Below are positions 1 through 64,000 of a DNA stretch of 64,000 nucleotides, one piece after another (positions within the stretch are counted from its first letter, which is position 1; each line of letters starts with the position of its first letter). Location of the stretch: positions 1,829,501 to 1,893,500 of the forward strand of contig NZ_CP046176.1 in assembly GCF_013009555.1 (NCBI RefSeq), in the 5' to 3' direction. Below the pieces are notes generated by a model. It was not told the origin of the DNA, ran no database searches, and was given only the letters and a program-made list of their open reading frames with translations. The position numbers and the translations under genes are program-made. The stretch is from Phocaeicola dorei (lineage in GTDB: Bacteria; Bacteroidota; Bacteroidia; Bacteroidales; Bacteroidaceae).

Positions 1-171
1 CATTCATTGCGTGTACTGGTCAGGGCGTTGCTGGTGGATTATCCCGGTTGCAAGGTTTGCGGTCATCGGGATTTAAGTCCGGATTTGAACGGAAATGGTG
101 AGATAGAGCCTGAGGAATGGGTGAAACAGTGTCCCTGTTTTGATGTTTCAAAAGAAAAGTATAGTAAATAA
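1..171 (+). CDS. N-acetylmuramoyl-L-alanine amidase, C-terminal fragment
   Basis: Only the last 56 codons are in the window; the start lies to the left. The visible part carries CGHRDLSPDLNG, then GEIEPEEW and CPCFDV. This is the typical C-terminus of the short T7-lysozyme-like (Amidase_2) proteins that occur in many copies in Bacteroides genomes. In that family the GHRDLSPD histidine and aspartate lie in the zinc site used to cleave the lactyl-alanine amide bond of peptidoglycan. Such genes in Bacteroides often sit in prophage-like or mobile contexts or near capsule loci. The gene converges on the polysaccharide operon and the two share a terminator hairpin. The family call is fairly secure from the motif; the cellular role (wall turnover or phage-derived) cannot be told. 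Confidence 0.75.
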   Translation, partial: HSLRVLVRALLVDYPGCKVCGHRDLSPDLNGNGEIEPEEWVKQCPCFDVSKEKYSK

Positions 172-185
172 TATTTATATATTAA

Positions 186-268
186 AACATAATAAGACTA
201 ATTCTCTTCTGAATTTGTTAAAATATTAACGTTCTAGAAAGAGGATTAGTCTTATTTTATTATGTAAT
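186..268. terminator. bidirectional terminator between amidase and wzc-like gene
   Basis: Long imperfect inverted repeat: left arm about 188-210 (ATAATAAGACTAATTCTCTT), right arm about 235-265 with the complementary AGAGGATTAGTCTTATT followed by T-rich DNA. It lies exactly between two convergent genes, so it can serve both. Confidence 0.7.
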
Positions 269-279
269 TAATTTTGAAA

Positions 280-2691
280 TTACTTTTTGTTTACATTTTC
301 TGCGCCGTATCCATAGCCGTAACCGTATTTTTTACCATATCCGTAATACTTGCCATACTTGCCGTATCCATAGTAATATCCGTACTTTTTTTTCTTCATG
401 TCCAGTCCGTTGATAATGGTACATAGGTTGGGCAGTTTTTTCTGTTCGCCCAGTTCGTTGATTAAAGTATAATCTGCCTTGTGGGTGTAGTCTGCCCGGC
501 ACACATAGATGCTGGCATTGGCTACTCGCGAAATCAGTTGGGTGTCGGTCACCATGCCGATGGGGGCGGTATCCAGAATGATATAGTCAAAATGCTTTTT
601 CAGTATGTCGATAGCCTGAGGCAAAGATTCACATGCCACCAATTCGGTCGGGTTGGGAGGGATAGGACCTCCGGGCAGAATGGACAAGTTAGGATTGATG
701 TTTGAAACTTGTACCAGCGACATCAGGTCGGTATGTTCCGGATTAGCGAGGAACTGGCTGATGCCTTGTTCCTTGCGTGACAATTGGAAAGCTTTGTTCA
801 GACCCGGCTTGCGGATGTCAAGCCCCACAATCACGATTTTCTTTCCTAATAAAGCCAGGCTGACAGCCAGATTGGAAGCGATAAAGGTTTTGCCTTCTCC
901 TGTAGTGGTGGAGGTAACCAATATAACTTTCTCGTTACTCTTCATCATATAAAGTACATTGGTGCGTACATTACGGAAAGTTTCGGCCATCAGGTCGTTT
1001 TGGTTTTCGTGTACTACAATGGCTCCCTCCGAAGATTTATTTTCAGAGAAAGGTACGTCACCGACTATAGGAAGGGATGTGATTTTTTCCACATCGGCAC
1101 GTCCTTCTATCTTGTATTTAAAAAGCTCGATGATATAGATCACGGCAACCGGCAGAGCGACGCCTAGAATCAGTGCTACCAGATAAATCATCTTTCCTTT
1201 GGGAGATACGGGGATGGCATCTGCCAGCGCTTCGTCTACTATGCGGGCATTGTTGGCGGTAGATGCCAGAGTGATGGCATTTTCTTCACGCTTTTGCAGC
1301 AGCATCAGGTAAAGTCCTGCTTTGATTTCCTGTTGGCGCGAGATGCTGACTAGCTGGCGTTCCTGTCCCGGAGCATTGGTGATGCGTCCGGCATATTTGC
1401 CTGCCTGGCGTTCCAGATCCGCCTGGGTGATGGCCAAGCCTCTTTGCACGCTGTTGATGGTGGTCAGCACATTGCTGCGCATGGCGCGGATGCTGGCATC
1501 CAGATTGACTACCACCGGGTTGTTTTCCTGAGAGGAGCGGAGCAGGCGCTTGCGTTCCAGCAGCATCTCATTGTAGCGGTTGATCAGTTCGGTCAGTCCG
1601 GTATCTGTCAGGCCTACATTGACAGGAAGTACTTCGTAGGCATGATCCGGATTGTTGGCATAGCTGGCCAGGAATTGTACCAGCCGGAGCTGGGTGCTGT
1701 TTTCAGCACGTTTTTTTTCGTATTCCGAGTTTTCACTCAATGCCAGTTGGGCGTCGCTTTTCAAGTCGGTCAGCCCGGCATCGCGCTTGAAGGTTTCCAG
1801 TTCTTGTTCCGTAGTTCCCAATTCACCGTTGATGATATTAATACGTTCATCAATAAATTCTGCGGTCTTGGTGGCCACTTCGTTTTTATCGTCGTTGGCA
1901 TCCCGGTTGTAGATTTCCACCAGTTTGTTGATAAAATCCATACCACGTTGCGTATGCGTGCTCTTTACAGAGATCTGTGCGATAGTGGTGGATTTGGAAG
2001 TAGGCTCTATGCTCAATGCTCCCCGGTAGCTGCCGGCCACACTGCGGGGGGAAGAAACGGTAGCCATGATTTTTTGCTCGCTTTTTGCGATTGTCGAATC
2101 AGCCGGGGTGAAGCTGAAAGTCCCCGACGGAGTGGTCAGCAAGGCAGGCAGTTTGTCGAATTGCTTGCTGTATTCCTGTTCTCCTATTGTGATCTTCACA
2201 TTCAGTTTATTGCCCGGTTGCAAAGTCAGGTTGATATATGCCGGAGCAGGGAGTTTCTGAGCTTCTTCAGGGGTAATCCATACTTTGACAGGGGAACTTT
2301 TGTAAAGTTCTATATCATGAAAACTACTTTTTGCCGCATAGCTGATGTAAAGATCCAGTTCTTCCACTACTTTCTTGATAAGCGTGCGCGATTGCAGGAT
2401 TTCTACCTCATTGTCAAAATTGTTGATGGAAGAATAAAATCCCAAGTCTTCCAAGTCGGCCATGCCGCTGCTTGCTTTGCTGTTTTTGTCATTGTCTTTG
2501 ATGATGACGGACGCCGAGATGTTGTATACCGGCGGGGTGTAACGCAAATAAAGCCAGGCTCCTGCCATGCATAACAGAATGCATGCCACGAACCAAGGCC
2601 AATGAATGGTATATTTAAAAAGAACCGCTTTAAAATCAGTCTTTTCTTCTTTTTCTTCCAGATAGAGGTCGTCGTATAAATCTTCTTTCAT
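280..2691 (-). CDS. Wzc-like polysaccharide co-polymerase / BY-type tyrosine autokinase
   Basis: 803 residues, the usual size of Bacteroidetes Wzc proteins that fuse a Wzz chain-length domain to a bacterial tyrosine kinase. A first membrane helix lies near residues 30-50, followed by a long periplasmic coiled-coil region and a second helix near 505-525. The cytoplasmic kinase follows: Walker A TTTGEGKT near residue 595, the Walker A' motif VGLDIRKPGL shortly after, and Walker B IILDTAP near 705. The last 35 residues are a Tyr/Gly/Lys cluster (repeated YGYG, KYGK), which is the autophosphorylation tail of this family. The protein should control polymer length and export with the Wza protein encoded just upstream (8-base gap). 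It is the last gene of the three-gene operon behind invertible switch A. Confidence 0.93.
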   Translation of the reverse strand: MKEDLYDDLYLEEKEEKTDFKAVLFKYTIHWPWFVACILLCMAGAWLYLRYTPPVYNISASVIIKDNDKNSKASSGMADLEDLGFYSSINNFDNEVEILQSRTLIKKVVEELDLYISYAAKSSFHDIELYKSSPVKVWITPEEAQKLPAPAYINLTLQPGNKLNVKITIGEQEYSKQFDKLPALLTTPSGTFSFTPADSTIAKSEQKIMATVSSPRSVAGSYRGALSIEPTSKSTTIAQISVKSTHTQRGMDFINKLVEIYNRDANDDKNEVATKTAEFIDERINIINGELGTTEQELETFKRDAGLTDLKSDAQLALSENSEYEKKRAENSTQLRLVQFLASYANNPDHAYEVLPVNVGLTDTGLTELINRYNEMLLERKRLLRSSQENNPVVVNLDASIRAMRSNVLTTINSVQRGLAITQADLERQAGKYAGRITNAPGQERQLVSISRQQEIKAGLYLMLLQKREENAITLASTANNARIVDEALADAIPVSPKGKMIYLVALILGVALPVAVIYIIELFKYKIEGRADVEKITSLPIVGDVPFSENKSSEGAIVVHENQNDLMAETFRNVRTNVLYMMKSNEKVILVTSTTTGEGKTFIASNLAVSLALLGKKIVIVGLDIRKPGLNKAFQLSRKEQGISQFLANPEHTDLMSLVQVSNINPNLSILPGGPIPPNPTELVACESLPQAIDILKKHFDYIILDTAPIGMVTDTQLISRVANASIYVCRADYTHKADYTLINELGEQKKLPNLCTIINGLDMKKKKYGYYYGYGKYGKYYGYGKKYGYGYGYGAENVNKK

Positions 2692-2699
2692 AATTCTGT

Positions 2700-3491
2700 T
2701 TATTTGGCAATGGTTACTATCAGGCTGACGAGTGAGACAAGGGTTCCCACTACAGAGAACCAGATTGTAGTACTGTTGCTGATTCCTGCATTTTTGGCTT
2801 TGGTCTTATTGGGAGTGACATACACTACATCATTCTGCTGGAGGTAGTAGTAAGGAGATACGATGATGTCGGCATCGTTCAGGTTCAGCGGGATAATTTG
2901 GCGGTTGCCTTGCGCGTCTTCACGGATCAGTTTCACTTTGTCGCGTTGTCCGTATACAGTCATGTCCCCTGCCATAGCCAGTGCTTCCATGATATTTACT
3001 TTTTCATTGGTGATGGTGAATGTACCGGGGCTGGCAACTTCTCCCATCACAGAGATTTTGTAGTTTGCCATGCGTACATTTACAATAGGGTCTTCTTTGA
3101 TATAGGTCTTCAGTTTCTCCTTTATCATATTTTCCGCCTGGCTTTTGGTAAGGCCGCCGATGTGCAATGTTCCCAAAACAGGGAAATCAATGTTTCCGTT
3201 ATTGTCTACCAGATACTGTTGTAAAGATGGTTGGCTGGTAAGGTTTTTGCTGTTTGCCGTGATAGGGGTGGCTACCGTCAGATTAAAGGGAATGGCGGCA
3301 TCGGGATCGCTGGTATTCACCGTGATAGTCAGCAAATCTTTAGGCATGATGTGTGCATCATACAAGGGTGTTTTGACATTTGCCATGTCCAGATACTCGG
3401 ACCCTTGCAGGTAAGGTACTTTTTTGTAGGCGCTGCAACTACATAGTAGTAGTGAAACCAGCGCGAATAGGGTAAGTTTCAATCTTCTCAT
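2700..3491 (-). CDS. Wza-like outer-membrane polysaccharide export lipoprotein
   Basis: 263 residues. The N-terminus is a lipoprotein signal (LLLCSCSAYK, lipid-anchored Cys19). A poly-export domain follows (DLLTITVNTSDPDAA near residue 55), then an SLBB-type domain (VMGEVASPGTFTI, EALAMAGDMT) and a hydrophobic C-terminal helix (WFSVVGTLVSLVSLIVTIAK). In the family this protein forms the outer-membrane channel for capsule or exopolysaccharide. It is shorter than E. coli Wza, as usual for Bacteroidetes. It lies between the initiating transferase (39-base gap) and the Wzc-like kinase, and the three form one operon read from switch A. Confidence 0.92.
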   Translation of the reverse strand: MRRLKLTLFALVSLLLCSCSAYKKVPYLQGSEYLDMANVKTPLYDAHIMPKDLLTITVNTSDPDAAIPFNLTVATPITANSKNLTSQPSLQQYLVDNNGNIDFPVLGTLHIGGLTKSQAENMIKEKLKTYIKEDPIVNVRMANYKISVMGEVASPGTFTITNEKVNIMEALAMAGDMTVYGQRDKVKLIREDAQGNRQIIPLNLNDADIIVSPYYYLQQNDVVYVTPNKTKAKNAGISNSTTIWFSVVGTLVSLVSLIVTIAK

Positions 3492-3530
3492 TTTTTGGCT
3501 CTCTATTAATTTTAATTCTCTATTTTGAAC

Positions 3531-4934
3531 TTAATAAGCTTGCTTGTCTTTGCGTAGCACATTTGCCACGGTTTTGTACATGATATAAAGGTCGAGCAGG
3601 AAAGACCAGTGCTCCATATACCATATATCGGCTTTCACACGTCCTTCCATGTCTTCCAGCTCACGGGTTTCGCCACGGAAACCGGTCACTTGCGCCCATC
3701 CCGTGATACCGGGTTTGATGAAATGGCGGACCATATATTTATTGATTATCTTGGAATATTCTTCCGTGTGTTTCAACATGTGAGGGCGTGGTCCCACAAT
3801 GGACATATCTCCCAGCAATACATTGATGAATTGCGGAAGTTCGTCAATATTGGTCCGGCGCATGAAATCGCCGAATTTGGTTTTTCTAGGATCATTGAGG
3901 GTGGCCTGTAAGGTGTCCGATTCCTTGTTCACTTTCATAGAACGGAATTTATAACACCAGAATTCTTTATTATTCAATCCATTACGTTTCTGACGGAAGA
4001 ATATGGGGCCCGGAGAAGTGATTTTAATGGTCACTCCTACAATAAGGAATATAATGGGGAACAATGTGCATAAAAAGAGTAATGAGAAGGCTACATCGAA
4101 TATGCGTTTTATCAGCCTGTTTTCTATTTTTCCCAAAGGTTCCTTGCGGATGCTGAGAATAGGGACACTGCCTATCATTTCAAAGTACATACGGTGGCGC
4201 AGGTAGTTGCGCACATTGGGCACACTGTAGAAATGTATCAGGTTGTTTTCGCAATAATTAATGACCGGCACGATACATTCGCTTAATGCCGAGGGCAGGC
4301 AACAATAAAGTTGGTTCACTTTGTTTTTTGTCAGGTAATCAATGGTTTGCTCCGGCTTTCCCAAATAAGTACAACTGGCAGGGAACTTGGCATTGGGGGT
4401 TGTGTCGAAGTATCCCAGTACCCGGTATCCGGTAGTGGCGTCGGAGGTCATTTCATGATAAAGTTCGGCTATATTTTCGGTGCTTCCCAAATAAAGGACG
4501 GTACGGAAATTACCTCCACGGCTTCTGTATAGCTGTATGCAGAAACGGAAAAGCAGACGATAGAAAGTGATGCAGAGGAAAAGTAGAATGAAATAATAGA
4601 CAAAAAAGCGATTGGAGTATATTTCAAGTTCTGATAGTACAATTAAGCTTGTTGACAATAGGGAGAAATAAAAAACGTTACGGAGTGCCCGGAATACAAT
4701 TTGATCGGCACGGGCTCCTCGTCGATGTAATATGACACCTCCTGAGATAGTGCACGCAAAATAGCATACGCTGAATAGAGTTAGAATTTGGGGTAAAGTG
4801 CCACTGTAGGCCCTCTCCCCAAACAACTCGTTCCATATTGAATTAAATGAGATGAAAAGTACATTCAGAATGACTAAATCTCCTAGAATGACTGCTAATT
4901 TAAGTGCTTTATTAAATCTCTGAACTTGTATCAT
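3531..4934 (-). CDS. undecaprenyl-phosphate sugar phosphotransferase (WbaP/WcaJ type)
   Basis: 467 residues, the normal length for polyprenyl glycosylphosphotransferases with a membrane N-terminus. Several hydrophobic helices and a nucleotide-binding-like region (VLYLGSTENIAELYHEM) are followed by the catalytic bacterial sugar transferase domain: RIFDVAFSLLFL, SPGPIFFRQKRNG, WCYKFRSMK, NIDELPQFINVLLGDMSIVG, RPGIT-like KPGITGWAQV. The enzyme should transfer a hexose-1-phosphate from UDP-sugar to undecaprenyl phosphate and so start a repeat unit. It is the first gene of the operon and begins about 90 bases from the inner end of switch A. The operon has no other glycosyltransferase, so the chain must be built by enzymes encoded elsewhere. 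Confidence 0.92.
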   Translation of the reverse strand: MIQVQRFNKALKLAVILGDLVILNVLFISFNSIWNELFGERAYSGTLPQILTLFSVCYFACTISGGVILHRRGARADQIVFRALRNVFYFSLLSTSLIVLSELEIYSNRFFVYYFILLFLCITFYRLLFRFCIQLYRSRGGNFRTVLYLGSTENIAELYHEMTSDATTGYRVLGYFDTTPNAKFPASCTYLGKPEQTIDYLTKNKVNQLYCCLPSALSECIVPVINYCENNLIHFYSVPNVRNYLRHRMYFEMIGSVPILSIRKEPLGKIENRLIKRIFDVAFSLLFLCTLFPIIFLIVGVTIKITSPGPIFFRQKRNGLNNKEFWCYKFRSMKVNKESDTLQATLNDPRKTKFGDFMRRTNIDELPQFINVLLGDMSIVGPRPHMLKHTEEYSKIINKYMVRHFIKPGITGWAQVTGFRGETRELEDMEGRVKADIWYMEHWSFLLDLYIMYKTVANVLRKDKQAY

Positions 4935-5022
4935 AGGTTAAATTTTTTAGATGTCAGATCTATATTATGTTTTTAAAAGGTGTGTTTTAAATATGTCACT
5001 TTTTTTCTTTTTAATATCCTTC

Positions 5023-5043
5023 TGTTACTTCGTAAGTAACAGA
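5023..5043 (+). repeat. inverted repeat, left end of switch A
   Basis: 21 bp, perfect reverse complement of 5324-5344. The core is GTTACTT-CGT-AAGTAAC. Confidence 0.95.
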
Positions 5044-5277
5044 ACGTGAATTAATGGATTAGTTGTATAATTAATATTCTGTCGTTTTATAAATATATAT
5101 AAGAGATAACTATGTGAAATATAGTGAATTTATTGCATTGCGTTAATAGTAAAAAGCGCAATGTGTGTTGTTGTATTTCTTTGTTCTCCTTCGATTTGAT
5201 AATTGTTCATATTATTATTACTTTTTATCTATTATATAACCTTTTTAATTAAAATCTAGAAAAAAGCTGTGCCTTTA

Positions 5278-5309
5278 TTTGTTTGCTATCAGTTAATTGT
5301 CTATTTTTG
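5278..5309 (+). promoter_or_regulatory. promoter inside switch A, pointing away from the operon
   Basis: -33 candidates TTTG at 5278-5281 and 5282-5285; -7 box TATTTTTG at 5302-5309, matching TAnnTTTG. The orientation is rightward, so transcripts would cross the right repeat and run antisense through the recombinase A gene. This is the OFF state for the polysaccharide operon. Confidence 0.75.
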
Positions 5310-5323
5310 CCCTCCAAATAAGA

Positions 5324-5344
5324 TCTGTTACTTACGAAGTAACA
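5324..5344 (-). repeat. inverted repeat, right end of switch A
   Basis: 21 bp, perfect reverse complement of 5023-5043. The core reads GTTACTT-ACG-AAGTAAC on the plus strand. Confidence 0.95.
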
Positions 5345-5380
5345 CAATATAAATCTATTGATAATTAGAATTTTATATAT

Positions 5381-6322
5381 TTATACTCTCTTTTTCCCAT
5401 TATTTGAAACGTATAGAATTATCGCATCATTAGCTTTCTTTATTTCTTCATTCTTGAAATTTTTCAAATATGTTTCTGTAACTTTCACTGACGAGTGTCC
5501 AAAAGCCTCACATATTAATTGTTCGGAGAAATTACAATATTTGGCAAGGGTGGCCCAGGTATGCCGGGTAGTGTATGAACTGACCTTGGTTGCCACTCCG
5601 CATTTTTTCGCCAATCTGCCTAAATTGTAATTCATGGTTCGTAGTGCCTGCTGATACTCTGTATATAGATCCTCTCCGGTTTTTGTTCCACTGAGGATGG
5701 GAAAAAGGTAGGGAGAGTCCTGATTGGTATTTTGATATTTGTTTATCAGCTTCATTGCTGTTGTCGGAATATCAACAATCATTTGCCCACCTGTTTTATA
5801 TCGGCGATAAGAAAGTGTGTTGCCTTTCAAGTCGCTTTTGTGAAGATGGGCCAGATCAACAAAGGGCATTCCGCGTAATTGAAACATTAAATTAGCCCAA
5901 ACTCTGCATCGTATCAAATCTTCCGGTAGTTTCTTTAGAGGAACCTCGTTTAGTAACTTGTTTATCTCTTCTACTTCCAATGCGCGTTTTATGTCGTTTT
6001 TCACGCCGGTGTAGACATGATGAAATAAACGGGAATTCTCGGTTATTATTTTTTTATCCACTGCTTTGTTATAAGTTGCACGCAATGTCCGCATATAGGT
6101 GGAAACAGTATTCCAACTTAGTTGCTTGTCACGCAGGTAGGTTTCAAATTCTTTCAGATTGGCTCTGTTGAGCTGGTGAAAGTAAATAACCTCACATCCA
6201 CAGAATTCACTGAATGCGTTCAAGGTGCTTTGATAAATGTGAGCCGTACCATAACGTTTCTCGTCTTTCAGTTCATCAATCGTTTTGTTCATAAACTCGT
6301 TGAATTTTTTTTTATTTCTCAT
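5381..6322 (-). CDS. tyrosine site-specific recombinase A (DNA invertase of switch A)
   Basis: 313 residues, phage-integrase superfamily. A SAM-like N-terminal core-binding domain occupies about residues 8-100 (TAHIYQSTLNAF, WNTVSTYMRTLR), followed by the catalytic domain. Visible catalytic residues are Arg150 (LRGMPFVDL), Lys176 (YKTGG), Arg253 (TTRHTW), His276 (GHSS) and the nucleophile Tyr285 (TETYLK). The box II His three residues before Arg253 is Tyr250. The gene lies 37 bases from switch A, whose repeats it most likely recombines; local pairing of a tyrosine recombinase with its switch is established in Bacteroides. It is a close paralogue of recombinase B, with the same spacing of all catalytic residues. 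It starts 83 bases after the end of the fimbrial operon and could also receive readthrough from it. Confidence 0.92.
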   Translation of the reverse strand: MRNKKKFNEFMNKTIDELKDEKRYGTAHIYQSTLNAFSEFCGCEVIYFHQLNRANLKEFETYLRDKQLSWNTVSTYMRTLRATYNKAVDKKIITENSRLFHHVYTGVKNDIKRALEVEEINKLLNEVPLKKLPEDLIRCRVWANLMFQLRGMPFVDLAHLHKSDLKGNTLSYRRYKTGGQMIVDIPTTAMKLINKYQNTNQDSPYLFPILSGTKTGEDLYTEYQQALRTMNYNLGRLAKKCGVATKVSSYTTRHTWATLAKYCNFSEQLICEAFGHSSVKVTETYLKNFKNEEIKKANDAIILYVSNNGKKRV

Positions 6323-6405
6323 AATGTTCCGTTTTATAGATTTTACAAAATAAGTTGTTTTCTTAACGGAATCGAATATAGGTTGAAATGTTCGAATTAG
6401 AAAGG

Positions 6406-7353
6406 TTATTTATCTAATTCTGCATTATTTATACGTATCATCCATCCGTTTACTTTCATTTGTAAACATATATAAGGTTGCTGCGGATCATTTGTTGAGT
6501 CAAGAAAAAATATCAGATTATAGCGGTCTTGCCTGTCAAGATATTCTTGTGGAGGCATATAGGTTGTCTCGACATTACGTGACAGGAGCAGATATTGTGT
6601 AAGCGGAATATCGAAAATCTCTTTTCCACTAGGTTGATAGATTAACCGTAGACGGGTATCGTCATTTTCCATCAGTCTCAATGTATTCATTCCGGCATGC
6701 ACTACCTGTATGTCTTCCAAATTGGCGCTTTCTTGCATAAAGGGGAGATAACAGGTGGAAACGGAGTCTATCGGAGTGTTCCAATGATCCATGCATCCGT
6801 TGCCGGCAGTCAGTTCCAGACGGAAATCATCTGTATCCAGCGGGACGGCCGACTGACTTTGCAATATGCAGCTCAGAATATTCGTGTTTTTAGTAAGAGA
6901 GAGAGCCAAAACCTGATATTCGCCGCTGATATGCACGTTGTCCAGCCGCCCGTGGAATAGAGATGAAAGTTTTTCGGATTGTTCTCCCGCCTCATTGCGT
7001 AATAGTGTCAGTGAAGTGGGAGTATGTTGATAATGCGAGTCCGACAAACCTGCCCAAACCAGAAAGGTATAATCTCCCTGAGGCAGGGAGGGGACTTGGA
7101 TTATACATTCATTTTGATGGAATGTAAGACTGTCTACTTCCTCCCGGTCTATATAGTTTCCTTCCTGATCGAGAATAAATAGCGTGACATCTTTTACCTG
7201 GGTGGTCACGGCATCTACATTCAGCATATTATAGGTATAGGATAACTTTAACCAACAGCCTGTGGGACAATCGGATTGGTCATCGTCTACCCAGGAACAT
7301 GCACTACAGAAAAGAGTACATAGGGCGAAGAGGATAGTAGCAGTTTTACTCAT
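6406..7353 (-). CDS. Mfa2/FimB-like fimbrial anchor lipoprotein
   Basis: 315 residues with a lipoprotein-type N-terminus (FCSACSWVDDD, Cys19). The start of the mature protein (CPTGCWLKLSYTYNML) and the VTLFILDQEGNYI segment match the Mfa2/FimB (DUF1812) family. In Porphyromonas the homologue anchors the fimbria to the outer membrane and limits its length. It is the last gene of the operon, 23 bases after the Mfa1-like subunit gene, the expected order for a major-subunit/anchor pair. No frameshift is seen, unlike the well-known fimB mutation of some P. gingivalis strains. The family assignment rests on the N-terminal motif, the length and the neighbour. Confidence 0.8.
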   Translation of the reverse strand: MSKTATILFALCTLFCSACSWVDDDQSDCPTGCWLKLSYTYNMLNVDAVTTQVKDVTLFILDQEGNYIDREEVDSLTFHQNECIIQVPSLPQGDYTFLVWAGLSDSHYQHTPTSLTLLRNEAGEQSEKLSSLFHGRLDNVHISGEYQVLALSLTKNTNILSCILQSQSAVPLDTDDFRLELTAGNGCMDHWNTPIDSVSTCYLPFMQESANLEDIQVVHAGMNTLRLMENDDTRLRLIYQPSGKEIFDIPLTQYLLLSRNVETTYMPPQEYLDRQDRYNLIFFLDSTNDPQQPYICLQMKVNGWMIRINNAELDK

Positions 7354-7376
7354 TGTTTTTCTATTTTGAGACTGTT

Positions 7377-8921
7377 TTATTCAAGGTCGGCATCTTGGTC
7401 ACGGACAATCCACGGATATACTCCGAATTCTACGTCCAAGTATGCTTTGTATTCGTCCGGATCGGGTTTGGTATCCGGAGTGCCGGGACCCAGGTTCTTG
7501 ATGCTGGTAATATTGACAGAATAAATATTGTTACGTACAATACCGAATTCCATTACGCCCATTGTGGTAGGATCGCCGTTATCAAGATGTTTGATCCAAT
7601 AGTTGTAGAAGGTGGAGAAATTACCTTCATTCTTGGTGAAACGGGTAATCTGCTTGGCTGCCAGGTCTGCATCGCTGGATGCTTCTGTCAAACCATCAAT
7701 ATTGGCATCACCATGTTCACCCACAGCCGCCAGCGTGGTGTAGAATTTATAGTTGAAATAATACAGTGTCTTGAACACGAGCGGGTCTTCTACCGGCTGG
7801 CCGTCAGTGCCGATGGTCTGTGAGGCTTCCGGAGTGAATGTACCTTTCAGCATGATGCCGGTGGTGTACACCGTGTTCTGTACCGGACGGAACATACAGT
7901 TTTCAAGACAATACATGGAAACGTACTTTCCTGCATCGGCCAGACCGGACCAATTGCTGTCTGTTTGTTTTGACAGGTGGTTAGTGTAGAATGAACCGCC
8001 TGTGAAACTGGTAGTAGCTCCTGCTACGGTCTTGTCGAAGAAATAGGGATCGATAAGATAACCGTTGTTGTCGGCTATGTTACCGAAATTTCCTGCTTCC
8101 ACGCTGTAAGATGACGGAGCGGAAGGAGTTTCAGATGCGGCATCCAGTGTAGCGACATGACGGAAAGTGTAGAACTTGTTTGCCAGATTGATGAATTTGT
8201 AGTTGTTCAGCCGGACTGTGGCGTAAGTCACTCCCTTAGGATTCTTCAACGTGTAGATTTCCTTGCTGTCATTTCTAACCATCAGTTTGGCAACGGCACG
8301 TTCCAAATTGATTCTGACGTGTGCTCTGGTGTCGCTCTTTTCGGGAGATTCTACGGCAATGTTCAGATTGGCCGAGCCACGGTTGGACATGATGAATCCC
8401 TTTCCGGGTACGCTGGTTATCATACCGTTTCCATAAGTGGTGGCGTCAATCTGTCCCAATAATGTTGATTCCTGGCCTATTTCTTTTTCGATGTCAAGGT
8501 TTTGTGTACCGTTCGCTACGGCAAGGATGTCATAGTTGCCCGGTTCCAATATGATTTCCTTGTTGCAAGAATAGATGATGGTTTGTCCTTCTTGGCTGTT
8601 CTCTTTGCTGGAGATACCCAATTCATTTTGATCTACGTCGAGGGTAGTAACCAAATTCTTGCTGGAAGAATCAAACAGATAGAGTTTCACATTGCTCACT
8701 TTGTATTCTTCGGCAGTACCGTCTTCATAGACTCCAGAGTCTTCGGCGGAAGCGGCACGGCTGCCGTTAGAAGAGTTAGGGACTACAAATGAAATCTCCA
8801 TGTTGCCTCCTTTGGCTCCGGGAATCGGATTGTCTCCATTTCCTGAGGGGACATCTGCATCATTAATACATCCTGCCATTGCAGCTGCAAGAGCGAAGGA
8901 TAATAATAATTTTTTGTTCAT
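7377..8921 (-). CDS. Mfa1-like major fimbrial subunit (fimbrillin) lipoprotein
   Basis: 514 residues from the ATG at 8921; the open frame continues 15 codons upstream but the signal peptide starts here (MNKKLLLSFALAAAMAGC, lipid-anchored Cys18). A FimA-type N-terminal domain follows (ISFVVPNSSNGSRAA; VKLYLFDSSSKNLV near residue 75), then an Mfa1-type C-terminal domain ending with YSVNITSIKNLGPGTPD and a final VEFGVYPWIVRDQD strand. In this family the lipid-modified precursor goes to the cell surface, an arginine-site cleavage removes the N-terminal strand, and subunits join by donor strand exchange. SNGSRAAS contains a possible Arg cleavage site. It is the fifth gene of the operon behind switch B, so the fimbriae should be phase variable. 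Confidence 0.88.
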   Translation of the reverse strand: MNKKLLLSFALAAAMAGCINDADVPSGNGDNPIPGAKGGNMEISFVVPNSSNGSRAASAEDSGVYEDGTAEEYKVSNVKLYLFDSSSKNLVTTLDVDQNELGISSKENSQEGQTIIYSCNKEIILEPGNYDILAVANGTQNLDIEKEIGQESTLLGQIDATTYGNGMITSVPGKGFIMSNRGSANLNIAVESPEKSDTRAHVRINLERAVAKLMVRNDSKEIYTLKNPKGVTYATVRLNNYKFINLANKFYTFRHVATLDAASETPSAPSSYSVEAGNFGNIADNNGYLIDPYFFDKTVAGATTSFTGGSFYTNHLSKQTDSNWSGLADAGKYVSMYCLENCMFRPVQNTVYTTGIMLKGTFTPEASQTIGTDGQPVEDPLVFKTLYYFNYKFYTTLAAVGEHGDANIDGLTEASSDADLAAKQITRFTKNEGNFSTFYNYWIKHLDNGDPTTMGVMEFGIVRNNIYSVNITSIKNLGPGTPDTKPDPDEYKAYLDVEFGVYPWIVRDQDADLE

Positions 8922-8952
8922 AATGTAAAAATGTTTTAGTAAAAAAATGTGA

Positions 8953-10362
8953 TTAGTAAATCTCATGTAATATCTTCAGGTTTTCATCTGCTTGGGGCAG
9001 TCCTGCTTCTTTCGCTTTACGCAGCAGGTTTTCTGCTTCGGTATAATTCCCATTCAGCATTTGCATGATACCTTGCAAAAGGGTCTTTTCGGGAGTCTCA
9101 CCGGCTTTGTCCAAATAGAGTGAGGCGCCTTTTGTATCTCCCTGTGAGAGCAGGATGCAAGCTGCATTGAGATTGGCAACGGGATGTTCCGGATTAAGCA
9201 GAACGGCCGTCATGAAAATCTTATTGTATTCCGGACTGCCGGCAGGGTAGGTCTGGGCTATGCGGAACATCTCTTCAATACTCAGATTCTTGGGGTTGCT
9301 TTCGAAAACCTGCTTGGCCTGCTCTACCGTAAACGGACGTACCACATAGTGGATGGTGTAGTCTGAATGACGGAGACCCGGGAACCAGTGTTGCAGGATG
9401 AAACGGAACTCTTCGGGATAACGTTTCCGTATTTTCCGTTCTTTCTCATCGGGGCTGTTTTTGCTCTCCGCAATATGTAACAGTTCCTCGCGATGGGAAA
9501 TAACGGTATCGGTCAGCAACTTGATAAATCCGTCCCAGTCTTCGGGGGTGTAATGGGTGGTAAACAATGTATCATTGAAAGAATATTGGCTGCATACATA
9601 GTCTTTCAGGGTCTGGGTCCGTTCCCGTGCCAGACGCTCGTTGTTTGAGTAGGGACCTTCGGGAGAGGCGTATCCATGAATGTCAATGTGTGAAATGACT
9701 ACATTGGTATCGTTTTTTATCAAGTCGATACTGCGTTTTATCTTTGCCAGTTCGGCCGGATTGTTTCTGTATTCGGGATAGATAATTGTTTCGTTGAGCG
9801 GGAAGTCCAGATAGGCACGTCCGCTTTCTTCACGCAATTTCCTTTCTTCCATCTGCGGAGTGATAAACGCTACGTGCGGATGGATATCGGGAAGCATATT
9901 CAGGCGGGTCAGATAGGTGGAGTCTGTATGGCGGGGGACTCCGCATCCGCATTCTTTTTCGATGAGATGCAAGGAGGCATGTTTCATCCAGTGAGTGAAG
10001 GGGATGCTGCGTAAGTAGTGTACGCTTTGTTTCCGGTCATTGCGGCGGCGTAACTCTTCATAGTCTTTTTCCTGCCGGCCGGTTTCACGTTGGAAGAAAA
10101 TATGTTGTTTACGACCGTTCACATAGATGGCGGGAAGCTGGATGAAGTTGTCCAGGCTGTCGCTGAGCTGGGGAACCAGTATGACTGATTCGTTAGAGGG
10201 AATCTGTCTGGTAATGTCTACTTGCATGGACACTACCAGACTTTCTCCCATCCGGTAGAGCTGGGAGGAGGCGATGTAAATCGAACTGTCCCGTTCTGCC
10301 GGCTGCGCTGATGAGCAAAGCGTAGGAAAAATAAATGATATAAAATAGAATAAATATTTCAT
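8953..10362 (-). CDS. DUF3868 protein with OmpA-like peptidoglycan-binding domain and helical repeat tail
   Basis: 469 residues with a Sec signal peptide (MKYLFYFISFIFPTLCSSAQ). The N-terminal part resembles DUF3868. Residues about 205-300 form an OmpA-C-like region (IDIHGYASPEGPYSNNERLA, RTQTLKDYV), the fold that grips peptidoglycan. The C-terminal 110 residues look like TPR-type helices (PVANLNAACILLSQGDTKGA). Homologues are found beside DUF3575 genes in Bacteroidales fimbrial operons. A role in anchoring or assembling the fimbria across the periplasm is inferred. It is the long paralogue of the gene at 10945-12039, which shares the first and last regions but lacks the OmpA part. The next gene upstream ends 6 bases before this one starts. 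Confidence 0.82.
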   Translation of the reverse strand: MKYLFYFISFIFPTLCSSAQPAERDSSIYIASSQLYRMGESLVVSMQVDITRQIPSNESVILVPQLSDSLDNFIQLPAIYVNGRKQHIFFQRETGRQEKDYEELRRRNDRKQSVHYLRSIPFTHWMKHASLHLIEKECGCGVPRHTDSTYLTRLNMLPDIHPHVAFITPQMEERKLREESGRAYLDFPLNETIIYPEYRNNPAELAKIKRSIDLIKNDTNVVISHIDIHGYASPEGPYSNNERLARERTQTLKDYVCSQYSFNDTLFTTHYTPEDWDGFIKLLTDTVISHREELLHIAESKNSPDEKERKIRKRYPEEFRFILQHWFPGLRHSDYTIHYVVRPFTVEQAKQVFESNPKNLSIEEMFRIAQTYPAGSPEYNKIFMTAVLLNPEHPVANLNAACILLSQGDTKGASLYLDKAGETPEKTLLQGIMQMLNGNYTEAENLLRKAKEAGLPQADENLKILHEIY

Positions 10363-10368
10363 GGCTCT

Positions 10369-10941
10369 TTAGTTAAATATGTAAACTATACTCAGGGATG
10401 CTTTGGAGGGGCCGAAATAGTGATAATGGCCTTTTTCCAGTAATTCGGCACACACGTCAGGGCATTTATATTTCTTATAATCGATATATTCATACCCTAC
10501 ACCGACGGAAACTTCTATATTCCAGTGGCGGTTGAGCATGATGTGGTATCCATAACTTATGCCTCCACCGGCCAGCCAGCCTGCATATCGGTGCTCTTTC
10601 AGCCAGGGGAAGAGTCCGAAAGGCATCTTTTTCCCTCCTACGTTGAACTGCGCTCCGTTGAGATAGGCTCCCCAAAAACTGCCGTTGAATTTCTGGCAAG
10701 TCCAGTAGCGGTATTCAGGTTGTATGAGCCAATATTTGTTGACATATCCTTCCGAGCGTTTCCACGGACGTATGCTGCCGGACAAATCGAATGTGGATTT
10801 GGAGCCGAAGGCATATTCCACACCGGCATTCAGCGCACCGTTGGCGGCGGAAAGCAGGTTGCTTTTGACAGCCATTTTCTGTGCGGAAACGGAAAGGGCG
10901 CCGCCGAGCAGAAGACAAGAAAGGATATACCGGGTTTTCAT
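10369..10941 (-). CDS. DUF3575 outer-membrane beta-barrel-like protein (second copy)
   Basis: 190 residues, signal peptide MKTRYILSCLLLGGALSVSAQ. The pattern KSNLLSAANGALNAGVEYAF, SIRPWKRSEG, YWLIQPEYRYWTC, NGSFWGAYLNGAQFNVGG and a terminal SLSIVYIF strand is that of DUF3575. These are small predicted outer-membrane barrels of Bacteroidetes with alternating aromatic strands and a C-terminal aromatic residue. It abuts the DUF3868 genes on both sides (3 and 6 bases) and is a paralogue of the first gene of the operon (12068-12634). The function is not established; a membrane platform for the fimbrial assembly proteins is inferred from the fixed gene pairing. Confidence 0.83.
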   Translation of the reverse strand: MKTRYILSCLLLGGALSVSAQKMAVKSNLLSAANGALNAGVEYAFGSKSTFDLSGSIRPWKRSEGYVNKYWLIQPEYRYWTCQKFNGSFWGAYLNGAQFNVGGKKMPFGLFPWLKEHRYAGWLAGGGISYGYHIMLNRHWNIEVSVGVGYEYIDYKKYKCPDVCAELLEKGHYHYFGPSKASLSIVYIFN

Positions 10942-10944
10942 ATT

Positions 10945-12039
10945 TTATTGTATATTGGTTTGATTGGATTCAAAGAATATTTTCAGGTTATAGGTGGCTT
11001 CTTCCGAGCCTTCGGCTTTGGCTGCTTTCAGCAGGCGGATGCCTTCGTAGGTGTTGTTGCACAACAGTTCGTAGGCGCCACGGCAGTTCTTGTAGGCAAG
11101 CGTTTCATGGGAAGCCATTTGCAGATAGCGGCCGGCTGCCTGTGTGTTGCCCCGTTCGATGGCGGCAGCAGCGGCGTTGAGGTTGGCAACGGGGCTTGCC
11201 GGATATATCTTGACACTAATATCTATGATTTTGTAGAACTGTTCCGGAATGTTCTTGTAGCTGATGGCTACGGTGTAAAGCTCGCGTAACGAAAGCATCT
11301 GCGGATTGATTTCGGCTATGACACGCGCTTCGTCCAGACTGAAGTTCAGCTCTTTCTGGTTGCGTTCATCGGTTGCGTCGCTTTCGGGAGATACATAGCT
11401 TCCTTTGAAATATGGTTTGGCAGATGGTGCAGACGGGGCAGGGGAAACAGGACGGTGTTCCGGAACAACGGGGGCAGAGGGTGAGGCTGCTGCCATAGGA
11501 GCTTCCCGGTTCCTGTCCTGTTGGGGAACGAAATTATCTGTTACTTTTGCTATATGGGTTGCTTTGTCCGGAATGGGGATATTTTCACTTTGTACTTTCT
11601 CTCCGTTGCCGTTGATGACTTCTTTCTTGAGGTTCAATGTGGCGAACTGTACCCAGTCGGCTGCCGGGAGGGAAGCACGGTAGTGGATAGTCTGATCGCT
11701 GTCTGTCAAGGGGATAGCGGTAAATACGGGAGTTACATTCGCTTTGCCTCTTCGTTTGTTGAGCGCCAGGGTGCGGCGGTATAGCCGATGTGCACGTTCT
11801 CCGTTGAGCAGAATTTGAGGTAATTCTGCAGTGTGGGTTCCGTCTGTGAGGACAGGGGTGAGACGGATATGGCTTTTGGTGTCCATCTGGGGAACATTGA
11901 GAGTCATTTTCATGGACACTATGGCAGAGTCCTGTCCGAGAGTAACGGAGGGAGGCAGGATATCAAGTTTCAGGTTTTGTGCAGTGGCAAAGGTGCCGCA
12001 TAATAAAAGACTGAATAGTATGTTTGTCTTGAGTTTCAT
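10945..12039 (-). CDS. DUF3868 protein with Pro/Ala/Ser-rich linker (short paralogue)
   Basis: 364 residues, signal peptide MKLKTNILFSLLLCGTFATAQ. The N-terminal region (VPQMDTKSHIRLTPVLTDG, LPQILLNGERAHRLYRR) parallels the DUF3868 part of the 8953-10362 protein. Where that protein has its OmpA-like domain, this one has a disordered Pro/Ala/Ser stretch near residues 180-215 (SPSAPVVPEHRPVSPAPSAP). It then shares the helical tail (SPVANLNAAAAAIERGN). So it keeps both ends but has lost, or never gained, the peptidoglycan-binding centre. It is encoded between the two DUF3575 genes. The role is unknown; a non-anchoring partner of the long paralogue is a guess. Confidence 0.78.
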   Translation of the reverse strand: MKLKTNILFSLLLCGTFATAQNLKLDILPPSVTLGQDSAIVSMKMTLNVPQMDTKSHIRLTPVLTDGTHTAELPQILLNGERAHRLYRRTLALNKRRGKANVTPVFTAIPLTDSDQTIHYRASLPAADWVQFATLNLKKEVINGNGEKVQSENIPIPDKATHIAKVTDNFVPQQDRNREAPMAAASPSAPVVPEHRPVSPAPSAPSAKPYFKGSYVSPESDATDERNQKELNFSLDEARVIAEINPQMLSLRELYTVAISYKNIPEQFYKIIDISVKIYPASPVANLNAAAAAIERGNTQAAGRYLQMASHETLAYKNCRGAYELLCNNTYEGIRLLKAAKAEGSEEATYNLKIFFESNQTNIQ

Positions 12040-12067
12040 GACTGATAGGGTATATTTGCTTTTATAT

Positions 12068-12634
12068 TTATTGAATGAAATAAATGAATGATATGCCTAG
12101 CTGGGTAGGTCCGACATAGTTGGAGTGGGATTTCTTAATAAGTGCGTCTCCTTTGGCGGGACCGTATTTATCATAGGTGAGATGGGCGTATCCGACAGAT
12201 ATGCTTGCTTCAAGACTCCAGAATGTGCTGAGCAACCATTGGTGTCCATAGGTAATGCCGCAACCTATCAGATTACCCTGATAACGGTTGTTCTTTACTG
12301 TTGTAAAAGGAGTGGTTCCACCGAAATTGTATTGGGCGAAATGGGCTTGCACCCCGAAAAAACTTCCTATGAATGTTTCATTGAGCCACCAACGATATTC
12401 GGGCTGGATCAGAATATGTTTCATTTTTTTGTTTTCTCCCAGATTCCAGGGATTATAGTTGACGCTCAGATTGAATGAATGGGTGTCATCACACCTTATT
12501 TCTCCTCCCAGGTTGAAAGTGCCGGTAAGGTCATAAAGAACATTGCTTTTTACAGCGATACTTTGAGCCGAGGCTATACGCGGAGTCATAACTGCTAGCA
12601 TGATTGCTATTATAAATAAGTAAGAATGTCGCAT
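12068..12634 (-). CDS. DUF3575 outer-membrane beta-barrel-like protein (first copy)
   Basis: 188 residues from the ATG at 12634; an in-frame TTG two codons earlier is less likely. Signal peptide MRHSYLFIIAIMLAVMTPRIASAQ. The DUF3575 pattern is clear: KSNVLYDLTGTFNLGGEIR, NYNPWNLGENKKMKHILIQPEYRWWL, TFIGSFFGVQAHFAQYNFGG, and a final LGISFIYFIQ strand. It is the first gene of the fimbrial operon. Its start codon is only 28 bases from the left repeat of switch B, so a transcript from the inverted promoter would have a leader of about 55 bases. Paralogue of the gene at 10369-10941. Confidence 0.83.
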   Translation of the reverse strand: MRHSYLFIIAIMLAVMTPRIASAQSIAVKSNVLYDLTGTFNLGGEIRCDDTHSFNLSVNYNPWNLGENKKMKHILIQPEYRWWLNETFIGSFFGVQAHFAQYNFGGTTPFTTVKNNRYQGNLIGCGITYGHQWLLSTFWSLEASISVGYAHLTYDKYGPAKGDALIKKSHSNYVGPTQLGISFIYFIQ

Positions 12635-12661
12635 TGTCAATATTTTTGTTTTGTTTTTTTT

Positions 12662-12684
12662 CTGTTACTTTAGAAGTAACGGAA
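12662..12684 (+). repeat. inverted repeat, left end of switch B
   Basis: 23 bp, perfect reverse complement of 12912-12934. The core is GTTACTT-TAG-AAGTAAC. Confidence 0.95.
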
Positions 12685-12867
12685 GGGAAGGAGGGAGGGA
12701 AAAAAACATGAAAACAGCAGTAAAATAAAGATTTAGTGGCTGTTAGAGAAGATAAAAGACTGGGAATGTAGCTTAACTCATATTGACGATCAGAGTATGG
12801 GCAGGGAGGGCTATATGCGGAATAAAAAAATTTTTTGAAATAAAAACGAAAAAAAAGTGTAGAAATC

Positions 12868-12898
12868 TTGCACTGTATCTAAAGTTTGTATACTTTTG
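12868..12898 (+). promoter_or_regulatory. promoter inside switch B, pointing away from the operon
   Basis: -33-like TTG at 12868-12870 and -7 box TACTTTTG at 12891-12898, matching TAnnTTTG with 23 bases between element starts. It reads rightward out of the right repeat and antisense into recombinase B. Confidence 0.78.
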
Positions 12899-12911
12899 CT
12901 TCCAAAATCTG

Positions 12912-12934
12912 TTCCGTTACTTCTAAAGTAACAG
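12912..12934 (-). repeat. inverted repeat, right end of switch B
   Basis: 23 bp, perfect reverse complement of 12662-12684. Confidence 0.95.
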
Positions 12935-12981
12935 TCTTGTAATTTACTGTTTTATAATGTAATGTGAAGTTTTAAAATTGA

Positions 12982-13911
12982 TTATATAGAAATGTTAATG
13001 TGATTAATTATTACTTTATTTGCTTTGTCTAATTCATCGTTTTTAAAACTTTTCAAATAGGTTTCGGTCACCTTTGTGGAGGAGTGCCCTAGGGCATCAC
13101 AAATCAATTGTTCCGAAAAGTGGCAGTATTTAGCCAAAGTGGCCCAAGTGTGGCGGCTGGTGTAGGAACTGACATTGAGTTTGATTCCGCAGTATACCGC
13201 CAGTTGTTTCAGGTCATAGTTCAGTTTCCGCAAGGCATGTTGGTATTCTGCATATTCTTCTTCGCTTTTCCGGTTTCCACTGAGAATGGGAAGCAGGTAG
13301 GGGGAGTTGGAATCTGTATTTTGATACCGTTTGATAAGGTTCATGGCAGCGGGAGGAATCTCTACGGTGAGCAGGGTTCCTGTTTTGTGGCGGCGGTAGG
13401 AGATAACGGAATCTTGCAGGTCTGTTTTGCGCAGGTGTGCCAGATCCACAAAGGGCATCCCGCGTAACAGGAACATTAGGGTAATCCATGCCCGGCTCTC
13501 TTCCATACTTTGCGGCAAGGGGCGTGGAAGGGAGGCACTTAATAATTTGCTCATGTCTTTGGCATCGAGGGCGCGTTTGGTATTGGCTTTTACACCAGTA
13601 TATACGTGACGGAAAAGACGGGGCTTTTCTTCTGTCAGACCATCGTCCACGGCTTTGTTGTAGATGCTTCGCAAGGTACGCATATAAGTGGAAACAGTGT
13701 TCCAGGTGCATCCCTTGTTACGCAGGTGGTTCTCAAATTGTTTCAGGTATGAACGTTCCATCTGGTTGAACCGGATGGTGTCGGTCTTGCAGAAGAGCAT
13801 GAAGGCGTTCAATGTGCTTTGGTAGATGTGGGCGGTACTGAAACGCTCTTCTTCTTTTAGCGACCGGATAAGTTGTTCCATAAATAGGGTCAGGTTAGAT
13901 TTTTCTTTCAT
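12982..13911 (-). CDS. tyrosine site-specific recombinase B (DNA invertase of switch B)
   Basis: 309 residues, paralogue of recombinase A over the whole length (shared blocks TAHIYQSTLNAF, WNTVSTYMRTLR, RGMPFVDLAHL, HTWATLAKYC). The catalytic residues fall at identical positions: Arg150, Lys176, Arg253, His276 and the nucleophile Tyr285. Tyr250 again stands where box II normally has His. It lies 47 bases from switch B and most likely inverts it. Cross-action on switch A is possible because the repeat arms are identical, but the differing 3-bp centres should disfavour strand exchange between A and B sites. It is divergent from the glycosidase gene at 14122, with 210 bases between. Confidence 0.92.
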   Translation of the reverse strand: MKEKSNLTLFMEQLIRSLKEEERFSTAHIYQSTLNAFMLFCKTDTIRFNQMERSYLKQFENHLRNKGCTWNTVSTYMRTLRSIYNKAVDDGLTEEKPRLFRHVYTGVKANTKRALDAKDMSKLLSASLPRPLPQSMEESRAWITLMFLLRGMPFVDLAHLRKTDLQDSVISYRRHKTGTLLTVEIPPAAMNLIKRYQNTDSNSPYLLPILSGNRKSEEEYAEYQHALRKLNYDLKQLAVYCGIKLNVSSYTSRHTWATLAKYCHFSEQLICDALGHSSTKVTETYLKSFKNDELDKANKVIINHINISI

Positions 13912-14121
13912 TGTTCTTTCATTTTTAAAATTTAGATACTGTATATTTCTCAGTTTAAATGCGCATTCTCTGAGTTAATCTTAAAAGTCCGGATGAGTTT
14001 ATTTGTTCATCGTTTTATTTCTTTTTGTGATAGCTTGTGCTTTTTCCTCGCTTTTTGACGATTGGCGGAGGTCTTGTGAGTACGTCTTGTTGTTTTTTTC
14101 GTCTAACTGTAAATAATTTAT

Positions 14122-16827
14122 ATGAAAAGAATGAAAAATATCAGGCTAGGAACACTTGTCGCATGTATGTGCGTGTTATGGGGGTGCGAGAAACCCAATG
14201 TGAATATTGTGATGCCGCAGGAAGCGTCGAACCGGGTGCTGTTTGCTGGAGAACATTTGAAAAAAGCGCTGGAAGATGCGGGGTATTCGTCTGTTATGTT
14301 GTCGGATACTGCCGGTATAGATAAAGATGAGGTCTGCATCCGTCTGGAACAGGCTACTGATACAGCCGGACTGAAAAAGGAGGGATTTACCATTTCTACC
14401 CGTGGAAACATGACTACAGTGACAGGAAACGACGGAAACGGTGTGATTTACGGCTGTCGTGAATTGATAGATCATGTAGGACAATACAAGGATTTGAAGT
14501 TTCCGGCACAACTGACGGATGCTCCTGAAATGGTGCTTCGCGGAGGTTGTGTAGGGATTCAGAAAATGGAATACCTGCCCGGAAGAGGGGTGTATGAGTA
14601 TCCCTATACGCCGGAGAGCTTCCCTTGGTTTTATGATAAGGAACAATGGATAAAATATCTGGATATGCTGGTGGAAAACCGTATGAATTCCTTGTATCTG
14701 TGGAACGGGCATCCGTTTGCTTCCTTGGTGAAGCTGGAAGAGTATCCTTTTGCCGTAGAAGTGGATGAGGAAACTTTCAAGAAAAATGAGGAAATGTTCT
14801 CGTTTCTGACTGCCGAAGCGGACAAGAGAGGTATTTTTGTGATCCAGATGTTTTATAATATATTGTTAAGCAAGCCTTTTGCCGAGCATTACGGGTTGAA
14901 AACACAGGATCGTAACCGTCCTATTACTCCGCTGATCAGTGATTATACACGTAAGTCGGTGGCCGCGTTTATAGAAAAATATCCCAATGTGGGTTTGCTG
15001 GTATGCTTGGGGGAAGCGATGGATACCTATGAGGATGATGTGGAGTGGTTTACCAAAACCATTATTCCGGGAGTGAAGGACGGGTTGAAGGCACTGGGGC
15101 GTACGGATGAGCCGCCCATCTTGCTGCGTGCGCACGATACGGACTGCAAGATGGTGATGGATGCCGCGCTGCCGTTATACAAGAACCTCTATACCATGCA
15201 TAAATACAATGGTGAGTCACTGACTACTTACGAACCGCGAGGTCCTTGGTCCAAGATACATTCGGATCTGAGTGCTTTGGGAAGTATTCATATCAGTAAT
15301 GTGCATATTCTGGCAAACTTGGAACCGTGGCGTTGGGGATCTCCCGACTTTGTACAGAAAGCGGTGAATGCCATGCACAATGTACATGGAGCCAATGCCC
15401 TGCATCTGTATCCGCAGGCTTCTTATTGGGACTGGCCGTACACGGCTGATAAGTTGCCGGATGGCAAACGGGAGTATCAGCTGGACCGTGACTGGATATG
15501 GTACAAAACCTGGGGACGCTATGCATGGAACTGTCATCGGGACCGTTCATCTGAAGTGGAATATTGGGACAAGCAGTTGGGCGATTATTATGGTACGACT
15601 TCTGCCGAAGCCGGAGATATTCTGGAGGCATACGAGCAGAGTGGAGAGATTGCTCCGAAGTTGCTCCGCCGTTTCGGCATCACGGAAGGGAACCGGCAGA
15701 CTTTGTTGCTGGGTATGTTTATGAGTCAGTTGGTGAATCCTTATAAATATACTATCTATCCGGGATTTTATGAGAGTTGCGGGCCGGAGGGCGAGAAGCT
15801 GATAGAATATGTGGAGAAAGAATGGAAAAAACAGCCACATGTGGGCGAATTGCCGTTGGATATTGTGGCGCAGGTGGTGGAACACGGTGACAAGGCGGTG
15901 GCGGCCATTGATAAGGCTGCCGCAGCGGTGACTCGTAATAAAGAGGAGTTCGGACGTTTGCAGAATGACATGCATTGCTATCGTGAATTTGCATACGCGT
16001 TTAACCTGAAAGTGAAAGCTGCGCAGCGTGTCTTAAACTATCAGTGGGGAAAGGATCTGAACGAATTGGACGCTGCTATTCCATTGATGGAACAAAGTCT
16101 GGATCATTACCGCAAGCTGGTGGCATTGACGGATAGTACTTATTATTATGCCAACAGTATGCAGACCGCGCAACGCCGTATTCCTATCGGTGGTGACGGT
16201 GGCAAGAACAAGACCTGGAAAGAGATGCTGGTGCATTATGAAAATGAACTGGCTAATTTCAAGGCGAACTTGCAGTTGCTGAAAGATAAGGCGGCAGGTA
16301 AGGTGACAGAAAGTGCAGCTGAGATAAAACCTTTGTCCGCCGCAAATGTGAAGATTCTGAACGGACTGACTCCGGTGAAACTGGCGACGGGTGCAAGCCT
16401 GTTTTCCAATGTGCCGGGCAAGGTAGATGCGTTGGCCGCCGAGTTGGAAGGGCTGACTGCTTATAGAATGAACGGGGATGTGCAGCGCAAGGAAGGTACG
16501 ACAATAGAGTTTGAAGCGGCTGCTCCGGTGAACTTGTTGGTAGGTTATTTCCGTGATGACCAGAAGAAGTATGCGAAAGCTCCGAAACTGGAAACGGATG
16601 CTTCTGCCAATGATTACGGTCAGGCGGAACCGAAACTGACCAATGCCGTACGCATAGCGGGTATGCCGCTGGCGAATGTACATGCTTATCATTTTGAGGC
16701 TGGAAAGCATACCTTGTTGCTGCCGAAAGGATATACGATGGTGCTGGGATTTACAGACGCGCAGGTAACTCCGCGTAATGCGGGACTGGCCGGTGCGGAG
16801 GAAACGATGGACTGGATGTTCTATTAG
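14122..16827 (+). CDS. lipoprotein with GH20-like N-domain and TIM-barrel, putative glycoside hydrolase
   Basis: 901 residues. Lipoprotein signal with CVLWGC (Cys22). Residues about 27-125 (VNIVMPQEASNRVLFAGEHL, GVIYGCRELIDHVG) look like the small alpha/beta domain that precedes the barrel in GH20, GH67 and related enzymes. A barrel-type region follows (NRMNSLYLWNGHPFASL, GLLVCLGEAMDTYEDD, HLYPQASYWDWPY). After it come a helical segment (residues about 570-740, with DSTYYYANSMQTAQRR) and a beta-rich C-terminal domain. LGEAMDT, near residue 297, offers an acidic residue in a catalytic-looking place. I cannot assign a CAZy family. The lipid anchor suggests action at the cell surface or periplasmic side of the outer membrane. 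It is a single gene closed by a strong terminator. Confidence 0.6.
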   Translation: MKRMKNIRLGTLVACMCVLWGCEKPNVNIVMPQEASNRVLFAGEHLKKALEDAGYSSVMLSDTAGIDKDEVCIRLEQATDTAGLKKEGFTISTRGNMTTVTGNDGNGVIYGCRELIDHVGQYKDLKFPAQLTDAPEMVLRGGCVGIQKMEYLPGRGVYEYPYTPESFPWFYDKEQWIKYLDMLVENRMNSLYLWNGHPFASLVKLEEYPFAVEVDEETFKKNEEMFSFLTAEADKRGIFVIQMFYNILLSKPFAEHYGLKTQDRNRPITPLISDYTRKSVAAFIEKYPNVGLLVCLGEAMDTYEDDVEWFTKTIIPGVKDGLKALGRTDEPPILLRAHDTDCKMVMDAALPLYKNLYTMHKYNGESLTTYEPRGPWSKIHSDLSALGSIHISNVHILANLEPWRWGSPDFVQKAVNAMHNVHGANALHLYPQASYWDWPYTADKLPDGKREYQLDRDWIWYKTWGRYAWNCHRDRSSEVEYWDKQLGDYYGTTSAEAGDILEAYEQSGEIAPKLLRRFGITEGNRQTLLLGMFMSQLVNPYKYTIYPGFYESCGPEGEKLIEYVEKEWKKQPHVGELPLDIVAQVVEHGDKAVAAIDKAAAAVTRNKEEFGRLQNDMHCYREFAYAFNLKVKAAQRVLNYQWGKDLNELDAAIPLMEQSLDHYRKLVALTDSTYYYANSMQTAQRRIPIGGDGGKNKTWKEMLVHYENELANFKANLQLLKDKAAGKVTESAAEIKPLSAANVKILNGLTPVKLATGASLFSNVPGKVDALAAELEGLTAYRMNGDVQRKEGTTIEFEAAAPVNLLVGYFRDDQKKYAKAPKLETDASANDYGQAEPKLTNAVRIAGMPLANVHAYHFEAGKHTLLLPKGYTMVLGFTDAQVTPRNAGLAGAEETMDWMFY

Positions 16828-16859
16828 TAGCCGTAGTTCCAGAGGCTGGAATCGTAGTA

Positions 16860-16905
16860 TAGCGTAAAATTTTCAAGTATATCTTGAGAATTTTACGCTA
16901 TTTTT
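16860..16905 (+). terminator. strong intrinsic terminator after the 14122-16827 gene
   Basis: 18-bp arms (TAGCGTAAAATTTTCAAG and its complement with one G.T pair), 5-base loop, then TTTTT at 16901-16905. Confidence 0.9.
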
Positions 16906-16973
16906 GTACATAGTTTTAAGATTTTTATAAGGAAAAGTTGCTTAACTGATAAACTTTTTTTTATTTTTGGCGT

Positions 16974-17244
16974 ATGAGCAGAAAGATAATAGCATACGAA
17001 AACTACTATTAAAGATTTTTTTGATGCTCTGGATAAAGGTACGCAAGAAAAAGTCCTATATGGATTACTCTTATTAAAGACTCAAGATGGACTACCGGCA
17101 AAGTATGTGAAGTTTCTTAAAGAGGGTCTGTATGAGTTAAGAATAGAGTGGCAAGGTAATATCTATAGGATTTTCTTCTGTTATGATGAAGGGCATATTG
17201 TTATATTGTTCAATGAATGCTTTCTTTACCGGGCAAATAATTGA
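16974..17244 (+). pseudogene. HigB/RelE-like toxin remnant, frameshifted and truncated
   Basis: The ATG at 16974 gives MSRKIIAYENYY and then a TAA at 17010. Removing one T there restores a frame reading FFDALDKGTQEKVLYGLLL, then KTQDGLPAKYVKFLKEG, YELRIEWQGNIYRIFFCYDE and HIVILFN up to a TGA at 17242. This is the phage-derived Gp49-like/HigB toxin fold (RNase of the RelE superfamily), recognised from the EGLYELRIEW and YRIFFCYDE segments. The normal C-terminal tail after ILFN is gone and the frame runs into the next gene. A 1-base frameshift near 17010 plus loss of the tail make an active toxin very unlikely. Confidence 0.78.
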
Positions 17245-17416
17245 AGAGGCAAGGAAGAAAGCAAATATGACACAGGCGAAACTTGCCGAAAAGATAGGGA
17301 CTAATAAGTCTTATATTTCCCGTGTGGAAACAGGAAAAACAGAGCCTAAGGTTTCTACTTTTTATCGTATTGCTTCTGCTTTGGGATTGAATGTTGAGCT
17401 GACCCCTGCTATGTGA
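17213..17416 (+). CDS. HigA-like XRE-family HTH antitoxin/regulator
   Basis: 67 residues from the ATG at 17213. A complete helix-turn-helix is visible: MTQAKLAEKIGTNKSYISRV, followed by ETGKTEPKVSTFYRIASALG. The start overlaps the toxin remnant by 32 bases, so the join seems to have removed both the toxin tail and the usual antitoxin N-terminus. In an intact HigBA operon the antitoxin neutralises the toxin and represses its own promoter. Here it may survive as an orphan repressor, or protect against related toxins elsewhere. A 10-codon longer form from the ATG at 17183 is possible. Confidence 0.72.
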   Translation: MNAFFTGQIIEEARKKANMTQAKLAEKIGTNKSYISRVETGKTEPKVSTFYRIASALGLNVELTPAM

Positions 17417-17503
17417 TGGTAAAAATAGAGAATGAGATAAAAGTTTTCTGAATGGGTACATTTTCTTCTTTTGTCCGTCTTGCCAATAGATAAAAAGATA
17501 ATT

Positions 17504-20500
17504 ATGAAGAAGATATTGATACTGGCATTTTCACTGTTGTCATTGGGAACATACGCCCAACGTGAAGTTCCGCAATCGCGCATGGAGCAGATTTATGAGG
17601 AAGCCAAGACTCCTTATAAATATGGGCTGGCTGTAGCTCCGGCCGACAACAAGCATAAAATAGACTGCCCTACCGTGTTCCGCGAAGGGGATAAGTGGTA
17701 TATGACCTACGTGGTTTATAATGGTAAGAGCGGACTGGACGGACGTGGATACGAGACATGGATAGCCGAAAGTGATAATCTGTTGGAATGGCGTACATTG
17801 GGACGTGTCTTGTCTTATCGTGACGGATTCTGGGATTGCAACCAGCGTGGTGGTTTCCCTGCATTGCCGGATATGGAGTGGGGAGGAAGCTATGCCCTGC
17901 AGACGTATAAAGGCAAGCATTGGATGACTTATCTGGGTGGGGAAGGGACCGGATATGAATCGGTGAACAAGCCGCTGTATATTGGTTTGGCCTGGACAGA
18001 CCGGCCTTTGGGTTCCGCCCATGAATGGCAGGCACAGGACCAGCCCGTGATGAGTATCCATGATAAAGACGCGCAATGGTGGGAAAAGCTGACTCAATAT
18101 AAGAGTGTGGTCTATTGGGATAAGGAGAAAACATTGGGCGCACCTTTCGTCATGTTCTATAACGCGGCAGGACGGCATCCGGAAACGGATTTGAAAGCGG
18201 AACGGGTGGGTATCGCCTTGTCCAAAGATATGAAGAAATGGAAACGATATCCGGGCAATCCGGTCTTTGCACACGAAGCGGACGGAACCATTACGGGGGA
18301 TGCGCATATCCAGAAAATGGGCGATGTGTATGTCATGTTCTATTTCTCGGCTTTTGAACCGAGCCGCAAATACAAGGCATTTAATACATTTGCTGCCAGT
18401 TATGACCTAGTACATTGGACGGATTGGAAAGGGGCGGATTTGATTATCCCTTCTAAAGACTATGATGAATTGTTCGCTCATAAGAGTTATGTGGTGAAAT
18501 ACAATGGGGTGGTGTATCATTTCTATTGTGCCGTGAATGACGCGGAACAACGTGGTATAGCCATTGCTACCAGCAAACCGATGGGACGTTCACAAGTGCA
18601 TTTCCCGGAACGGGAGGTGAAGAATCGCCGGATGGTGATGGAATTGGATAAAGGATGGAAAACATGGCTGACGGAAGCAACTCATCTGAAAGGGTTGTTT
18701 GCTCAAAAGGCAATAGAAGTAAATATTCCTCATAACTGGGATGATTATTATGGCTACCGCCAACTGACACATGGTAATTTGCACGGTACTGCCATATACG
18801 AAAAGACCTTCACATTGGATGATTCTCAGTTTCTAATTTCCAACTCTTCATTCGGAAAACGTTATTTTCTTCGTTTTGAGGGAGTGGGGACGTATGCCAC
18901 TATAACGTTGAATGGAAAGGATTTCGGCCGTCATCCCGTAGGGCGTACTACGCTGACATTGGATGTGACGGATGCGTTGAAGCTGGGAGAGAATAAGCTG
19001 GTAGTGAAAGCGGAACATCCTGAAATGATAGCCGACATGCCTTGGGTGTGCGGTGGCTGTTCCTCGGAATGGGGATTCAGCGAAGGTTCCCAGCCTTTGG
19101 GAATTTTCCGTCCCGTGGTGCTGGAGGCTACGGATGAGATCCGCATTGAGCCTTTCGGAGTGCATATCTGGAATGATGATAAGGCGGGAACTGTCTTTGT
19201 GGAAACGGAGGTGAAAAATTACGGAAAGACTGCTGAGACGGTGGAAGTGGTTAATAAATTCAGTAATGCGGATGGCAAGCAGGTGTTCCGCCTGACGGAG
19301 AAGGTGACTTTGCAGCCGGGTGAAAAGAAGGTGGTGAAGCAACAATCGCCAGTGCAGAATCCTGTTTTATGGAGTACGGAGAATCCTTATTTGTATAAAC
19401 TGGCCAGTATGATAAAGCGTGGTAAGAGTACTACGGATGAGATTAGTACACCCTTTGGTATCCGTACCATCAGTTGGCCGGTGAAACGGGAGGATGGTGA
19501 CGGACGGTTCTATCTGAACGGACAGCCTGTCTTTATCAATGGAGTGTGTGAATATGAACATCAGTTCGGACAAAGCCATGCTTTCAGCCGTGAGCAGGTG
19601 GCAGCCCGTGTGAAACAGATCCGTGCGGCGGGCTTCAACGCTTTCCGTGACGCTCACCAGCCCCATCACCTGGATTATCAGAAATATTGGGACAAGGAAG
19701 GAGTCTTGTGGTGGACTCAGTTTTCGGCCCACGTGTGGTATGATACTCCGGAGTTTCGTGAGAATTTCAAGAAACTGCTCCGCCAGTGGGTGAAAGAGCG
19801 TCGTAACTCGCCCAGTGTGGTGATGTGGGGATTGCAGAACGAAAGCACGCTGCCTAAGGAGTTTGCCGAAGAGTGTAGTGAGATTATCCGGGAAATGGAT
19901 CCTACGGCCCGTACCATGCGTGTGATTACTACGTGTAACGGTGGTGATGGGACAGATTGGAATGTTATTCAGAACTGGAGTGGAACCTATGGTGGTGATG
20001 TGAATAAGTATGGCCGTGAATTGTCACAGAAGAATCAGTTGTTGAACGGTGAATATGGGGCATGGCGCAGCATCGGATTGCATACGGAACCGGCAGCTTT
20101 TGATGTGAATGGTGTATGGAGCGAGGAGCGTATGTGCCAGCTGATGGAAACCAAGATACGACTGGCGGAACAGGCAAAGGACAGTGTGTGCGGACAATTC
20201 CAATGGATATTCAGCAGTCATGATAATCCGGGACGCCGCCAGCCGGATGAAGCGTATCGCCGGATAGATAAGGTGGGACCATTTAATTATAAAGGATTGG
20301 TGACTCCGTGGGAGGAGCCGCTGGATGTATATTATATGTATCGCGCGAACTATGTGCCGGCTTCCGAAGATCCGATGGTTTATCTGGCATCTCATACATG
20401 GGAGGACCGTTTTGCGACAGGCCGCAGACGGGCTACCATTGAGGCGTACAGCAATTGTGACAGTGTGTTGCTGTACAATGATGCGGTGGATGCTGAATAC

Positions 20501-21775
20501 TTGGGACGGAAATTGAATCATGGGGTGGGGACTCATTTCATGTGGGAAAACCGCGATATCCGTTACAATGTGCTTCGTGCTGTGGGGTACTTTAAAGGAA
20601 AACCGGCAGCGGAAGATGTGCTGGTGCTGAACGGTCTGGAAAAAGCTCCTCATTTTGAAGCTCTTTACCGTGGTTCTGCTATAGTGCCTGTTGCTGCCGA
20701 CCGGTTGAACGGAACTGATTTGTTGAAAGGAGCTGAGGGATATACGTATCTTTATCGTTTGAATTGCGGAGGAGACGCTTATACGGATACGTATGGTCAG
20801 GTCTGGGCGCAGGATAACAGCCGTTATTCTCATTCGTGGGCGGAATCGTTTGTTCATCCGTCGGATAGTGTACAGTTGTTGAGCCCTTATCAGGCGAGCC
20901 AGCGTACCACGAATGATCCCATTCATGGCACTAGGGACTGGGAACTGTTCCAGACTTTCCGCTTCGGACGCCATAAGCTGAACTTCCGCTTTCCCGTTCC
21001 GGATGGCGAGTATCGTGTGGAACTTTATTTTACAGAACCCTGGCATGGTACAGGAGGCGGCGTACAGACGGATTGTGAAGGCTTGCGTATTTTTGATGTA
21101 GCGGTAAATGATAAAGTACTTCTGGACGACTTGGATGTATGGGCTGAAGCGGGTCATGACGGCGCTTGCAAAAAGGTGGTGAATGCTATCGTGAAAGGGG
21201 GAGTCTTGAAGATTAATTTTCCGGAGGTGAAAGCGGGGCAAGCTTTGATTTGTGGCATTGCGATAGCTTGTAAAGGCGACTTGGATTCCGTTCGCTCTTT
21301 TTCTGCCCATAGCTTCAGCTGGGCTGCACAAGACAAGGAGGTGATGGAAAAGACTCCCAAAGAATTATTGCCTGAAGATAAAAACGCACGTGCCAATGTG
21401 ACTTATCAAGCGGAGGATGCTGTGCTGAAAGGTAAGTTCATAAAGAAAGAGGTTAAGAAACAAACCGGGGTTTTCTTTGGTAAAGGTACACAAAGCAGTA
21501 TTACTTGGAACATTTCTACCGGTCTGGCACAAGTCTATGCTCTTCGTTTTAAATACATGAATGTTACAGGGAAGCCTATGAAGGTGCGTATGCAGTTCAT
21601 TGATTCCAAAGGGGTGGTACTGAAGGAAGATAATCTGACTTTTGCCGAAACTCCCGGAAAGTGGCGTATGCTGAGTACAACGACGGGTACGTATATCAAT
21701 GCAGGCTATTATAAGGTGGTGCTTTCCGCACCGGATATGGAGGGACTGGCATTGGATGCGCTGGATGTGCAATAA
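17504..21775 (+). CDS. giant two-module glycosidase: five-bladed propeller (GH43/GH130-like) + GH2 + malectin
   Basis: 1,423 residues from the ATG at 17504, where the signal peptide MKKILILAFSLLSLGTYAQ begins; the frame is open 11 codons further up. Residues about 20-375 resemble a beta-propeller hydrolase (IDCPTVFREGDKWYMTYVVY, AGRHPE, MFYFSAFEPSRKY). Residues about 375-960 form a GH2 enzyme: a sugar-binding jelly roll (PHNWDDYYGYRQL), an Ig-like domain and a barrel with FINGVCEYEHQFG. Glu780 (WGLQNEST) is the likely acid/base and Glu850 (LLNGEYGAWRS) the likely nucleophile. A malectin-like domain (YRLNCGGDAYTDTYGQVWAQ) lies near 1090-1250 and a carbohydrate-binding-like domain closes the protein. 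GH2 members include beta-galactosidases and beta-glucuronidases; the substrate is not evident. Two catalytic modules in one chain suggest removal of adjacent sugars from one glycan. Confidence 0.85.
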   Translation: MKKILILAFSLLSLGTYAQREVPQSRMEQIYEEAKTPYKYGLAVAPADNKHKIDCPTVFREGDKWYMTYVVYNGKSGLDGRGYETWIAESDNLLEWRTLGRVLSYRDGFWDCNQRGGFPALPDMEWGGSYALQTYKGKHWMTYLGGEGTGYESVNKPLYIGLAWTDRPLGSAHEWQAQDQPVMSIHDKDAQWWEKLTQYKSVVYWDKEKTLGAPFVMFYNAAGRHPETDLKAERVGIALSKDMKKWKRYPGNPVFAHEADGTITGDAHIQKMGDVYVMFYFSAFEPSRKYKAFNTFAASYDLVHWTDWKGADLIIPSKDYDELFAHKSYVVKYNGVVYHFYCAVNDAEQRGIAIATSKPMGRSQVHFPEREVKNRRMVMELDKGWKTWLTEATHLKGLFAQKAIEVNIPHNWDDYYGYRQLTHGNLHGTAIYEKTFTLDDSQFLISNSSFGKRYFLRFEGVGTYATITLNGKDFGRHPVGRTTLTLDVTDALKLGENKLVVKAEHPEMIADMPWVCGGCSSEWGFSEGSQPLGIFRPVVLEATDEIRIEPFGVHIWNDDKAGTVFVETEVKNYGKTAETVEVVNKFSNADGKQVFRLTEKVTLQPGEKKVVKQQSPVQNPVLWSTENPYLYKLASMIKRGKSTTDEISTPFGIRTISWPVKREDGDGRFYLNGQPVFINGVCEYEHQFGQSHAFSREQVAARVKQIRAAGFNAFRDAHQPHHLDYQKYWDKEGVLWWTQFSAHVWYDTPEFRENFKKLLRQWVKERRNSPSVVMWGLQNESTLPKEFAEECSEIIREMDPTARTMRVITTCNGGDGTDWNVIQNWSGTYGGDVNKYGRELSQKNQLLNGEYGAWRSIGLHTEPAAFDVNGVWSEERMCQLMETKIRLAEQAKDSVCGQFQWIFSSHDNPGRRQPDEAYRRIDKVGPFNYKGLVTPWEEPLDVYYMYRANYVPASEDPMVYLASHTWEDRFATGRRRATIEAYSNCDSVLLYNDAVDAEYLGRKLNHGVGTHFMWENRDIRYNVLRAVGYFKGKPAAEDVLVLNGLEKAPHFEALYRGSAIVPVAADRLNGTDLLKGAEGYTYLYRLNCGGDAYTDTYGQVWAQDNSRYSHSWAESFVHPSDSVQLLSPYQASQRTTNDPIHGTRDWELFQTFRFGRHKLNFRFPVPDGEYRVELYFTEPWHGTGGGVQTDCEGLRIFDVAVNDKVLLDDLDVWAEAGHDGACKKVVNAIVKGGVLKINFPEVKAGQALICGIAIACKGDLDSVRSFSAHSFSWAAQDKEVMEKTPKELLPEDKNARANVTYQAEDAVLKGKFIKKEVKKQTGVFFGKGTQSSITWNISTGLAQVYALRFKYMNVTGKPMKVRMQFIDSKGVVLKEDNLTFAETPGKWRMLSTTTGTYINAGYYKVVLSAPDMEGLALDALDVQ

Positions 21776-21787
21776 AGTATTTTTTTA

Positions 21788-21818
21788 TTTGCCGGTAGGA
21801 ATAAATAGTTTATCTTTG
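21788..21818 (+). promoter_or_regulatory. promoter of the ATPase/nuclease-like cassette
   Basis: TTTG at 21788-21791 and TATCTTTG at 21811-21818, 23 bases start to start, a full match to the Bacteroides -33/-7 consensus. The start codon follows 38 bases later. Confidence 0.8.
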
Positions 21819-21855
21819 TTCTCTTAAAAAGTTTGAATTCGTCAGAACAGAGTTT

Positions 21856-23178
21856 ATGCCAAAATTTATAATAGATAAGATAGGTCCGATAGAGCATGTT
21901 GATTTTACTTTGAATAAAGTGAACATGCTGATTGGTCCGCAAAGCAGTGGGAAAAGTACAATAGCTAAGGTTATCAGTTTCTGTCTATGGTTGGAAAAGG
22001 ATGTGCTGATGCGTCGTAACACTGATTATGTAAGTTGGAGCTTTGTGGAAAAACAGTTGCTAGAGTTTCATAAATTGAAAAACTATCTGAATGAAGGATA
22101 TGCTATATTCTTTGTGGGTGATGCTATTGATTTTTGTTATACAAAAGATATGTGCTTCGCTAAATTAAAAGACGGGTTTGAAAGGTGCAAAATTGGCAAA
22201 GTCGCTTATATACCCGCTGAAAGAAATGCTGTTACGTTACCCAATATTGCGTCATTGAAGATGCCTGAATATAATACAAGAAGCTTTATTTTTGACTGGT
22301 TGGAAGTTCATCAAAAGTTCCAAAAGAAAAATGCTGTCGATTTGCTGAAACTGAAATTGAAGTATTATTATGACGAATCATCCCAAAAGGATATGATTGT
22401 GCTGGAAGATGGAAAAGAAATAGGATTGGAGGAGGCTTCCAGCGGGTTGCAGTCGGTTGTGCCGTTGTATGTTTATGTATATTATTTAACCCATTGGATA
22501 TATGATCATCAGGAAGATATTTCTTTTGAAAAGAAAGACAGAATAGAAGGGGCATTGTCCAGGGAGTATATTAAAATGTTTTCCAAACAAATGAATGTTG
22601 TTATGGATGAGGAATTCTTGAATCAGGCAGTAAAAGAAGCAAAGCTTTCTCCAGGGTTCAAAAAGATATTAGGAACAGCAAAGACCTTGAAAAAAGCGGG
22701 TAATGATTCTTTGGATAATTTGTTGGAAACCGTTTTGGAACTTGAAGAGAATATTTCTCATCCTCATTACTCCAACATTATAGTGGAAGAGCCGGAGTTG
22801 AATTTGTTTCCCGAAACTCAAAAAGATCTTATCTATGATCTGTTGGAGATGATCAATAGCGGACGGGATCATTTACTGATGACTACCCACAGCCCTTATC
22901 TGCTTTATGCACTGAATAATTGCATGCTGGGGGCTTTGGTACAAGAAAATATACCGGAAGAAGAGGAGGGATTACAAAAGATGAAGGATTCGTTTGTCAA
23001 GCCGGAGGATGTTTCTGTATGGGAGATTAAAAATGGAAAATTTTTTCCTTATAAAGAGAATCCGAACTATACTATTCAAGATGAAAGAGGATTGATTCGC
23101 AATAACTATTTTGATCGGATAATGAAGAATATCATGACAGACTTTGCTGCCTTAATGGATTATTGTGATGAGGATTGA
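21856..23178 (+). CDS. AAA/ABC-type ATPase of the OLD-like group (AAA_15/AAA_21)
   Basis: 440 residues, no signal peptide. Walker A is GPQSSGKST with Lys33. The ABC signature-like SSGLQS is at residues 195-200, and Walker B VEEPELNLFP has Glu311/Glu312/Glu314. The switch histidine is His345 in TTHSPYLLYALN. A helical insertion lies between Walker A and the signature. This is the layout of stand-alone SMC/ABC-type ATPases found in antiphage modules (OLD, Septu PtuA, PARIS AriA) and in other DNA-related systems. No TOPRIM domain is fused at the C-terminus, so it is not a class OLD nuclease by itself. The downstream gene overlaps by 11 bases, which implies coupled translation and a two-protein complex. 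Function is unassigned; defence is an inference. Confidence 0.85.
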   Translation: MPKFIIDKIGPIEHVDFTLNKVNMLIGPQSSGKSTIAKVISFCLWLEKDVLMRRNTDYVSWSFVEKQLLEFHKLKNYLNEGYAIFFVGDAIDFCYTKDMCFAKLKDGFERCKIGKVAYIPAERNAVTLPNIASLKMPEYNTRSFIFDWLEVHQKFQKKNAVDLLKLKLKYYYDESSQKDMIVLEDGKEIGLEEASSGLQSVVPLYVYVYYLTHWIYDHQEDISFEKKDRIEGALSREYIKMFSKQMNVVMDEEFLNQAVKEAKLSPGFKKILGTAKTLKKAGNDSLDNLLETVLELEENISHPHYSNIIVEEPELNLFPETQKDLIYDLLEMINSGRDHLLMTTHSPYLLYALNNCMLGALVQENIPEEEEGLQKMKDSFVKPEDVSVWEIKNGKFFPYKENPNYTIQDERGLIRNNYFDRIMKNIMTDFAALMDYCDED

Positions 23179-23734
23179 AGCTTTTACAAGATATAATGAG
23201 ATGACAGGTGACGCCTATGTCATGGATTATACACAAGCGACAGCCGGTAAACGGAAAGTATGTATAAAGGAAGAAGATCCTGATGATATAGCTTCTTTTC
23301 ATTTGATTAATCCAAGAAAAACGACTTATTGGGCAGTGAATTTTGAGGAGAATCCGGCTGTGTTGAAAGGTTCTGATCAGTGTGAATGTATGTTTGTTTC
23401 CAGTAGGGCAAGCAGTAAGGGATGGGTTTGCTTGGTTGAACTTAAATATTGTTTGGAAAAGAACATAGAGAGGAATGCAGGAGATGCTTTTAAACAATTG
23501 TATGAAACATTGAACAAATTGGTGGAATTGAACATTGTAGATTATAAATCACATCGGATTTACTTAAATATATCTATACCTGAACATTCCCATAGGGCAC
23601 CGTTTACTGCTTTTCAGAATACCCAAGATGATTTGTTGGAATGTTTATATACTCATAAGGTTAAAGTATTGGGATATAATGAAGTTCTGATATTAAATGA
23701 ATGTTTTATCAGACCACCGAAAGAGGAGATCTGA
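23168..23734 (+). CDS. unrecognised partner protein with a possible PD-(D/E)XK nuclease motif
   Basis: 188 residues from the ATG at 23168; a GTG one codon earlier is possible. I do not recognise the family. The start overlaps the ATPase gene by 11 bases. Residues Asp70 (KGSDQCECMF), Glu91 and Lys93 (CLVELKYC) have the spacing and beta-strand setting of a PD-(D/E)XK nuclease core, followed by a helix with NAGDAFKQLYETL as in that fold. This is suggestive only; no fold check was possible. The pair has its own promoter, stands alone between a glycosidase and a transporter, and reads more AT-rich than the flanking genes, which fits a horizontally acquired cassette. Confidence 0.6.
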   Translation: MRIEAFTRYNEMTGDAYVMDYTQATAGKRKVCIKEEDPDDIASFHLINPRKTTYWAVNFEENPAVLKGSDQCECMFVSSRASSKGWVCLVELKYCLEKNIERNAGDAFKQLYETLNKLVELNIVDYKSHRIYLNISIPEHSHRAPFTAFQNTQDDLLECLYTHKVKVLGYNEVLILNECFIRPPKEEI

Positions 23735-23796
23735 AATCTATATGTATCATTAAATGGGCGATCTGAAAATATAAAATGGAATCATAAGGGGAAGGT

Positions 23797-23826
23797 TTCA
23801 GCATTTGGCATTTTTTACTATCTTTG
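23797..23826 (+). promoter_or_regulatory. probable promoter of the AspT-like transporter gene
   Basis: -7 box TATCTTTG at 23819-23826 is a full match. The -33 element is weak (TTTCAG at about 23797; a TTTG at 23804 is too close). Confidence 0.5.
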
Positions 23827-23852
23827 TGCTCTGAAACTAACCTCTTAAAAAT

Positions 23853-25451
23853 ATGTTAATTGATTTACTGCATTCTTCTTATTTCTCGCTCTTTCTTATT
23901 GTAGCGTTGGGCTTTATGCTAGGGAGGATTAAGATAAAGGGCTTGTCGCTGGATGTGTCGGCCGTTATCTTCATTGCCTTGCTTTTCGGACATTTCGGTG
24001 TGATCATTCCTAAAGAATTGGGGAACTTCGGTTTGGTGCTCTTTATCTTTACCATCGGTATTCAGGCCGGTCCCGGATTTTTTGATTCTTTCAGGAGTAA
24101 AGGAAAGACACTGATTCTTATTACTATGCTTATTATTTGCTCTGCCTGTCTGACGGCGGTAGGACTGAAGTATGCTTTCGACATTGATACGCCCAGTGTG
24201 GTGGGATTGATAGCAGGGGCATTGACCAGTACGCCTGGTCTGGCGGTAGCTATAGACAGTACAAATTCACCGTTGGCTTCCATTGCATACGGTATTGCTT
24301 ACCCGTTTGGAGTGATAGGGGTGATTTTGTTTGTGAAGCTGTTACCCAAGATTATGCGGGTGGATCTGGATAAAGAAGCGCGCAGGTTGGAACTGGAACG
24401 GCGCAGCGGTTTTCCGGAACTGACAACTTGCATTTTCAGAGTGACCAATCAAGCGGTATTCGGACGTACTTTGGCGCAAATAAATGCGCGTGCCATGACG
24501 GGAGCCGTTATTTCGCGGGTAAAGCATGAGGATTCTATATTGATGCCTAAAGCGAATACCATGTTGCTGGAAGGGGACTATGTGCAGGCGGTGGGAAGTG
24601 AGGAAGCGCTGAATCAGTTTGCCGTATTGGTTGGAGAACGGGAGGAAGGCGAATTGCCTCTGGACCAGACACAGGAGATTGAATCTTTATTGCTGACAAA
24701 GAAAGATATGATAAACAAGCAATTGGGAGATCTGAATTTACAACGTAACTTTGGTTGTACGGTAACCCGTATCCGTCGAAGTGGCATAGACTTGTCACCT
24801 TCTCCGGATTTGGCCTTGAAATTCGGTGATAAGTTGATGGTGGTCGGTGAACGGGAAGGACTCAGAGGCGTTGCTCGTTTGTTGGGGAATAATGCCAAAC
24901 AGTTGTCTGATACTGATTTCTTCCCGATAGCTATGGGGATTGTATTAGGTGTATTGTTCGGTAAAATAAATATTTCATTTTCAGACAGCGTTTCATTTTC
25001 ACCCGGATTGACCGGAGGAGTATTGATGGTGGCATTGTTGCTGAGTGCCGTGGGAAAGACAGGACCCATATTGTGGTCTATGTCCGGTCCTGCCAATCAG
25101 TTGTTACGTCAGTTGGGCTTATTGCTGTTTTTGGCTGAGGTCGGTACTTCTGCCGGTAAGAATCTGGTGGCTACTTTTCAGGAGAGCGGATTGTTATTGT
25201 TCGGAGTGGGGGCGGCCATTACTGTTGTGCCTATGCTGGTTGCTGTTGTGGTTGGCAGGTTGGTCTTTAAAATCAGTTTGTTGGATTTGCTGGGCACCAT
25301 CACTGGTGGTATGACCAGTACGCCCGGTCTTGCGGCAGCCGATTCCATGGTAGATAGTAATATTCCGAGTGTTGCATACGCTACGGTGTATCCGATTGCA
25401 ATGGTGTTCCTTATTTTGTTTATACAAGTGATCGCTTCGGCAGTTTATTGA
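23853..25451 (+). CDS. AspT/YidE/YbjL-family transporter with central RCK_C (TrkA-C) domains
   Basis: 532 residues with about ten membrane helices in two halves. The halves are clear internal duplicates: GALTSTPGLA near residue 130 and GGMTSTPGLA near residue 490, each followed by a similar hydrophobic stretch (SIAYGIAYPFG; SVAYATVYPIA). Between them, residues about 190-345, lies a soluble region with two TrkA-C-like units (FGRTLAQINARAMTGAVISR; FGDKLMVVGEREGL) that bind small ligands in this family. Family members include the aspartate:alanine exchanger AspT, but most, like YidE, have no known substrate. The gene has its own promoter and a strong terminator, so it is a single-gene unit. Inner membrane; substrate unknown. 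Confidence 0.88.
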   Translation: MLIDLLHSSYFSLFLIVALGFMLGRIKIKGLSLDVSAVIFIALLFGHFGVIIPKELGNFGLVLFIFTIGIQAGPGFFDSFRSKGKTLILITMLIICSACLTAVGLKYAFDIDTPSVVGLIAGALTSTPGLAVAIDSTNSPLASIAYGIAYPFGVIGVILFVKLLPKIMRVDLDKEARRLELERRSGFPELTTCIFRVTNQAVFGRTLAQINARAMTGAVISRVKHEDSILMPKANTMLLEGDYVQAVGSEEALNQFAVLVGEREEGELPLDQTQEIESLLLTKKDMINKQLGDLNLQRNFGCTVTRIRRSGIDLSPSPDLALKFGDKLMVVGEREGLRGVARLLGNNAKQLSDTDFFPIAMGIVLGVLFGKINISFSDSVSFSPGLTGGVLMVALLLSAVGKTGPILWSMSGPANQLLRQLGLLLFLAEVGTSAGKNLVATFQESGLLLFGVGAAITVVPMLVAVVVGRLVFKISLLDLLGTITGGMTSTPGLAAADSMVDSNIPSVAYATVYPIAMVFLILFIQVIASAVY

Positions 25452-25474
25452 TATATCAAACAGCCGGGTGGGTA

Positions 25475-25511
25475 TGTGCCAAAGGTAGTAAATACTTTTG
25501 GCACATTTTTT
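25475..25511 (+). terminator. terminator after the AspT-like gene
   Basis: TGTGCCAAAGGTA, loop, TACTTTTGGCACA, then a run of T from 25506. Confidence 0.92.
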
Positions 25512-25566
25512 ATTTGGATGAATGTTGTATTTTTATTTATCGATATGAGGAGAAAAAAATATTCAT

Positions 25567-25601
25567 TTTGTTTCTTTTATAGATTTTAATTTATATATTT
25601 G
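25567..25601 (+). promoter_or_regulatory. probable promoter of the polysaccharide utilisation locus
   Basis: -7 box TATATTTG at 25594-25601 is a full match to TAnnTTTG. The nearest TTTG (25567-25570) is 27 bases upstream, longer than ideal, which would fit an activator-dependent promoter. It lies 117 bases before the chosen SusC start. Confidence 0.5.
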
Positions 25602-25717
25602 TCACAACCTTAATATAATACGGAGAAAGATTAGGCTTATTCGGTGACAGAATGACGATTGGAATATGTATGAATAAGCTGAACTCATATATGGTATTTA
25701 TAAATATACTCAATTTT

Positions 25718-28700
25718 ATGAGGAATAAAGACACACACACTCGAATTACAGACAAATGCAGATGTTTGTTTGTAGTTGCCTATTCGGCAATGTCTATTAC
25801 AGGATTGAGCTCCGTGCTCGCAGTGGAAAACCATGCACTATCTTCTCCGGTTTCAGATCGTGTGGAAAGCGTACAGCAGAAAAAACATGTTTCAGGTAAT
25901 GTGCAGGATGCTAACGGAATGCCTTTAATCGGGGCGTCCGTAATTATCAAGGGAACCAATACCGGTATGATTACCGATATTGAAGGTAATTTCGCTCTTG
26001 ATGCTAAACAGGGTGATATTATCGTAATCAGTTACATCGGTATGAAATCGGCGGAGGTGAAAGTGCCTGCTAACGGGCAAATAAGAGTGATGCTGAAGGA
26101 GGATTCTCAGTTGATGGATGAAGTGGTAGTGACTGGTTATGGTGATTTTAAGAAGGCTACTTATACGGGGTCTGCTTCTGTTTTGAATACGGATAAATTG
26201 GAGTCATTGCCTGTTGTGTCTGTAGCACAGATGATGGAGGCTAATATTCCGGGGTTAAGTTCAGTAGCCAGTTCTTCCCAGCCGGGTTCTAAAGCTACAG
26301 TGCGGGTGCGTGGAATTGCTTCTATGAATGCTTCTACAGAACCTCTTTATGTATTGGACGGTGTGCCGGTAGCGTCTAGGGATATGAGTGGTCTAAGTGC
26401 CAATGCCAGCGCGGGAGGACTTGGTTTGATCGAGACATTAAATCCTGCGGATATTGAAAGTATAACCGTATTGAAAGATGCCGCTTCTGCTTCATTATAT
26501 GGAGCAAAAGGATCTAACGGTGTAATCCTTATTACTACTAAAAAAGGTAAGGAAGGTAAAATGAGAGTGAGTATGCAGGCTACTTACGGTATTACGGATA
26601 TTGCTTACAATTATCGTCCGATAATGGGTGGTGAAGAGCGTAGGGAATTGATTTATGAGGGATTTGTTAATTATCGTTTGAATCAGGGGGACTCGGAAGC
26701 CGAGGCAAAGGCTTATGCGGATGGACAAATTGACAATTATGCGGCACGCCCGGTCAACGGATATGCTGATTGGGAAGATGCTTTATTGAAAAAAGGACAT
26801 CAGCAAGACTATAGTTTGTCTGTAAGCGGAGGTAATGAAAAGTCGAATTTTATTGGTACGTTAGGATATACCAATCAGACAGGTATAAGCATAAATTCAG
26901 GAATGGAACGTTTTACCGGTCGTATTGATGCAAACAGTAAATGGAATAAATTTGAGTATGGAATGAATGCTACCTTTTCATGGACTCGTAATAAACATAC
27001 GCCGGAGGGACAGTATTATGCCAGTGCGCTTTATTCTTCAAAATATCAATTGACCCCTTCTATACCTATTTATAATGAGGATGGCAGCTATCATACGGGT
27101 TTCCAGAATAATGGAGGCATTAACCCGCTGTATGAGAATTCTGTAGATTCAAATTATGCACGTCTGGCACGTACAATGGCATCTGCCAAGGCTGCCTATC
27201 ATATCTTGGATGGGTTGAAGTTATCTACTATCTTTACAGTAGACTATTCTTTAAATAAAGACTTTTTCTTTTACTCGCCTGACGGTAAAGATGGGGAAGC
27301 TACACAGGGATCCGGACAGATGATGATGATTGAGAGAATGAGTTATACTTCACAAACGAATCTGGCATATAATAAAACGTTTGGTAAACATAACATTAAT
27401 GCGGTCTTAGCGTATGAGGTTATGAAGTACGATTATGAGGATATGTATGGTGAGAAACAGGTTTACGGGCAAACACTTAATCCGTCGTTGGATAATGGTG
27501 CCAAACCTGCTGATCTTACTAATACAAGGCAGGAAGATGCTATGGTGTCGTATGTGGGAAGCTTGAATTATGGATATAATGATAAATATTATGCAGGTTT
27601 CAGTTTCCGTCGTGATGGCTCTTCCCGATTGGCACCTGATACCCGTTGGGGAAACTTTTGGGCTGTTTCCGCTTCATGGAGACTCTCTCAGGAAAACTTC
27701 ATGAAACCGTGGGAGAATGTTGTGTCGGATATGAAATTAAGAGCATCGTATGGTGTGAACGGTAATCTGCCGACCGGTTATTATGGTTATCATGGAACTT
27801 ATACTACCGGAGCATTTTATAATGGGAAACCTGCTCCGTGGGAAGATGCTATTGCTAATCCTGATTTGACTTGGGAAAAGAACTATGCATTGAATCTGGG
27901 GGTTGATTTAAGTCTGTTCAGACGGGTTAATTTGACTTTCGATTGGTATACCAGAACGACTAAGGATTTATTGATGAGTAAGCAATTGAATTCTATTAGT
28001 GGTTTTGGCAGTATTCTTACGAATGTGGGTGAAATGAAAAATACCGGTTTTGAAATAGAAGTACGCTCAAGTAATATTCAAACCAAAGATTTTAGTTGGA
28101 CAACTTCTTTAAACTTGTCACATAATAAAAATAAGATTGTAAAACTGGCGGATCTTCCGGAATTTATAGATGGAAATTATATCAGAAAGGAAGGCTGTTC
28201 GTATGCGACAATTTATTTGAGAGAATATGCCGGAGTGGATCCTAATGACGGACGCCCGATGTATTATGACAATAAAGAAGACGAAAATGGCAATAGAAGC
28301 AGGAATATTGTGTATGATCCCAATGATGCCGACCGTGTGGAGTTGAAAGATATATATCCTAAATTAACCGGTGGATTGATGAATACGTTTAATTATAAGT
28401 TTATTGATTTATCTTTTAATTTGTCGTTTCATTTAGGTGGATATTCTTACGATGGTGCCATGTATGCTTTGCAAGATGACGGCTATACGGCACAATACAA
28501 TAAGAGTACAGAGTTACGCCGCCGTTGGAAACAGCCGGGAGATATAACAGATGTTCCCCGATATGTGTATGGACAAGAGTATGGTGGCTGGTGGAACTCA
28601 TCACGTGGTATTCATAGTACAGATCATTTGCGCTTGAAAAGTTTGATTGTTGGCGTTTCTGCTCCTCAGTCTTGGTTAAGAACCATAGGTATTAATTCTG

Positions 28701-28837
28701 CCCGTATTTATTTTTCGGGTACCAACTTGTTGACATGGGCTGCATACGATCAATATGATCCGGAGTTGAATGGAATTGTAAGTTATTTTACTCCTCCTCT
28801 TAAAACATTCGCATTTGGACTTGAACTTAAATTCTAA
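25718..28837 (+). CDS. SusC-like TonB-dependent outer-membrane glycan transporter (pair 1)
   Basis: 1,039 residues from the ATG at 25718; the frame is open 22 codons upstream but the hydrophobic signal (CRCLFVVAYSAMSITGLSSV) is best served by this start, although its n-region is long. A carboxypeptidase-D-like domain (VSGNVQDANGMPLIGASVII) is followed by the TonB box region DEVVVTGYG, the plug (VRVRGIASMNASTEPLYVLD; VLKDAASASLYGAKGSNGVI) and the 22-strand barrel ending in FAFGLELKF. No STN domain is present, so it should not signal through an anti-sigma factor. With the SusD-like lipoprotein it imports oligosaccharides across the outer membrane, powered by TonB. The stop is 21 bases before the susD-like start. 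Confidence 0.95.
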   Translation: MRNKDTHTRITDKCRCLFVVAYSAMSITGLSSVLAVENHALSSPVSDRVESVQQKKHVSGNVQDANGMPLIGASVIIKGTNTGMITDIEGNFALDAKQGDIIVISYIGMKSAEVKVPANGQIRVMLKEDSQLMDEVVVTGYGDFKKATYTGSASVLNTDKLESLPVVSVAQMMEANIPGLSSVASSSQPGSKATVRVRGIASMNASTEPLYVLDGVPVASRDMSGLSANASAGGLGLIETLNPADIESITVLKDAASASLYGAKGSNGVILITTKKGKEGKMRVSMQATYGITDIAYNYRPIMGGEERRELIYEGFVNYRLNQGDSEAEAKAYADGQIDNYAARPVNGYADWEDALLKKGHQQDYSLSVSGGNEKSNFIGTLGYTNQTGISINSGMERFTGRIDANSKWNKFEYGMNATFSWTRNKHTPEGQYYASALYSSKYQLTPSIPIYNEDGSYHTGFQNNGGINPLYENSVDSNYARLARTMASAKAAYHILDGLKLSTIFTVDYSLNKDFFFYSPDGKDGEATQGSGQMMMIERMSYTSQTNLAYNKTFGKHNINAVLAYEVMKYDYEDMYGEKQVYGQTLNPSLDNGAKPADLTNTRQEDAMVSYVGSLNYGYNDKYYAGFSFRRDGSSRLAPDTRWGNFWAVSASWRLSQENFMKPWENVVSDMKLRASYGVNGNLPTGYYGYHGTYTTGAFYNGKPAPWEDAIANPDLTWEKNYALNLGVDLSLFRRVNLTFDWYTRTTKDLLMSKQLNSISGFGSILTNVGEMKNTGFEIEVRSSNIQTKDFSWTTSLNLSHNKNKIVKLADLPEFIDGNYIRKEGCSYATIYLREYAGVDPNDGRPMYYDNKEDENGNRSRNIVYDPNDADRVELKDIYPKLTGGLMNTFNYKFIDLSFNLSFHLGGYSYDGAMYALQDDGYTAQYNKSTELRRRWKQPGDITDVPRYVYGQEYGGWWNSSRGIHSTDHLRLKSLIVGVSAPQSWLRTIGINSARIYFSGTNLLTWAAYDQYDPELNGIVSYFTPPLKTFAFGLELKF

Positions 28838-28858
28838 TCAATTAACACCGAACTGTTT

Positions 28859-30304
28859 ATGAAAAAAAATATAATTATATTAGGCTTGATTTCTTTATTG
28901 GCCGTATCGTGCGGGGATGATTTTTTAACCACTCATCCTGGTGATAGCGTTTCTACGGATTTGGCACTGAGTACAGAGCAGGATATAGATAATGCTGTGA
29001 ATGGATTGTATGATTTGATGTCCAGCTATGGCTATTATGGCGGAACCATGTTTTTTTATGGGGATATGAAAGGGGATGATATGCAGAGTTCTTATAATAG
29101 CGGGAGAACTTGTAACCGGTGTTATTTATATGATCATCGCTCTACAAGCTTAAATGCCGGATATTTATGGGGACGTCCTTTTTATATTATCCGTAATGCA
29201 TGGAATGTGATCAATGCGATTGATGATGGAAAAGTGCAAGGTTCAGAGCAAAGATTAAAGGAATTAAAAGGTGAGGCGATGACTATCATGGCACTTTGCC
29301 AGTTTGACTTGACCCGTTGTTTCGGTTATCCTTATACTAAGGATAAAGGGGCCGGTTGGGGAGCTCCAATTGTAGATCATGCAATTACATTAGATGAAAA
29401 TCCGCCACGCAGCACTGTAGCAAAGGATTATGAGTTCATAATCAATACATTGGAGGAGGCTATACCTTTAATGAGTACTTCTAAAAATAACAGCCGGATG
29501 AATGCGTATGCTGCAAGAGCATTGTTGTCTCGTATTTATCTGTATCATGATGATAACGAGAAGGCGTTTCAAATGGCAAGCAACTTGATTGAAGAAGTGG
29601 AAGGAAATGGAATGTACCGTCTTTATACACGTGATGAATATATTCCGGCATGGGATCTGAAAAATACGTTTGGTACGGAATCATTATTTGAAATTGCTAA
29701 TAGTACAGATGATAATGGAGGACGAAGTTCATTGGCATATCTAATGCATTGGAATGGGTATCGTGAGATTTTTGCTACTCAGAAATTTGTGGATGAGTTA
29801 TTGAGTGATCCGGATGATATTCGCTGTCTGTTGCTGGAAAAGAATGTTTATAATAAAAATGATGTATGGTGGTTGAAAAAATGGCCGGGAACAGATGCTA
29901 CGACTCCATCTTTTGAAAATAATTATGTTATTTTCCGTTTGTCTGAAGTCTATTTGAATGCGGCGGAAGCCGGAGTGAAAATAGGTGGGGCATCTGCCGT
30001 AAAGGGTTTGAATTATCTGAATGCAATTGTGCAGCGTGCTAATCCTGTAAAAGAAGTAACGGCGGCTGAATATACATTGGATAGGGTGTTGGAAGAAAGA
30101 AGTAAAGAATTGATAGGTGAGGGGCATCGTTTCTTTGATATGTTGAGAAATGGAAAGACCATTGTTCGTAAGGGAGGATATCATTTACCGGGTATCGTGG
30201 AGGAAATAGACTGGGATTATTATAAATGTGTTTTACCGATTCCAACAGACCAGTTTACATTTAGTCCTGATATGGAGCAGAATCCGGGATATACTAAAAA
30301 TTAA
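28859..30304 (+). CDS. SusD-like surface glycan-binding lipoprotein (pair 1)
   Basis: 481 residues. Lipoprotein signal LISLLAVSCGDDF with Cys18, then the SusD/RagB pattern: NAVNGLYDLMSSYGYYGG, helical TPR repeats with LKGEAMTIMALCQFDLTRCF (FDLTR is a hallmark), YAARALLSRIYLYHDD, VYLNAAEAGVK, and the C-terminal LEERSKELIGEGHRFFDMLR. In the family this protein caps the SusC barrel as a lid and captures the glycan. It is co-transcribed with the preceding transporter, and a terminator follows at once, separating pair 1 from pair 2. Confidence 0.95.
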   Translation: MKKNIIILGLISLLAVSCGDDFLTTHPGDSVSTDLALSTEQDIDNAVNGLYDLMSSYGYYGGTMFFYGDMKGDDMQSSYNSGRTCNRCYLYDHRSTSLNAGYLWGRPFYIIRNAWNVINAIDDGKVQGSEQRLKELKGEAMTIMALCQFDLTRCFGYPYTKDKGAGWGAPIVDHAITLDENPPRSTVAKDYEFIINTLEEAIPLMSTSKNNSRMNAYAARALLSRIYLYHDDNEKAFQMASNLIEEVEGNGMYRLYTRDEYIPAWDLKNTFGTESLFEIANSTDDNGGRSSLAYLMHWNGYREIFATQKFVDELLSDPDDIRCLLLEKNVYNKNDVWWLKKWPGTDATTPSFENNYVIFRLSEVYLNAAEAGVKIGGASAVKGLNYLNAIVQRANPVKEVTAAEYTLDRVLEERSKELIGEGHRFFDMLRNGKTIVRKGGYHLPGIVEEIDWDYYKCVLPIPTDQFTFSPDMEQNPGYTKN

Positions 30305-30326
30305 TTTTAAATAATTATTAAATGAG

Positions 30327-30352
30327 AGGGTGTGGTATCACACCCTTTTTTT
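30327..30352 (+). terminator. terminator or attenuator after SusC/D pair 1
   Basis: GGGTGTG, loop GTAT, CACACCC, then seven T. The 160 bases after it hold no further gene; pair 2 may have its own promoter there, but I see no full TAnnTTTG match. Confidence 0.88.
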
Positions 30353-30515
30353 GTGTGGACAAATTCTACATTCATGTGGATTTATTCTACAGTTTTACAG
30401 ATGTTCTGTTTGCTTATTTAGTTAATATACAGTGATTTGACGGGCGGTTATTGTTGTTGGCATATCTTTTGACCGGAACATGATAAATTATTATATAATT
30501 ATATAAATATAAATC

Positions 30516-33500
30516 ATGAATAAATCTAGGTATGTTTTTTTCATTTTGGCTTGTTTATTCGGTTTGTACGTGCAAGCTCAGAATAGAACAGTGAAAGGAC
30601 GTGTTCTCTCAGCAGAGGATAAAGAACCATTAATTGGAGCTACTGTCAAAATACCCGGTACATCTATCGGTGTGGTGACAGATATAGATGGCAATTTCTC
30701 TCTGGAAGTTCCCAACAAAGACAAAACATTAGTGATTGAGTTTTTAGGTATGAGTACACTAACGGCGAAGATACCTGCCAATGGGGTACTGAATGTATCT
30801 TTACGTCCGGATACACAACGATTGGACGAGGTTGTGGTGACAGGCTATGGTAATTTTTCCAAATCCTCATTTACCGGTTCGGCAAATACATTACGGGGGG
30901 ACTTGTTGAAGAACGTTCCGGTTGTATCGGTAGAACAGAAGTTGCAGGGTATGACTCCGGGTGTGTCCATTTCGGGAAATTCCGGTCAGCCGGGTGCTAA
31001 TCAAAGTATACGTATTCGCGGTATGGGGTCATTCAATGCATCGAAAGAACCTTTGTTTGTCATTGACGGAGTACCGGTGACTTCCGGAAGCTTGAGTGGT
31101 GGCTCGGCAGATGCCGCTTACATGAATAATTCTAAAACGAATATAATGAGTACGCTGAACCCTTCGGATATTGAAAATATAACAGTCATAAAGGATGCGG
31201 CGGCGGCTTCTTTATATGGTTCACGTGCGGCAAACGGTGTGATTCTGATAACCACTAAAAAAGGTACAAAGGGACGTGCTAAGGCTACATTAAAAATTGA
31301 TGGTGGCTTTTCTAATGCTGCTGTGGAATTCCGTCCAACGTTGAATGGGGAGCAGCGTAGAGAGCTAATTTATGAAGGTTTGATGAACTTTCAGCAAGAT
31401 GAGATAGCCAAGAATCCGGAGGCGGGATTGGCGTCGCCCACAGAGTATGCTGATTTACATATCAATGATTATGCCTCCATTCCGGAACTGGGATATACTG
31501 ACTGGAGAAAGGAATTAATGCGTACGGCACATCATCAAAGTTATGAAGCGTCCGTATCGGGAGGTAATGACAAGACTACGTTCTATTCTTCATTGGGTTT
31601 TAACCGTCAGGAGGGTTTGGTGGAAAATTCTAATCTAGATAGATATACAGCGCGTTTGAATGTAACCCAGAAGGTAGGTTCCCGTGGGGAAGTGGGTGCC
31701 AATGTGATGTTCTCTCAATTGAATCAGGAAATGAATGAGGAGCGTGGATCATCTATTAATCCTTTCCTTTGTGTGGCTTTGAACACCACTCCGTCTTTTC
31801 CGGTACGTGACGCTGAAGGGAATTATGTAGGGTCATATCCCAGTAGCAATGTGAATCCGTTGCGTGATATCCGTACAGATTATAACCGTACCCGCATGAC
31901 ACGTATGTTTTCTACAGGCTATGCTTCGATAGATATTATCAAAGGGTTGAAATTAAAAGAAACGCTTAGCTATGATTATAATATTCAGAAAGATTCCCGT
32001 TATTGGAATCCGTTGAGTGGAGCCGGAGCTAAAAGTGGTAGTGATGCACAGACGGCAAAGGGATTTATAGAATATAGTAAATTGATTTCTTCCACTTCAT
32101 TGGGATACAATACGACTATAGCACAGTTGCACCATGTGGACGCATTGATAGCTTATGAAATTGAAAATTATCAGACTGACAAAGCAATGGGGGATAAATC
32201 CAAACTTCCTTCAGATTATTTGGTGGAACCGGATAATGCAGCATCATTGAACAGCTTTGTGTCTTCTACTCAGGATTCAAGAATGATTTCTTATGTATCC
32301 CGTATCAACTATGATTATGATGACCGTTACTATATTGCTGGTAGCTTTCGTCGTGACGGCAGTTCACGCCTGTCACCCGAGAACCGTTGGGGAAATTTTT
32401 GGTCTGTATCCGGTATGTGGAATGTAGGTGCGGAAAAATTTATGCAATCTATAAAGAGTGTGCTGAGTGATTTAAAGATACGTGCCTCGTATGGTGTGAA
32501 TGGTAATCAACCGGGTGCTCTTTACGGATATATGGGACTTTATTCCTACGGGCAGAATTATATGGGAGGTGGTGGATCTTATGAATCGGCATTACCGAAC
32601 CCGAACCTTAAATGGGAAAAGAACTATAACTTGAATTTGGGACTCGACCTGGCATTTATCAATCGTATTTTTGTCAGCTTGGAATATTATAATCGCGATA
32701 CGAAAGATTTGCTTTACAATCGTCCTATCAGTAGCACTACCGGTTTCCAAAATTATTTGGGGAACTTGGGACAACTGAATAATAGAGGTTGGGAACTGGA
32801 ACTGCGTACCATAAACTTTGCCGGTAGCAACTTTAATTGGACTTCTGTTTTGAATATGACCCACAATAAAAATAAGATTGTATCATTGGATGGTAAATTG
32901 GAACAGTCTATCGAGGGAAGCTGGTTTATCCATAAAGTGGGGTTGCCGTATTCTACCTTCTATGTGAAAGAATATGCGGGGGTTGATCCTCAAACAGGAA
33001 AAGCTTTGTACTATATGAATACACAGGATGCAAATGGCAATTATGACAAAACAGTTACTACTGACGCTTCTGCAGCACAGGCAATTCCTTATAAGTCTGT
33101 GGATCCGAAAATTTCAGGAGGTTTTACCAATATCGTGAATTACAAATGGTTTGATTTAGCATTGACATTGACTTATTCTTTAGGAGGATATTCTTTTGAC
33201 AAAACCGGAACTTATAATGAAACCGACGGTGCAAAAGAGCAGAACTATAACTTGCCCATTTATGAATTGGATCGTTGGCAAAAGCCGGGTGATGTGACAG
33301 ATGTACCCCGATTTGTACTTGGCCAAGCAGCAGGACCGCAGAATTCATCCCGTTATGTACATAGCACGGATCATTTACGTGTAAAGAACTTGACTTTGGG
33401 CTTTACATTGCCAGATCAGTGGTTGACCAAACTGGGTGTCAGTAAAGCAAGATTGTATTTCTCAGGCAGTAACTTGTTGACGTGGGCAAAGTGGGACCAG

Positions 33501-33590
33501 TATGATCCGGAAGTGCCTGTTTCCGGTGAAGTATTTTGTGAAACACCTCCTATGCGTACTTACAGTTTTGGAATAGAAGTCTCTTTTTAA
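30516..33590 (+). CDS. SusC-like TonB-dependent outer-membrane glycan transporter (pair 2)
   Basis: 1,024 residues. Signal peptide MNKSRYVFFILACLFGLYVQ, then a carboxypeptidase-D-like domain (VKGRVLSAEDKEPLIGATVK), TonB box region DEVVVTGYG, plug (IRIRGMGSFNASKEPLFVID; VIKDAAAASLYGSRAANGVI) and a barrel ending in YSFGIEVSF. It is a clear paralogue of the pair 1 transporter, with long parallel segments such as YNLNLGLDLAF and the STDHLRVKNLTLGF region. The differences lie mostly in barrel loops, so the two pairs may take different oligosaccharides from the same glycan. The susD-like gene follows after 25 bases. Confidence 0.95.
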   Translation: MNKSRYVFFILACLFGLYVQAQNRTVKGRVLSAEDKEPLIGATVKIPGTSIGVVTDIDGNFSLEVPNKDKTLVIEFLGMSTLTAKIPANGVLNVSLRPDTQRLDEVVVTGYGNFSKSSFTGSANTLRGDLLKNVPVVSVEQKLQGMTPGVSISGNSGQPGANQSIRIRGMGSFNASKEPLFVIDGVPVTSGSLSGGSADAAYMNNSKTNIMSTLNPSDIENITVIKDAAAASLYGSRAANGVILITTKKGTKGRAKATLKIDGGFSNAAVEFRPTLNGEQRRELIYEGLMNFQQDEIAKNPEAGLASPTEYADLHINDYASIPELGYTDWRKELMRTAHHQSYEASVSGGNDKTTFYSSLGFNRQEGLVENSNLDRYTARLNVTQKVGSRGEVGANVMFSQLNQEMNEERGSSINPFLCVALNTTPSFPVRDAEGNYVGSYPSSNVNPLRDIRTDYNRTRMTRMFSTGYASIDIIKGLKLKETLSYDYNIQKDSRYWNPLSGAGAKSGSDAQTAKGFIEYSKLISSTSLGYNTTIAQLHHVDALIAYEIENYQTDKAMGDKSKLPSDYLVEPDNAASLNSFVSSTQDSRMISYVSRINYDYDDRYYIAGSFRRDGSSRLSPENRWGNFWSVSGMWNVGAEKFMQSIKSVLSDLKIRASYGVNGNQPGALYGYMGLYSYGQNYMGGGGSYESALPNPNLKWEKNYNLNLGLDLAFINRIFVSLEYYNRDTKDLLYNRPISSTTGFQNYLGNLGQLNNRGWELELRTINFAGSNFNWTSVLNMTHNKNKIVSLDGKLEQSIEGSWFIHKVGLPYSTFYVKEYAGVDPQTGKALYYMNTQDANGNYDKTVTTDASAAQAIPYKSVDPKISGGFTNIVNYKWFDLALTLTYSLGGYSFDKTGTYNETDGAKEQNYNLPIYELDRWQKPGDVTDVPRFVLGQAAGPQNSSRYVHSTDHLRVKNLTLGFTLPDQWLTKLGVSKARLYFSGSNLLTWAKWDQYDPEVPVSGEVFCETPPMRTYSFGIEVSF

Positions 33591-33615
33591 TGAATTTCCT
33601 TTAAATTAGAACGAA

Positions 33616-35115
33616 ATGAAAAAAATATATTTATCGATTGTTGCGGCTGTATCATTGATGTTTGTTTCGTGTACTGCTGATTGGCTGAATACAGATCCTT
33701 CTACGGCAGTTCCTAGTGATGATGCCATTAAAAATATAGATGATGCACAGGTGGCATTGAATGGTATATACCGATTAGCATCCGCACATAGTTATTATGG
33801 TGATAATTATCTTTATTATGCTGATTGTCGTGGAGAAGATGTGCAGGCACGTATTAATAAAGGAGCAGGCCGCAGGGTTTCTCCTTACTATTTCTTTGAT
33901 GTTACGGCGGATGATAATTTTAATATAACCCTTGTCTGGAACCAACCCTATAAAGTGATCCATCAGGCTAACAGTCTGATAGAAAAGTTGGATGCGGGGA
34001 ATGCGGGGAATGCCAAGCCGGAAGAAGTGGCACGGATTAAATCGGAGGCACTGGCAATGAGAGGACTGGCTTTATTTGATCTGACCCGTTTATTTGGTAT
34101 GCCTTATACTTTGGATAATGGGGCTTCTTTGGGAGTTCCTATTGAGATTCAGACCACCTTGGAGGATCATGCTCCGGAACGTAACACAGTGGCACAATGT
34201 TACGAACAAGTGCTAAAGGACTTGAACGATGCGTTGGGAGGACTGACAAAAGAAAAACATGATGCCTATATGAATTATTGGAGTGTGAAAGCTTTACTTT
34301 CCCGGGTGTATCTGTATATGAATGACAATGAAAATGCATTGAAATGTGCAGAAGAAGTAATCAATGACAATGGGGGAATTTACCGGCTTTTTACTCATGA
34401 TGAATATCCTTCTGTATGGGGAAAAGACTTCAACTCAGAGTCTTTGTTTGAATTCTATTTTACGATGTCTGAACCTTCAGGCGGTTCGGGAGGAGAAGGG
34501 GCGCCGATGGTGTATGCCGATAATGTGAAAGATTGGAATAACCTGATTCTGACAAAGGCTTATTTGGATTTGCTGAATGAAGACCCTGAAGATGTGCGCC
34601 ATGTATTTCCTCATTTGCCGGAAAATGCAGTTGCAGATACATTGCCTGTAGCTGCCAAAGGTCAACCGAAATATCTGATTAAATATCCGGGGAAATCGGG
34701 CAGTGTGACCGATGCTGTTTCTACAGTCAATCCACAGGATAATGATCTTTGTATTCTCCGTTTATCCGAGGTCTATTTGAATGCTGCGGAAGCTGCTTTT
34801 AAAATCGGCAATACGGAAAAAGCATTGACATATCTGAATGCGATAGTTACCCGTGCCAATCCAGCGAAATCCGTAACATCTGCTGATCTCAGCTTGGAGC
34901 GCATTTTGAAAGAAAGACGTAAAGAACTGGTAGGTGAAGGTCATGCTTTCTTTGATTATATGCGTAATGGCAAGTCAGTGGACCGTTCAGGAGGCTGGCA
35001 TCTGACTATGCCTGAAGATGCTCGTGTCATTACTCCTTCAGACCCTAGGGTGGCACTTCCTATTCCACAAACTGAAATTGATGCTAATCCGAATATAGTT
35101 CAAAATCCTAGATAA
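33616..35115 (+). CDS. SusD-like surface glycan-binding lipoprotein (pair 2)
   Basis: 499 residues. Lipoprotein signal VSLMFVSCTADW with Cys19, then SusD/RagB features: QVALNGIYRLASAHSYYGDN, IKSEALAMRGLALFDLTRLF, WSVKALLSRVYLYMND, VYLNAAEAAFK, and LKERRKELVGEGHAFFDYMR. Paralogue of the pair 1 lipoprotein. A hairpin with a T-rich tail follows, before the enzyme genes, which should lower enzyme expression relative to the binding and import proteins. Confidence 0.95.
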   Translation: MKKIYLSIVAAVSLMFVSCTADWLNTDPSTAVPSDDAIKNIDDAQVALNGIYRLASAHSYYGDNYLYYADCRGEDVQARINKGAGRRVSPYYFFDVTADDNFNITLVWNQPYKVIHQANSLIEKLDAGNAGNAKPEEVARIKSEALAMRGLALFDLTRLFGMPYTLDNGASLGVPIEIQTTLEDHAPERNTVAQCYEQVLKDLNDALGGLTKEKHDAYMNYWSVKALLSRVYLYMNDNENALKCAEEVINDNGGIYRLFTHDEYPSVWGKDFNSESLFEFYFTMSEPSGGSGGEGAPMVYADNVKDWNNLILTKAYLDLLNEDPEDVRHVFPHLPENAVADTLPVAAKGQPKYLIKYPGKSGSVTDAVSTVNPQDNDLCILRLSEVYLNAAEAAFKIGNTEKALTYLNAIVTRANPAKSVTSADLSLERILKERRKELVGEGHAFFDYMRNGKSVDRSGGWHLTMPEDARVITPSDPRVALPIPQTEIDANPNIVQNPR

Positions 35116-35138
35116 TTGTTTTGTCCATGTTAAGTTTG

Positions 35139-38436
<3,298 letters not shown>

Positions 38437-38444
38437 CATATGGC

Positions 38445-38473
38445 AAAAGGTGTGAATGAGCGACACATCTTTT
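38445..38473 (+). terminator. weak hairpin between the two GH2 genes
   Basis: AAAAGGTGTG pairs with CACATCTTTT around a 9-base loop. Only a short T-run follows, so partial termination or mRNA processing is more likely than a full stop. Confidence 0.4.
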
Positions 38474-38521
38474 CGGGAAGCAGTCGGAAAAATAGAATTA
38501 AATTAAAAATCAAATATCAAA

Positions 38522-41362
38522 ATGAAAAGAACAACAACTTTTTTATCACTCCTTGCTTTATCGGCAGGTTTGTTGGCGCAATCTTCCGTAAAAACAGAAC
38601 GCCAATACTTGTCAGGACGTGGCTGTGATGATATGGTACAATGGGATTTCATGTGTACCGGTGGTAATAATTCCGGAAAATGGACGAAAATCGGAGTACC
38701 TTCTTGTTGGGAGCTGCAAGGATTCGGTACTTATCAGTATGGCATGAAATTCTATGGTAAGGCTTTTCCTGAAGGAGTAGCTGATGAACAAGGTTTGTAT
38801 AAATATGAATTTGAGTTGCCTGCCGAATGGAATGGTAAACAGATAGAGCTGGTATTTGAAGGCTCTATGACTGATACGCAGGTAAAGATAAATGGTCGTA
38901 AAGCTGGCTCCATGCATCAGGGAGCTTTTTACCGCTTTATTTATAATGTGAGTGACCGGGTATTCTTCGGATCGAAAAAAAAGAATGTACTTGAAGTAAC
39001 TGTAAGCAAGGAAAGTGCGAATGCAGGGGTTAATTTGGCAGAACGCCGTGCTGATTATTGGAATTTTGGAGGTATTTTCCGTCCTGTGTTTATCGTGGCG
39101 AAACCAGCTCAAAATATCGATCGTCTGGCAATAGATGCGAAGGCGGATGGGAATTTCTATGCTGATTGTTTTCTGAATATGGCAGTAGAAGGTGCTAGGA
39201 TACATACTGTCATAACAGATGTTAAAGGGAAAAAAGTGGCCGAAAATACTTCGGATGTCCGTACAGGTAGCGATCATGCTTCGATTAATTTCACTGTAAA
39301 ATCTCCTGAATTATGGACAGCTGAAACTCCGACTATGTATCAGGCTACGTTTACTTTGCTTGATAAAGCCGGTAAAACCCTGCATGTTGAAAATCAGAAA
39401 TTTGGTTTCCGTACGATTGAAACACGTGAAAGTGACGGATTGTATATCAATGGTCAGCGTGTGATGATTAAAGGAGTGAACCGGCATAGCTTCCGTCCTG
39501 AAAGCGGACGTACACTGAGCAAGGCAAAGAATATTGAAGATGTATTGCTTATCAAAAGCATGAACATGAATGCTGTTCGTCTAAGTCATTATCCTGCTGA
39601 TCCCGAATTCTTTGAAGCTTGTGACTCTTTGGGACTTTATGTAATGGATGAATTGAGTGGCTGGCATGGCAAGCACGAAACTATCAACGGGCAGAAGCTG
39701 GTAAAAGAAATGATTACCCGTGATGTAAACCATCCGTGTATTATCTGGTGGAGCAATGGTAATGAAAAAGGCTGGAATACTGAATTGGATGGTGAATTTC
39801 ATAAATATGATCCTCAGAAACGTCCGGTGCTTCATCCGCAAGGCAACTTCAGCGGATATGAAACTATGCACTATCGTTCTTATGGAGAAAGCCAGAACTA
39901 TATGCGTCTGCCAGAAATATTTATGCCGACCGAATTCTTGCACGGGTTGTATGATGGGGGCCATGGAGCAGGATTGTATGATTATTGGGAAATGATGCGT
40001 AAACATCCTCGTTGTGCCGGAGGTTTTCTTTGGGTGCTGGCTGACGAGGGCGTGAAGCGTGTGGATATGAATGGATTCATTGACAACTGCGGCAATTATG
40101 GAGCTGATGGTATTGTAGGACCGCACCACGAAAAAGAGGGAAGTTATTTTACCATCAAGCAGGTGTGGTGTCCTATTCAAATCAGGGTTGATAGCCTTGA
40201 CAGTCAGTTTGACGGCAAACTGAGAATAGAGAACCGGTACGATTTTTTGAATGCGAATACTTGCCGTTTCACCTATAAATATGTACAATTGCCTTCTGTG
40301 ACCGATAGGGGGGGAATGAAAGTGATGAAACAGGGAGAGGTGAACTGTCCCGACATTCCTGCTCACGGTGTGGGTACACTGACTATTCCTGCGGCTATGA
40401 AGGGAGCCAATGCTCTACTGCTGACCGTTACGGATAAAAATGGGAATGACCTTTTTACATGGAGCTATAAACTGGAAGACATTGCCGGATTGCAACAGGT
40501 TTCTGCCGGAAACAAGCCTTCTTATAAAGAAACTGCCGATGCATTGACGGTTGATGCTGGAGGACGTACATTTACTTTCTCTCAGAAAGACGGACAACTG
40601 AAAGGGGTGAAGATTGGAAGCCGTACCATCAGCCTGACAAATGGACCTCGTTTTATTGCTGCGAAGCGTTCGGACCGTTCTATGGACCAGTTTTACAACC
40701 ATGATGACAAAGAGGCTGAAAAGAAGAAAACCCAATATACAACATTTGAGGATGCTGGTTGTTTCACGGGCTTTAGCGTGCGTGAAGAAGGCAATAACGT
40801 AGTAGTTACCGCTAACTACAAACTGGGATGTTTTGATCAGGCTGTATGGACTATCTCCCCTGACGGTACCGCTGCTATAGACTTTACATACAACTTTAGT
40901 GGTGTTGTGGATTTGATGGGGGTGATGTTTGATTATCCGGAAGATAAAGTGTTGAGCAAGCGTTGGGTAGGTGACGGCCCTTACCGTGTATGGCAGAACC
41001 GTCTGCATGGCCCGCAGTTGGGCGTATGGGAAAATGAGTATAATGATCCCATTCCTGCTGAAAGTTTTACTTATCCCGAATTTAAAGGGTACTTCGCTAA
41101 TGTGCAATGGATGACTTTGGAAACACAGGAAGGAATGATAAGTATTTGTAACCGTACTCCTCAGAATTATGTAGGGGTTTATCAGCCTCGCGACGGTCGT
41201 GACGGCTTGCTTTATACTTTTCCTGTTACCGGTATCAGTCTGATGAAAGTAATTCCTCCGGTTCGTAATAAAGTGAATACGACAGATTTGATAGGTCCGT
41301 CTTCACAAGCATTTTGGGCTGATGGAGAATATGGAGGAGGTATCACGTTAAAATTTGAATAA
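38522..41362 (+). CDS. GH2-family glycosidase, substrate unassigned
   Basis: 946 residues with signal peptide MKRTTTFLSLLALSAGLLAQ. The GH2 plan is visible: jelly roll (IGVPSCWELQGFGTYQYG; LVFEGSMTDTQVKINGRKAG; WNFGGIFRPVFI), Ig-like domain, barrel (MIKGVNRHSFRPESG; AVRLSHYPADPEFFEACD). Glu415 in WWSNGNEKGWN is the likely acid/base and Glu471 in FMPTEFLHGLYDGG the likely nucleophile. The motifs around the nucleophile differ from LacZ (no SEYAH), so the activity is probably not plain beta-galactosidase; beta-glucuronidase, galacturonidase and arabinofuranosidase all occur in GH2. It lies between the LacZ-like and rhamnosidase-like genes of one locus. Confidence 0.88.
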   Translation: MKRTTTFLSLLALSAGLLAQSSVKTERQYLSGRGCDDMVQWDFMCTGGNNSGKWTKIGVPSCWELQGFGTYQYGMKFYGKAFPEGVADEQGLYKYEFELPAEWNGKQIELVFEGSMTDTQVKINGRKAGSMHQGAFYRFIYNVSDRVFFGSKKKNVLEVTVSKESANAGVNLAERRADYWNFGGIFRPVFIVAKPAQNIDRLAIDAKADGNFYADCFLNMAVEGARIHTVITDVKGKKVAENTSDVRTGSDHASINFTVKSPELWTAETPTMYQATFTLLDKAGKTLHVENQKFGFRTIETRESDGLYINGQRVMIKGVNRHSFRPESGRTLSKAKNIEDVLLIKSMNMNAVRLSHYPADPEFFEACDSLGLYVMDELSGWHGKHETINGQKLVKEMITRDVNHPCIIWWSNGNEKGWNTELDGEFHKYDPQKRPVLHPQGNFSGYETMHYRSYGESQNYMRLPEIFMPTEFLHGLYDGGHGAGLYDYWEMMRKHPRCAGGFLWVLADEGVKRVDMNGFIDNCGNYGADGIVGPHHEKEGSYFTIKQVWCPIQIRVDSLDSQFDGKLRIENRYDFLNANTCRFTYKYVQLPSVTDRGGMKVMKQGEVNCPDIPAHGVGTLTIPAAMKGANALLLTVTDKNGNDLFTWSYKLEDIAGLQQVSAGNKPSYKETADALTVDAGGRTFTFSQKDGQLKGVKIGSRTISLTNGPRFIAAKRSDRSMDQFYNHDDKEAEKKKTQYTTFEDAGCFTGFSVREEGNNVVVTANYKLGCFDQAVWTISPDGTAAIDFTYNFSGVVDLMGVMFDYPEDKVLSKRWVGDGPYRVWQNRLHGPQLGVWENEYNDPIPAESFTYPEFKGYFANVQWMTLETQEGMISICNRTPQNYVGVYQPRDGRDGLLYTFPVTGISLMKVIPPVRNKVNTTDLIGPSSQAFWADGEYGGGITLKFE

Positions 41363-41381
41363 CAGTGAAAAAATAGATTGT

Positions 41382-41423
41382 AAAGGGAAGAGAAACTTTG
41401 TTTATTCTTCCCTTTTCTTTTTT
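41382..41423 (+). terminator. terminator after the second GH2 gene
   Basis: AAAGGGAAGA pairs with TCTTCCCTTT, then TTCTTTTTTT. Confidence 0.85.
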
Positions 41424-41509
41424 TATTTGACTTGAACTCTCTATATTTGAGAAATTGAGTACAAATTACAACTTTGTTCGTTTATTATTAAATATAGAAT
41501 AAATAACTT

Positions 41510-44500
41510 ATGAAGATAAAACATCTGTTTGTATCCATATTGCTGGTAACCGGATTCCAACCGATGATAGCACAATCCGCTTTACGGCAACAGTTTGTAA
41601 ATTCACCCGTACAGGAAGCTCGTCCTTGGACTTTCTGGTATTGGATGTTTGGCGCTGTAACTCCCGAAGGGATTACTGCAGATTTGGAGGCCATGCATCG
41701 TATAGGTTTGGGTGGGGCCTATCTGATGCCTATTAAGGGAGTAGAGCAAGGACCTCAATACGAGGGAAAAGCCCAGCAGCTTACCCCTGAATGGTGGCGT
41801 ATGGTCACTCATAGTATGAGAGAGGCTGATAGGCTAGGCATGCAGTTGGGAATGCATATCTGTGATGGCTTTGCCTTGGCGGGAGGTCCTTGGATAACTT
41901 CCGAAGAGTCGATGCAAAAAGTGGTATGGAGTGATACTATAGTGAACGGTGGGAATATTCGTAATTTGACTTTGCCCATGCCCGAAGCACTGGATGGCTA
42001 TTATGAAGATATCGTTACCTACGCCATTCCATTGGAGCGTCAGCCTGAGGATACTTCATTGAAGCCGAAGGTAACTTTCGGCAATTTGAAATCGGTCGTT
42101 ATTAAAGATGAATCCAAAGCTGTGAACAGAGATGAAAAAGGAGTTTTCCGTTCCTCTTATCCTTGTTGGATTCAGTATGAATATGCAGAACCTGTGACTT
42201 GCAGTAATGTGGAAATTATTTTGGGAGGAAATAACTACCAGGCACATCGCCTGAAAGTATTGGCCAGTGAGGATGGACGGACATTCAAAACAGTGAAGCA
42301 ACTGGTTCCTGCCCGGCAGGGATGGCAGAATACGGATTTCCAGTCCACTCATGCTATCCCTCCTGTTACCGCCCGTTACTTCCGTTTTGAGTGGACTCCC
42401 GTGGGAAGTGAACCGGGTAGTGAAGATTTGGATGCAGCCAAATGGAAACCGAATTTGAAAATCAATGATATAGTCCTTCATGCGGCTCCACGTATTCATC
42501 AATGGGAGGGAAAAGCAGGACTGGTGTGGCGTGTAGCTACTGCTACTACTTCGACGGAAATACCTGATGCGGCATGTGTGCAGCCGGATGAATTGATCAA
42601 TCTCCCTTTGTATCAGGGCAGGCTGACCGCCCGTTTACCCGAAGGTAAATGGCGTATTCTCCGCATGGGACATACGGCAACCGGACATGTAAATGCTACT
42701 GCCGGAGGTGGTAAAGGATTGGAATGCGACAAGTTCAGTACCAAGGCTGTTCAGAAACAGTTCTCGAACTGGTTTGCGGAAATGTTCAAAAAGACGGATG
42801 AAGCCGTGGCACGCCGTGTGTTGAAATATATGCACGTAGACAGTTGGGAGTGTGGCAGTCAGAACTGGAGTGATAACTTCGCGGCGGAATTTAAGAAACG
42901 TCGTGGATATGATTTGATGCCTTATCTTCCTTTGCTGGCAGGTATTCCGATGGAAAGCGCCGCTCGCAGTGAGCAGATATTGCGGGATGTCCGTACCACC
43001 ATCGGAGAACTGGTGACTGATGTGTTCTACACCGTATTGGCTGATTGTGCCCGTCAATATGATTGTCGTTTTTCTGCCGAGTGCGTAGCTCCTACTATGG
43101 TCAGTGACGGATTGATGCATTATCAGAAAGTGGATTTGCCTATGGGGGAATTTTGGTTGAACAGTCCTACGCATGATAAACCCAATGATATGCTGGATGC
43201 CATCAGCGGTGCGCATATTTATGGAAAGAATATTATCCAGGCCGAAGGCTTTACTGAAATTCGTGGCGTATGGGATGAAGACCCTGCCATGCTGAAACCT
43301 TTGCTGGACCGTAACTATGCACTGGGTATCAATAAGCTCTTTTTTCATGTCTATACCCATAATCCCTGGATGAACCACCGGCCTGGTATGACATTGGACG
43401 GCATCGGACTCTTCTTCCAGCGCGACCAGACCTGGTGGGAGGAAGGAAAATCTTTTGTAGATTACATCACCCGTTGCCAGACTTTGTTGCAATACGGTCA
43501 TCCGGTGGCTGATATCGCCGTCTTTACCGGTGAAGAAATGCCACGACGTTCCATTTTACCCGAACGGTTAGTTTCGATGCTTCCCGGTATCTATGGAGCC
43601 GAACGGGTGGAAAGCGAACGGATTCGGCTGGCTAATGAAGGTCAACCTACCCGTGTGCGTCCTGTCGGTGTTACCCATTCGGCAAACATGGCCGATCCCG
43701 AAGACTGGGTGAACCCGATGCGTGGCTATGCCTACGATTCTTTCAACAAAGATGCTCTGTTACGTTTGGCAAAAGCGGAGAATGGAAGAATGGTACTTCC
43801 GGGAGGAGCTTCTTATAAAGTATTGGTGCTTCCTACAGCCCGTCCTATGAATCCTGATAACCTGCCGTTGTCTCCTGAGGCACAGGCAAAAGTAGAGGAA
43901 CTCCGTGTGGCAGGTGTCATTATTCCGAAATTGCCTTATCGGGAAGATGATTTTTCTTCTTTCGGTGTGGAACGGGATGTACTTCTTCCTGCTGATGTGG
44001 CATATACTCATCGGAGTGGGGAAGAGTATGAGATTTATTTTGTAGCCAATCAGGTGGACAGTTTGCGTACATTCAATGCTTCTTTCCGCATTGCGGGACG
44101 CACGCCTGAATTGTGGAATGCGGTAACAGGAACCATAACTCGTCCAGCACAATGGAAAGAAGCGAACGGTCGTACCGAAGTCGCTTTGTCTTTGCCTGCC
44201 AATGGATCTGTATTTGTAGTATTCCCCAAAGAATATTCAGAAGTTTCTCCGGAACAGACCGAAAGGGAACCTGTATCCATATTGATCAAGGAATGGACAG
44301 TAACATTCCCCTCTGTGCGTAAGACTGTCACTCGTCCGGCATTATTTGACTGGAGTAAGGAAGAGGATGAAAAAATAAGATATTATGCCGGACATGCTAC
44401 TTACAGAGGGTTATTCAGATGGAAGAATGAACAGGACGGAAGAATCATTCTTCGCTTGGGAAAAGTGGCCAATGTGGCGACTGTACGTGTCAACAGCATT

Positions 44501-44740
44501 GCATGCGGTACAGCTTGGACAGCTCCCTATGAAGTGGATATTACCGATGCGCTTCGTAACGGAACCAATGTATTGGAAGTGGAGGTAGTGAATACTTGGG
44601 CGAATGCGCTCCGTGGGGCTGATTTGGATAAAGCGCCTTTTGAGGGGATATGGACGAATGCAAAATTCCGTCTGCCCGGAGATGATTTGTTGCCTGCCGG
44701 ATGGATGGGACCTTGCGAGTTTTTTAAAACTAAAGAATAA
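41510..44740 (+). CDS. GH106-like alpha-L-rhamnosidase
   Basis: 1,076 residues with signal peptide MKIKHLFVSILLVTGFQPMI. The opening PWTFWYWMFGAVTPEGITAD followed by MHRIGLGGAYLMPI is the hallmark of GH106. Further matches are YMHVDSWECGSQNWSDNF, FKKRRGYDLMPYLPLLAG, NIIQAEGFTEIRG and, at the C-terminus, a GH2-type sugar-binding domain (RIILRLGKVANVATVRVNSI; NTWANALRGADLDKAPF). The family removes terminal alpha-L-rhamnose by an inverting, calcium-dependent mechanism, mostly from pectin (RG-I and RG-II side chains) and arabinogalactan or ulvan-like glycans. This gene gives the best clue to the target of the locus. A separate terminator lies upstream, and the esterase gene follows after 17 bases. 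Confidence 0.9.
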   Translation: MKIKHLFVSILLVTGFQPMIAQSALRQQFVNSPVQEARPWTFWYWMFGAVTPEGITADLEAMHRIGLGGAYLMPIKGVEQGPQYEGKAQQLTPEWWRMVTHSMREADRLGMQLGMHICDGFALAGGPWITSEESMQKVVWSDTIVNGGNIRNLTLPMPEALDGYYEDIVTYAIPLERQPEDTSLKPKVTFGNLKSVVIKDESKAVNRDEKGVFRSSYPCWIQYEYAEPVTCSNVEIILGGNNYQAHRLKVLASEDGRTFKTVKQLVPARQGWQNTDFQSTHAIPPVTARYFRFEWTPVGSEPGSEDLDAAKWKPNLKINDIVLHAAPRIHQWEGKAGLVWRVATATTSTEIPDAACVQPDELINLPLYQGRLTARLPEGKWRILRMGHTATGHVNATAGGGKGLECDKFSTKAVQKQFSNWFAEMFKKTDEAVARRVLKYMHVDSWECGSQNWSDNFAAEFKKRRGYDLMPYLPLLAGIPMESAARSEQILRDVRTTIGELVTDVFYTVLADCARQYDCRFSAECVAPTMVSDGLMHYQKVDLPMGEFWLNSPTHDKPNDMLDAISGAHIYGKNIIQAEGFTEIRGVWDEDPAMLKPLLDRNYALGINKLFFHVYTHNPWMNHRPGMTLDGIGLFFQRDQTWWEEGKSFVDYITRCQTLLQYGHPVADIAVFTGEEMPRRSILPERLVSMLPGIYGAERVESERIRLANEGQPTRVRPVGVTHSANMADPEDWVNPMRGYAYDSFNKDALLRLAKAENGRMVLPGGASYKVLVLPTARPMNPDNLPLSPEAQAKVEELRVAGVIIPKLPYREDDFSSFGVERDVLLPADVAYTHRSGEEYEIYFVANQVDSLRTFNASFRIAGRTPELWNAVTGTITRPAQWKEANGRTEVALSLPANGSVFVVFPKEYSEVSPEQTEREPVSILIKEWTVTFPSVRKTVTRPALFDWSKEEDEKIRYYAGHATYRGLFRWKNEQDGRIILRLGKVANVATVRVNSIACGTAWTAPYEVDITDALRNGTNVLEVEVVNTWANALRGADLDKAPFEGIWTNAKFRLPGDDLLPAGWMGPCEFFKTKE

Positions 44741-44757
44741 TGGTAATCACACATAAT

Positions 44758-46182
44758 ATGAAAAATAAGAAACTACTACTGGGAATTGCTTGGGCATGGT
44801 TGATTTGCCTGTCGGCAAATGCGGAAGTGAAATTGCCCGCTTTCTTTTCAGATGGCATGGTGATGCAGCAGCAGACTCGTGCCAATTTATGGGGAACAGC
44901 TACTCCCAATGCATCGGTGAAAATTACAACAAGTTGGGATAAACAAACCTATAAAATTACTGCCGATGCAAAAGGCGCGTGGAAACTTGCTTTATCCACC
45001 CCCTCTGCCGGAGGTCCTTACACGATTACTTTTGATGATGGAAAGTTGACTGAAATACGTGATATCCTGATGGGGGAATTATGGTTATGCTCCGGTCAAA
45101 GTAATATGGAAATGCCCATGAAAGGTTTTAAAAACCAGCCGGTGGAGAATAGCAATACAGATGTGATGAACAGCCGTAATCCGCAACTCCGCCTGTTCAC
45201 CGTAAAGCGGGCTTCCTCTTTTACTCCGAAAACAGATGTGGTAGGAACCTGGCAGGAAGCTGTTCCGGCAACCGTGCGTGAATTTAGTGCTACTGCTTAT
45301 TACTTCGGTCGGATGATACAACAGCAGTTGAATATACCTGTGGGTTTGATTGTGGCTTCTTGGGGAGGCTCTGCCTGTGAAGCCTGGATGCATCCGGATT
45401 GGTTGAAGGCATTTCCCGAAGCAAAGATTCCCCAATCGGAAGCCGATATCAAGTCAAAGAACCGTACTCCGACTGTACTCTATAACGGTATGCTTCATCC
45501 GCTCATCGGATTAGCCATGCGTGGAGTTATCTGGTATCAGGGGGAAGATAACTATAACCGGGCTTCTACTTATGCCGATATGTTCAGTGCACTGATACGC
45601 GGGTGGCGCGAAGAATGGCAGCAAGGGGAATTTCCCTTCTATTATTGTCAAATTGCACCTTATGATTATGGAATTATTACTGAGCCTGGCAAGAATGTGA
45701 TAAATTCTGCTTATCTTCGCGAACAACAAGCTATGGTAGAACACCGGGTGGGCAATAGTGGTATGGCTGTATTGTTGGACGCAGGAATGAAAACGGGGAT
45801 TCATCCGGGTAAAAAGAGGGTAGCAGGAGAACGTCTGGGGCGTTTGGCATTAGTAAAAACTTACGGAATGAAAGGTGTTACGGCCGAAAGTCCTTACTAT
45901 GCAGGAATGGAAGTAAAGAATGATACGGTAATAGTCAGTTTTGATCGGGCGCCGATGTGGATAAATTGTAAAGACCGTTTTGAATCATATAACTTTCAGG
46001 TTGCAGGCAAAGATCGGGTTTTTTATCCTGCTAAAGCGTGGATACAGAGAAGTAAAATGCTTGTAAAGAGCGAAAGAGTACCTCATCCGGTGGCAGTTCG
46101 TTATGGTTTCGAAAATTATGTGGAAGGAGATTTGTTTGGTGAAGATTTACCTGTGTCGTCTTTCCGTTCCGATGACTGGTAA
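44758..46182 (+). CDS. sialate O-acetylesterase-like SGNH esterase
   Basis: 474 residues from the ATG at 44758, which begins the signal peptide (MKNKKLLLGIAWAWLICLSA); the frame is open 6 codons upstream. An N-terminal beta domain (FFSDGMVMQQQTRANLWGTA) is followed by the SGNH core: LWLCSGQSNMEMPMKG with the catalytic Ser, VASWGGSACEAWM, VIWYQGEDNYNRAS, and the C-terminal block IHPGKKRVAGERLGRLAL with the His. Such proteins in polysaccharide loci usually remove acetyl groups from plant glycans rather than from sialic acid. It probably clears O-acetyl groups that block the neighbouring glycosidases. The next gene starts 12 bases after the stop. Confidence 0.9.
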   Translation: MKNKKLLLGIAWAWLICLSANAEVKLPAFFSDGMVMQQQTRANLWGTATPNASVKITTSWDKQTYKITADAKGAWKLALSTPSAGGPYTITFDDGKLTEIRDILMGELWLCSGQSNMEMPMKGFKNQPVENSNTDVMNSRNPQLRLFTVKRASSFTPKTDVVGTWQEAVPATVREFSATAYYFGRMIQQQLNIPVGLIVASWGGSACEAWMHPDWLKAFPEAKIPQSEADIKSKNRTPTVLYNGMLHPLIGLAMRGVIWYQGEDNYNRASTYADMFSALIRGWREEWQQGEFPFYYCQIAPYDYGIITEPGKNVINSAYLREQQAMVEHRVGNSGMAVLLDAGMKTGIHPGKKRVAGERLGRLALVKTYGMKGVTAESPYYAGMEVKNDTVIVSFDRAPMWINCKDRFESYNFQVAGKDRVFYPAKAWIQRSKMLVKSERVPHPVAVRYGFENYVEGDLFGEDLPVSSFRSDDW

Positions 46183-46194
46183 AAACAGAAAAAA

Positions 46195-48426
46195 ATGAAG
46201 AATATCTTTACGTTTTTATTATTAGTATTTATTGGCGGGCAGTTTCTGTGGGGACAGCCTGCCAATTTGGTTTGGAATACTCAAAGCCGGAATGCTTCGG
46301 AGTCCATGCCTTGCGGAGGTGGGGATATCGGTATGAATGTATGGGTAGAGAATGATGATGTTCTGTTCTACCTTAGTCGTAGCGGTTCTTTTGACGAGAA
46401 TAACTGTCTGTTGAAGCAGGGACGGTTTCGTGTGAGGCTCACTCCGAACCCTTTTGCCGGAACGGCTTCTTTTCGGCAGACTCTGCATCTTAATGATGGT
46501 TATGTCAGCGTAAGTAGTGATAATGCTACTCTTATTATTTGGGTGGATGTGTTTCATCCTGTGGTACATGTTGAGGTGAAGACGAAGGAACTGACTTCTA
46601 TGCGTGTAAACTTTGAAAGCTGGCGTTATGAAGATCGTCCGGTGCGTAAAGGGGAAGGGCAGCAATGCTCTTACAAATGGGCCATTCCTGATGGATTGAT
46701 GACTAAGCGTGACTCTGTCTGTGTGGAAGAAGATAATTTTACTTTCTTTCATCGGAATCCTGATCGGACTATTTTTGATGTGGTAGTAGACCAACAAGGT
46801 ATGAATGAGGTTAAGGAACAATTATATAATCCTCTGAAAAATCTAATATTTGGCGGTCGGTTATCCGGTGATAATCTGGTTTATACCGGTACACGTCGTG
46901 GGCATTATGCGGGAACTGAATATCTGGCATGGATGTATAAAAGTAAAAAACCTGTATATAAGCAATCTGTGCACATTGCCTTGAATACGGAACAAGGTAC
47001 GGTTCCTGCATGGGAAGCATCATTGGCCCGTACTGAGAAGGAAATAAATGTATCCAAAGACAAACAGGCTACCCGTCGTTGGTGGAATGATTTTTGGAAA
47101 CGTAGCTTTATTGAGGGGGAAGGTGAAGCGGGAGATGCTATCCGTAACTATACACTGTTCCGCTATATGTTGGGATGTAACGCCTATAGCCAGTGGCCTA
47201 CAAAGTTTAACGGGGGACTGTTTACTTTTGATCCTATGTATGTGGATCAGATAATGGAATTCACCCCTGATTTCCGGAAATGGGGAGGAGGAACCATGAC
47301 TGCACAGAATCAGCGTTTGGTTTATTGGCCTATGTTGAAAAGCGGTGACTTTGACTTGATGAAATCACAATTTGACTTTTATCTGCGTTTGTTGCCGACA
47401 GCCGAAGCGCGTACTCGTGCCTATTGGGGACATGCTGGCGCTTGTTTCACTGAGCAAATGGAGAACTTTGGTCTTCCTAACCCTGCAGAGTATGGTTTTA
47501 AGCGTCCTGCGAGTTTTGATAAAGGCTTGGAATATAATGCATGGTTAGAATACGAATGGGATACCGTTCTTGAGTTCTGTCAGATGATATTGGAAACAGC
47601 ACGTTATGACAGTTTGGATATCAGCTGTTATACTCCTTTAATAGAAAGTTCGCTTAGTTTCTTTGATGAACATTATCGTCAGCTTGCGTTACAACGTGGC
47701 CGTAAGGATTTGGATGGTAGCGGTAAACTAGTGATTTATCCAGGATCGGCTTGTGAAACTTATAAGATGGCCTACAATCCATCCTCAACCATTGCTGCAC
47801 TGCGCTCTGTTTTACAAACTTATAGGCGTAAACCGGATATGCTGGCACGTATTCCTGAGATTCCTTTGCGCATAGTGGATGGGAAGGAAATGATTGCTCC
47901 GGCACAGGTTTGGGAACGGGTGAATAATATTGAAACCCCTCAACTTTATCCCGTGTTTCCCTGGCGTATTTACGGAGTGGGCAGGGAAGGTCTGGAAATA
48001 GCTCGTAATACCTATTTATATGATCCTGATGCCCAGAAATTCCGTTCCCATACCGGGTGGAAGCAAGATAATATTTGGGCAGCCTGTCTGGGAATGACAG
48101 AGGAGGCTGCACAACTTACCTTAGAGAAAATGGCAAACGGCCCTCATCGTTTTCCCGCTTTTTGGGGACCAGGCTATGACTGGACGCCTGATCATAACTG
48201 GGGAGGCAGTGGCATGATAGGTATGCAGGAAATGCTGTTGCAGGAAGCCGATGGAAAGATTTTATTGTTTCCTGCGTGGCCAAAAGATTGGAATGTGCAT
48301 TTCAAATTGCATGCTACAGGGCAAACCACTGTAGAAGCTACTCTGAAAGAGGGTGCAGTGGTTAGCTTGACCGTACAACCTAAAGAACGGGAAAAAGATG
48401 TGGTAAATTGTTTACTGAATAAATAA
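46195..48426 (+). CDS. DUF5703-type (alpha/alpha)6-barrel protein, putative glycoside hydrolase
   Basis: 743 residues with signal peptide MKNIFTFLLLVFIGGQFLWG. The N-terminal beta-sandwich (NLVWNTQSRNASESMPCGGG, DIGMNVWVENDDVLFYLSRS) matches DUF5703-type proteins, and the middle and C-terminal part form a helical barrel with NAYSQWPTKFNGGLFTFDP, RYMLGCNAYS and a late GPGYDWTPDHNWGGSGMIGM. The plan resembles GH95/GH65-like inverting enzymes with an acid in a Trp-rich barrel mouth. Activity is not known to me. As the last enzyme of the locus, after rhamnosidase and esterase, it probably removes one more sugar from the same glycan. Confidence 0.75.
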   Translation: MKNIFTFLLLVFIGGQFLWGQPANLVWNTQSRNASESMPCGGGDIGMNVWVENDDVLFYLSRSGSFDENNCLLKQGRFRVRLTPNPFAGTASFRQTLHLNDGYVSVSSDNATLIIWVDVFHPVVHVEVKTKELTSMRVNFESWRYEDRPVRKGEGQQCSYKWAIPDGLMTKRDSVCVEEDNFTFFHRNPDRTIFDVVVDQQGMNEVKEQLYNPLKNLIFGGRLSGDNLVYTGTRRGHYAGTEYLAWMYKSKKPVYKQSVHIALNTEQGTVPAWEASLARTEKEINVSKDKQATRRWWNDFWKRSFIEGEGEAGDAIRNYTLFRYMLGCNAYSQWPTKFNGGLFTFDPMYVDQIMEFTPDFRKWGGGTMTAQNQRLVYWPMLKSGDFDLMKSQFDFYLRLLPTAEARTRAYWGHAGACFTEQMENFGLPNPAEYGFKRPASFDKGLEYNAWLEYEWDTVLEFCQMILETARYDSLDISCYTPLIESSLSFFDEHYRQLALQRGRKDLDGSGKLVIYPGSACETYKMAYNPSSTIAALRSVLQTYRRKPDMLARIPEIPLRIVDGKEMIAPAQVWERVNNIETPQLYPVFPWRIYGVGREGLEIARNTYLYDPDAQKFRSHTGWKQDNIWAACLGMTEEAAQLTLEKMANGPHRFPAFWGPGYDWTPDHNWGGSGMIGMQEMLLQEADGKILLFPAWPKDWNVHFKLHATGQTTVEATLKEGAVVSLTVQPKEREKDVVNCLLNK

Positions 48427-48435
48427 TTTAGGGTT

Positions 48436-48474
48436 AAGGAGATGAGTTTCTTTTAGATTCATCTCCTTTTTCTT
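48436..48474 (+). terminator. terminator at the end of the utilisation locus
   Basis: AAGGAGATGA pairs with TCATCTCCTT; then TTTTTCTTT. Confidence 0.88.
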
Positions 48475-48649
48475 TAAATATAATCAAATTCAGAACTTGT
48501 CACTCCTTTCGTTTTTCCATTCTTGTTTATTTGTATGGCAATCAGTGTCGGAACATTGTTTGACGGCTTTGATTGCCTTTGTTGCGTAAAACAAGAACCA
48601 AAATATCCGATGTTTTGTTCTTAATATCATAAATAGATTCAAAATGGTT

Positions 48650-49723
48650 ATGAAAAAGATTTTAATAGCTTTGGCCTTGTTGCTGACTGGCATTGCAAGC
48701 GGATCGGCATGTACCGGTATTTCGTTCCTGGCCGAAGATGGTGGATATGTGCAGGCACGTACCATAGAGTGGGGGAATAGTTACCTTCCGAGTGAGTATG
48801 TTGTTGTTCCCAGAGGACAAGAATTGGTATCTTATACTCCAACGGGTGTAAATGGCTTGAGATTTCGGGCTAAATATGGTATGGTAGGACTGGCTATCAT
48901 TCAGAAAGACTTTGTGGCTGAAGGACTGAATGAAGTAGGACTTTCGGCTGGATTGTTTTATTTTCCTCATTATGGGAAGTATGAAGAATATGATGAGGCT
49001 CAAAATGCAACTACTTTGTCGGATTTGCAGGTGGTGAACTGGATGCTTTCCCAGTTTGCTACTATAGACGAAGTGAAAGCAGCTATAGAAGGGGTGAAGG
49101 TGGTGTCTCTTGATAAACCTGGTAAAAGTTCTACGGTACATTGGCGCATTGGCGATGCTAAAGGAAATCAAGTGGTATTGGAGTTTGTGGATGGTGTTCC
49201 TCATTTTTATGAAAACAGGGTAGGAGTACTCACCAATTCTCCCGATTTTCCATGGCAGGTGACTAACTTGAATAATTATGTAAATTTGTATCCGGGGGCT
49301 GTCACTCCACAGCAATGGGGTGGGGTGACTATTTTCCCTTTTGGCGCAGGTGCTGGATTCCATGGCATTCCGGGGGATGTGACTCCTCCATCCCGTTTTG
49401 TTCGTGTAGCGTTTTATAAGGCAACAGCTTCGGCGTGCCCTACAGCGTATGACGCTATATTACAAAGTTTTCATATTCTGAATAATTTTGATATTCCTGT
49501 CGGTATAGAACATGCGTCAGGAAAAGCACCTGATATTCCCAGTGCTACACAATGGACTTCGGCTATTGATTTGACAAACAGGAAAGTGTATTATAAAACG
49601 GCATATAATAACAATATTCGTTGTATTAATATGAAGAAGATTGATTTTGATAAAGTGAAATATCAGTCGTATCCATTGGATAAGGAGTTGAAACAACCTA
49701 TAGAAGAGATTATTGTGAAATAG
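48650..49723 (+). CDS. choloylglycine hydrolase family protein, candidate bile salt hydrolase
   Basis: 357 residues from the ATG at 48650 (an ATG two codons earlier is equally usable). The signal peptide MKKILIALALLLTGIASGSA ends exactly before Cys21, which becomes the N-terminal nucleophile of the Ntn-hydrolase fold (CTGISFLAEDGG). The expected catalytic neighbours are visible: Arg in ARTIEWG (Glu replaces the Asp of Gram-positive enzymes), Asn in GLNEVGLSAG, Asn in LTNSPDFPWQ and Arg in SRFVRVAF. Close homologues in Bacteroides hydrolyse glycine- or taurine-conjugated bile acids in the periplasm; penicillin V acylase or acyl-homoserine-lactone activity is an alternative. It is separated from the glycan locus by a terminator and should be independently expressed. 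Confidence 0.85.
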   Translation: MKKILIALALLLTGIASGSACTGISFLAEDGGYVQARTIEWGNSYLPSEYVVVPRGQELVSYTPTGVNGLRFRAKYGMVGLAIIQKDFVAEGLNEVGLSAGLFYFPHYGKYEEYDEAQNATTLSDLQVVNWMLSQFATIDEVKAAIEGVKVVSLDKPGKSSTVHWRIGDAKGNQVVLEFVDGVPHFYENRVGVLTNSPDFPWQVTNLNNYVNLYPGAVTPQQWGGVTIFPFGAGAGFHGIPGDVTPPSRFVRVAFYKATASACPTAYDAILQSFHILNNFDIPVGIEHASGKAPDIPSATQWTSAIDLTNRKVYYKTAYNNNIRCINMKKIDFDKVKYQSYPLDKELKQPIEEIIVK

Positions 49724-49822
49724 TGTGGGGGGGAAGCTGTTGACGGAAGTACATGGAAATTTTAATCGCAATGAATGAAAAATGGATAAAATGTATTTTT
49801 TTAGAAAAAAGTTCTAGAAATG

Positions 49823-49853
49823 TTTGCAAATACAAAAATAAACCATACCTTTG
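49823..49853 (+). promoter_or_regulatory. promoter of tRNA-Lys
   Basis: TTTG at 49823-49826 and TACCTTTG at 49846-49853, 23 bases start to start, full consensus match; the tRNA begins 38 bases later. Confidence 0.85.
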
Positions 49854-49890
49854 CACTCGCAATTCGGAAGAATAGCAATAACAAAGGATT

Positions 49891-49963
49891 GATTCGCTAG
49901 CTCAGCAGGTAGAGCACAACACTTTTAATGTTGGGGTCTTGGGTTCGAGCCCCAAGCGGATCA
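49891..49963 (+). tRNA. tRNA-Lys (anticodon UUU)
   Basis: 73 bases, complete cloverleaf. The acceptor stem GATTCGC/GCGGATC has one T.G pair, the D arm is GCTC-AGCAGGTA-GAGC and the anticodon stem CAACA/TGTTG encloses CTTTTAA. The T stem TTGGG/CCCAA encloses TTCGAGC, and the discriminator is A. CCA is not encoded. It is followed by a terminator hairpin, so it is a single-gene unit. Confidence 0.97.
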
Positions 49964-49970
49964 CTAGAAG

Positions 49971-50011
49971 GTCAGGGAGTTACATCAAAGTAATTCTCTG
50001 ACTTTATGTTT
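49971..50011 (+). terminator. terminator of tRNA-Lys
   Basis: GTCAGGGAGTTAC pairs with GTAATTCTCTGAC (two G.T pairs) around a 6-base loop, then TTTATGTTT. Confidence 0.8.
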
Positions 50012-50050
50012 ATTACGCTAGTTTACCTGCTCCATGTAAACATGTAGATG

Positions 50051-50058
50051 TTAATTGG
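50051..50058. repeat. 8-bp target site duplication, left copy
   Basis: TTAATTGG, identical to 51488-51495 on the other side of the insertion sequence. Confidence 0.88.
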
Positions 50059-50081
50059 GGGTCAACGTAAAAACCTGAGGG
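50059..50081 (+). repeat. terminal inverted repeat of the IS (left)
   Basis: 23 bp, 22 of 23 identical to the reverse complement of 51465-51487. Confidence 0.93.
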
Positions 50082-50090
50082 ATTCATAGA

Positions 50091-51026
50091 TTAAGCATAA
50101 ATTTTAGTCAGTCTGAATAGAAAGAAAGTCCTGTCCTTTACTCCTCTGAACTGTGTTCTGAAGTCCTTGATTTTGGCATTGAACGATTCGGAAGCTGCGT
50201 TGGTGGAACGCCTGTCGAAAAAGTTGACGATTTCCAGATAATGTGTCTGTATGGAACGTATTACCCTTCCGAACGCAAGAAAGCCGGACTTTTCAACTTC
50301 GTCATACCATCTGGCAAGTCTTGTCAGAGCGGTGTCCTTGTGCTTGCACTGGTGATATATCAACCCGAGCCTCATGGAAAGATAGTATGCCTTCTTCAGG
50401 TCGGGATATTCCCTGAAGAGGATACCGGCACGTATGCGTTGGGATTCAGTCCATAATGACTCTTTTTTATACAGCAGATAGATACTGCGGGCGAGCAATT
50501 GCTTGCGCGAATCCCCGTTCTCAAAGGTCGGGGCATGGTATATCTTCCCGCACGCCTTTGCGTATGCGATCTGTATTGATTCCTTGTCCAAAGCCTCCCA
50601 GCGTGCCTTCACGCGCATTTCCTGTAAAGCTTCAAAAGCCAGCTTCTGCACATGGAAACGGTCAGTAACACGGCGTGCCGCAGGAAAGCAGACACGGGCG
50701 ATCTGTTCCATATTAGGAGCCATATCCATAGTGATTTCCCTTACCTGAAACCGTCTGCGCCGGGAGAGACGGAGCAATACGGAGGTGACACTCCTTACAT
50801 CTGTACCTTTTACAATGGCGATGATGCTGCCTGAACGGCCTGTCTTTTCCTTGTTTATGAGGATAGTATAGAGCTCACCACGCGAAAGGCAGACTTCATC
50901 TATACCCACATAGGCCCCTATATTCTTCTCAAAGAGAAGCCAGTCCCCGGCATGAGGAAGAGACTCCCATTTCAGATAACCGCTCAAGTGGTTGCGGTAT
51001 TGACGTTCAAGAAGCTCACCGTCCAC
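50091..51026 (-). CDS. ISL3-family transposase, catalytic part
   Basis: 311 residues from a GTG at 51026. The DDE_Tnp_ISL3 pattern is visible: GAYVGIDEVCLSRGELYTIL with the first Asp, EITMDMAPNMEQIARVCFP with the second, RFHVQKLAFEALQEMR, and a C-terminal NFFDRRSTNAASESFNAKIK with the Glu. The reading frame stays open upstream to about 51087 and encodes more family-like sequence (IDTLPVSCKLLGTLFG), overlapping the end of the first gene in a +1 frame. Translation may therefore enter by frameshift or from a non-ATG start rather than at 51026. Confidence 0.87.
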   Translation of the reverse strand: MDGELLERQYRNHLSGYLKWESLPHAGDWLLFEKNIGAYVGIDEVCLSRGELYTILINKEKTGRSGSIIAIVKGTDVRSVTSVLLRLSRRRRFQVREITMDMAPNMEQIARVCFPAARRVTDRFHVQKLAFEALQEMRVKARWEALDKESIQIAYAKACGKIYHAPTFENGDSRKQLLARSIYLLYKKESLWTESQRIRAGILFREYPDLKKAYYLSMRLGLIYHQCKHKDTALTRLARWYDEVEKSGFLAFGRVIRSIQTHYLEIVNFFDRRSTNAASESFNAKIKDFRTQFRGVKDRTFFLFRLTKIYA

Positions 51027-51069
51027 ACCGAACAGGGTTCCCAGCAGCTTACAACTGACAGGAAGCGTA

Positions 51070-51441
51070 TCAATATAATTCTTTTAAAAAAGACGCAAAC
51101 TCATGCGTCATACGGCTGCCTTCCGCTACCAGTTTCCAGTTACGGCTTACGTAACGCCCCTCGTCTTTCAAAATCCACCGGCGCCGGCGGATATTCAGGA
51201 AAAGATTCTTGCCACGGATGGGGAAGTCCCGGACTACTACAGGGTCGTAGAAGCCTTTGCTTTCCACTTTGACAGTCGAATATTCACCGGGAAGCTCATT
51301 TTTCTCTTCCAGGTAAATCACGATTTCACTACTGCTTTCCTTTACATCGGAAATGTTGAAATAATCCAAGGTACCTTCGGGAAGAAGGAGACGGTAACCG
51401 TTAGTTTCCATAATCGCTGATGATTCGTTTGTTTCACACAA
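51070..51441 (-). CDS. ISAon1-type transposase N-terminal protein
   Basis: 123 residues (or 113 from the internal Met at 51411). It begins NGYRLLLPEGTLDYFNISDV and ends RNWKLVAEGSRMTHEFASFL, the pattern of the small N-terminal/DNA-binding partner of ISAon1 elements; a Cys-poor, basic stretch RRRRWILKDEGRYV lies near residue 85. It is the first gene of the element, reading inward from the right repeat. Its last codons overlap the open frame of the catalytic part. Function is inferred from the fixed two-gene layout of these elements. Confidence 0.75.
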   Translation of the reverse strand: MCETNESSAIMETNGYRLLLPEGTLDYFNISDVKESSSEIVIYLEEKNELPGEYSTVKVESKGFYDPVVVRDFPIRGKNLFLNIRRRRWILKDEGRYVSRNWKLVAEGSRMTHEFASFLKELY

Positions 51442-51464
51442 AGATAGGATTTTATCGGATATAC

Positions 51465-51487
51465 CCCTCAGGATTTTACGTTGACCC
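51465..51487 (-). repeat. terminal inverted repeat of the IS (right)
   Basis: 23 bp, partner of 50059-50081. Confidence 0.93.
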
Positions 51488-51495
51488 TTAATTGG
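51488..51495. repeat. 8-bp target site duplication, right copy
   Basis: TTAATTGG, followed by a run of G. Confidence 0.88.
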
Positions 51496-51970
51496 GGGGG
51501 GCAGTAGAAATGAAGTGTGGATAGGGATTTTCCCCGTCCATACCTTTCTTTAGATTTATACACACATACAGAGTTGTGTGAAAGGAGCCGACAAGAGCTT
51601 TTCAATAAGTTTAATCTTTCCGTTACCATGAAATCCAAGGGACAGAGATTCTTAAAAAAGTAACAACCCCACCGGCGGAATAAAATGAATGCATATCACA
51701 TTCCATTCTTATAGCCTAAGTCTTTTCTTTCTCCAGATTAAACCTTTTTATACGGATACCTTCTATCTCCATAAGCTTTGGAGTTAACTCCAAAGCTTAT
51801 GGAGATAACTCCAAAGACTTGCGGAGATAAAACAAACAGGAAAAAAGACCTTAACCATACGGCAGGAAAGGTTTAGGGATACGAATAAGATCTTTTTAGG
51901 GCGAGTCTGATTCCAAAGTCTCTTACACATTCCTTACGGATAAAAAGTCCCATTAAAATTCAACTCCTCC
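51496..51970. other. gene-free stretch between the IS and the polysaccharide locus
   Basis: No convincing gene or RNA. It contains the palindrome/direct-repeat cluster at 51764-51829 and otherwise AT-rich DNA. It follows the last gene of the minus-strand locus, so it is its 3' region. Confidence 0.6.
51764..51829. repeat. 44-bp perfect palindrome with an overlapping imperfect direct repeat
   Basis: 51764-51807 is a perfect palindrome (half site TATCTCCATAAGCTTTGGAG plus TT). Its right half (51786-51807) is repeated with changes at 51807-51829 (AACTCCAAAGACTTGCGGAG plus ATA). It can fold into a 22-bp stem with almost no loop or extrude as a cruciform. It resembles REP/BIME-like extragenic repeats; no T-run makes it a normal terminator. 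Confidence 0.85.
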
Positions 51971-52591
51971 CTAATTGTTTCCGTCAAATGGTTTCGTGGT
52001 TGCCTCTCCCTTTTGGGATATGCCTTTGCGGCTGATAACGCATTTGAGTGTTTTGTAAAATATCATCATGTCTGTCATGAAGCAAACATGGTCTACGTAC
52101 CAGATATCCAGTTCGAATTTCTTTTTCCAGCTGATTGCGTTTCTTCCATTTACTTGTGCCCATCCAGTAATGCCGGGGCGCACTTCATGTCTTCTTGCTT
52201 GCTCTTCATTGTATAGAGGCAGGTATTGTACCAATAATGGACGGGGGCCGATCAGAGCCATGTCTCCTTTCAATACGTTGAAAAGTTGAGGCAGTTCGTC
52301 AACGGAGGTGGCACGGACTATTTTCCCTATGGGGGTCATTCGTAAGCTGTCGGGTAAAAAGTTTCCGCGACAGTCTTTCCGGTCATTCATGGTTTTAAAC
52401 TTGATGATCCTGAATATTTTTCCGTTCTTTCCCGGACGTTCCTGAAGGAAAAAAATGCCGCTACCCCTGTTGGCTATGGCAAGTAACAAGATGGTTGACA
52501 ATAGGACAGGAGAGGTCAATAATATCAGAAAGGCGGCTATAAGACAGTCCAGCGGATATTTGAAATAACGGGTATATCTGCTCTTCTTCAT
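51971..52591 (-). CDS. small initiating sugar transferase (PglC/WcaJ C-domain type)
   Basis: 206 residues: one N-terminal membrane segment (YPLDCLIAAFLILLTSPVLL) and the bacterial sugar transferase core FLQERPGKNGKIFRIIKFKT, SVDELPQLFNVLKGDMALIG, VRPGITGWAQVNGRNAI and WKKKFELDIWYVDH. It is a monotopic PglC-like enzyme that transfers a sugar phosphate to undecaprenyl phosphate. Unlike the 467-residue enzyme at 3531-4934 it lacks the multi-helix N-terminus. It is the last gene of this locus; its start overlaps the PglD-like gene by 4 bases, so both probably act on one diacetamido or acetylated amino sugar (inference from the Campylobacter PglC/PglD parallel). Confidence 0.92.
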   Translation of the reverse strand: MKKSRYTRYFKYPLDCLIAAFLILLTSPVLLSTILLLAIANRGSGIFFLQERPGKNGKIFRIIKFKTMNDRKDCRGNFLPDSLRMTPIGKIVRATSVDELPQLFNVLKGDMALIGPRPLLVQYLPLYNEEQARRHEVRPGITGWAQVNGRNAISWKKKFELDIWYVDHVCFMTDMMIFYKTLKCVISRKGISQKGEATTKPFDGNN

Positions 52592-53193
52592 GGTTGTGGA
52601 TTATTTTTTATAATCCGGCACGGTGAACCACAGGCTGTCACTCCGTCAGGTATGTCTTTGCACACTACTGATCCTGATCCGATAATGGTCCATTTGCCTA
52701 TTTTAACTCCGGGGTTGATCACTGCTCCGGCACCTATCCATGAGCCTTCCCCCACTTCCACATTGCCACATAATGTGGCGTGTGGCGAGACATGTACATA
52801 GTCTTCCAATATACATTCATGATCAATAGCGGCGCCAGTGTTGACAATGCAATGTTTACCTGTTTGGCAGCAACTTTGCAATATACTTCCTTGCATGACA
52901 ACACTGCCTTCTCCTATTTTTGTATAGGGGGAAACAATGGCATGGATAGAGATGACCGTACCGAATACAGCGTTTTTTTTATACAATTGTTCCGCTATAT
53001 TTTTTCGGATGCTGTTGTTTCCGATACTGATAAGTATCGGGAACATTCGTTTTGGATCGTAGGAAAGAACATGATATTCCATCCATTCCTGTATGTGGGG
53101 ATTATCATCTATGATGCCCGTCAGTTCAGTGCTGTTTTCTTTCAGTATATCCATGATCACTTTGGCGTGTCCGCCGGCTCCGTATAAATACAT
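52588..53193 (-). CDS. PglD/NeuD-like sugar O/N-acetyltransferase (left-handed beta-helix)
   Basis: 201 residues from the ATG at 53193 (MYLYGAGGHAKVIMDIL); the frame is open about 50 codons further but that part reads inside the preceding gene and lacks family character. An N-terminal nucleotide-sugar-binding fold is followed by hexapeptide repeats (IVSPYTKIGEGSVVMQGS; GNVEVGEGSWIGAGAVINPG) and the catalytic His in AAIDHECILEDYVHV. In the family the enzyme acetylates a 4-amino UDP-sugar. Together with the adjacent transferase it suggests an N-acetylated amino sugar as the first residue of the polymer. Confidence 0.9.
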   Translation of the reverse strand: MYLYGAGGHAKVIMDILKENSTELTGIIDDNPHIQEWMEYHVLSYDPKRMFPILISIGNNSIRKNIAEQLYKKNAVFGTVISIHAIVSPYTKIGEGSVVMQGSILQSCCQTGKHCIVNTGAAIDHECILEDYVHVSPHATLCGNVEVGEGSWIGAGAVINPGVKIGKWTIIGSGSVVCKDIPDGVTACGSPCRIIKNNPQP

Positions 53194-53204
53194 ATTGTCA
53201 GTCT

Positions 53205-54350
53205 TTATTTTGTTAGATTTGAAATCTGTTCTTGATAGACCTTTCGTAAGGCTTCCCATAGCGTCCGGCGGTCGTATTTTTGAACAATCTGTGGGCGGGC
53301 AGCCGAGGCCAATTGTTCTACGAGCCGTGGAGAAGAGAGAAATCCGCACATGGTGCGATATAGGTATTCGCTGTCATGAGGAGGAATAATGATACCGTTC
53401 TTTCCGTTTTCAATGATTTCGTTACATCCGTTGATGTTCGTTACGATGCAAGGTAATCCCATCGCTCCGGCTTGTAATATTACATTGGGGAATCCTTCCC
53501 GGTAACTGGGGAATACGAAGGCATCCGCAGCGGCTAAAAAAGGGCGGATATCCTCTTGCCATCCCATAAATTTTATGGCGGGATGTTTGTGTATATGTTC
53601 TGCTGTTTCAGGAGTTACCGGATCCAGTTCCGCTTCAAAGTCTCCCACTAGGCAAAGACGACAGTTTGTAAATTCCTGTTGCAGGCGGACAAAAGCTGAA
53701 ACCAGTTCGTTGATACCTTTATCCCGCACCAATCGTCCGACGAAGCAAAAAGTGAAACAGGGGTTCCGGCGATAGATTTCCGCTTGTCTCATTACCTCCG
53801 GTGTCCGGTCAAAATAAGCAAGGTCAATTCCGTTGATGTTACCGTTTCCGATAAGATGCAATGCCCGGCTGGTGATATGGAAACGTTCCAGATCTCTCCT
53901 CACACCTTTCCCTTCCGGATTGAGGTAGGTCGCACAGGCACAAGTGAGTTTGTCTGTAGCAATTAATAACTGCTGTTTCCAACCTGTAGTTGAAGGGAAT
54001 ACTAGTCCTGTGAAAGTGTGGATCCGGATGGGAACCCTGCATATTCGGGCGGCCATCATGGCCAACAGCCCCGCCTTGGGTGTCAGCGAGTGGACTATCT
54101 GCGGTTTTTCTTTGCGGAACAGGATGATGAGCCTGATCAGTGCAATCAAGTCTTTCAAAGGGGCAATGTGGCGCTCCATCGGGATAGCGCAAGTTCTGAC
54201 GCCTTCTCTTTCCGCTACTTTGTGTAATTCCTCTCCGGACGAAGAGACAGCTAATACTTCATAAGTTTCTGCCAACATCTTCAACTGTCCTTGCAGCAGG
54301 AGATGGAGCGAAAGGGGAACGGTGGATATGCGTATTACTTTGGGTTTCAT
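53205..54350 (-). CDS. GT4-family glycosyltransferase (WfgS-like)
   Basis: 381 residues from the ATG at 54350 (MKPKVIRISTVPLSLHLLLQ); the open frame reaches back to 54527 but overlaps the upstream gene. GT-B fold: N-domain with VHSLTPKAGLLAMMAARI and IHTFTGLVFP, C-domain with CFVGRLVRDKGINELVSAF and FPSYREGFPNVILQAGAMGL. The EX7E motif here is EX7Q (E..Q), usual in this subgroup. Retaining transfer of a sugar to the lipid-linked chain. Its start overlaps the DUF218 gene by 4 bases. Confidence 0.9.
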   Translation of the reverse strand: MKPKVIRISTVPLSLHLLLQGQLKMLAETYEVLAVSSSGEELHKVAEREGVRTCAIPMERHIAPLKDLIALIRLIILFRKEKPQIVHSLTPKAGLLAMMAARICRVPIRIHTFTGLVFPSTTGWKQQLLIATDKLTCACATYLNPEGKGVRRDLERFHITSRALHLIGNGNINGIDLAYFDRTPEVMRQAEIYRRNPCFTFCFVGRLVRDKGINELVSAFVRLQQEFTNCRLCLVGDFEAELDPVTPETAEHIHKHPAIKFMGWQEDIRPFLAAADAFVFPSYREGFPNVILQAGAMGLPCIVTNINGCNEIIENGKNGIIIPPHDSEYLYRTMCGFLSSPRLVEQLASAARPQIVQKYDRRTLWEALRKVYQEQISNLTK

Positions 54351-55105
54351 ACAGATGGTTTGTGTCGTAAACGATAATAAAGATACCCCACCCATTCGTG
54401 CGTTAGTTCTGGCCAGGAAGCCAAGACGTGCCAAGATGGCAGGAAATTCGTTTTTTCCCCCTTTATTTCGGGAAACGTATCGGTGATATATGTGTCCGGA
54501 TTCAGCCCCGCTGCATGGAAGGTCCATAGCGACCTGCGCATGTGGGTCGCGGAGGTAATCAGCAGGGTCGATTCCGTTTTCATACTGTTACCGATCAGCT
54601 CTAACGTGAACGTTGCGTTTTCCCACGTGTTGTTTGCGCGGGTTTCCAAGATGACATCTTCCAACGGCATGCCCAAATCTGCCAGATATTGTTTCATGTC
54701 CGCGGCATTTCCTTGCAAACCTTTTCCGTCTTTGCTTTCGATGATCGAACCGTCTGAAGCTAACACCAGTTTCCGGATGCATCCATGCTTGTACAGCCGG
54801 ATGCCTTCTAATAACCGGTCGGCAATCTCGCTAAATTCGGGTCGGCTTCGTTTCCAGTCCCAATAGCTGTAGCCGCCCAGCACGATGCCGTATGTATATT
54901 GTTTCCTTTCAGGTAGGGGGCGGTCATATTCCTTGTACCATTGTTCGGCAATCCATTGATAGAGTGCACCGTTGGAGAATAAGAGAAAAAGCAAGGCTGA
55001 CAAAGTGAGACAGAGCCTTTTCCATCGTTTAGATTTTAGGACCACCCCTAAGAGAAGAAAAATAACGATATAGGTTGTTGGATTGATAGCAAGTGAAATA
55101 ACCAT
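54347..55105 (-). CDS. YdcF/DUF218 (SanA/ElyC-like) membrane protein
   Basis: 252 residues. Two hydrophobic segments at the N-terminus (TTYIVIFLLLGVVL; LCLTLSALLFLLFSNGA) are followed by a DUF218 domain: YGIVLGGYSYWDWKRSRPEF, ADRLLEGIRLYKHG, LETRANNTWENATFT and ITSATHMRRSLWTFHAAG. E. coli ElyC affects undecaprenyl-phosphate-dependent envelope synthesis, so a role in lipid-carrier use at this polysaccharide locus is plausible but not shown. The gene ends inside the start of the GT4 gene (4-base overlap) and lies 8 bases after the degraded GT2 gene. Confidence 0.85.
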   Translation of the reverse strand: MVISLAINPTTYIVIFLLLGVVLKSKRWKRLCLTLSALLFLLFSNGALYQWIAEQWYKEYDRPLPERKQYTYGIVLGGYSYWDWKRSRPEFSEIADRLLEGIRLYKHGCIRKLVLASDGSIIESKDGKGLQGNAADMKQYLADLGMPLEDVILETRANNTWENATFTLELIGNSMKTESTLLITSATHMRRSLWTFHAAGLNPDTYITDTFPEIKGEKTNFLPSWHVLASWPELTHEWVGYLYYRLRHKPSV

Positions 55106-55113
55106 GAGATTTT

Positions 55114-55952
55114 TTATATATGTATAAGAATGAATGAAATTATTTTTTTAAGTAATCTAATTGGAATTTCTTTTTTAACTTGTTTCTTACATAGATCATA
55201 TCGCATGTTGGAATCGTAGGCGGCAATTGCTTTTATAAAAGGATCTTCTAAAAATGCAGGATGATTTTGTACTTGCATGATATCCTTGTATATAGGGTCC
55301 TTTAACTCTTCCGAGATTCTGTTTTTTATTTCTTTAGGAGACCTGACTTTAAAAGCTATCATTTGGCAAATATCTGATTTTAGCACATTTTTCAGTTCTA
55401 TTCGGATATAATCAGAAGCCTTATGATATTGATATTTGTCAATTAAAGCCTTTTTTATGTAATAAAGTTTTTTCAAATCAGGCAACAAACAGGTGTTATA
55501 TCGAGTTGTCATACCACCGAATCGATAGTTATATCCACATTCTTTGAGTATGTAAATTTTAGATAAATATGGAAATAATTGGAGATTAAAGGCAAGGTCT
55601 TCCCCTGTAGTGATACCTGTTGGCTGTATATTGGCTGCATTTAATGAAGATTTTCGATAGAGTTTTCCCCACATATTAACGGATAAAATGTTGATTCCAA
55701 AAAAAGAAATATAGTATTTGTTAAATAGTTTTGGTTGTTGTATTAGTCCGTTAACAGGACTGAGTCCCGTTTTTTTACCACCCCATAGCGATCCATGACT
55801 CGTTGCATTCCCATTTCCACATAGTCTACTCCAGTTTTTTCTGCCGTTTCGTATATTGTTGTAAGTATTTTTTTTATTCACCAGCCAGTCATCCGAATAT
55901 ATTGTGCTATGTATTGTTCGGTGTTGCAAATTGGGATGATAATTGAAATCAT
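55114..55952 (-). pseudogene. GT2-family glycosyltransferase pseudogene
   Basis: The ATG at 55952 starts a normal GT2 N-terminus (MISIIIPICNTEQYIAQ) that stops after 24 codons (TGA at 55878-55880). The next family segment, SDDWLVNKK, appears in another frame right away, so the nucleotide-binding half (about 70 codons including the DDGS motif) is deleted. After an A8 run (complement of 55868-55875) the frame shifts: without one A it reads LTTIYETAEKTGVDYVEMGM, the expected continuation. The frame is regained near 55770 (GLIQQPKLFNKYYISFFG) and runs to 55114. An uninterrupted 297-codon frame exists but its first third is out of register with the family. The enzyme must be inactive; adjacent codon use is also more AT-rich. 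Confidence 0.82.
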
Positions 55953-55972
55953 GGTTATATGAATGTATTAAT

Positions 55973-57082
55973 TTATTTCCAAATATTAAAATAAAACGTA
56001 AACGCATAGAACGTTAACAACGCATAGCCCAACATTTTTTCATGATTGACCCAAAAACGTTCCTTCATGAACGGATAAATCAATACCACCGGCATGATGA
56101 ACCACGAAATCTGGGCGAAACGGTTGGAATAGGCGGCACGGATCACCAGCACCCAGAAAGCATTGGTGACAAGGAACGTATTATATATCCAATGGTAATA
56201 CTCGTCCTTGAAGTTGCGGCGGAAGATGAAATAGTACCCCACCGCTACCCCCATGGCACTATATAACAGAAAGTCCCAGCGGAAAGTCATACTCATCTGA
56301 ACGATCTCGCCCACCATGTTGTCACCTGTCAGATAGCCGGAAAAGCGGTCGTCTCCCCCCATCAGATTTGTTGCCGCCAAATATGCCTGGATACGTCCGC
56401 CTATGGCATACGATACGCCTACACATGCCATCCATCCTGCCAGATACCAATAGCTATTCTTGATGAACCAGGTCAGTGTGCCTGCTCCAACCATCAGATA
56501 GATGGATTTGTGGATTCCGGCTGCCAACACGCATAACCCGATCATTACGGGTGGACGGTTGACATACGTCATTGCCAAGATGAACAAGGAGGCTCCCATG
56601 CCATTCCGGATACCGTTTACTCCGTAACTCCAGAAAGTAAACATGCTGAGTATGACTAAGAAAGGAATATAGTAATACCCTTTGAAGATACGTTGCATAG
56701 CCAGCCACAATGAACCGATATAAACAGTGGCACATAGCAGGAAAAAAGTATGGATGTCGCTGTATCTGGCAAACCATTGCATAAGGTTGTAAAACAACCA
56801 TTCGCCTTCCCATTGCCAGGAAAAGGGATCGCGTGAGTTGGCTGCAGTATAAAATCCTTTGGCGTAGTTTACCGTGTCTCCGAAATAAACGCTGACAGGA
56901 CGTAGCCCCATATACAAGATCAGGATTAGTGTAAATAATACGCCCCACATGGCGTTGAGCGACACGGTCTCTTTTTTCAATACGCTTCCTGTGTGGCACT
57001 GCCATACGGCTGTCAGTACCATGCACAATACGGTGACATCGAAATAATGGGCATATTCACTTACGGGGATAAAGTCTATCAT
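55973..57082 (-). CDS. EpsG-family membrane protein, likely polysaccharide polymerase (Wzy role)
   Basis: 369 residues with about ten hydrophobic segments. Features of EpsG are the N-terminal LILILYMGLRPVSVYFGDTV (Arg/Asp-rich loop after helix 2), SYGVNGIRNGMGASLFILAM and the AAGIHKSIYLMVGAG helix (HKS). EpsG proteins take the place of Wzy in many Bacteroidetes and Firmicutes polysaccharide loci. It is the only polymerase candidate in the visible part of this locus. The gene ends 21 bases before the GT2 pseudogene ATG and starts 25 bases after the preceding GT2 gene. Confidence 0.88.
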   Translation of the reverse strand: MIDFIPVSEYAHYFDVTVLCMVLTAVWQCHTGSVLKKETVSLNAMWGVLFTLILILYMGLRPVSVYFGDTVNYAKGFYTAANSRDPFSWQWEGEWLFYNLMQWFARYSDIHTFFLLCATVYIGSLWLAMQRIFKGYYYIPFLVILSMFTFWSYGVNGIRNGMGASLFILAMTYVNRPPVMIGLCVLAAGIHKSIYLMVGAGTLTWFIKNSYWYLAGWMACVGVSYAIGGRIQAYLAATNLMGGDDRFSGYLTGDNMVGEIVQMSMTFRWDFLLYSAMGVAVGYYFIFRRNFKDEYYHWIYNTFLVTNAFWVLVIRAAYSNRFAQISWFIMPVVLIYPFMKERFWVNHEKMLGYALLTFYAFTFYFNIWK

Positions 57083-57106
57083 ATTTATGGATGTTTTTTC
57101 GTTATG

Positions 57107-58117
57107 TTATTTTTTTCGTGCTTTTGTCTCGCACAGTTTCATGAATCCGCTGTACAGGGGCGGAATGTAATAGAAACTGAGGAGTGAAAGTTTTATATGA
57201 AAGGGGATATGTCTGTTTTTCAGGAACTCGTTGGCTGTTTGCTTTTTTAGTCTTTTCGCTGTAAGGTGTGCCAGATGCCGGTAAGGCGTGTTTGACGCAT
57301 GATACCTCACGTTGATTATCATCTTGAAAAGCTTTTCCAAACAACATCCCCGGTAAACTGTATTTTCTTTTGGAATGTTTTGCAAGCAGAGATAGTAGGA
57401 ATCGGCACGGTCTATGTAACGGGGATTTACCTTTTGATGTGTGATACTCGTAGGTCGTTGTACCCAGTAGTACATGGGGATATCTATTATGACAGCTTGA
57501 CAAGATTTTTGATAGATCCGGCAGTTGAACTCAGTATCTTCTGTACCGGTCTCTTGGAAAAACTCATTATCCAACAACTCCCGTTTATAAAGTTTGTTCC
57601 ATACTACTTGCGCTTGAACTTCTTTTATTCCTTGCTGTGGGGTGGAATGGTTGAATAAACTTTTTATCATTATTTCTTGTGTAAGAATGCTTTTTGTGTA
57701 AGCGGAAGGAATTGAATAAGATTTGTCATTGTCATATACCTGTTTTCCTAAAATCATGGAAAAGCTATAATTACCTTCCTGTAATGCTTCCAACAGCACT
57801 TCATACATTTGCGGATGGATATAATCATCACCGTCAATGAAAGAGATGTATTTTCCTTTGGCAGCTTTCATCCCGCTATTTCTAGCCGGAGACAATCCTG
57901 CGTTTTTCTGATGAATCACTTCAATGCGGGTGTCTTTCCGGGTATATTCATCGCAAATTTCTCCGGAATGGTCGGTGGAACCGTCATTCACTAATATGAT
58001 TTGCAAGGTTGTATAAGTTGATGCCAATATGCTTTCGATGCATGGGCGGAGATAGGCTTCTACATTAAAAATAGGAACGATGACGCTTATTAAATCCGTT
58101 TCTATATCTTTTTTCAT
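57107..58117 (-). CDS. GT2-family glycosyltransferase
   Basis: 336 residues. GT-A fold motifs are intact: SVIVPIFNVEAYLRPCIESI, ILVNDGSTDHSGEICDEY, GLSPARNSGMKAAKGKYISF and the DXD-type FIDGDDYIHPQM. The C-terminal region (ELLDNEFFQETGTEDTEFNC; MYYWVQRPTSITHQ) carries the acceptor-side ED motif. An inverting transferase that adds one sugar at the cytoplasmic face. It overlaps the next upstream gene by 4 bases, so translation is coupled. It is a useful intact reference for the pseudogene at 55114-55952. Confidence 0.92.
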   Translation of the reverse strand: MKKDIETDLISVIVPIFNVEAYLRPCIESILASTYTTLQIILVNDGSTDHSGEICDEYTRKDTRIEVIHQKNAGLSPARNSGMKAAKGKYISFIDGDDYIHPQMYEVLLEALQEGNYSFSMILGKQVYDNDKSYSIPSAYTKSILTQEIMIKSLFNHSTPQQGIKEVQAQVVWNKLYKRELLDNEFFQETGTEDTEFNCRIYQKSCQAVIIDIPMYYWVQRPTSITHQKVNPRYIDRADSYYLCLQNIPKENTVYRGCCLEKLFKMIINVRYHASNTPYRHLAHLTAKRLKKQTANEFLKNRHIPFHIKLSLLSFYYIPPLYSGFMKLCETKARKK

Positions 58118-59265
58118 TTTCTTTTTTCATTGATAAGCTGATTAAATAATTCCATCCACATAGGGATGATATTTTTTATATCATACTGTTCTGCTTTCAA
58201 ACGGGCGGCTTTTCCCATTTCCTTACGAAGTTCTTTATCCTCTATCAACCGGCAGATTCTGTCAGCCAATACCTTCTCGTTATTAACGGGTACGAGAAAT
58301 CCATCATGCCCGTCGGCTATGATGTCCTGCGGTCCGCAGGGGCAAGCGTATGAGACGACAGGAACTCCACAAGACATGGCTTCGATGATAACCAATGGGA
58401 GACCTTCAAAAAGCGAAGTTAATGTGAAAATTGACGCTTCATATAATGGGGAAAATATATCATAAGTATATCCTTTTAAGAAAATATTGTTTGTCAATTG
58501 ATTGTTTCTTATTTGTTCTTCCAATTCAGTTCTTAATTCTCCTTCACCCCATATTTCTAAAGTCCAGTCAGCATGCCTTTCTATTACATACTTCCATGCG
58601 GAAATTAACGAGCTGAAATTTTTAGGAAATGCCAATCTTCCTACAGCAATTACTTTTTTATTTATTAATGAAGCTTTTTTCGAACCAAATGAAATAATAG
58701 GATTAGGAATGACACACACATCCACTTCTGTATTTTTTCCCCAATGGACAACTTTATCTTCTTTTGTAAGTACCACCGTCCGGTCATATTTTTTAAGGTG
58801 TATGCGATAATCAATGAAGTCTCCCAAAATGGCAAGGAGTTTGTCGAATACACTTTGGGCATGTAATGACCTGTAATTTTTATTGCTATGTATCTCTCTG
58901 ATAAAAACCGGATGGGAGCTGACCGACAGGTAAGGTAAAAAGTTTTTCTCACTTGTTCCGGTAGATATGACAATATCCGGCTGTATTTGGTTCAGTATCT
59001 CTTTCAACCGTTTTTTATGTTGTTTCCTTTTATAGATAATACCTTTCAATATATAAAAACGGGATTTCCAGTCATCTTCAAAATAATTTATGTCACAATT
59101 TACCAAATGTACCTTAGTGGAAAGGGGGAATACTGGTTTGTCTTTATTGTCGGTCACAATAATCCAAACCTCATTCTTTAGAGCTAATTTATTTGCTTTG
59201 GCTATTGTGACTCTTTGAATCCCTCCTGCATAGCAAATACTATCTGTACAATATGCTATTTTCAT
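58114..59265 (-). CDS. GT4-family glycosyltransferase
   Basis: 383 residues from the ATG at 59265 (MKIAYCTDSICYAGGIQRVT); a start 12 codons upstream would overlap the neighbour far more. GT-B fold: N-domain glycine-rich start, then VIAVGRLAFPKNFSSLISAW and the EX7E motif in LFEGLPLVIIEAMSCGVPVV, with LEIWGEGELRTEL before it. Retaining transfer of a hexose is usual. The base composition is more AT-rich than in the flanking GT genes. Overlaps both neighbours by 4 bases. Confidence 0.92.
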   Translation of the reverse strand: MKIAYCTDSICYAGGIQRVTIAKANKLALKNEVWIIVTDNKDKPVFPLSTKVHLVNCDINYFEDDWKSRFYILKGIIYKRKQHKKRLKEILNQIQPDIVISTGTSEKNFLPYLSVSSHPVFIREIHSNKNYRSLHAQSVFDKLLAILGDFIDYRIHLKKYDRTVVLTKEDKVVHWGKNTEVDVCVIPNPIISFGSKKASLINKKVIAVGRLAFPKNFSSLISAWKYVIERHADWTLEIWGEGELRTELEEQIRNNQLTNNIFLKGYTYDIFSPLYEASIFTLTSLFEGLPLVIIEAMSCGVPVVSYACPCGPQDIIADGHDGFLVPVNNEKVLADRICRLIEDKELRKEMGKAARLKAEQYDIKNIIPMWMELFNQLINEKRK

Positions 59266-60296
59266 CGTTCTATAATAAATTTTATAAGTTTCAATAGGCA
59301 CAAAACTCCTGTGGTAGACCGGAATCGTGCCATTTCAAAAAATAGCCTCCAGTGTATCGGAAAATAGTTCATCGGTAACTGCCGGATACTTGTCCTATAT
59401 TCATGTGAACTCAAAATTGCGGACAATGCACCGTGTTGTTTCATGAAGCTGACCGGTGAAAAGGTGATGTTCAATCCTTGTCCTATCAGGCTTAATGCCC
59501 GGCGATATGTTAAAGCCTTTTCAAGGTCTTCCCGGTGTAAGGGAGTTATCCATTCTTCTATTAACCGGAATAACAGGTTCCACTGTTCAGTCAGATGGGG
59601 TTTATACAGTTTGGTTAGCGAGGTGATGTTGTTTTTTCGATAATGGTAGAACAAGTCAGGCAGATAGATGGCTTTTTTTACCCAAGTGAAATAATACACA
59701 TTGAAGAGTAAGTCCTCTGTACCGATTTGTCTGACAGGAACAAACCGAAGGCCATGTTCTTTGATGAGTGATGTCTTATATAGTTTTCCCCAAGCTGTAG
59801 ACAAACTGTCTATCTTTCCGGGCAAACGCAATTCTTGATCGTTAGGAGCTATAAGTCGCGCATAGAGCCAGTGGATTGAAGATCCTTGATAAACCATCTT
59901 TTTGTCGCTGAACAGATATTGAGGAAAGGACTGGTTGGCAAATTCACGAATGTAAGAGAAAAGACAGACATCCGTTTGTTTGTCGGTGTGTGAAAGAAGT
60001 GTTTTGCAGCAGTCTGTTCCTATCCAGTCATCGCTGTCCACAAACATCACCCATTCTCCACGGGCACTCTCCAGACCTTTGTTACGAGCGCCTGATAGTC
60101 CTAGGTTCTCCTGATGGATAACAAGGATCCGGCTGTCCCTTTCCGCGTATGCTTTCAGAATATCCGGTGAATTATCCGTCGATCCGTCATTTACACAAAT
60201 AATCTCAATGTCCCGATAAGTCTGGTTCACTAACGAATCCAGACATTGGGGCAGGTAAGGGGCTGTATTATAAACCGGTACAATGATACTGATCAT
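59262..60296 (-). CDS. GT2-family glycosyltransferase
   Basis: 344 residues. MISIIVPVYNTAPYLPQCLD, IICVNDGSTDNSPDILKAYA, NLGLSGARNKGLESARGEW and the DXD-type FVDSDDWIGTD show an intact GT-A domain; GTEDLLFNVYYFTWVKKAIY is the acceptor-side motif. Paralogue of 57107-58117. Part of the 4-base-overlap gene chain. Confidence 0.92.
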   Translation of the reverse strand: MISIIVPVYNTAPYLPQCLDSLVNQTYRDIEIICVNDGSTDNSPDILKAYAERDSRILVIHQENLGLSGARNKGLESARGEWVMFVDSDDWIGTDCCKTLLSHTDKQTDVCLFSYIREFANQSFPQYLFSDKKMVYQGSSIHWLYARLIAPNDQELRLPGKIDSLSTAWGKLYKTSLIKEHGLRFVPVRQIGTEDLLFNVYYFTWVKKAIYLPDLFYHYRKNNITSLTKLYKPHLTEQWNLLFRLIEEWITPLHREDLEKALTYRRALSLIGQGLNITFSPVSFMKQHGALSAILSSHEYRTSIRQLPMNYFPIHWRLFFEMARFRSTTGVLCLLKLIKFIIER

Positions 60297-61204
60297 GATA
60301 ATTTTCGTGCTTTATACCGTATATATCCATACCAGGTTATTCCCGGAAGCAAAGCGGATAGGGTCAGCCATTTGCGTGGTGACTCCGATAGAAAATGGGG
60401 ATTTCGTGCCAACAAACTGTCTGCCACATAGTGCATCGCTTCGATGAAACGTCGTTGTGAGGTAGGAGCCAGTTGCATGGAACTTTTGCGGATAAAAGCA
60501 AAGCCTCGCGGGTTACGTATGTATTGGCGGTACATGTTCAAGCTTGAACCGTCGGGGCGGTATTCTACGTTTACCAACACTTCGTTCAAGGCCAGTAAAG
60601 GGTAATCCTGATCTATCAATTGGTATTTATAACCGAGTGATACATATTTCTCTCCTTCAAAAATGGGATATTCGGGATATTGTTTGATGACATCCGTGCG
60701 ATACACCAGTTTTTTGTCTCCCCGCCCGCCTTGTGCATAGAATCCGCCTAAAGTAGTCCGCCTGCATTCATAAGGAAAAGGCGTACCGATTAAATTTCCT
60801 TGGAAATCAGCATCCAGTCCGATGATTCCTGCTACTTCTTTTGAACCGTGTGCGTTCCAGAATGTGATAATCTTCTCCACTGCATCATCGGGCATATAAT
60901 CATCCGAGTCGACGCAAGTGTTCAACTCTGTGTCGATCAACCGATAAGCCGTATTGTGTGCAGCATGCATTCCTTGGTTCTCCTGATAATGGTAGCGGAT
61001 GTCTATTTTCCTCTCTGCTATCCATTTTTCCACCCATTCAAGGGTATCGTCGGTCGAACCGTCATCCACAATCAGCCAGATGAAATCTTTGCAGGTCTGC
61101 CGTGACAGGGCTTCGTAACCTAAATGCAGAGTATAGGCACGGTTATATGTCGGCGTGAAGATGGTCAGCGTCTTCTTATCTGTTTCTATCTTGTTTTGTT
61201 CCAT
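60293..61204 (-). CDS. GT2-family glycosyltransferase
   Basis: 303 residues from the ATG at 61204 (MEQNKIETDKKTLTIFTPTY); the frame is open to 61432 but that part lies inside the upstream gene. GT-A motifs: FTPTYNRAYTLHLGYEALSR, LIVDDGSTDDTLEWVEKW, NQGMHAAHNTAYRLIDTELN and the DXD-type CVDSDDYMPDDAVEKI. It differs from the other two GT2 enzymes of the locus (EGEKYVSLGYKYQLIDQDYP), resembling the beta-glycosyltransferases that keep an SLGYKY-type acceptor motif. Overlaps the upstream gene by 19 bases. Confidence 0.9.
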   Translation of the reverse strand: MEQNKIETDKKTLTIFTPTYNRAYTLHLGYEALSRQTCKDFIWLIVDDGSTDDTLEWVEKWIAERKIDIRYHYQENQGMHAAHNTAYRLIDTELNTCVDSDDYMPDDAVEKIITFWNAHGSKEVAGIIGLDADFQGNLIGTPFPYECRRTTLGGFYAQGGRGDKKLVYRTDVIKQYPEYPIFEGEKYVSLGYKYQLIDQDYPLLALNEVLVNVEYRPDGSSLNMYRQYIRNPRGFAFIRKSSMQLAPTSQRRFIEAMHYVADSLLARNPHFLSESPRKWLTLSALLPGITWYGYIRYKARKLS

Positions 61205-62313
61205 TGTCCTAAATAATAATTCTGAAGCCATTCGGCGTTTTTCACAATGTCGTAACCGGCATCGGCTATTTGTTGGTAATAACCAGTGCGTCGGCTTGCC
61301 ATACAGCGCACTCTCTCTATTTCGCATGCCCATTGTCGAGGAGCTGTTTCCAATGAGAGGAAGGAGACTTGGTCGGTCAAAGCCGCTTCGCGGGGAATGC
61401 GATCGGACACAACGCAGGGCAGGCCGGCACATTGCGCCTCAACCATAGAAACGGAAAGGCCTTCCATAAAAGAGGGGAACAAAAACAGATCCATCGCTTG
61501 CAACAGGCGGTTTACATCCGGACGTCCCCCCAACAAATGTACTTGGTCTGTCAAACGGAACTGTTGTACCTTTTTTTGAATGGCTTTTTGCAATTCCCCC
61601 GTACCAACCAGCAGCAGGTGTGCTGTGGGATTAAACTCCTGCACATATTTATGAAACACCTCCAAGAGGAACTCATGGTTCTTCTGTCGGTTGAAACGTC
61701 CGACGTGTCCCACGACCGTAACATCTTTGGACAAGTGAAGTTCTTGACGAACCTCCAGCCGCACCGCTTCATCAAACCTGTATAGGAACGTGTCGATGGC
61801 ATTGCGTTGCAAAATCGCTTTTTTCCCCAACTCGTTTCCAAACAACCATCGGGCGGCTTCTTTCCCACAGGTAAACCCTTGGGTCAGGTAAGGGCGCATG
61901 GTATGCTTGAAATAGGTGCGGAAAAGCCATTTAGTATCGAATAAAGCGTGTGCGTTGTGTGCGTGCGCAATAATTACGGGTACTCTTCGCCCTGCTGCTT
62001 CCCGGTAAACGAAATATCCCGATTCCGAACAATGCCCATGGATAATCCGATACTCCGGATGTTGGTCGAAAAAGTCGGAAATTTGTTTTCTGTATGTATT
62101 GAAGGTGAACGGATGGAGGGGGATCATACGGTAGATCTTGCCACCCATTGCCTCTATTTCATCATCGTATGCGCCCCGTTCCTGCCGGTGTACCATGAAA
62201 TCAAACTGAACCCGGTTGCGGTCTATGTGACGGTAGTAGTTCATGACCATCGTTTCGGCACCTCCCCGGTTCATGATGGTGAAAAGCATCAATATTCTGA
62301 TAGGTTCTTCCAT
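61186..62313 (-). CDS. GT4-family glycosyltransferase
   Basis: 375 residues from the ATG at 62313 (MEEPIRILMLFTIMNRGGAE); the frame is open to 62397 but this start leaves an 8-base gap to the upstream stop and begins the GT-B fold. RGGAETMVMNYYRHI, HGHCSESGYFVYREAAG and AHAHNAHALFDTKW in the N-domain, GHVGRFNRQKNHEFLLEVF and the EX7E motif FMEGLSVSMVEAQCAGLPCV in the C-domain. This set is typical of GT4 enzymes of Bacteroides and Firmicutes capsule loci (EpsF-like). Confidence 0.92.
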   Translation of the reverse strand: MEEPIRILMLFTIMNRGGAETMVMNYYRHIDRNRVQFDFMVHRQERGAYDDEIEAMGGKIYRMIPLHPFTFNTYRKQISDFFDQHPEYRIIHGHCSESGYFVYREAAGRRVPVIIAHAHNAHALFDTKWLFRTYFKHTMRPYLTQGFTCGKEAARWLFGNELGKKAILQRNAIDTFLYRFDEAVRLEVRQELHLSKDVTVVGHVGRFNRQKNHEFLLEVFHKYVQEFNPTAHLLLVGTGELQKAIQKKVQQFRLTDQVHLLGGRPDVNRLLQAMDLFLFPSFMEGLSVSMVEAQCAGLPCVVSDRIPREAALTDQVSFLSLETAPRQWACEIERVRCMASRRTGYYQQIADAGYDIVKNAEWLQNYYLGQWNKTR

Positions 62314-62321
62314 TGTGACAT

Positions 62322-63014
62322 TTATTTCATTCGATTTCCTGTCAGCCGATGCATCCATTGGCTGAGCTTGTTTATCCATCGGCTTCGTTTGATCCATGTC
62401 TGGCTATACCAATGGATGGAATATGTATTTTCGGTGCGGTGTAACTGCCCGTCGATGTAATCATACGGACAGAAATAATCCGTAGGATAGAGAGTGATGT
62501 CTCCGAGCTGCTGAAAACTGCCGTCCTTTCTGAATCCGTAAACCTTTTCCAGTTTGCGGGTCAGCTCTTCTACGTTGGTGGTCTGGTCCGGTTTCCCATC
62601 CGGGGTGATGAAACAGCGATGATCGTATGACTTTAATAATTCAATGAAGAAAGAGTGGGAGGGTTCTGCTCCTATCAGGTTCGTTCCTACCCATTGAGTT
62701 CCTTCGAATCCTAAAAAGGCCTTATTCGTCAGTAACCTATCCAAGGGACGTACCAATTCTACATCCGTGTCCATATAGACACCTCCTTCGTGTACCAATG
62801 CCCACAAACGTGCCACATCGCTCACAAAAGCCCATTTCTTGGTAGCGTATGCCTCTTCGCAATAGCGGTTCAGACGGATGTCGAAGTTATTTTCGTTCCA
62901 CTCCTTTATTTCGTAACCGGGACAATGTTTCTGCCAGTTCGCTATCATGCGGAGTACTTCAGCAGGCTTTTCCTTATCTCCAAACCAACAATAGTGTATT
63001 GTTCTCGGGATCAT
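62322..63014 (-). CDS. GT32-family glycosyltransferase
   Basis: 230 residues. MIPRTIHYCWFGDKEKPAEV, WAFVSDVARLWALVHEGGVY and the DXD motif in YMDTDVELVRPLD are diagnostic of the Gly_transf_sug/OCH1-TcdA-like GT32 fold. In bacterial capsule loci these enzymes add mannose, galactose or similar residues from nucleotide sugars in a retaining manner. It lies 13 bases after the preceding GT4 gene and 8 bases before the next. Confidence 0.92.
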   Translation of the reverse strand: MIPRTIHYCWFGDKEKPAEVLRMIANWQKHCPGYEIKEWNENNFDIRLNRYCEEAYATKKWAFVSDVARLWALVHEGGVYMDTDVELVRPLDRLLTNKAFLGFEGTQWVGTNLIGAEPSHSFFIELLKSYDHRCFITPDGKPDQTTNVEELTRKLEKVYGFRKDGSFQQLGDITLYPTDYFCPYDYIDGQLHRTENTYSIHWYSQTWIKRSRWINKLSQWMHRLTGNRMK

Positions 63015-63027
63015 GTGTTTCCTCTTT

Positions 63028-64000
63028 TTATCCTTCTATTGCTGAATAAATTTTACCGACTTCTTTTTCGTTCCCATAATGGCGGATTCGTAGTTGTGCC
63101 TTGATGGCTTCTTGTTGTCGTTTGTCGGCAATGAACTGTGCCAATCCTTCAGCCGCTCCTTCCACATTGTTTGGGATGATAATGCCGTCCACCCCTTCTT
63201 CCAGTTGGCTTGAGGAGGTAGGAAAACGGGTAATGACCACCGGTTTTCCCAATATCTGCGCTTCACGCACCGTTACTGCTTTGCCTTCGTAACGCGAAGG
63301 CTGTACATAAATGTCACATGCCTTGATGTAAGGGTAGGGATTCATTTGCTTGCCAGCCAAAACGAAATGTTTTTCCATCCCCGTTTCCGCAATCGCTTTC
63401 CGTATCAACGGTTTATCTCCGCCATACCCTACGACATACCAACAAACGTCAATGCCCTGTTGCACCAATTGACGGCAGATGTACACTGCCCGGTCGATGG
63501 CTTTAGGATAAGAGAACCGTCCTACGGTACAGAGCAGAACAGGATGTTTTGTTTGTCCTTCTCGTCCTTCGAATGCTTGTAGGAAAGAAGTGTCGAAGGG
63601 CAGTTCCGCCTGTTCACGTATAAAAGTTTCGGACAGGATATTTTCCATCAGTATCAACTTGCATTCTAATGAAGGGAATTTTGAAAGAAAACCTTTGGAA
63701 ACCGATTCAGAAATGGAGATGATGCGGCCGAAAGCTCCCCATACCGGCAATTCCCGGCGGGTATTGATGTCAATAAAGGAATAGTCGGTATGAATCCATG
63801 CCCATTTTTGCTGTGCCTTTACTTTGTCGCGCACAATGTTGTGCGGTGTAAGGAAACTGATGGCCAGGTCATACGTCCGGCCTTCGTTGATGGAGGGCAG
63901 GAATGGAGTAGTACAGTCTGCTACATATTGAAATATGGCCTGACTTTCTTTTGCCTTCCTCCGTTTCCTGTAACACCAGTCCAAAAGGTGTGCTGCGATG
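63028..64000 (-). CDS. GT4-family glycosyltransferase, 5' end beyond the window
   Basis: At least 324 residues are visible; the reading frame runs off the right edge without a start codon (HLLDWCYRKRRK at the edge), so the N-terminus is missing. GT-B C-domain: LCTVGRFSYPKAIDRAVYIC, WYVVGYGGDKPLIRKAI, DIYVQPSRYEGKAVTVREAQ with the EX7E motif, and ILGKPVVITRFPTSSSQLEE. The polysaccharide locus therefore continues beyond the window, and its promoter is not seen. Confidence 0.92.
   Translation of the reverse strand, partial: IAAHLLDWCYRKRRKAKESQAIFQYVADCTTPFLPSINEGRTYDLAISFLTPHNIVRDKVKAQQKWAWIHTDYSFIDINTRRELPVWGAFGRIISISESVSKGFLSKFPSLECKLILMENILSETFIREQAELPFDTSFLQAFEGREGQTKHPVLLCTVGRFSYPKAIDRAVYICRQLVQQGIDVCWYVVGYGGDKPLIRKAIAETGMEKHFVLAGKQMNPYPYIKACDIYVQPSRYEGKAVTVREAQILGKPVVITRFPTSSSQLEEGVDGIIIPNNVEGAAEGLAQFIADKRQQEAIKAQLRIRHYGNEKEVGKIYSAIEG

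Follow-up and report, generated by a model that had tools for sequence, protein, structure and literature searches.

Gene content and organization of the locus

The window, which is the whole 64,000-nucleotide stretch of Phocaeicola dorei DNA analysed here, carries two recombinase genes (recA and recB), two promoter switches (A and B) and two surface operons. On the minus strand they are arranged in the order recB, switch B, six fimbrial genes, recA, switch A and three polysaccharide genes. This gene order agrees with an earlier sequence-only reading, which had placed a fimbrial module B directly before a polysaccharide module A on the same strand. The following genes were predicted.

12982..13911, minus strand: RecB, tyrosine recombinase, 309 aa (open reading frame; PF13102 and PF00589)
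12068..12640, minus strand: first gene of the fimbrial operon, DUF3575 (PF12099)
10945..12039, minus strand: DUF3868 protein (PF12984)
10369..10941, minus strand: DUF3575 protein (PF12099)
8953..10362, minus strand: DUF3868 protein (PF12984)
7377..8966, minus strand: Mfa1-family fimbria major subunit (NF038041)
6406..7353, minus strand: Mfa2-type fimbrial anchor (PF08842)
6373..6403, minus strand: conserved promoter-like element before recA, TTTC-N19-TATATTCG, in 4/4 species compared
5381..6322, minus strand: RecA, tyrosine recombinase, 313 aa (PF13102 and PF00589)
3531..4934, minus strand: WcaJ-type initiating sugar transferase (TIGR03023)
2700..3491, minus strand: Wza-type polysaccharide export protein (PF02563)
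280..2691, minus strand: Wzc-type chain-length protein containing a tyrosine kinase domain (TIGR01007); the operon ends with this gene, and a convergent ORF comes next

Both switches consist of an inverted repeat with a GTTAC-GTAAC core around a Bacteroides-type promoter and stand before a surface operon, the promoters being assigned by consensus match only (TAnnTTTG; PMC4747536). Their parts are listed below.

12916-12932, no strand: switch B site adjoining recB, GTTACTTCTAAAGTAAC, reading GTTACTT-TAG-AAGTAAC on the recB strand
12867..12898, plus strand: putative switch B promoter, CTTG-N20-TACTTTTG, facing recB, present in 3/3 species compared
12681..12915, no strand: switch B invertible segment, 235 bp, inversion not seen in 3 species
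12664-12680, no strand: switch B site adjoining the fimbrial operon, GTTACTTTAGAAGTAAC, exact pattern match
5327-5343, no strand: switch A site adjoining recA, GTTACTTACGAAGTAAC, reading GTTACTT-CGT-AAGTAAC on the recA strand
5278..5309, plus strand: putative switch A promoter, TTTG-N20-TATTTTTG, facing recA
5041..5326, no strand: 286-bp invertible segment of switch A, in the opposite orientation in P. vulgatus
5024-5040, no strand: switch A site adjoining the polysaccharide operon, GTTACTTCGTAAGTAAC, exact pattern match

A promoter directed toward the operon would turn it ON, and one directed toward the recombinase gene would leave it OFF. Since both promoters face recombinase genes, both operons are read as OFF, and we infer that neither fimbriae nor polysaccharide would be expressed in the state captured by this assembly.

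Sites of the two switches

The four exact GTTACTT-N3-AAGTAAC sites are arranged as two pairs of inverted repeats, with the centre CGT in switch A and TAG in switch B. The sequence-only reading had already described the shared arms and the two centres; its start at 5023 is one base off, the first site beginning at 5024, and the rest of that observation holds. With up to two mismatches allowed, these 4 sites are the only ones in the window, against 0.21 expected. In the whole genome (5,625,488 bp) the exact pattern has 4 matches, all of them A or B sites, and the backward control has 0. The wider pattern CTGTTACTT-N3-AAGTAACAG with up to three mismatches adds 5 genome matches, each at 3 mismatches, for a total of 9 versus 12 in the control. 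The looser GTTAC-N7-GTAAC has 14 matches in the genome and likewise 14 in the control, so the signal lies in the TT...AA part. The recombinase-proximal site lies 38 bp (A) or 50 bp (B) past the recombinase stop.

The sequence GTTACGGCTTACGTAAC is present at 8 genome places among the matches listed, including 51139-51155 of the window, and seems to belong to a different class of repeat rather than to a switch.

The two recombinases

A full-length tyrosine recombinase adjoins each switch, as identified by domain search and alignment. RecA and RecB share 58% identity and have the same residues at K176, Y250 (at the usual His), R253, H276 and Y285. The domain search detected PF00589 and PF13102 in the two proteins and no serine recombinase domain as in the serine invertases Mpi and Hin. 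The structure model of RecA, built from 58 sequences, has a pLDDT of 88.7 and matches lambda Int, Tn1549 Int and Cre, which we take as evidence of fold only, not function; an earlier model from 6 sequences was poor (pLDDT 69.9). In the recombinase tree, the RecA and RecB clades are sisters with support of 99/97, which supports a duplication. The five shared positions and the common domain pair bear out the earlier description of full-length paralogues with identical catalytic positions, and the sister clades support its duplicated phase-control unit.

Arms and centre across the Bacteroidaceae

The family sample comprises at least 422 exact GTTACTT-N3-AAGTAAC or -AGGTAAC sites from 65 genomes, with 5 sites of genome G243 left uncounted and genomes outside genus g3 scanned with the AAGTAAC form only. 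Among the sites listed, 180 of the 183 site pairs at most 1.6 kb apart are inverted with an identical centre; the remainder comprise 3/183 pairs with a one-base centre mismatch and 0 direct repeats. Shuffling gives a mean of 31.6 identical-centre inverted pairs and a maximum of 50. For palindromic arms alone, 27/28 of the pairs among the sites listed are inverted with an identical centre, versus 3.7 when shuffled.

Because the site pattern itself fixes the arms, a second collection was started from the recombinases. It contains 94 distinct recombinase loci, with a site pair behind the gene at 70, around the gene at 8 and none at 16. The sequence-only reading had proposed to search for the pattern next to homologous recombinases in related genomes, and this search thus returned a site pair at 78 of the 94 loci. 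A motif-free search for inverted repeats behind the gene took in 83 of these loci and placed the core in the best repeat for 67 recombinases, and for 3 more with one or two arm bases altered. Information content at the 70 proximal sites is 1.0–2.0 bits per arm position, the value of 1.0 being reached at position 12 (A or G) alone, and 0.35–0.92 bits at the three positions of the centre. Between the two sites of recombinase-anchored pairs, which were chosen with at most three mismatches overall, mismatches occur at 18/1092 arm positions and 1/234 centre positions.

A second architecture, with the recombinase gene inside its own invertible segment of 1.18–1.51 kb, is represented by 8/94 loci (L101, L104, L107, L128, L129, L131, L132 and L136).

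The recombinase tree contains 81 enzymes, 78 of them with a site; 13 of the 16 site-less loci were left out. On this tree, arm type (AAGTAAC or AGGTAAC) changes 3 times versus 26.6 when shuffled. The centre changes 33 times versus 49.8, which means that it clusters too, though far less than arm type, and keeps some link to the enzyme. Different centres are found despite 96%, 93% and 92% identical recombinases, the 92% pair standing in tandem in genome G253. Among the 93 enzyme pairs with at least 75% identity, 51 have the centre in common and 42 have different centres. These patterns support a division in which the arms would be for the enzyme and the centre for the partner.

Centres of neighbouring and distant switches

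Earlier, arm binding had been proposed to be shared, with the centre matched within each switch. In the relatives this is supported by the 180/183 pairs and the arm type that tracks the enzyme tree. As a rule giving every switch a private centre it lacks support, since 202/654 (31%) within-genome switch combinations among the sites listed have the same centre and one genome, G160 (L069-L097), has TAC six times. This genome holds 14 homologues, 13 of them beside a switch, the other centres being TGT and others; in 11/13 cases a gene of the DUF3575 type stands after the switch.

All adjacent switches within 30 kb differ in centre (0/13 the same, including a run of three in genome G123 with TGT, CGT and GAT and the G253 tandem), again among the sites listed. 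The first of the three tandem switches in G123 (L114:288-740) adjoins the C-terminal part of a recombinase only, and both of its sites are intact. Selection that keeps tandem centres different would be part of a broader address code in the Bacteroidaceae, with two arm types read by the recombinase lineage and a largely free 3-bp centre that is the same at both ends, so that one enzyme could act on several switches and leave the intervening genes in place. We advance this code tentatively and give it rather less than an even chance.

Alternatively, the difference in centre is ordinary drift: each module keeps its own two sites alike, neighbours differ by chance, and insulation is not selected. 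We regard this as having somewhat less than an even chance. The many distant switches with a common centre in one genome speak for drift, and so does the neighbour test. Among the sites listed, adjacent switches at most 15 kb apart have the same centre in 0/10 cases (within-genome permutation mean 1.9, P = 0.098), or 0/8 when only complete pairs are taken (P = 0.20); the figures are 0/10 for complete pairs within 30 kb (P = 0.08) and 2/14 within 50 kb (P = 0.28). In these counts P. vulgatus and P. dorei are one homologous case and G253 supplies three. The 0/13 within 30 kb, with the G123 run and the 92% identical enzymes of G253, stands against drift. That neighbouring switches differ in centre is thus a suggestive trend, not significant and not proof.

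Comparison with related species

In P. vulgatus ATCC 8482 the whole tandem is kept, with the centre TGT in A and TAG in B. Switch A of P. dorei aligns with that of P. vulgatus only when reversed (score 154 versus 21); the two promoters point opposite ways, and that of P. vulgatus faces the polysaccharide genes. Switch A in P. sartorii has the same orientation as in P. dorei. Switch B has one orientation in 3/3 species holding module B, and no B inversion was seen among them. A further recombinase in P. vulgatus (L063, 9101-10189) has 42% identity to RecA and a ATTACTTACCAAGTAAT switch behind it.

In the genome of P. sartorii, recA is accompanied by switch A (TGT) and the polysaccharide genes, and module B is absent there. 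The region upstream of recB runs straight into the region upstream of recA. In this draft recA is frameshifted, and Wza, Wzc and a neighbouring hydrolase are likewise in pieces. Since P. sartorii falls within clade A and the clades are sisters, the duplication predates these species, and P. sartorii has probably lost module B. Recombination between A and B sites was considered as the cause of this absence and rejected, as the junction maps to the 5' regions of the two recombinase genes and not to a switch site, and recA has been retained. No A-B rearrangement was found in the three genomes that carry both recA and recB (one without switch A; one assembly per species).

In P. massiliensis recB, switch B (TAG), the fimbrial genes and recA are present; behind recA there is neither switch A nor the polysaccharide genes of the P. 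dorei operon. RecA of P. massiliensis is intact, with 0 deviations at 31 highly conserved columns and pairwise dN/dS of 0.06–0.15. Decay through R150H was rejected, since 20 of the other recombinases among the 81 likewise lack R150, having C, Q or G there, and every one of them has a switch behind its gene. As RecA is intact although no switch A adjoins it, it may have another target. A single isolated GTTACTTTGAAAGTAAC site was located at L065:9334, with no recombinase-like ORF around it among those listed (by eye). This site was rejected as a distant partner of RecA, there being no pairing GTTAC-N7-GTAAC-like site with at most two mismatches within 2 kb.

Between P. dorei and P. vulgatus, identity is 57–84% in the five 250-bp bins of 5001-6250, which cover recA and switch A, and 81–98% (middle value 94) in the other 62 bins up to 16750. 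The divergent block spans about 1.3 kb, and the drop inside switch A owes partly to the inversion itself. Synonymous divergence is 0.90 in recA, 0.13 in recB, 0.44 in the sugar transferase gene and 0.22 in mfa2. It seems that recA and its own switch have been exchanged together and that the centre has changed between TGT and CGT at both ends.

Proposed mechanism

We consider it likely that the locus consists of two paralogous modules, each of recombinase, invertible promoter and surface operon, placed head to tail, in which inversion is local and pairing is decided by the centre. Each tyrosine recombinase would bind the conserved 7-bp arms and invert the promoter segment located immediately past its own gene. 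Strand exchange depends on identical bases between the cut points; the 3-bp centre, as the portion of the core that varies, would therefore set both the pairing partner and the orientation. With the centres CGT and TAG, A would then pair with A and B with B. The mismatched centres are thereby inferred to block A-B exchange, and the fimbrial genes between the switches would stay unrearranged even with a single enzyme bound at all four. The anatomy of the locus, the promoter-like sequences, the inversion of A between species, the identity of centres within pairs and the tracking of the enzyme by arm type, on which this reading is built, were all observed directly in the genomes compared. The three pairs with a one-base centre mismatch, the constant orientation of switch B and the partial clustering of centres on the enzyme tree count against it.

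Local service is our main reading, with shared service as a serious rival, possible but less than likely: one recombinase, or both redundantly, would serve both switches through the shared arms, and flips would be coupled by enzyme level while the promoters stay separate. The A and B arms are identical, the intact RecA of P. massiliensis has no local switch A, and Tsr19/BF2766 of B. fragilis acts on a local promoter as well as on a distant one, inverting both (PMC4747536). The bond of an enzyme and its own switch is not a law, as a P. vulgatus CL10 promoter beside a defective local recombinase is described as still inverting (PMC13114119). It is argued for by the recA-switch A cassette, which diverges as one block; the mere 58% identity of RecA and RecB and the open frames of recA and recB in all three species with both also weigh against a shared enzyme.

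A cascade appears improbable. The recA gene, 83 bp behind the last fimbrial gene, would be read through when switch B is ON, and fimbriae in the ON state would raise polysaccharide switching. It follows mfa2 on the same strand in P. dorei, P. vulgatus and P. massiliensis, and no terminator-like site was called between mfa2 and recA on the minus strand, where the scan called none in the whole stretch. The promoter-like element before recA in 4/4 species, including P. sartorii with no fimbrial operon there, argues against such coupling. That the switches are relics no longer flipping is very improbable: both promoters are OFF in P. dorei and B is OFF in 3/3 species, but switch A occurs in both orientations among relatives, sites and enzymes are intact, and pairwise dN/dS is low.

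Relation to known systems and significance

Both module types are known in Bacteroides, as Tsr19-polysaccharide modules and as phase-variable fimbriae. Heterospecific recombination sites, such as lox variants, have the same binding arms and different central bases and pair only with a like site; the lox variants are engineered, whereas the A and B switches are natural promoter switches.

In B. fragilis, Tsr19 (BF2766/BF2780) and IVp-I lie before the large-capsule polysaccharide operon (PMC4747536, PMC3090145). As described there, the arrangement is like that of module A, in that a tyrosine recombinase immediately precedes an invertible promoter, behind which come three genes, for the initiating sugar transferase, Wza and Wzc; the likeness is one of gene arrangement, RecA being set beside Tsr19 by description. 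In that system one enzyme also serves a distant promoter, whereas P. dorei has a second paralogous recombinase, switch and fimbrial operon directly upstream, with another centre. A fimbria-like outer-surface-protein locus of B. fragilis is phase-variable via tyrosine recombinases (PMC12632263, citing Weinacht 2004). It is controlled by recombinase-driven inversion, as the P. dorei fimbrial locus would be; the description on which the comparison is based mentions no tandem polysaccharide module. GTTAC-GTAAC inverted repeats precede capsule operons in B. xylanisolvens and B. thetaiotaomicron, where one repeat is common to several operons per genome (PMC12118408). They have the same core and a recombinase beside them. 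As presented in that source, their arm is asymmetric (AGGTAAC or its complement) and one centre is used across several operons, whereas the A and B sites of P. dorei have palindromic arms and different centres.

What is new here is the tandem arrangement, together with measurements of how arms and centre divide the labour within a site; a literature search, with most subscription papers beyond its reach, found no paper on the tandem or on a centre rule. In two common gut species, the locus probably governs whether fimbriae and exopolysaccharide are made. With site pairs three bases apart, it makes testable the local versus cross action of gut Bacteroidales recombinases and the barrier to wrong pairings. 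If the proposed reading is true, sequence would predict which promoters can recombine together, and tandem switches would be natural orthogonal parts.
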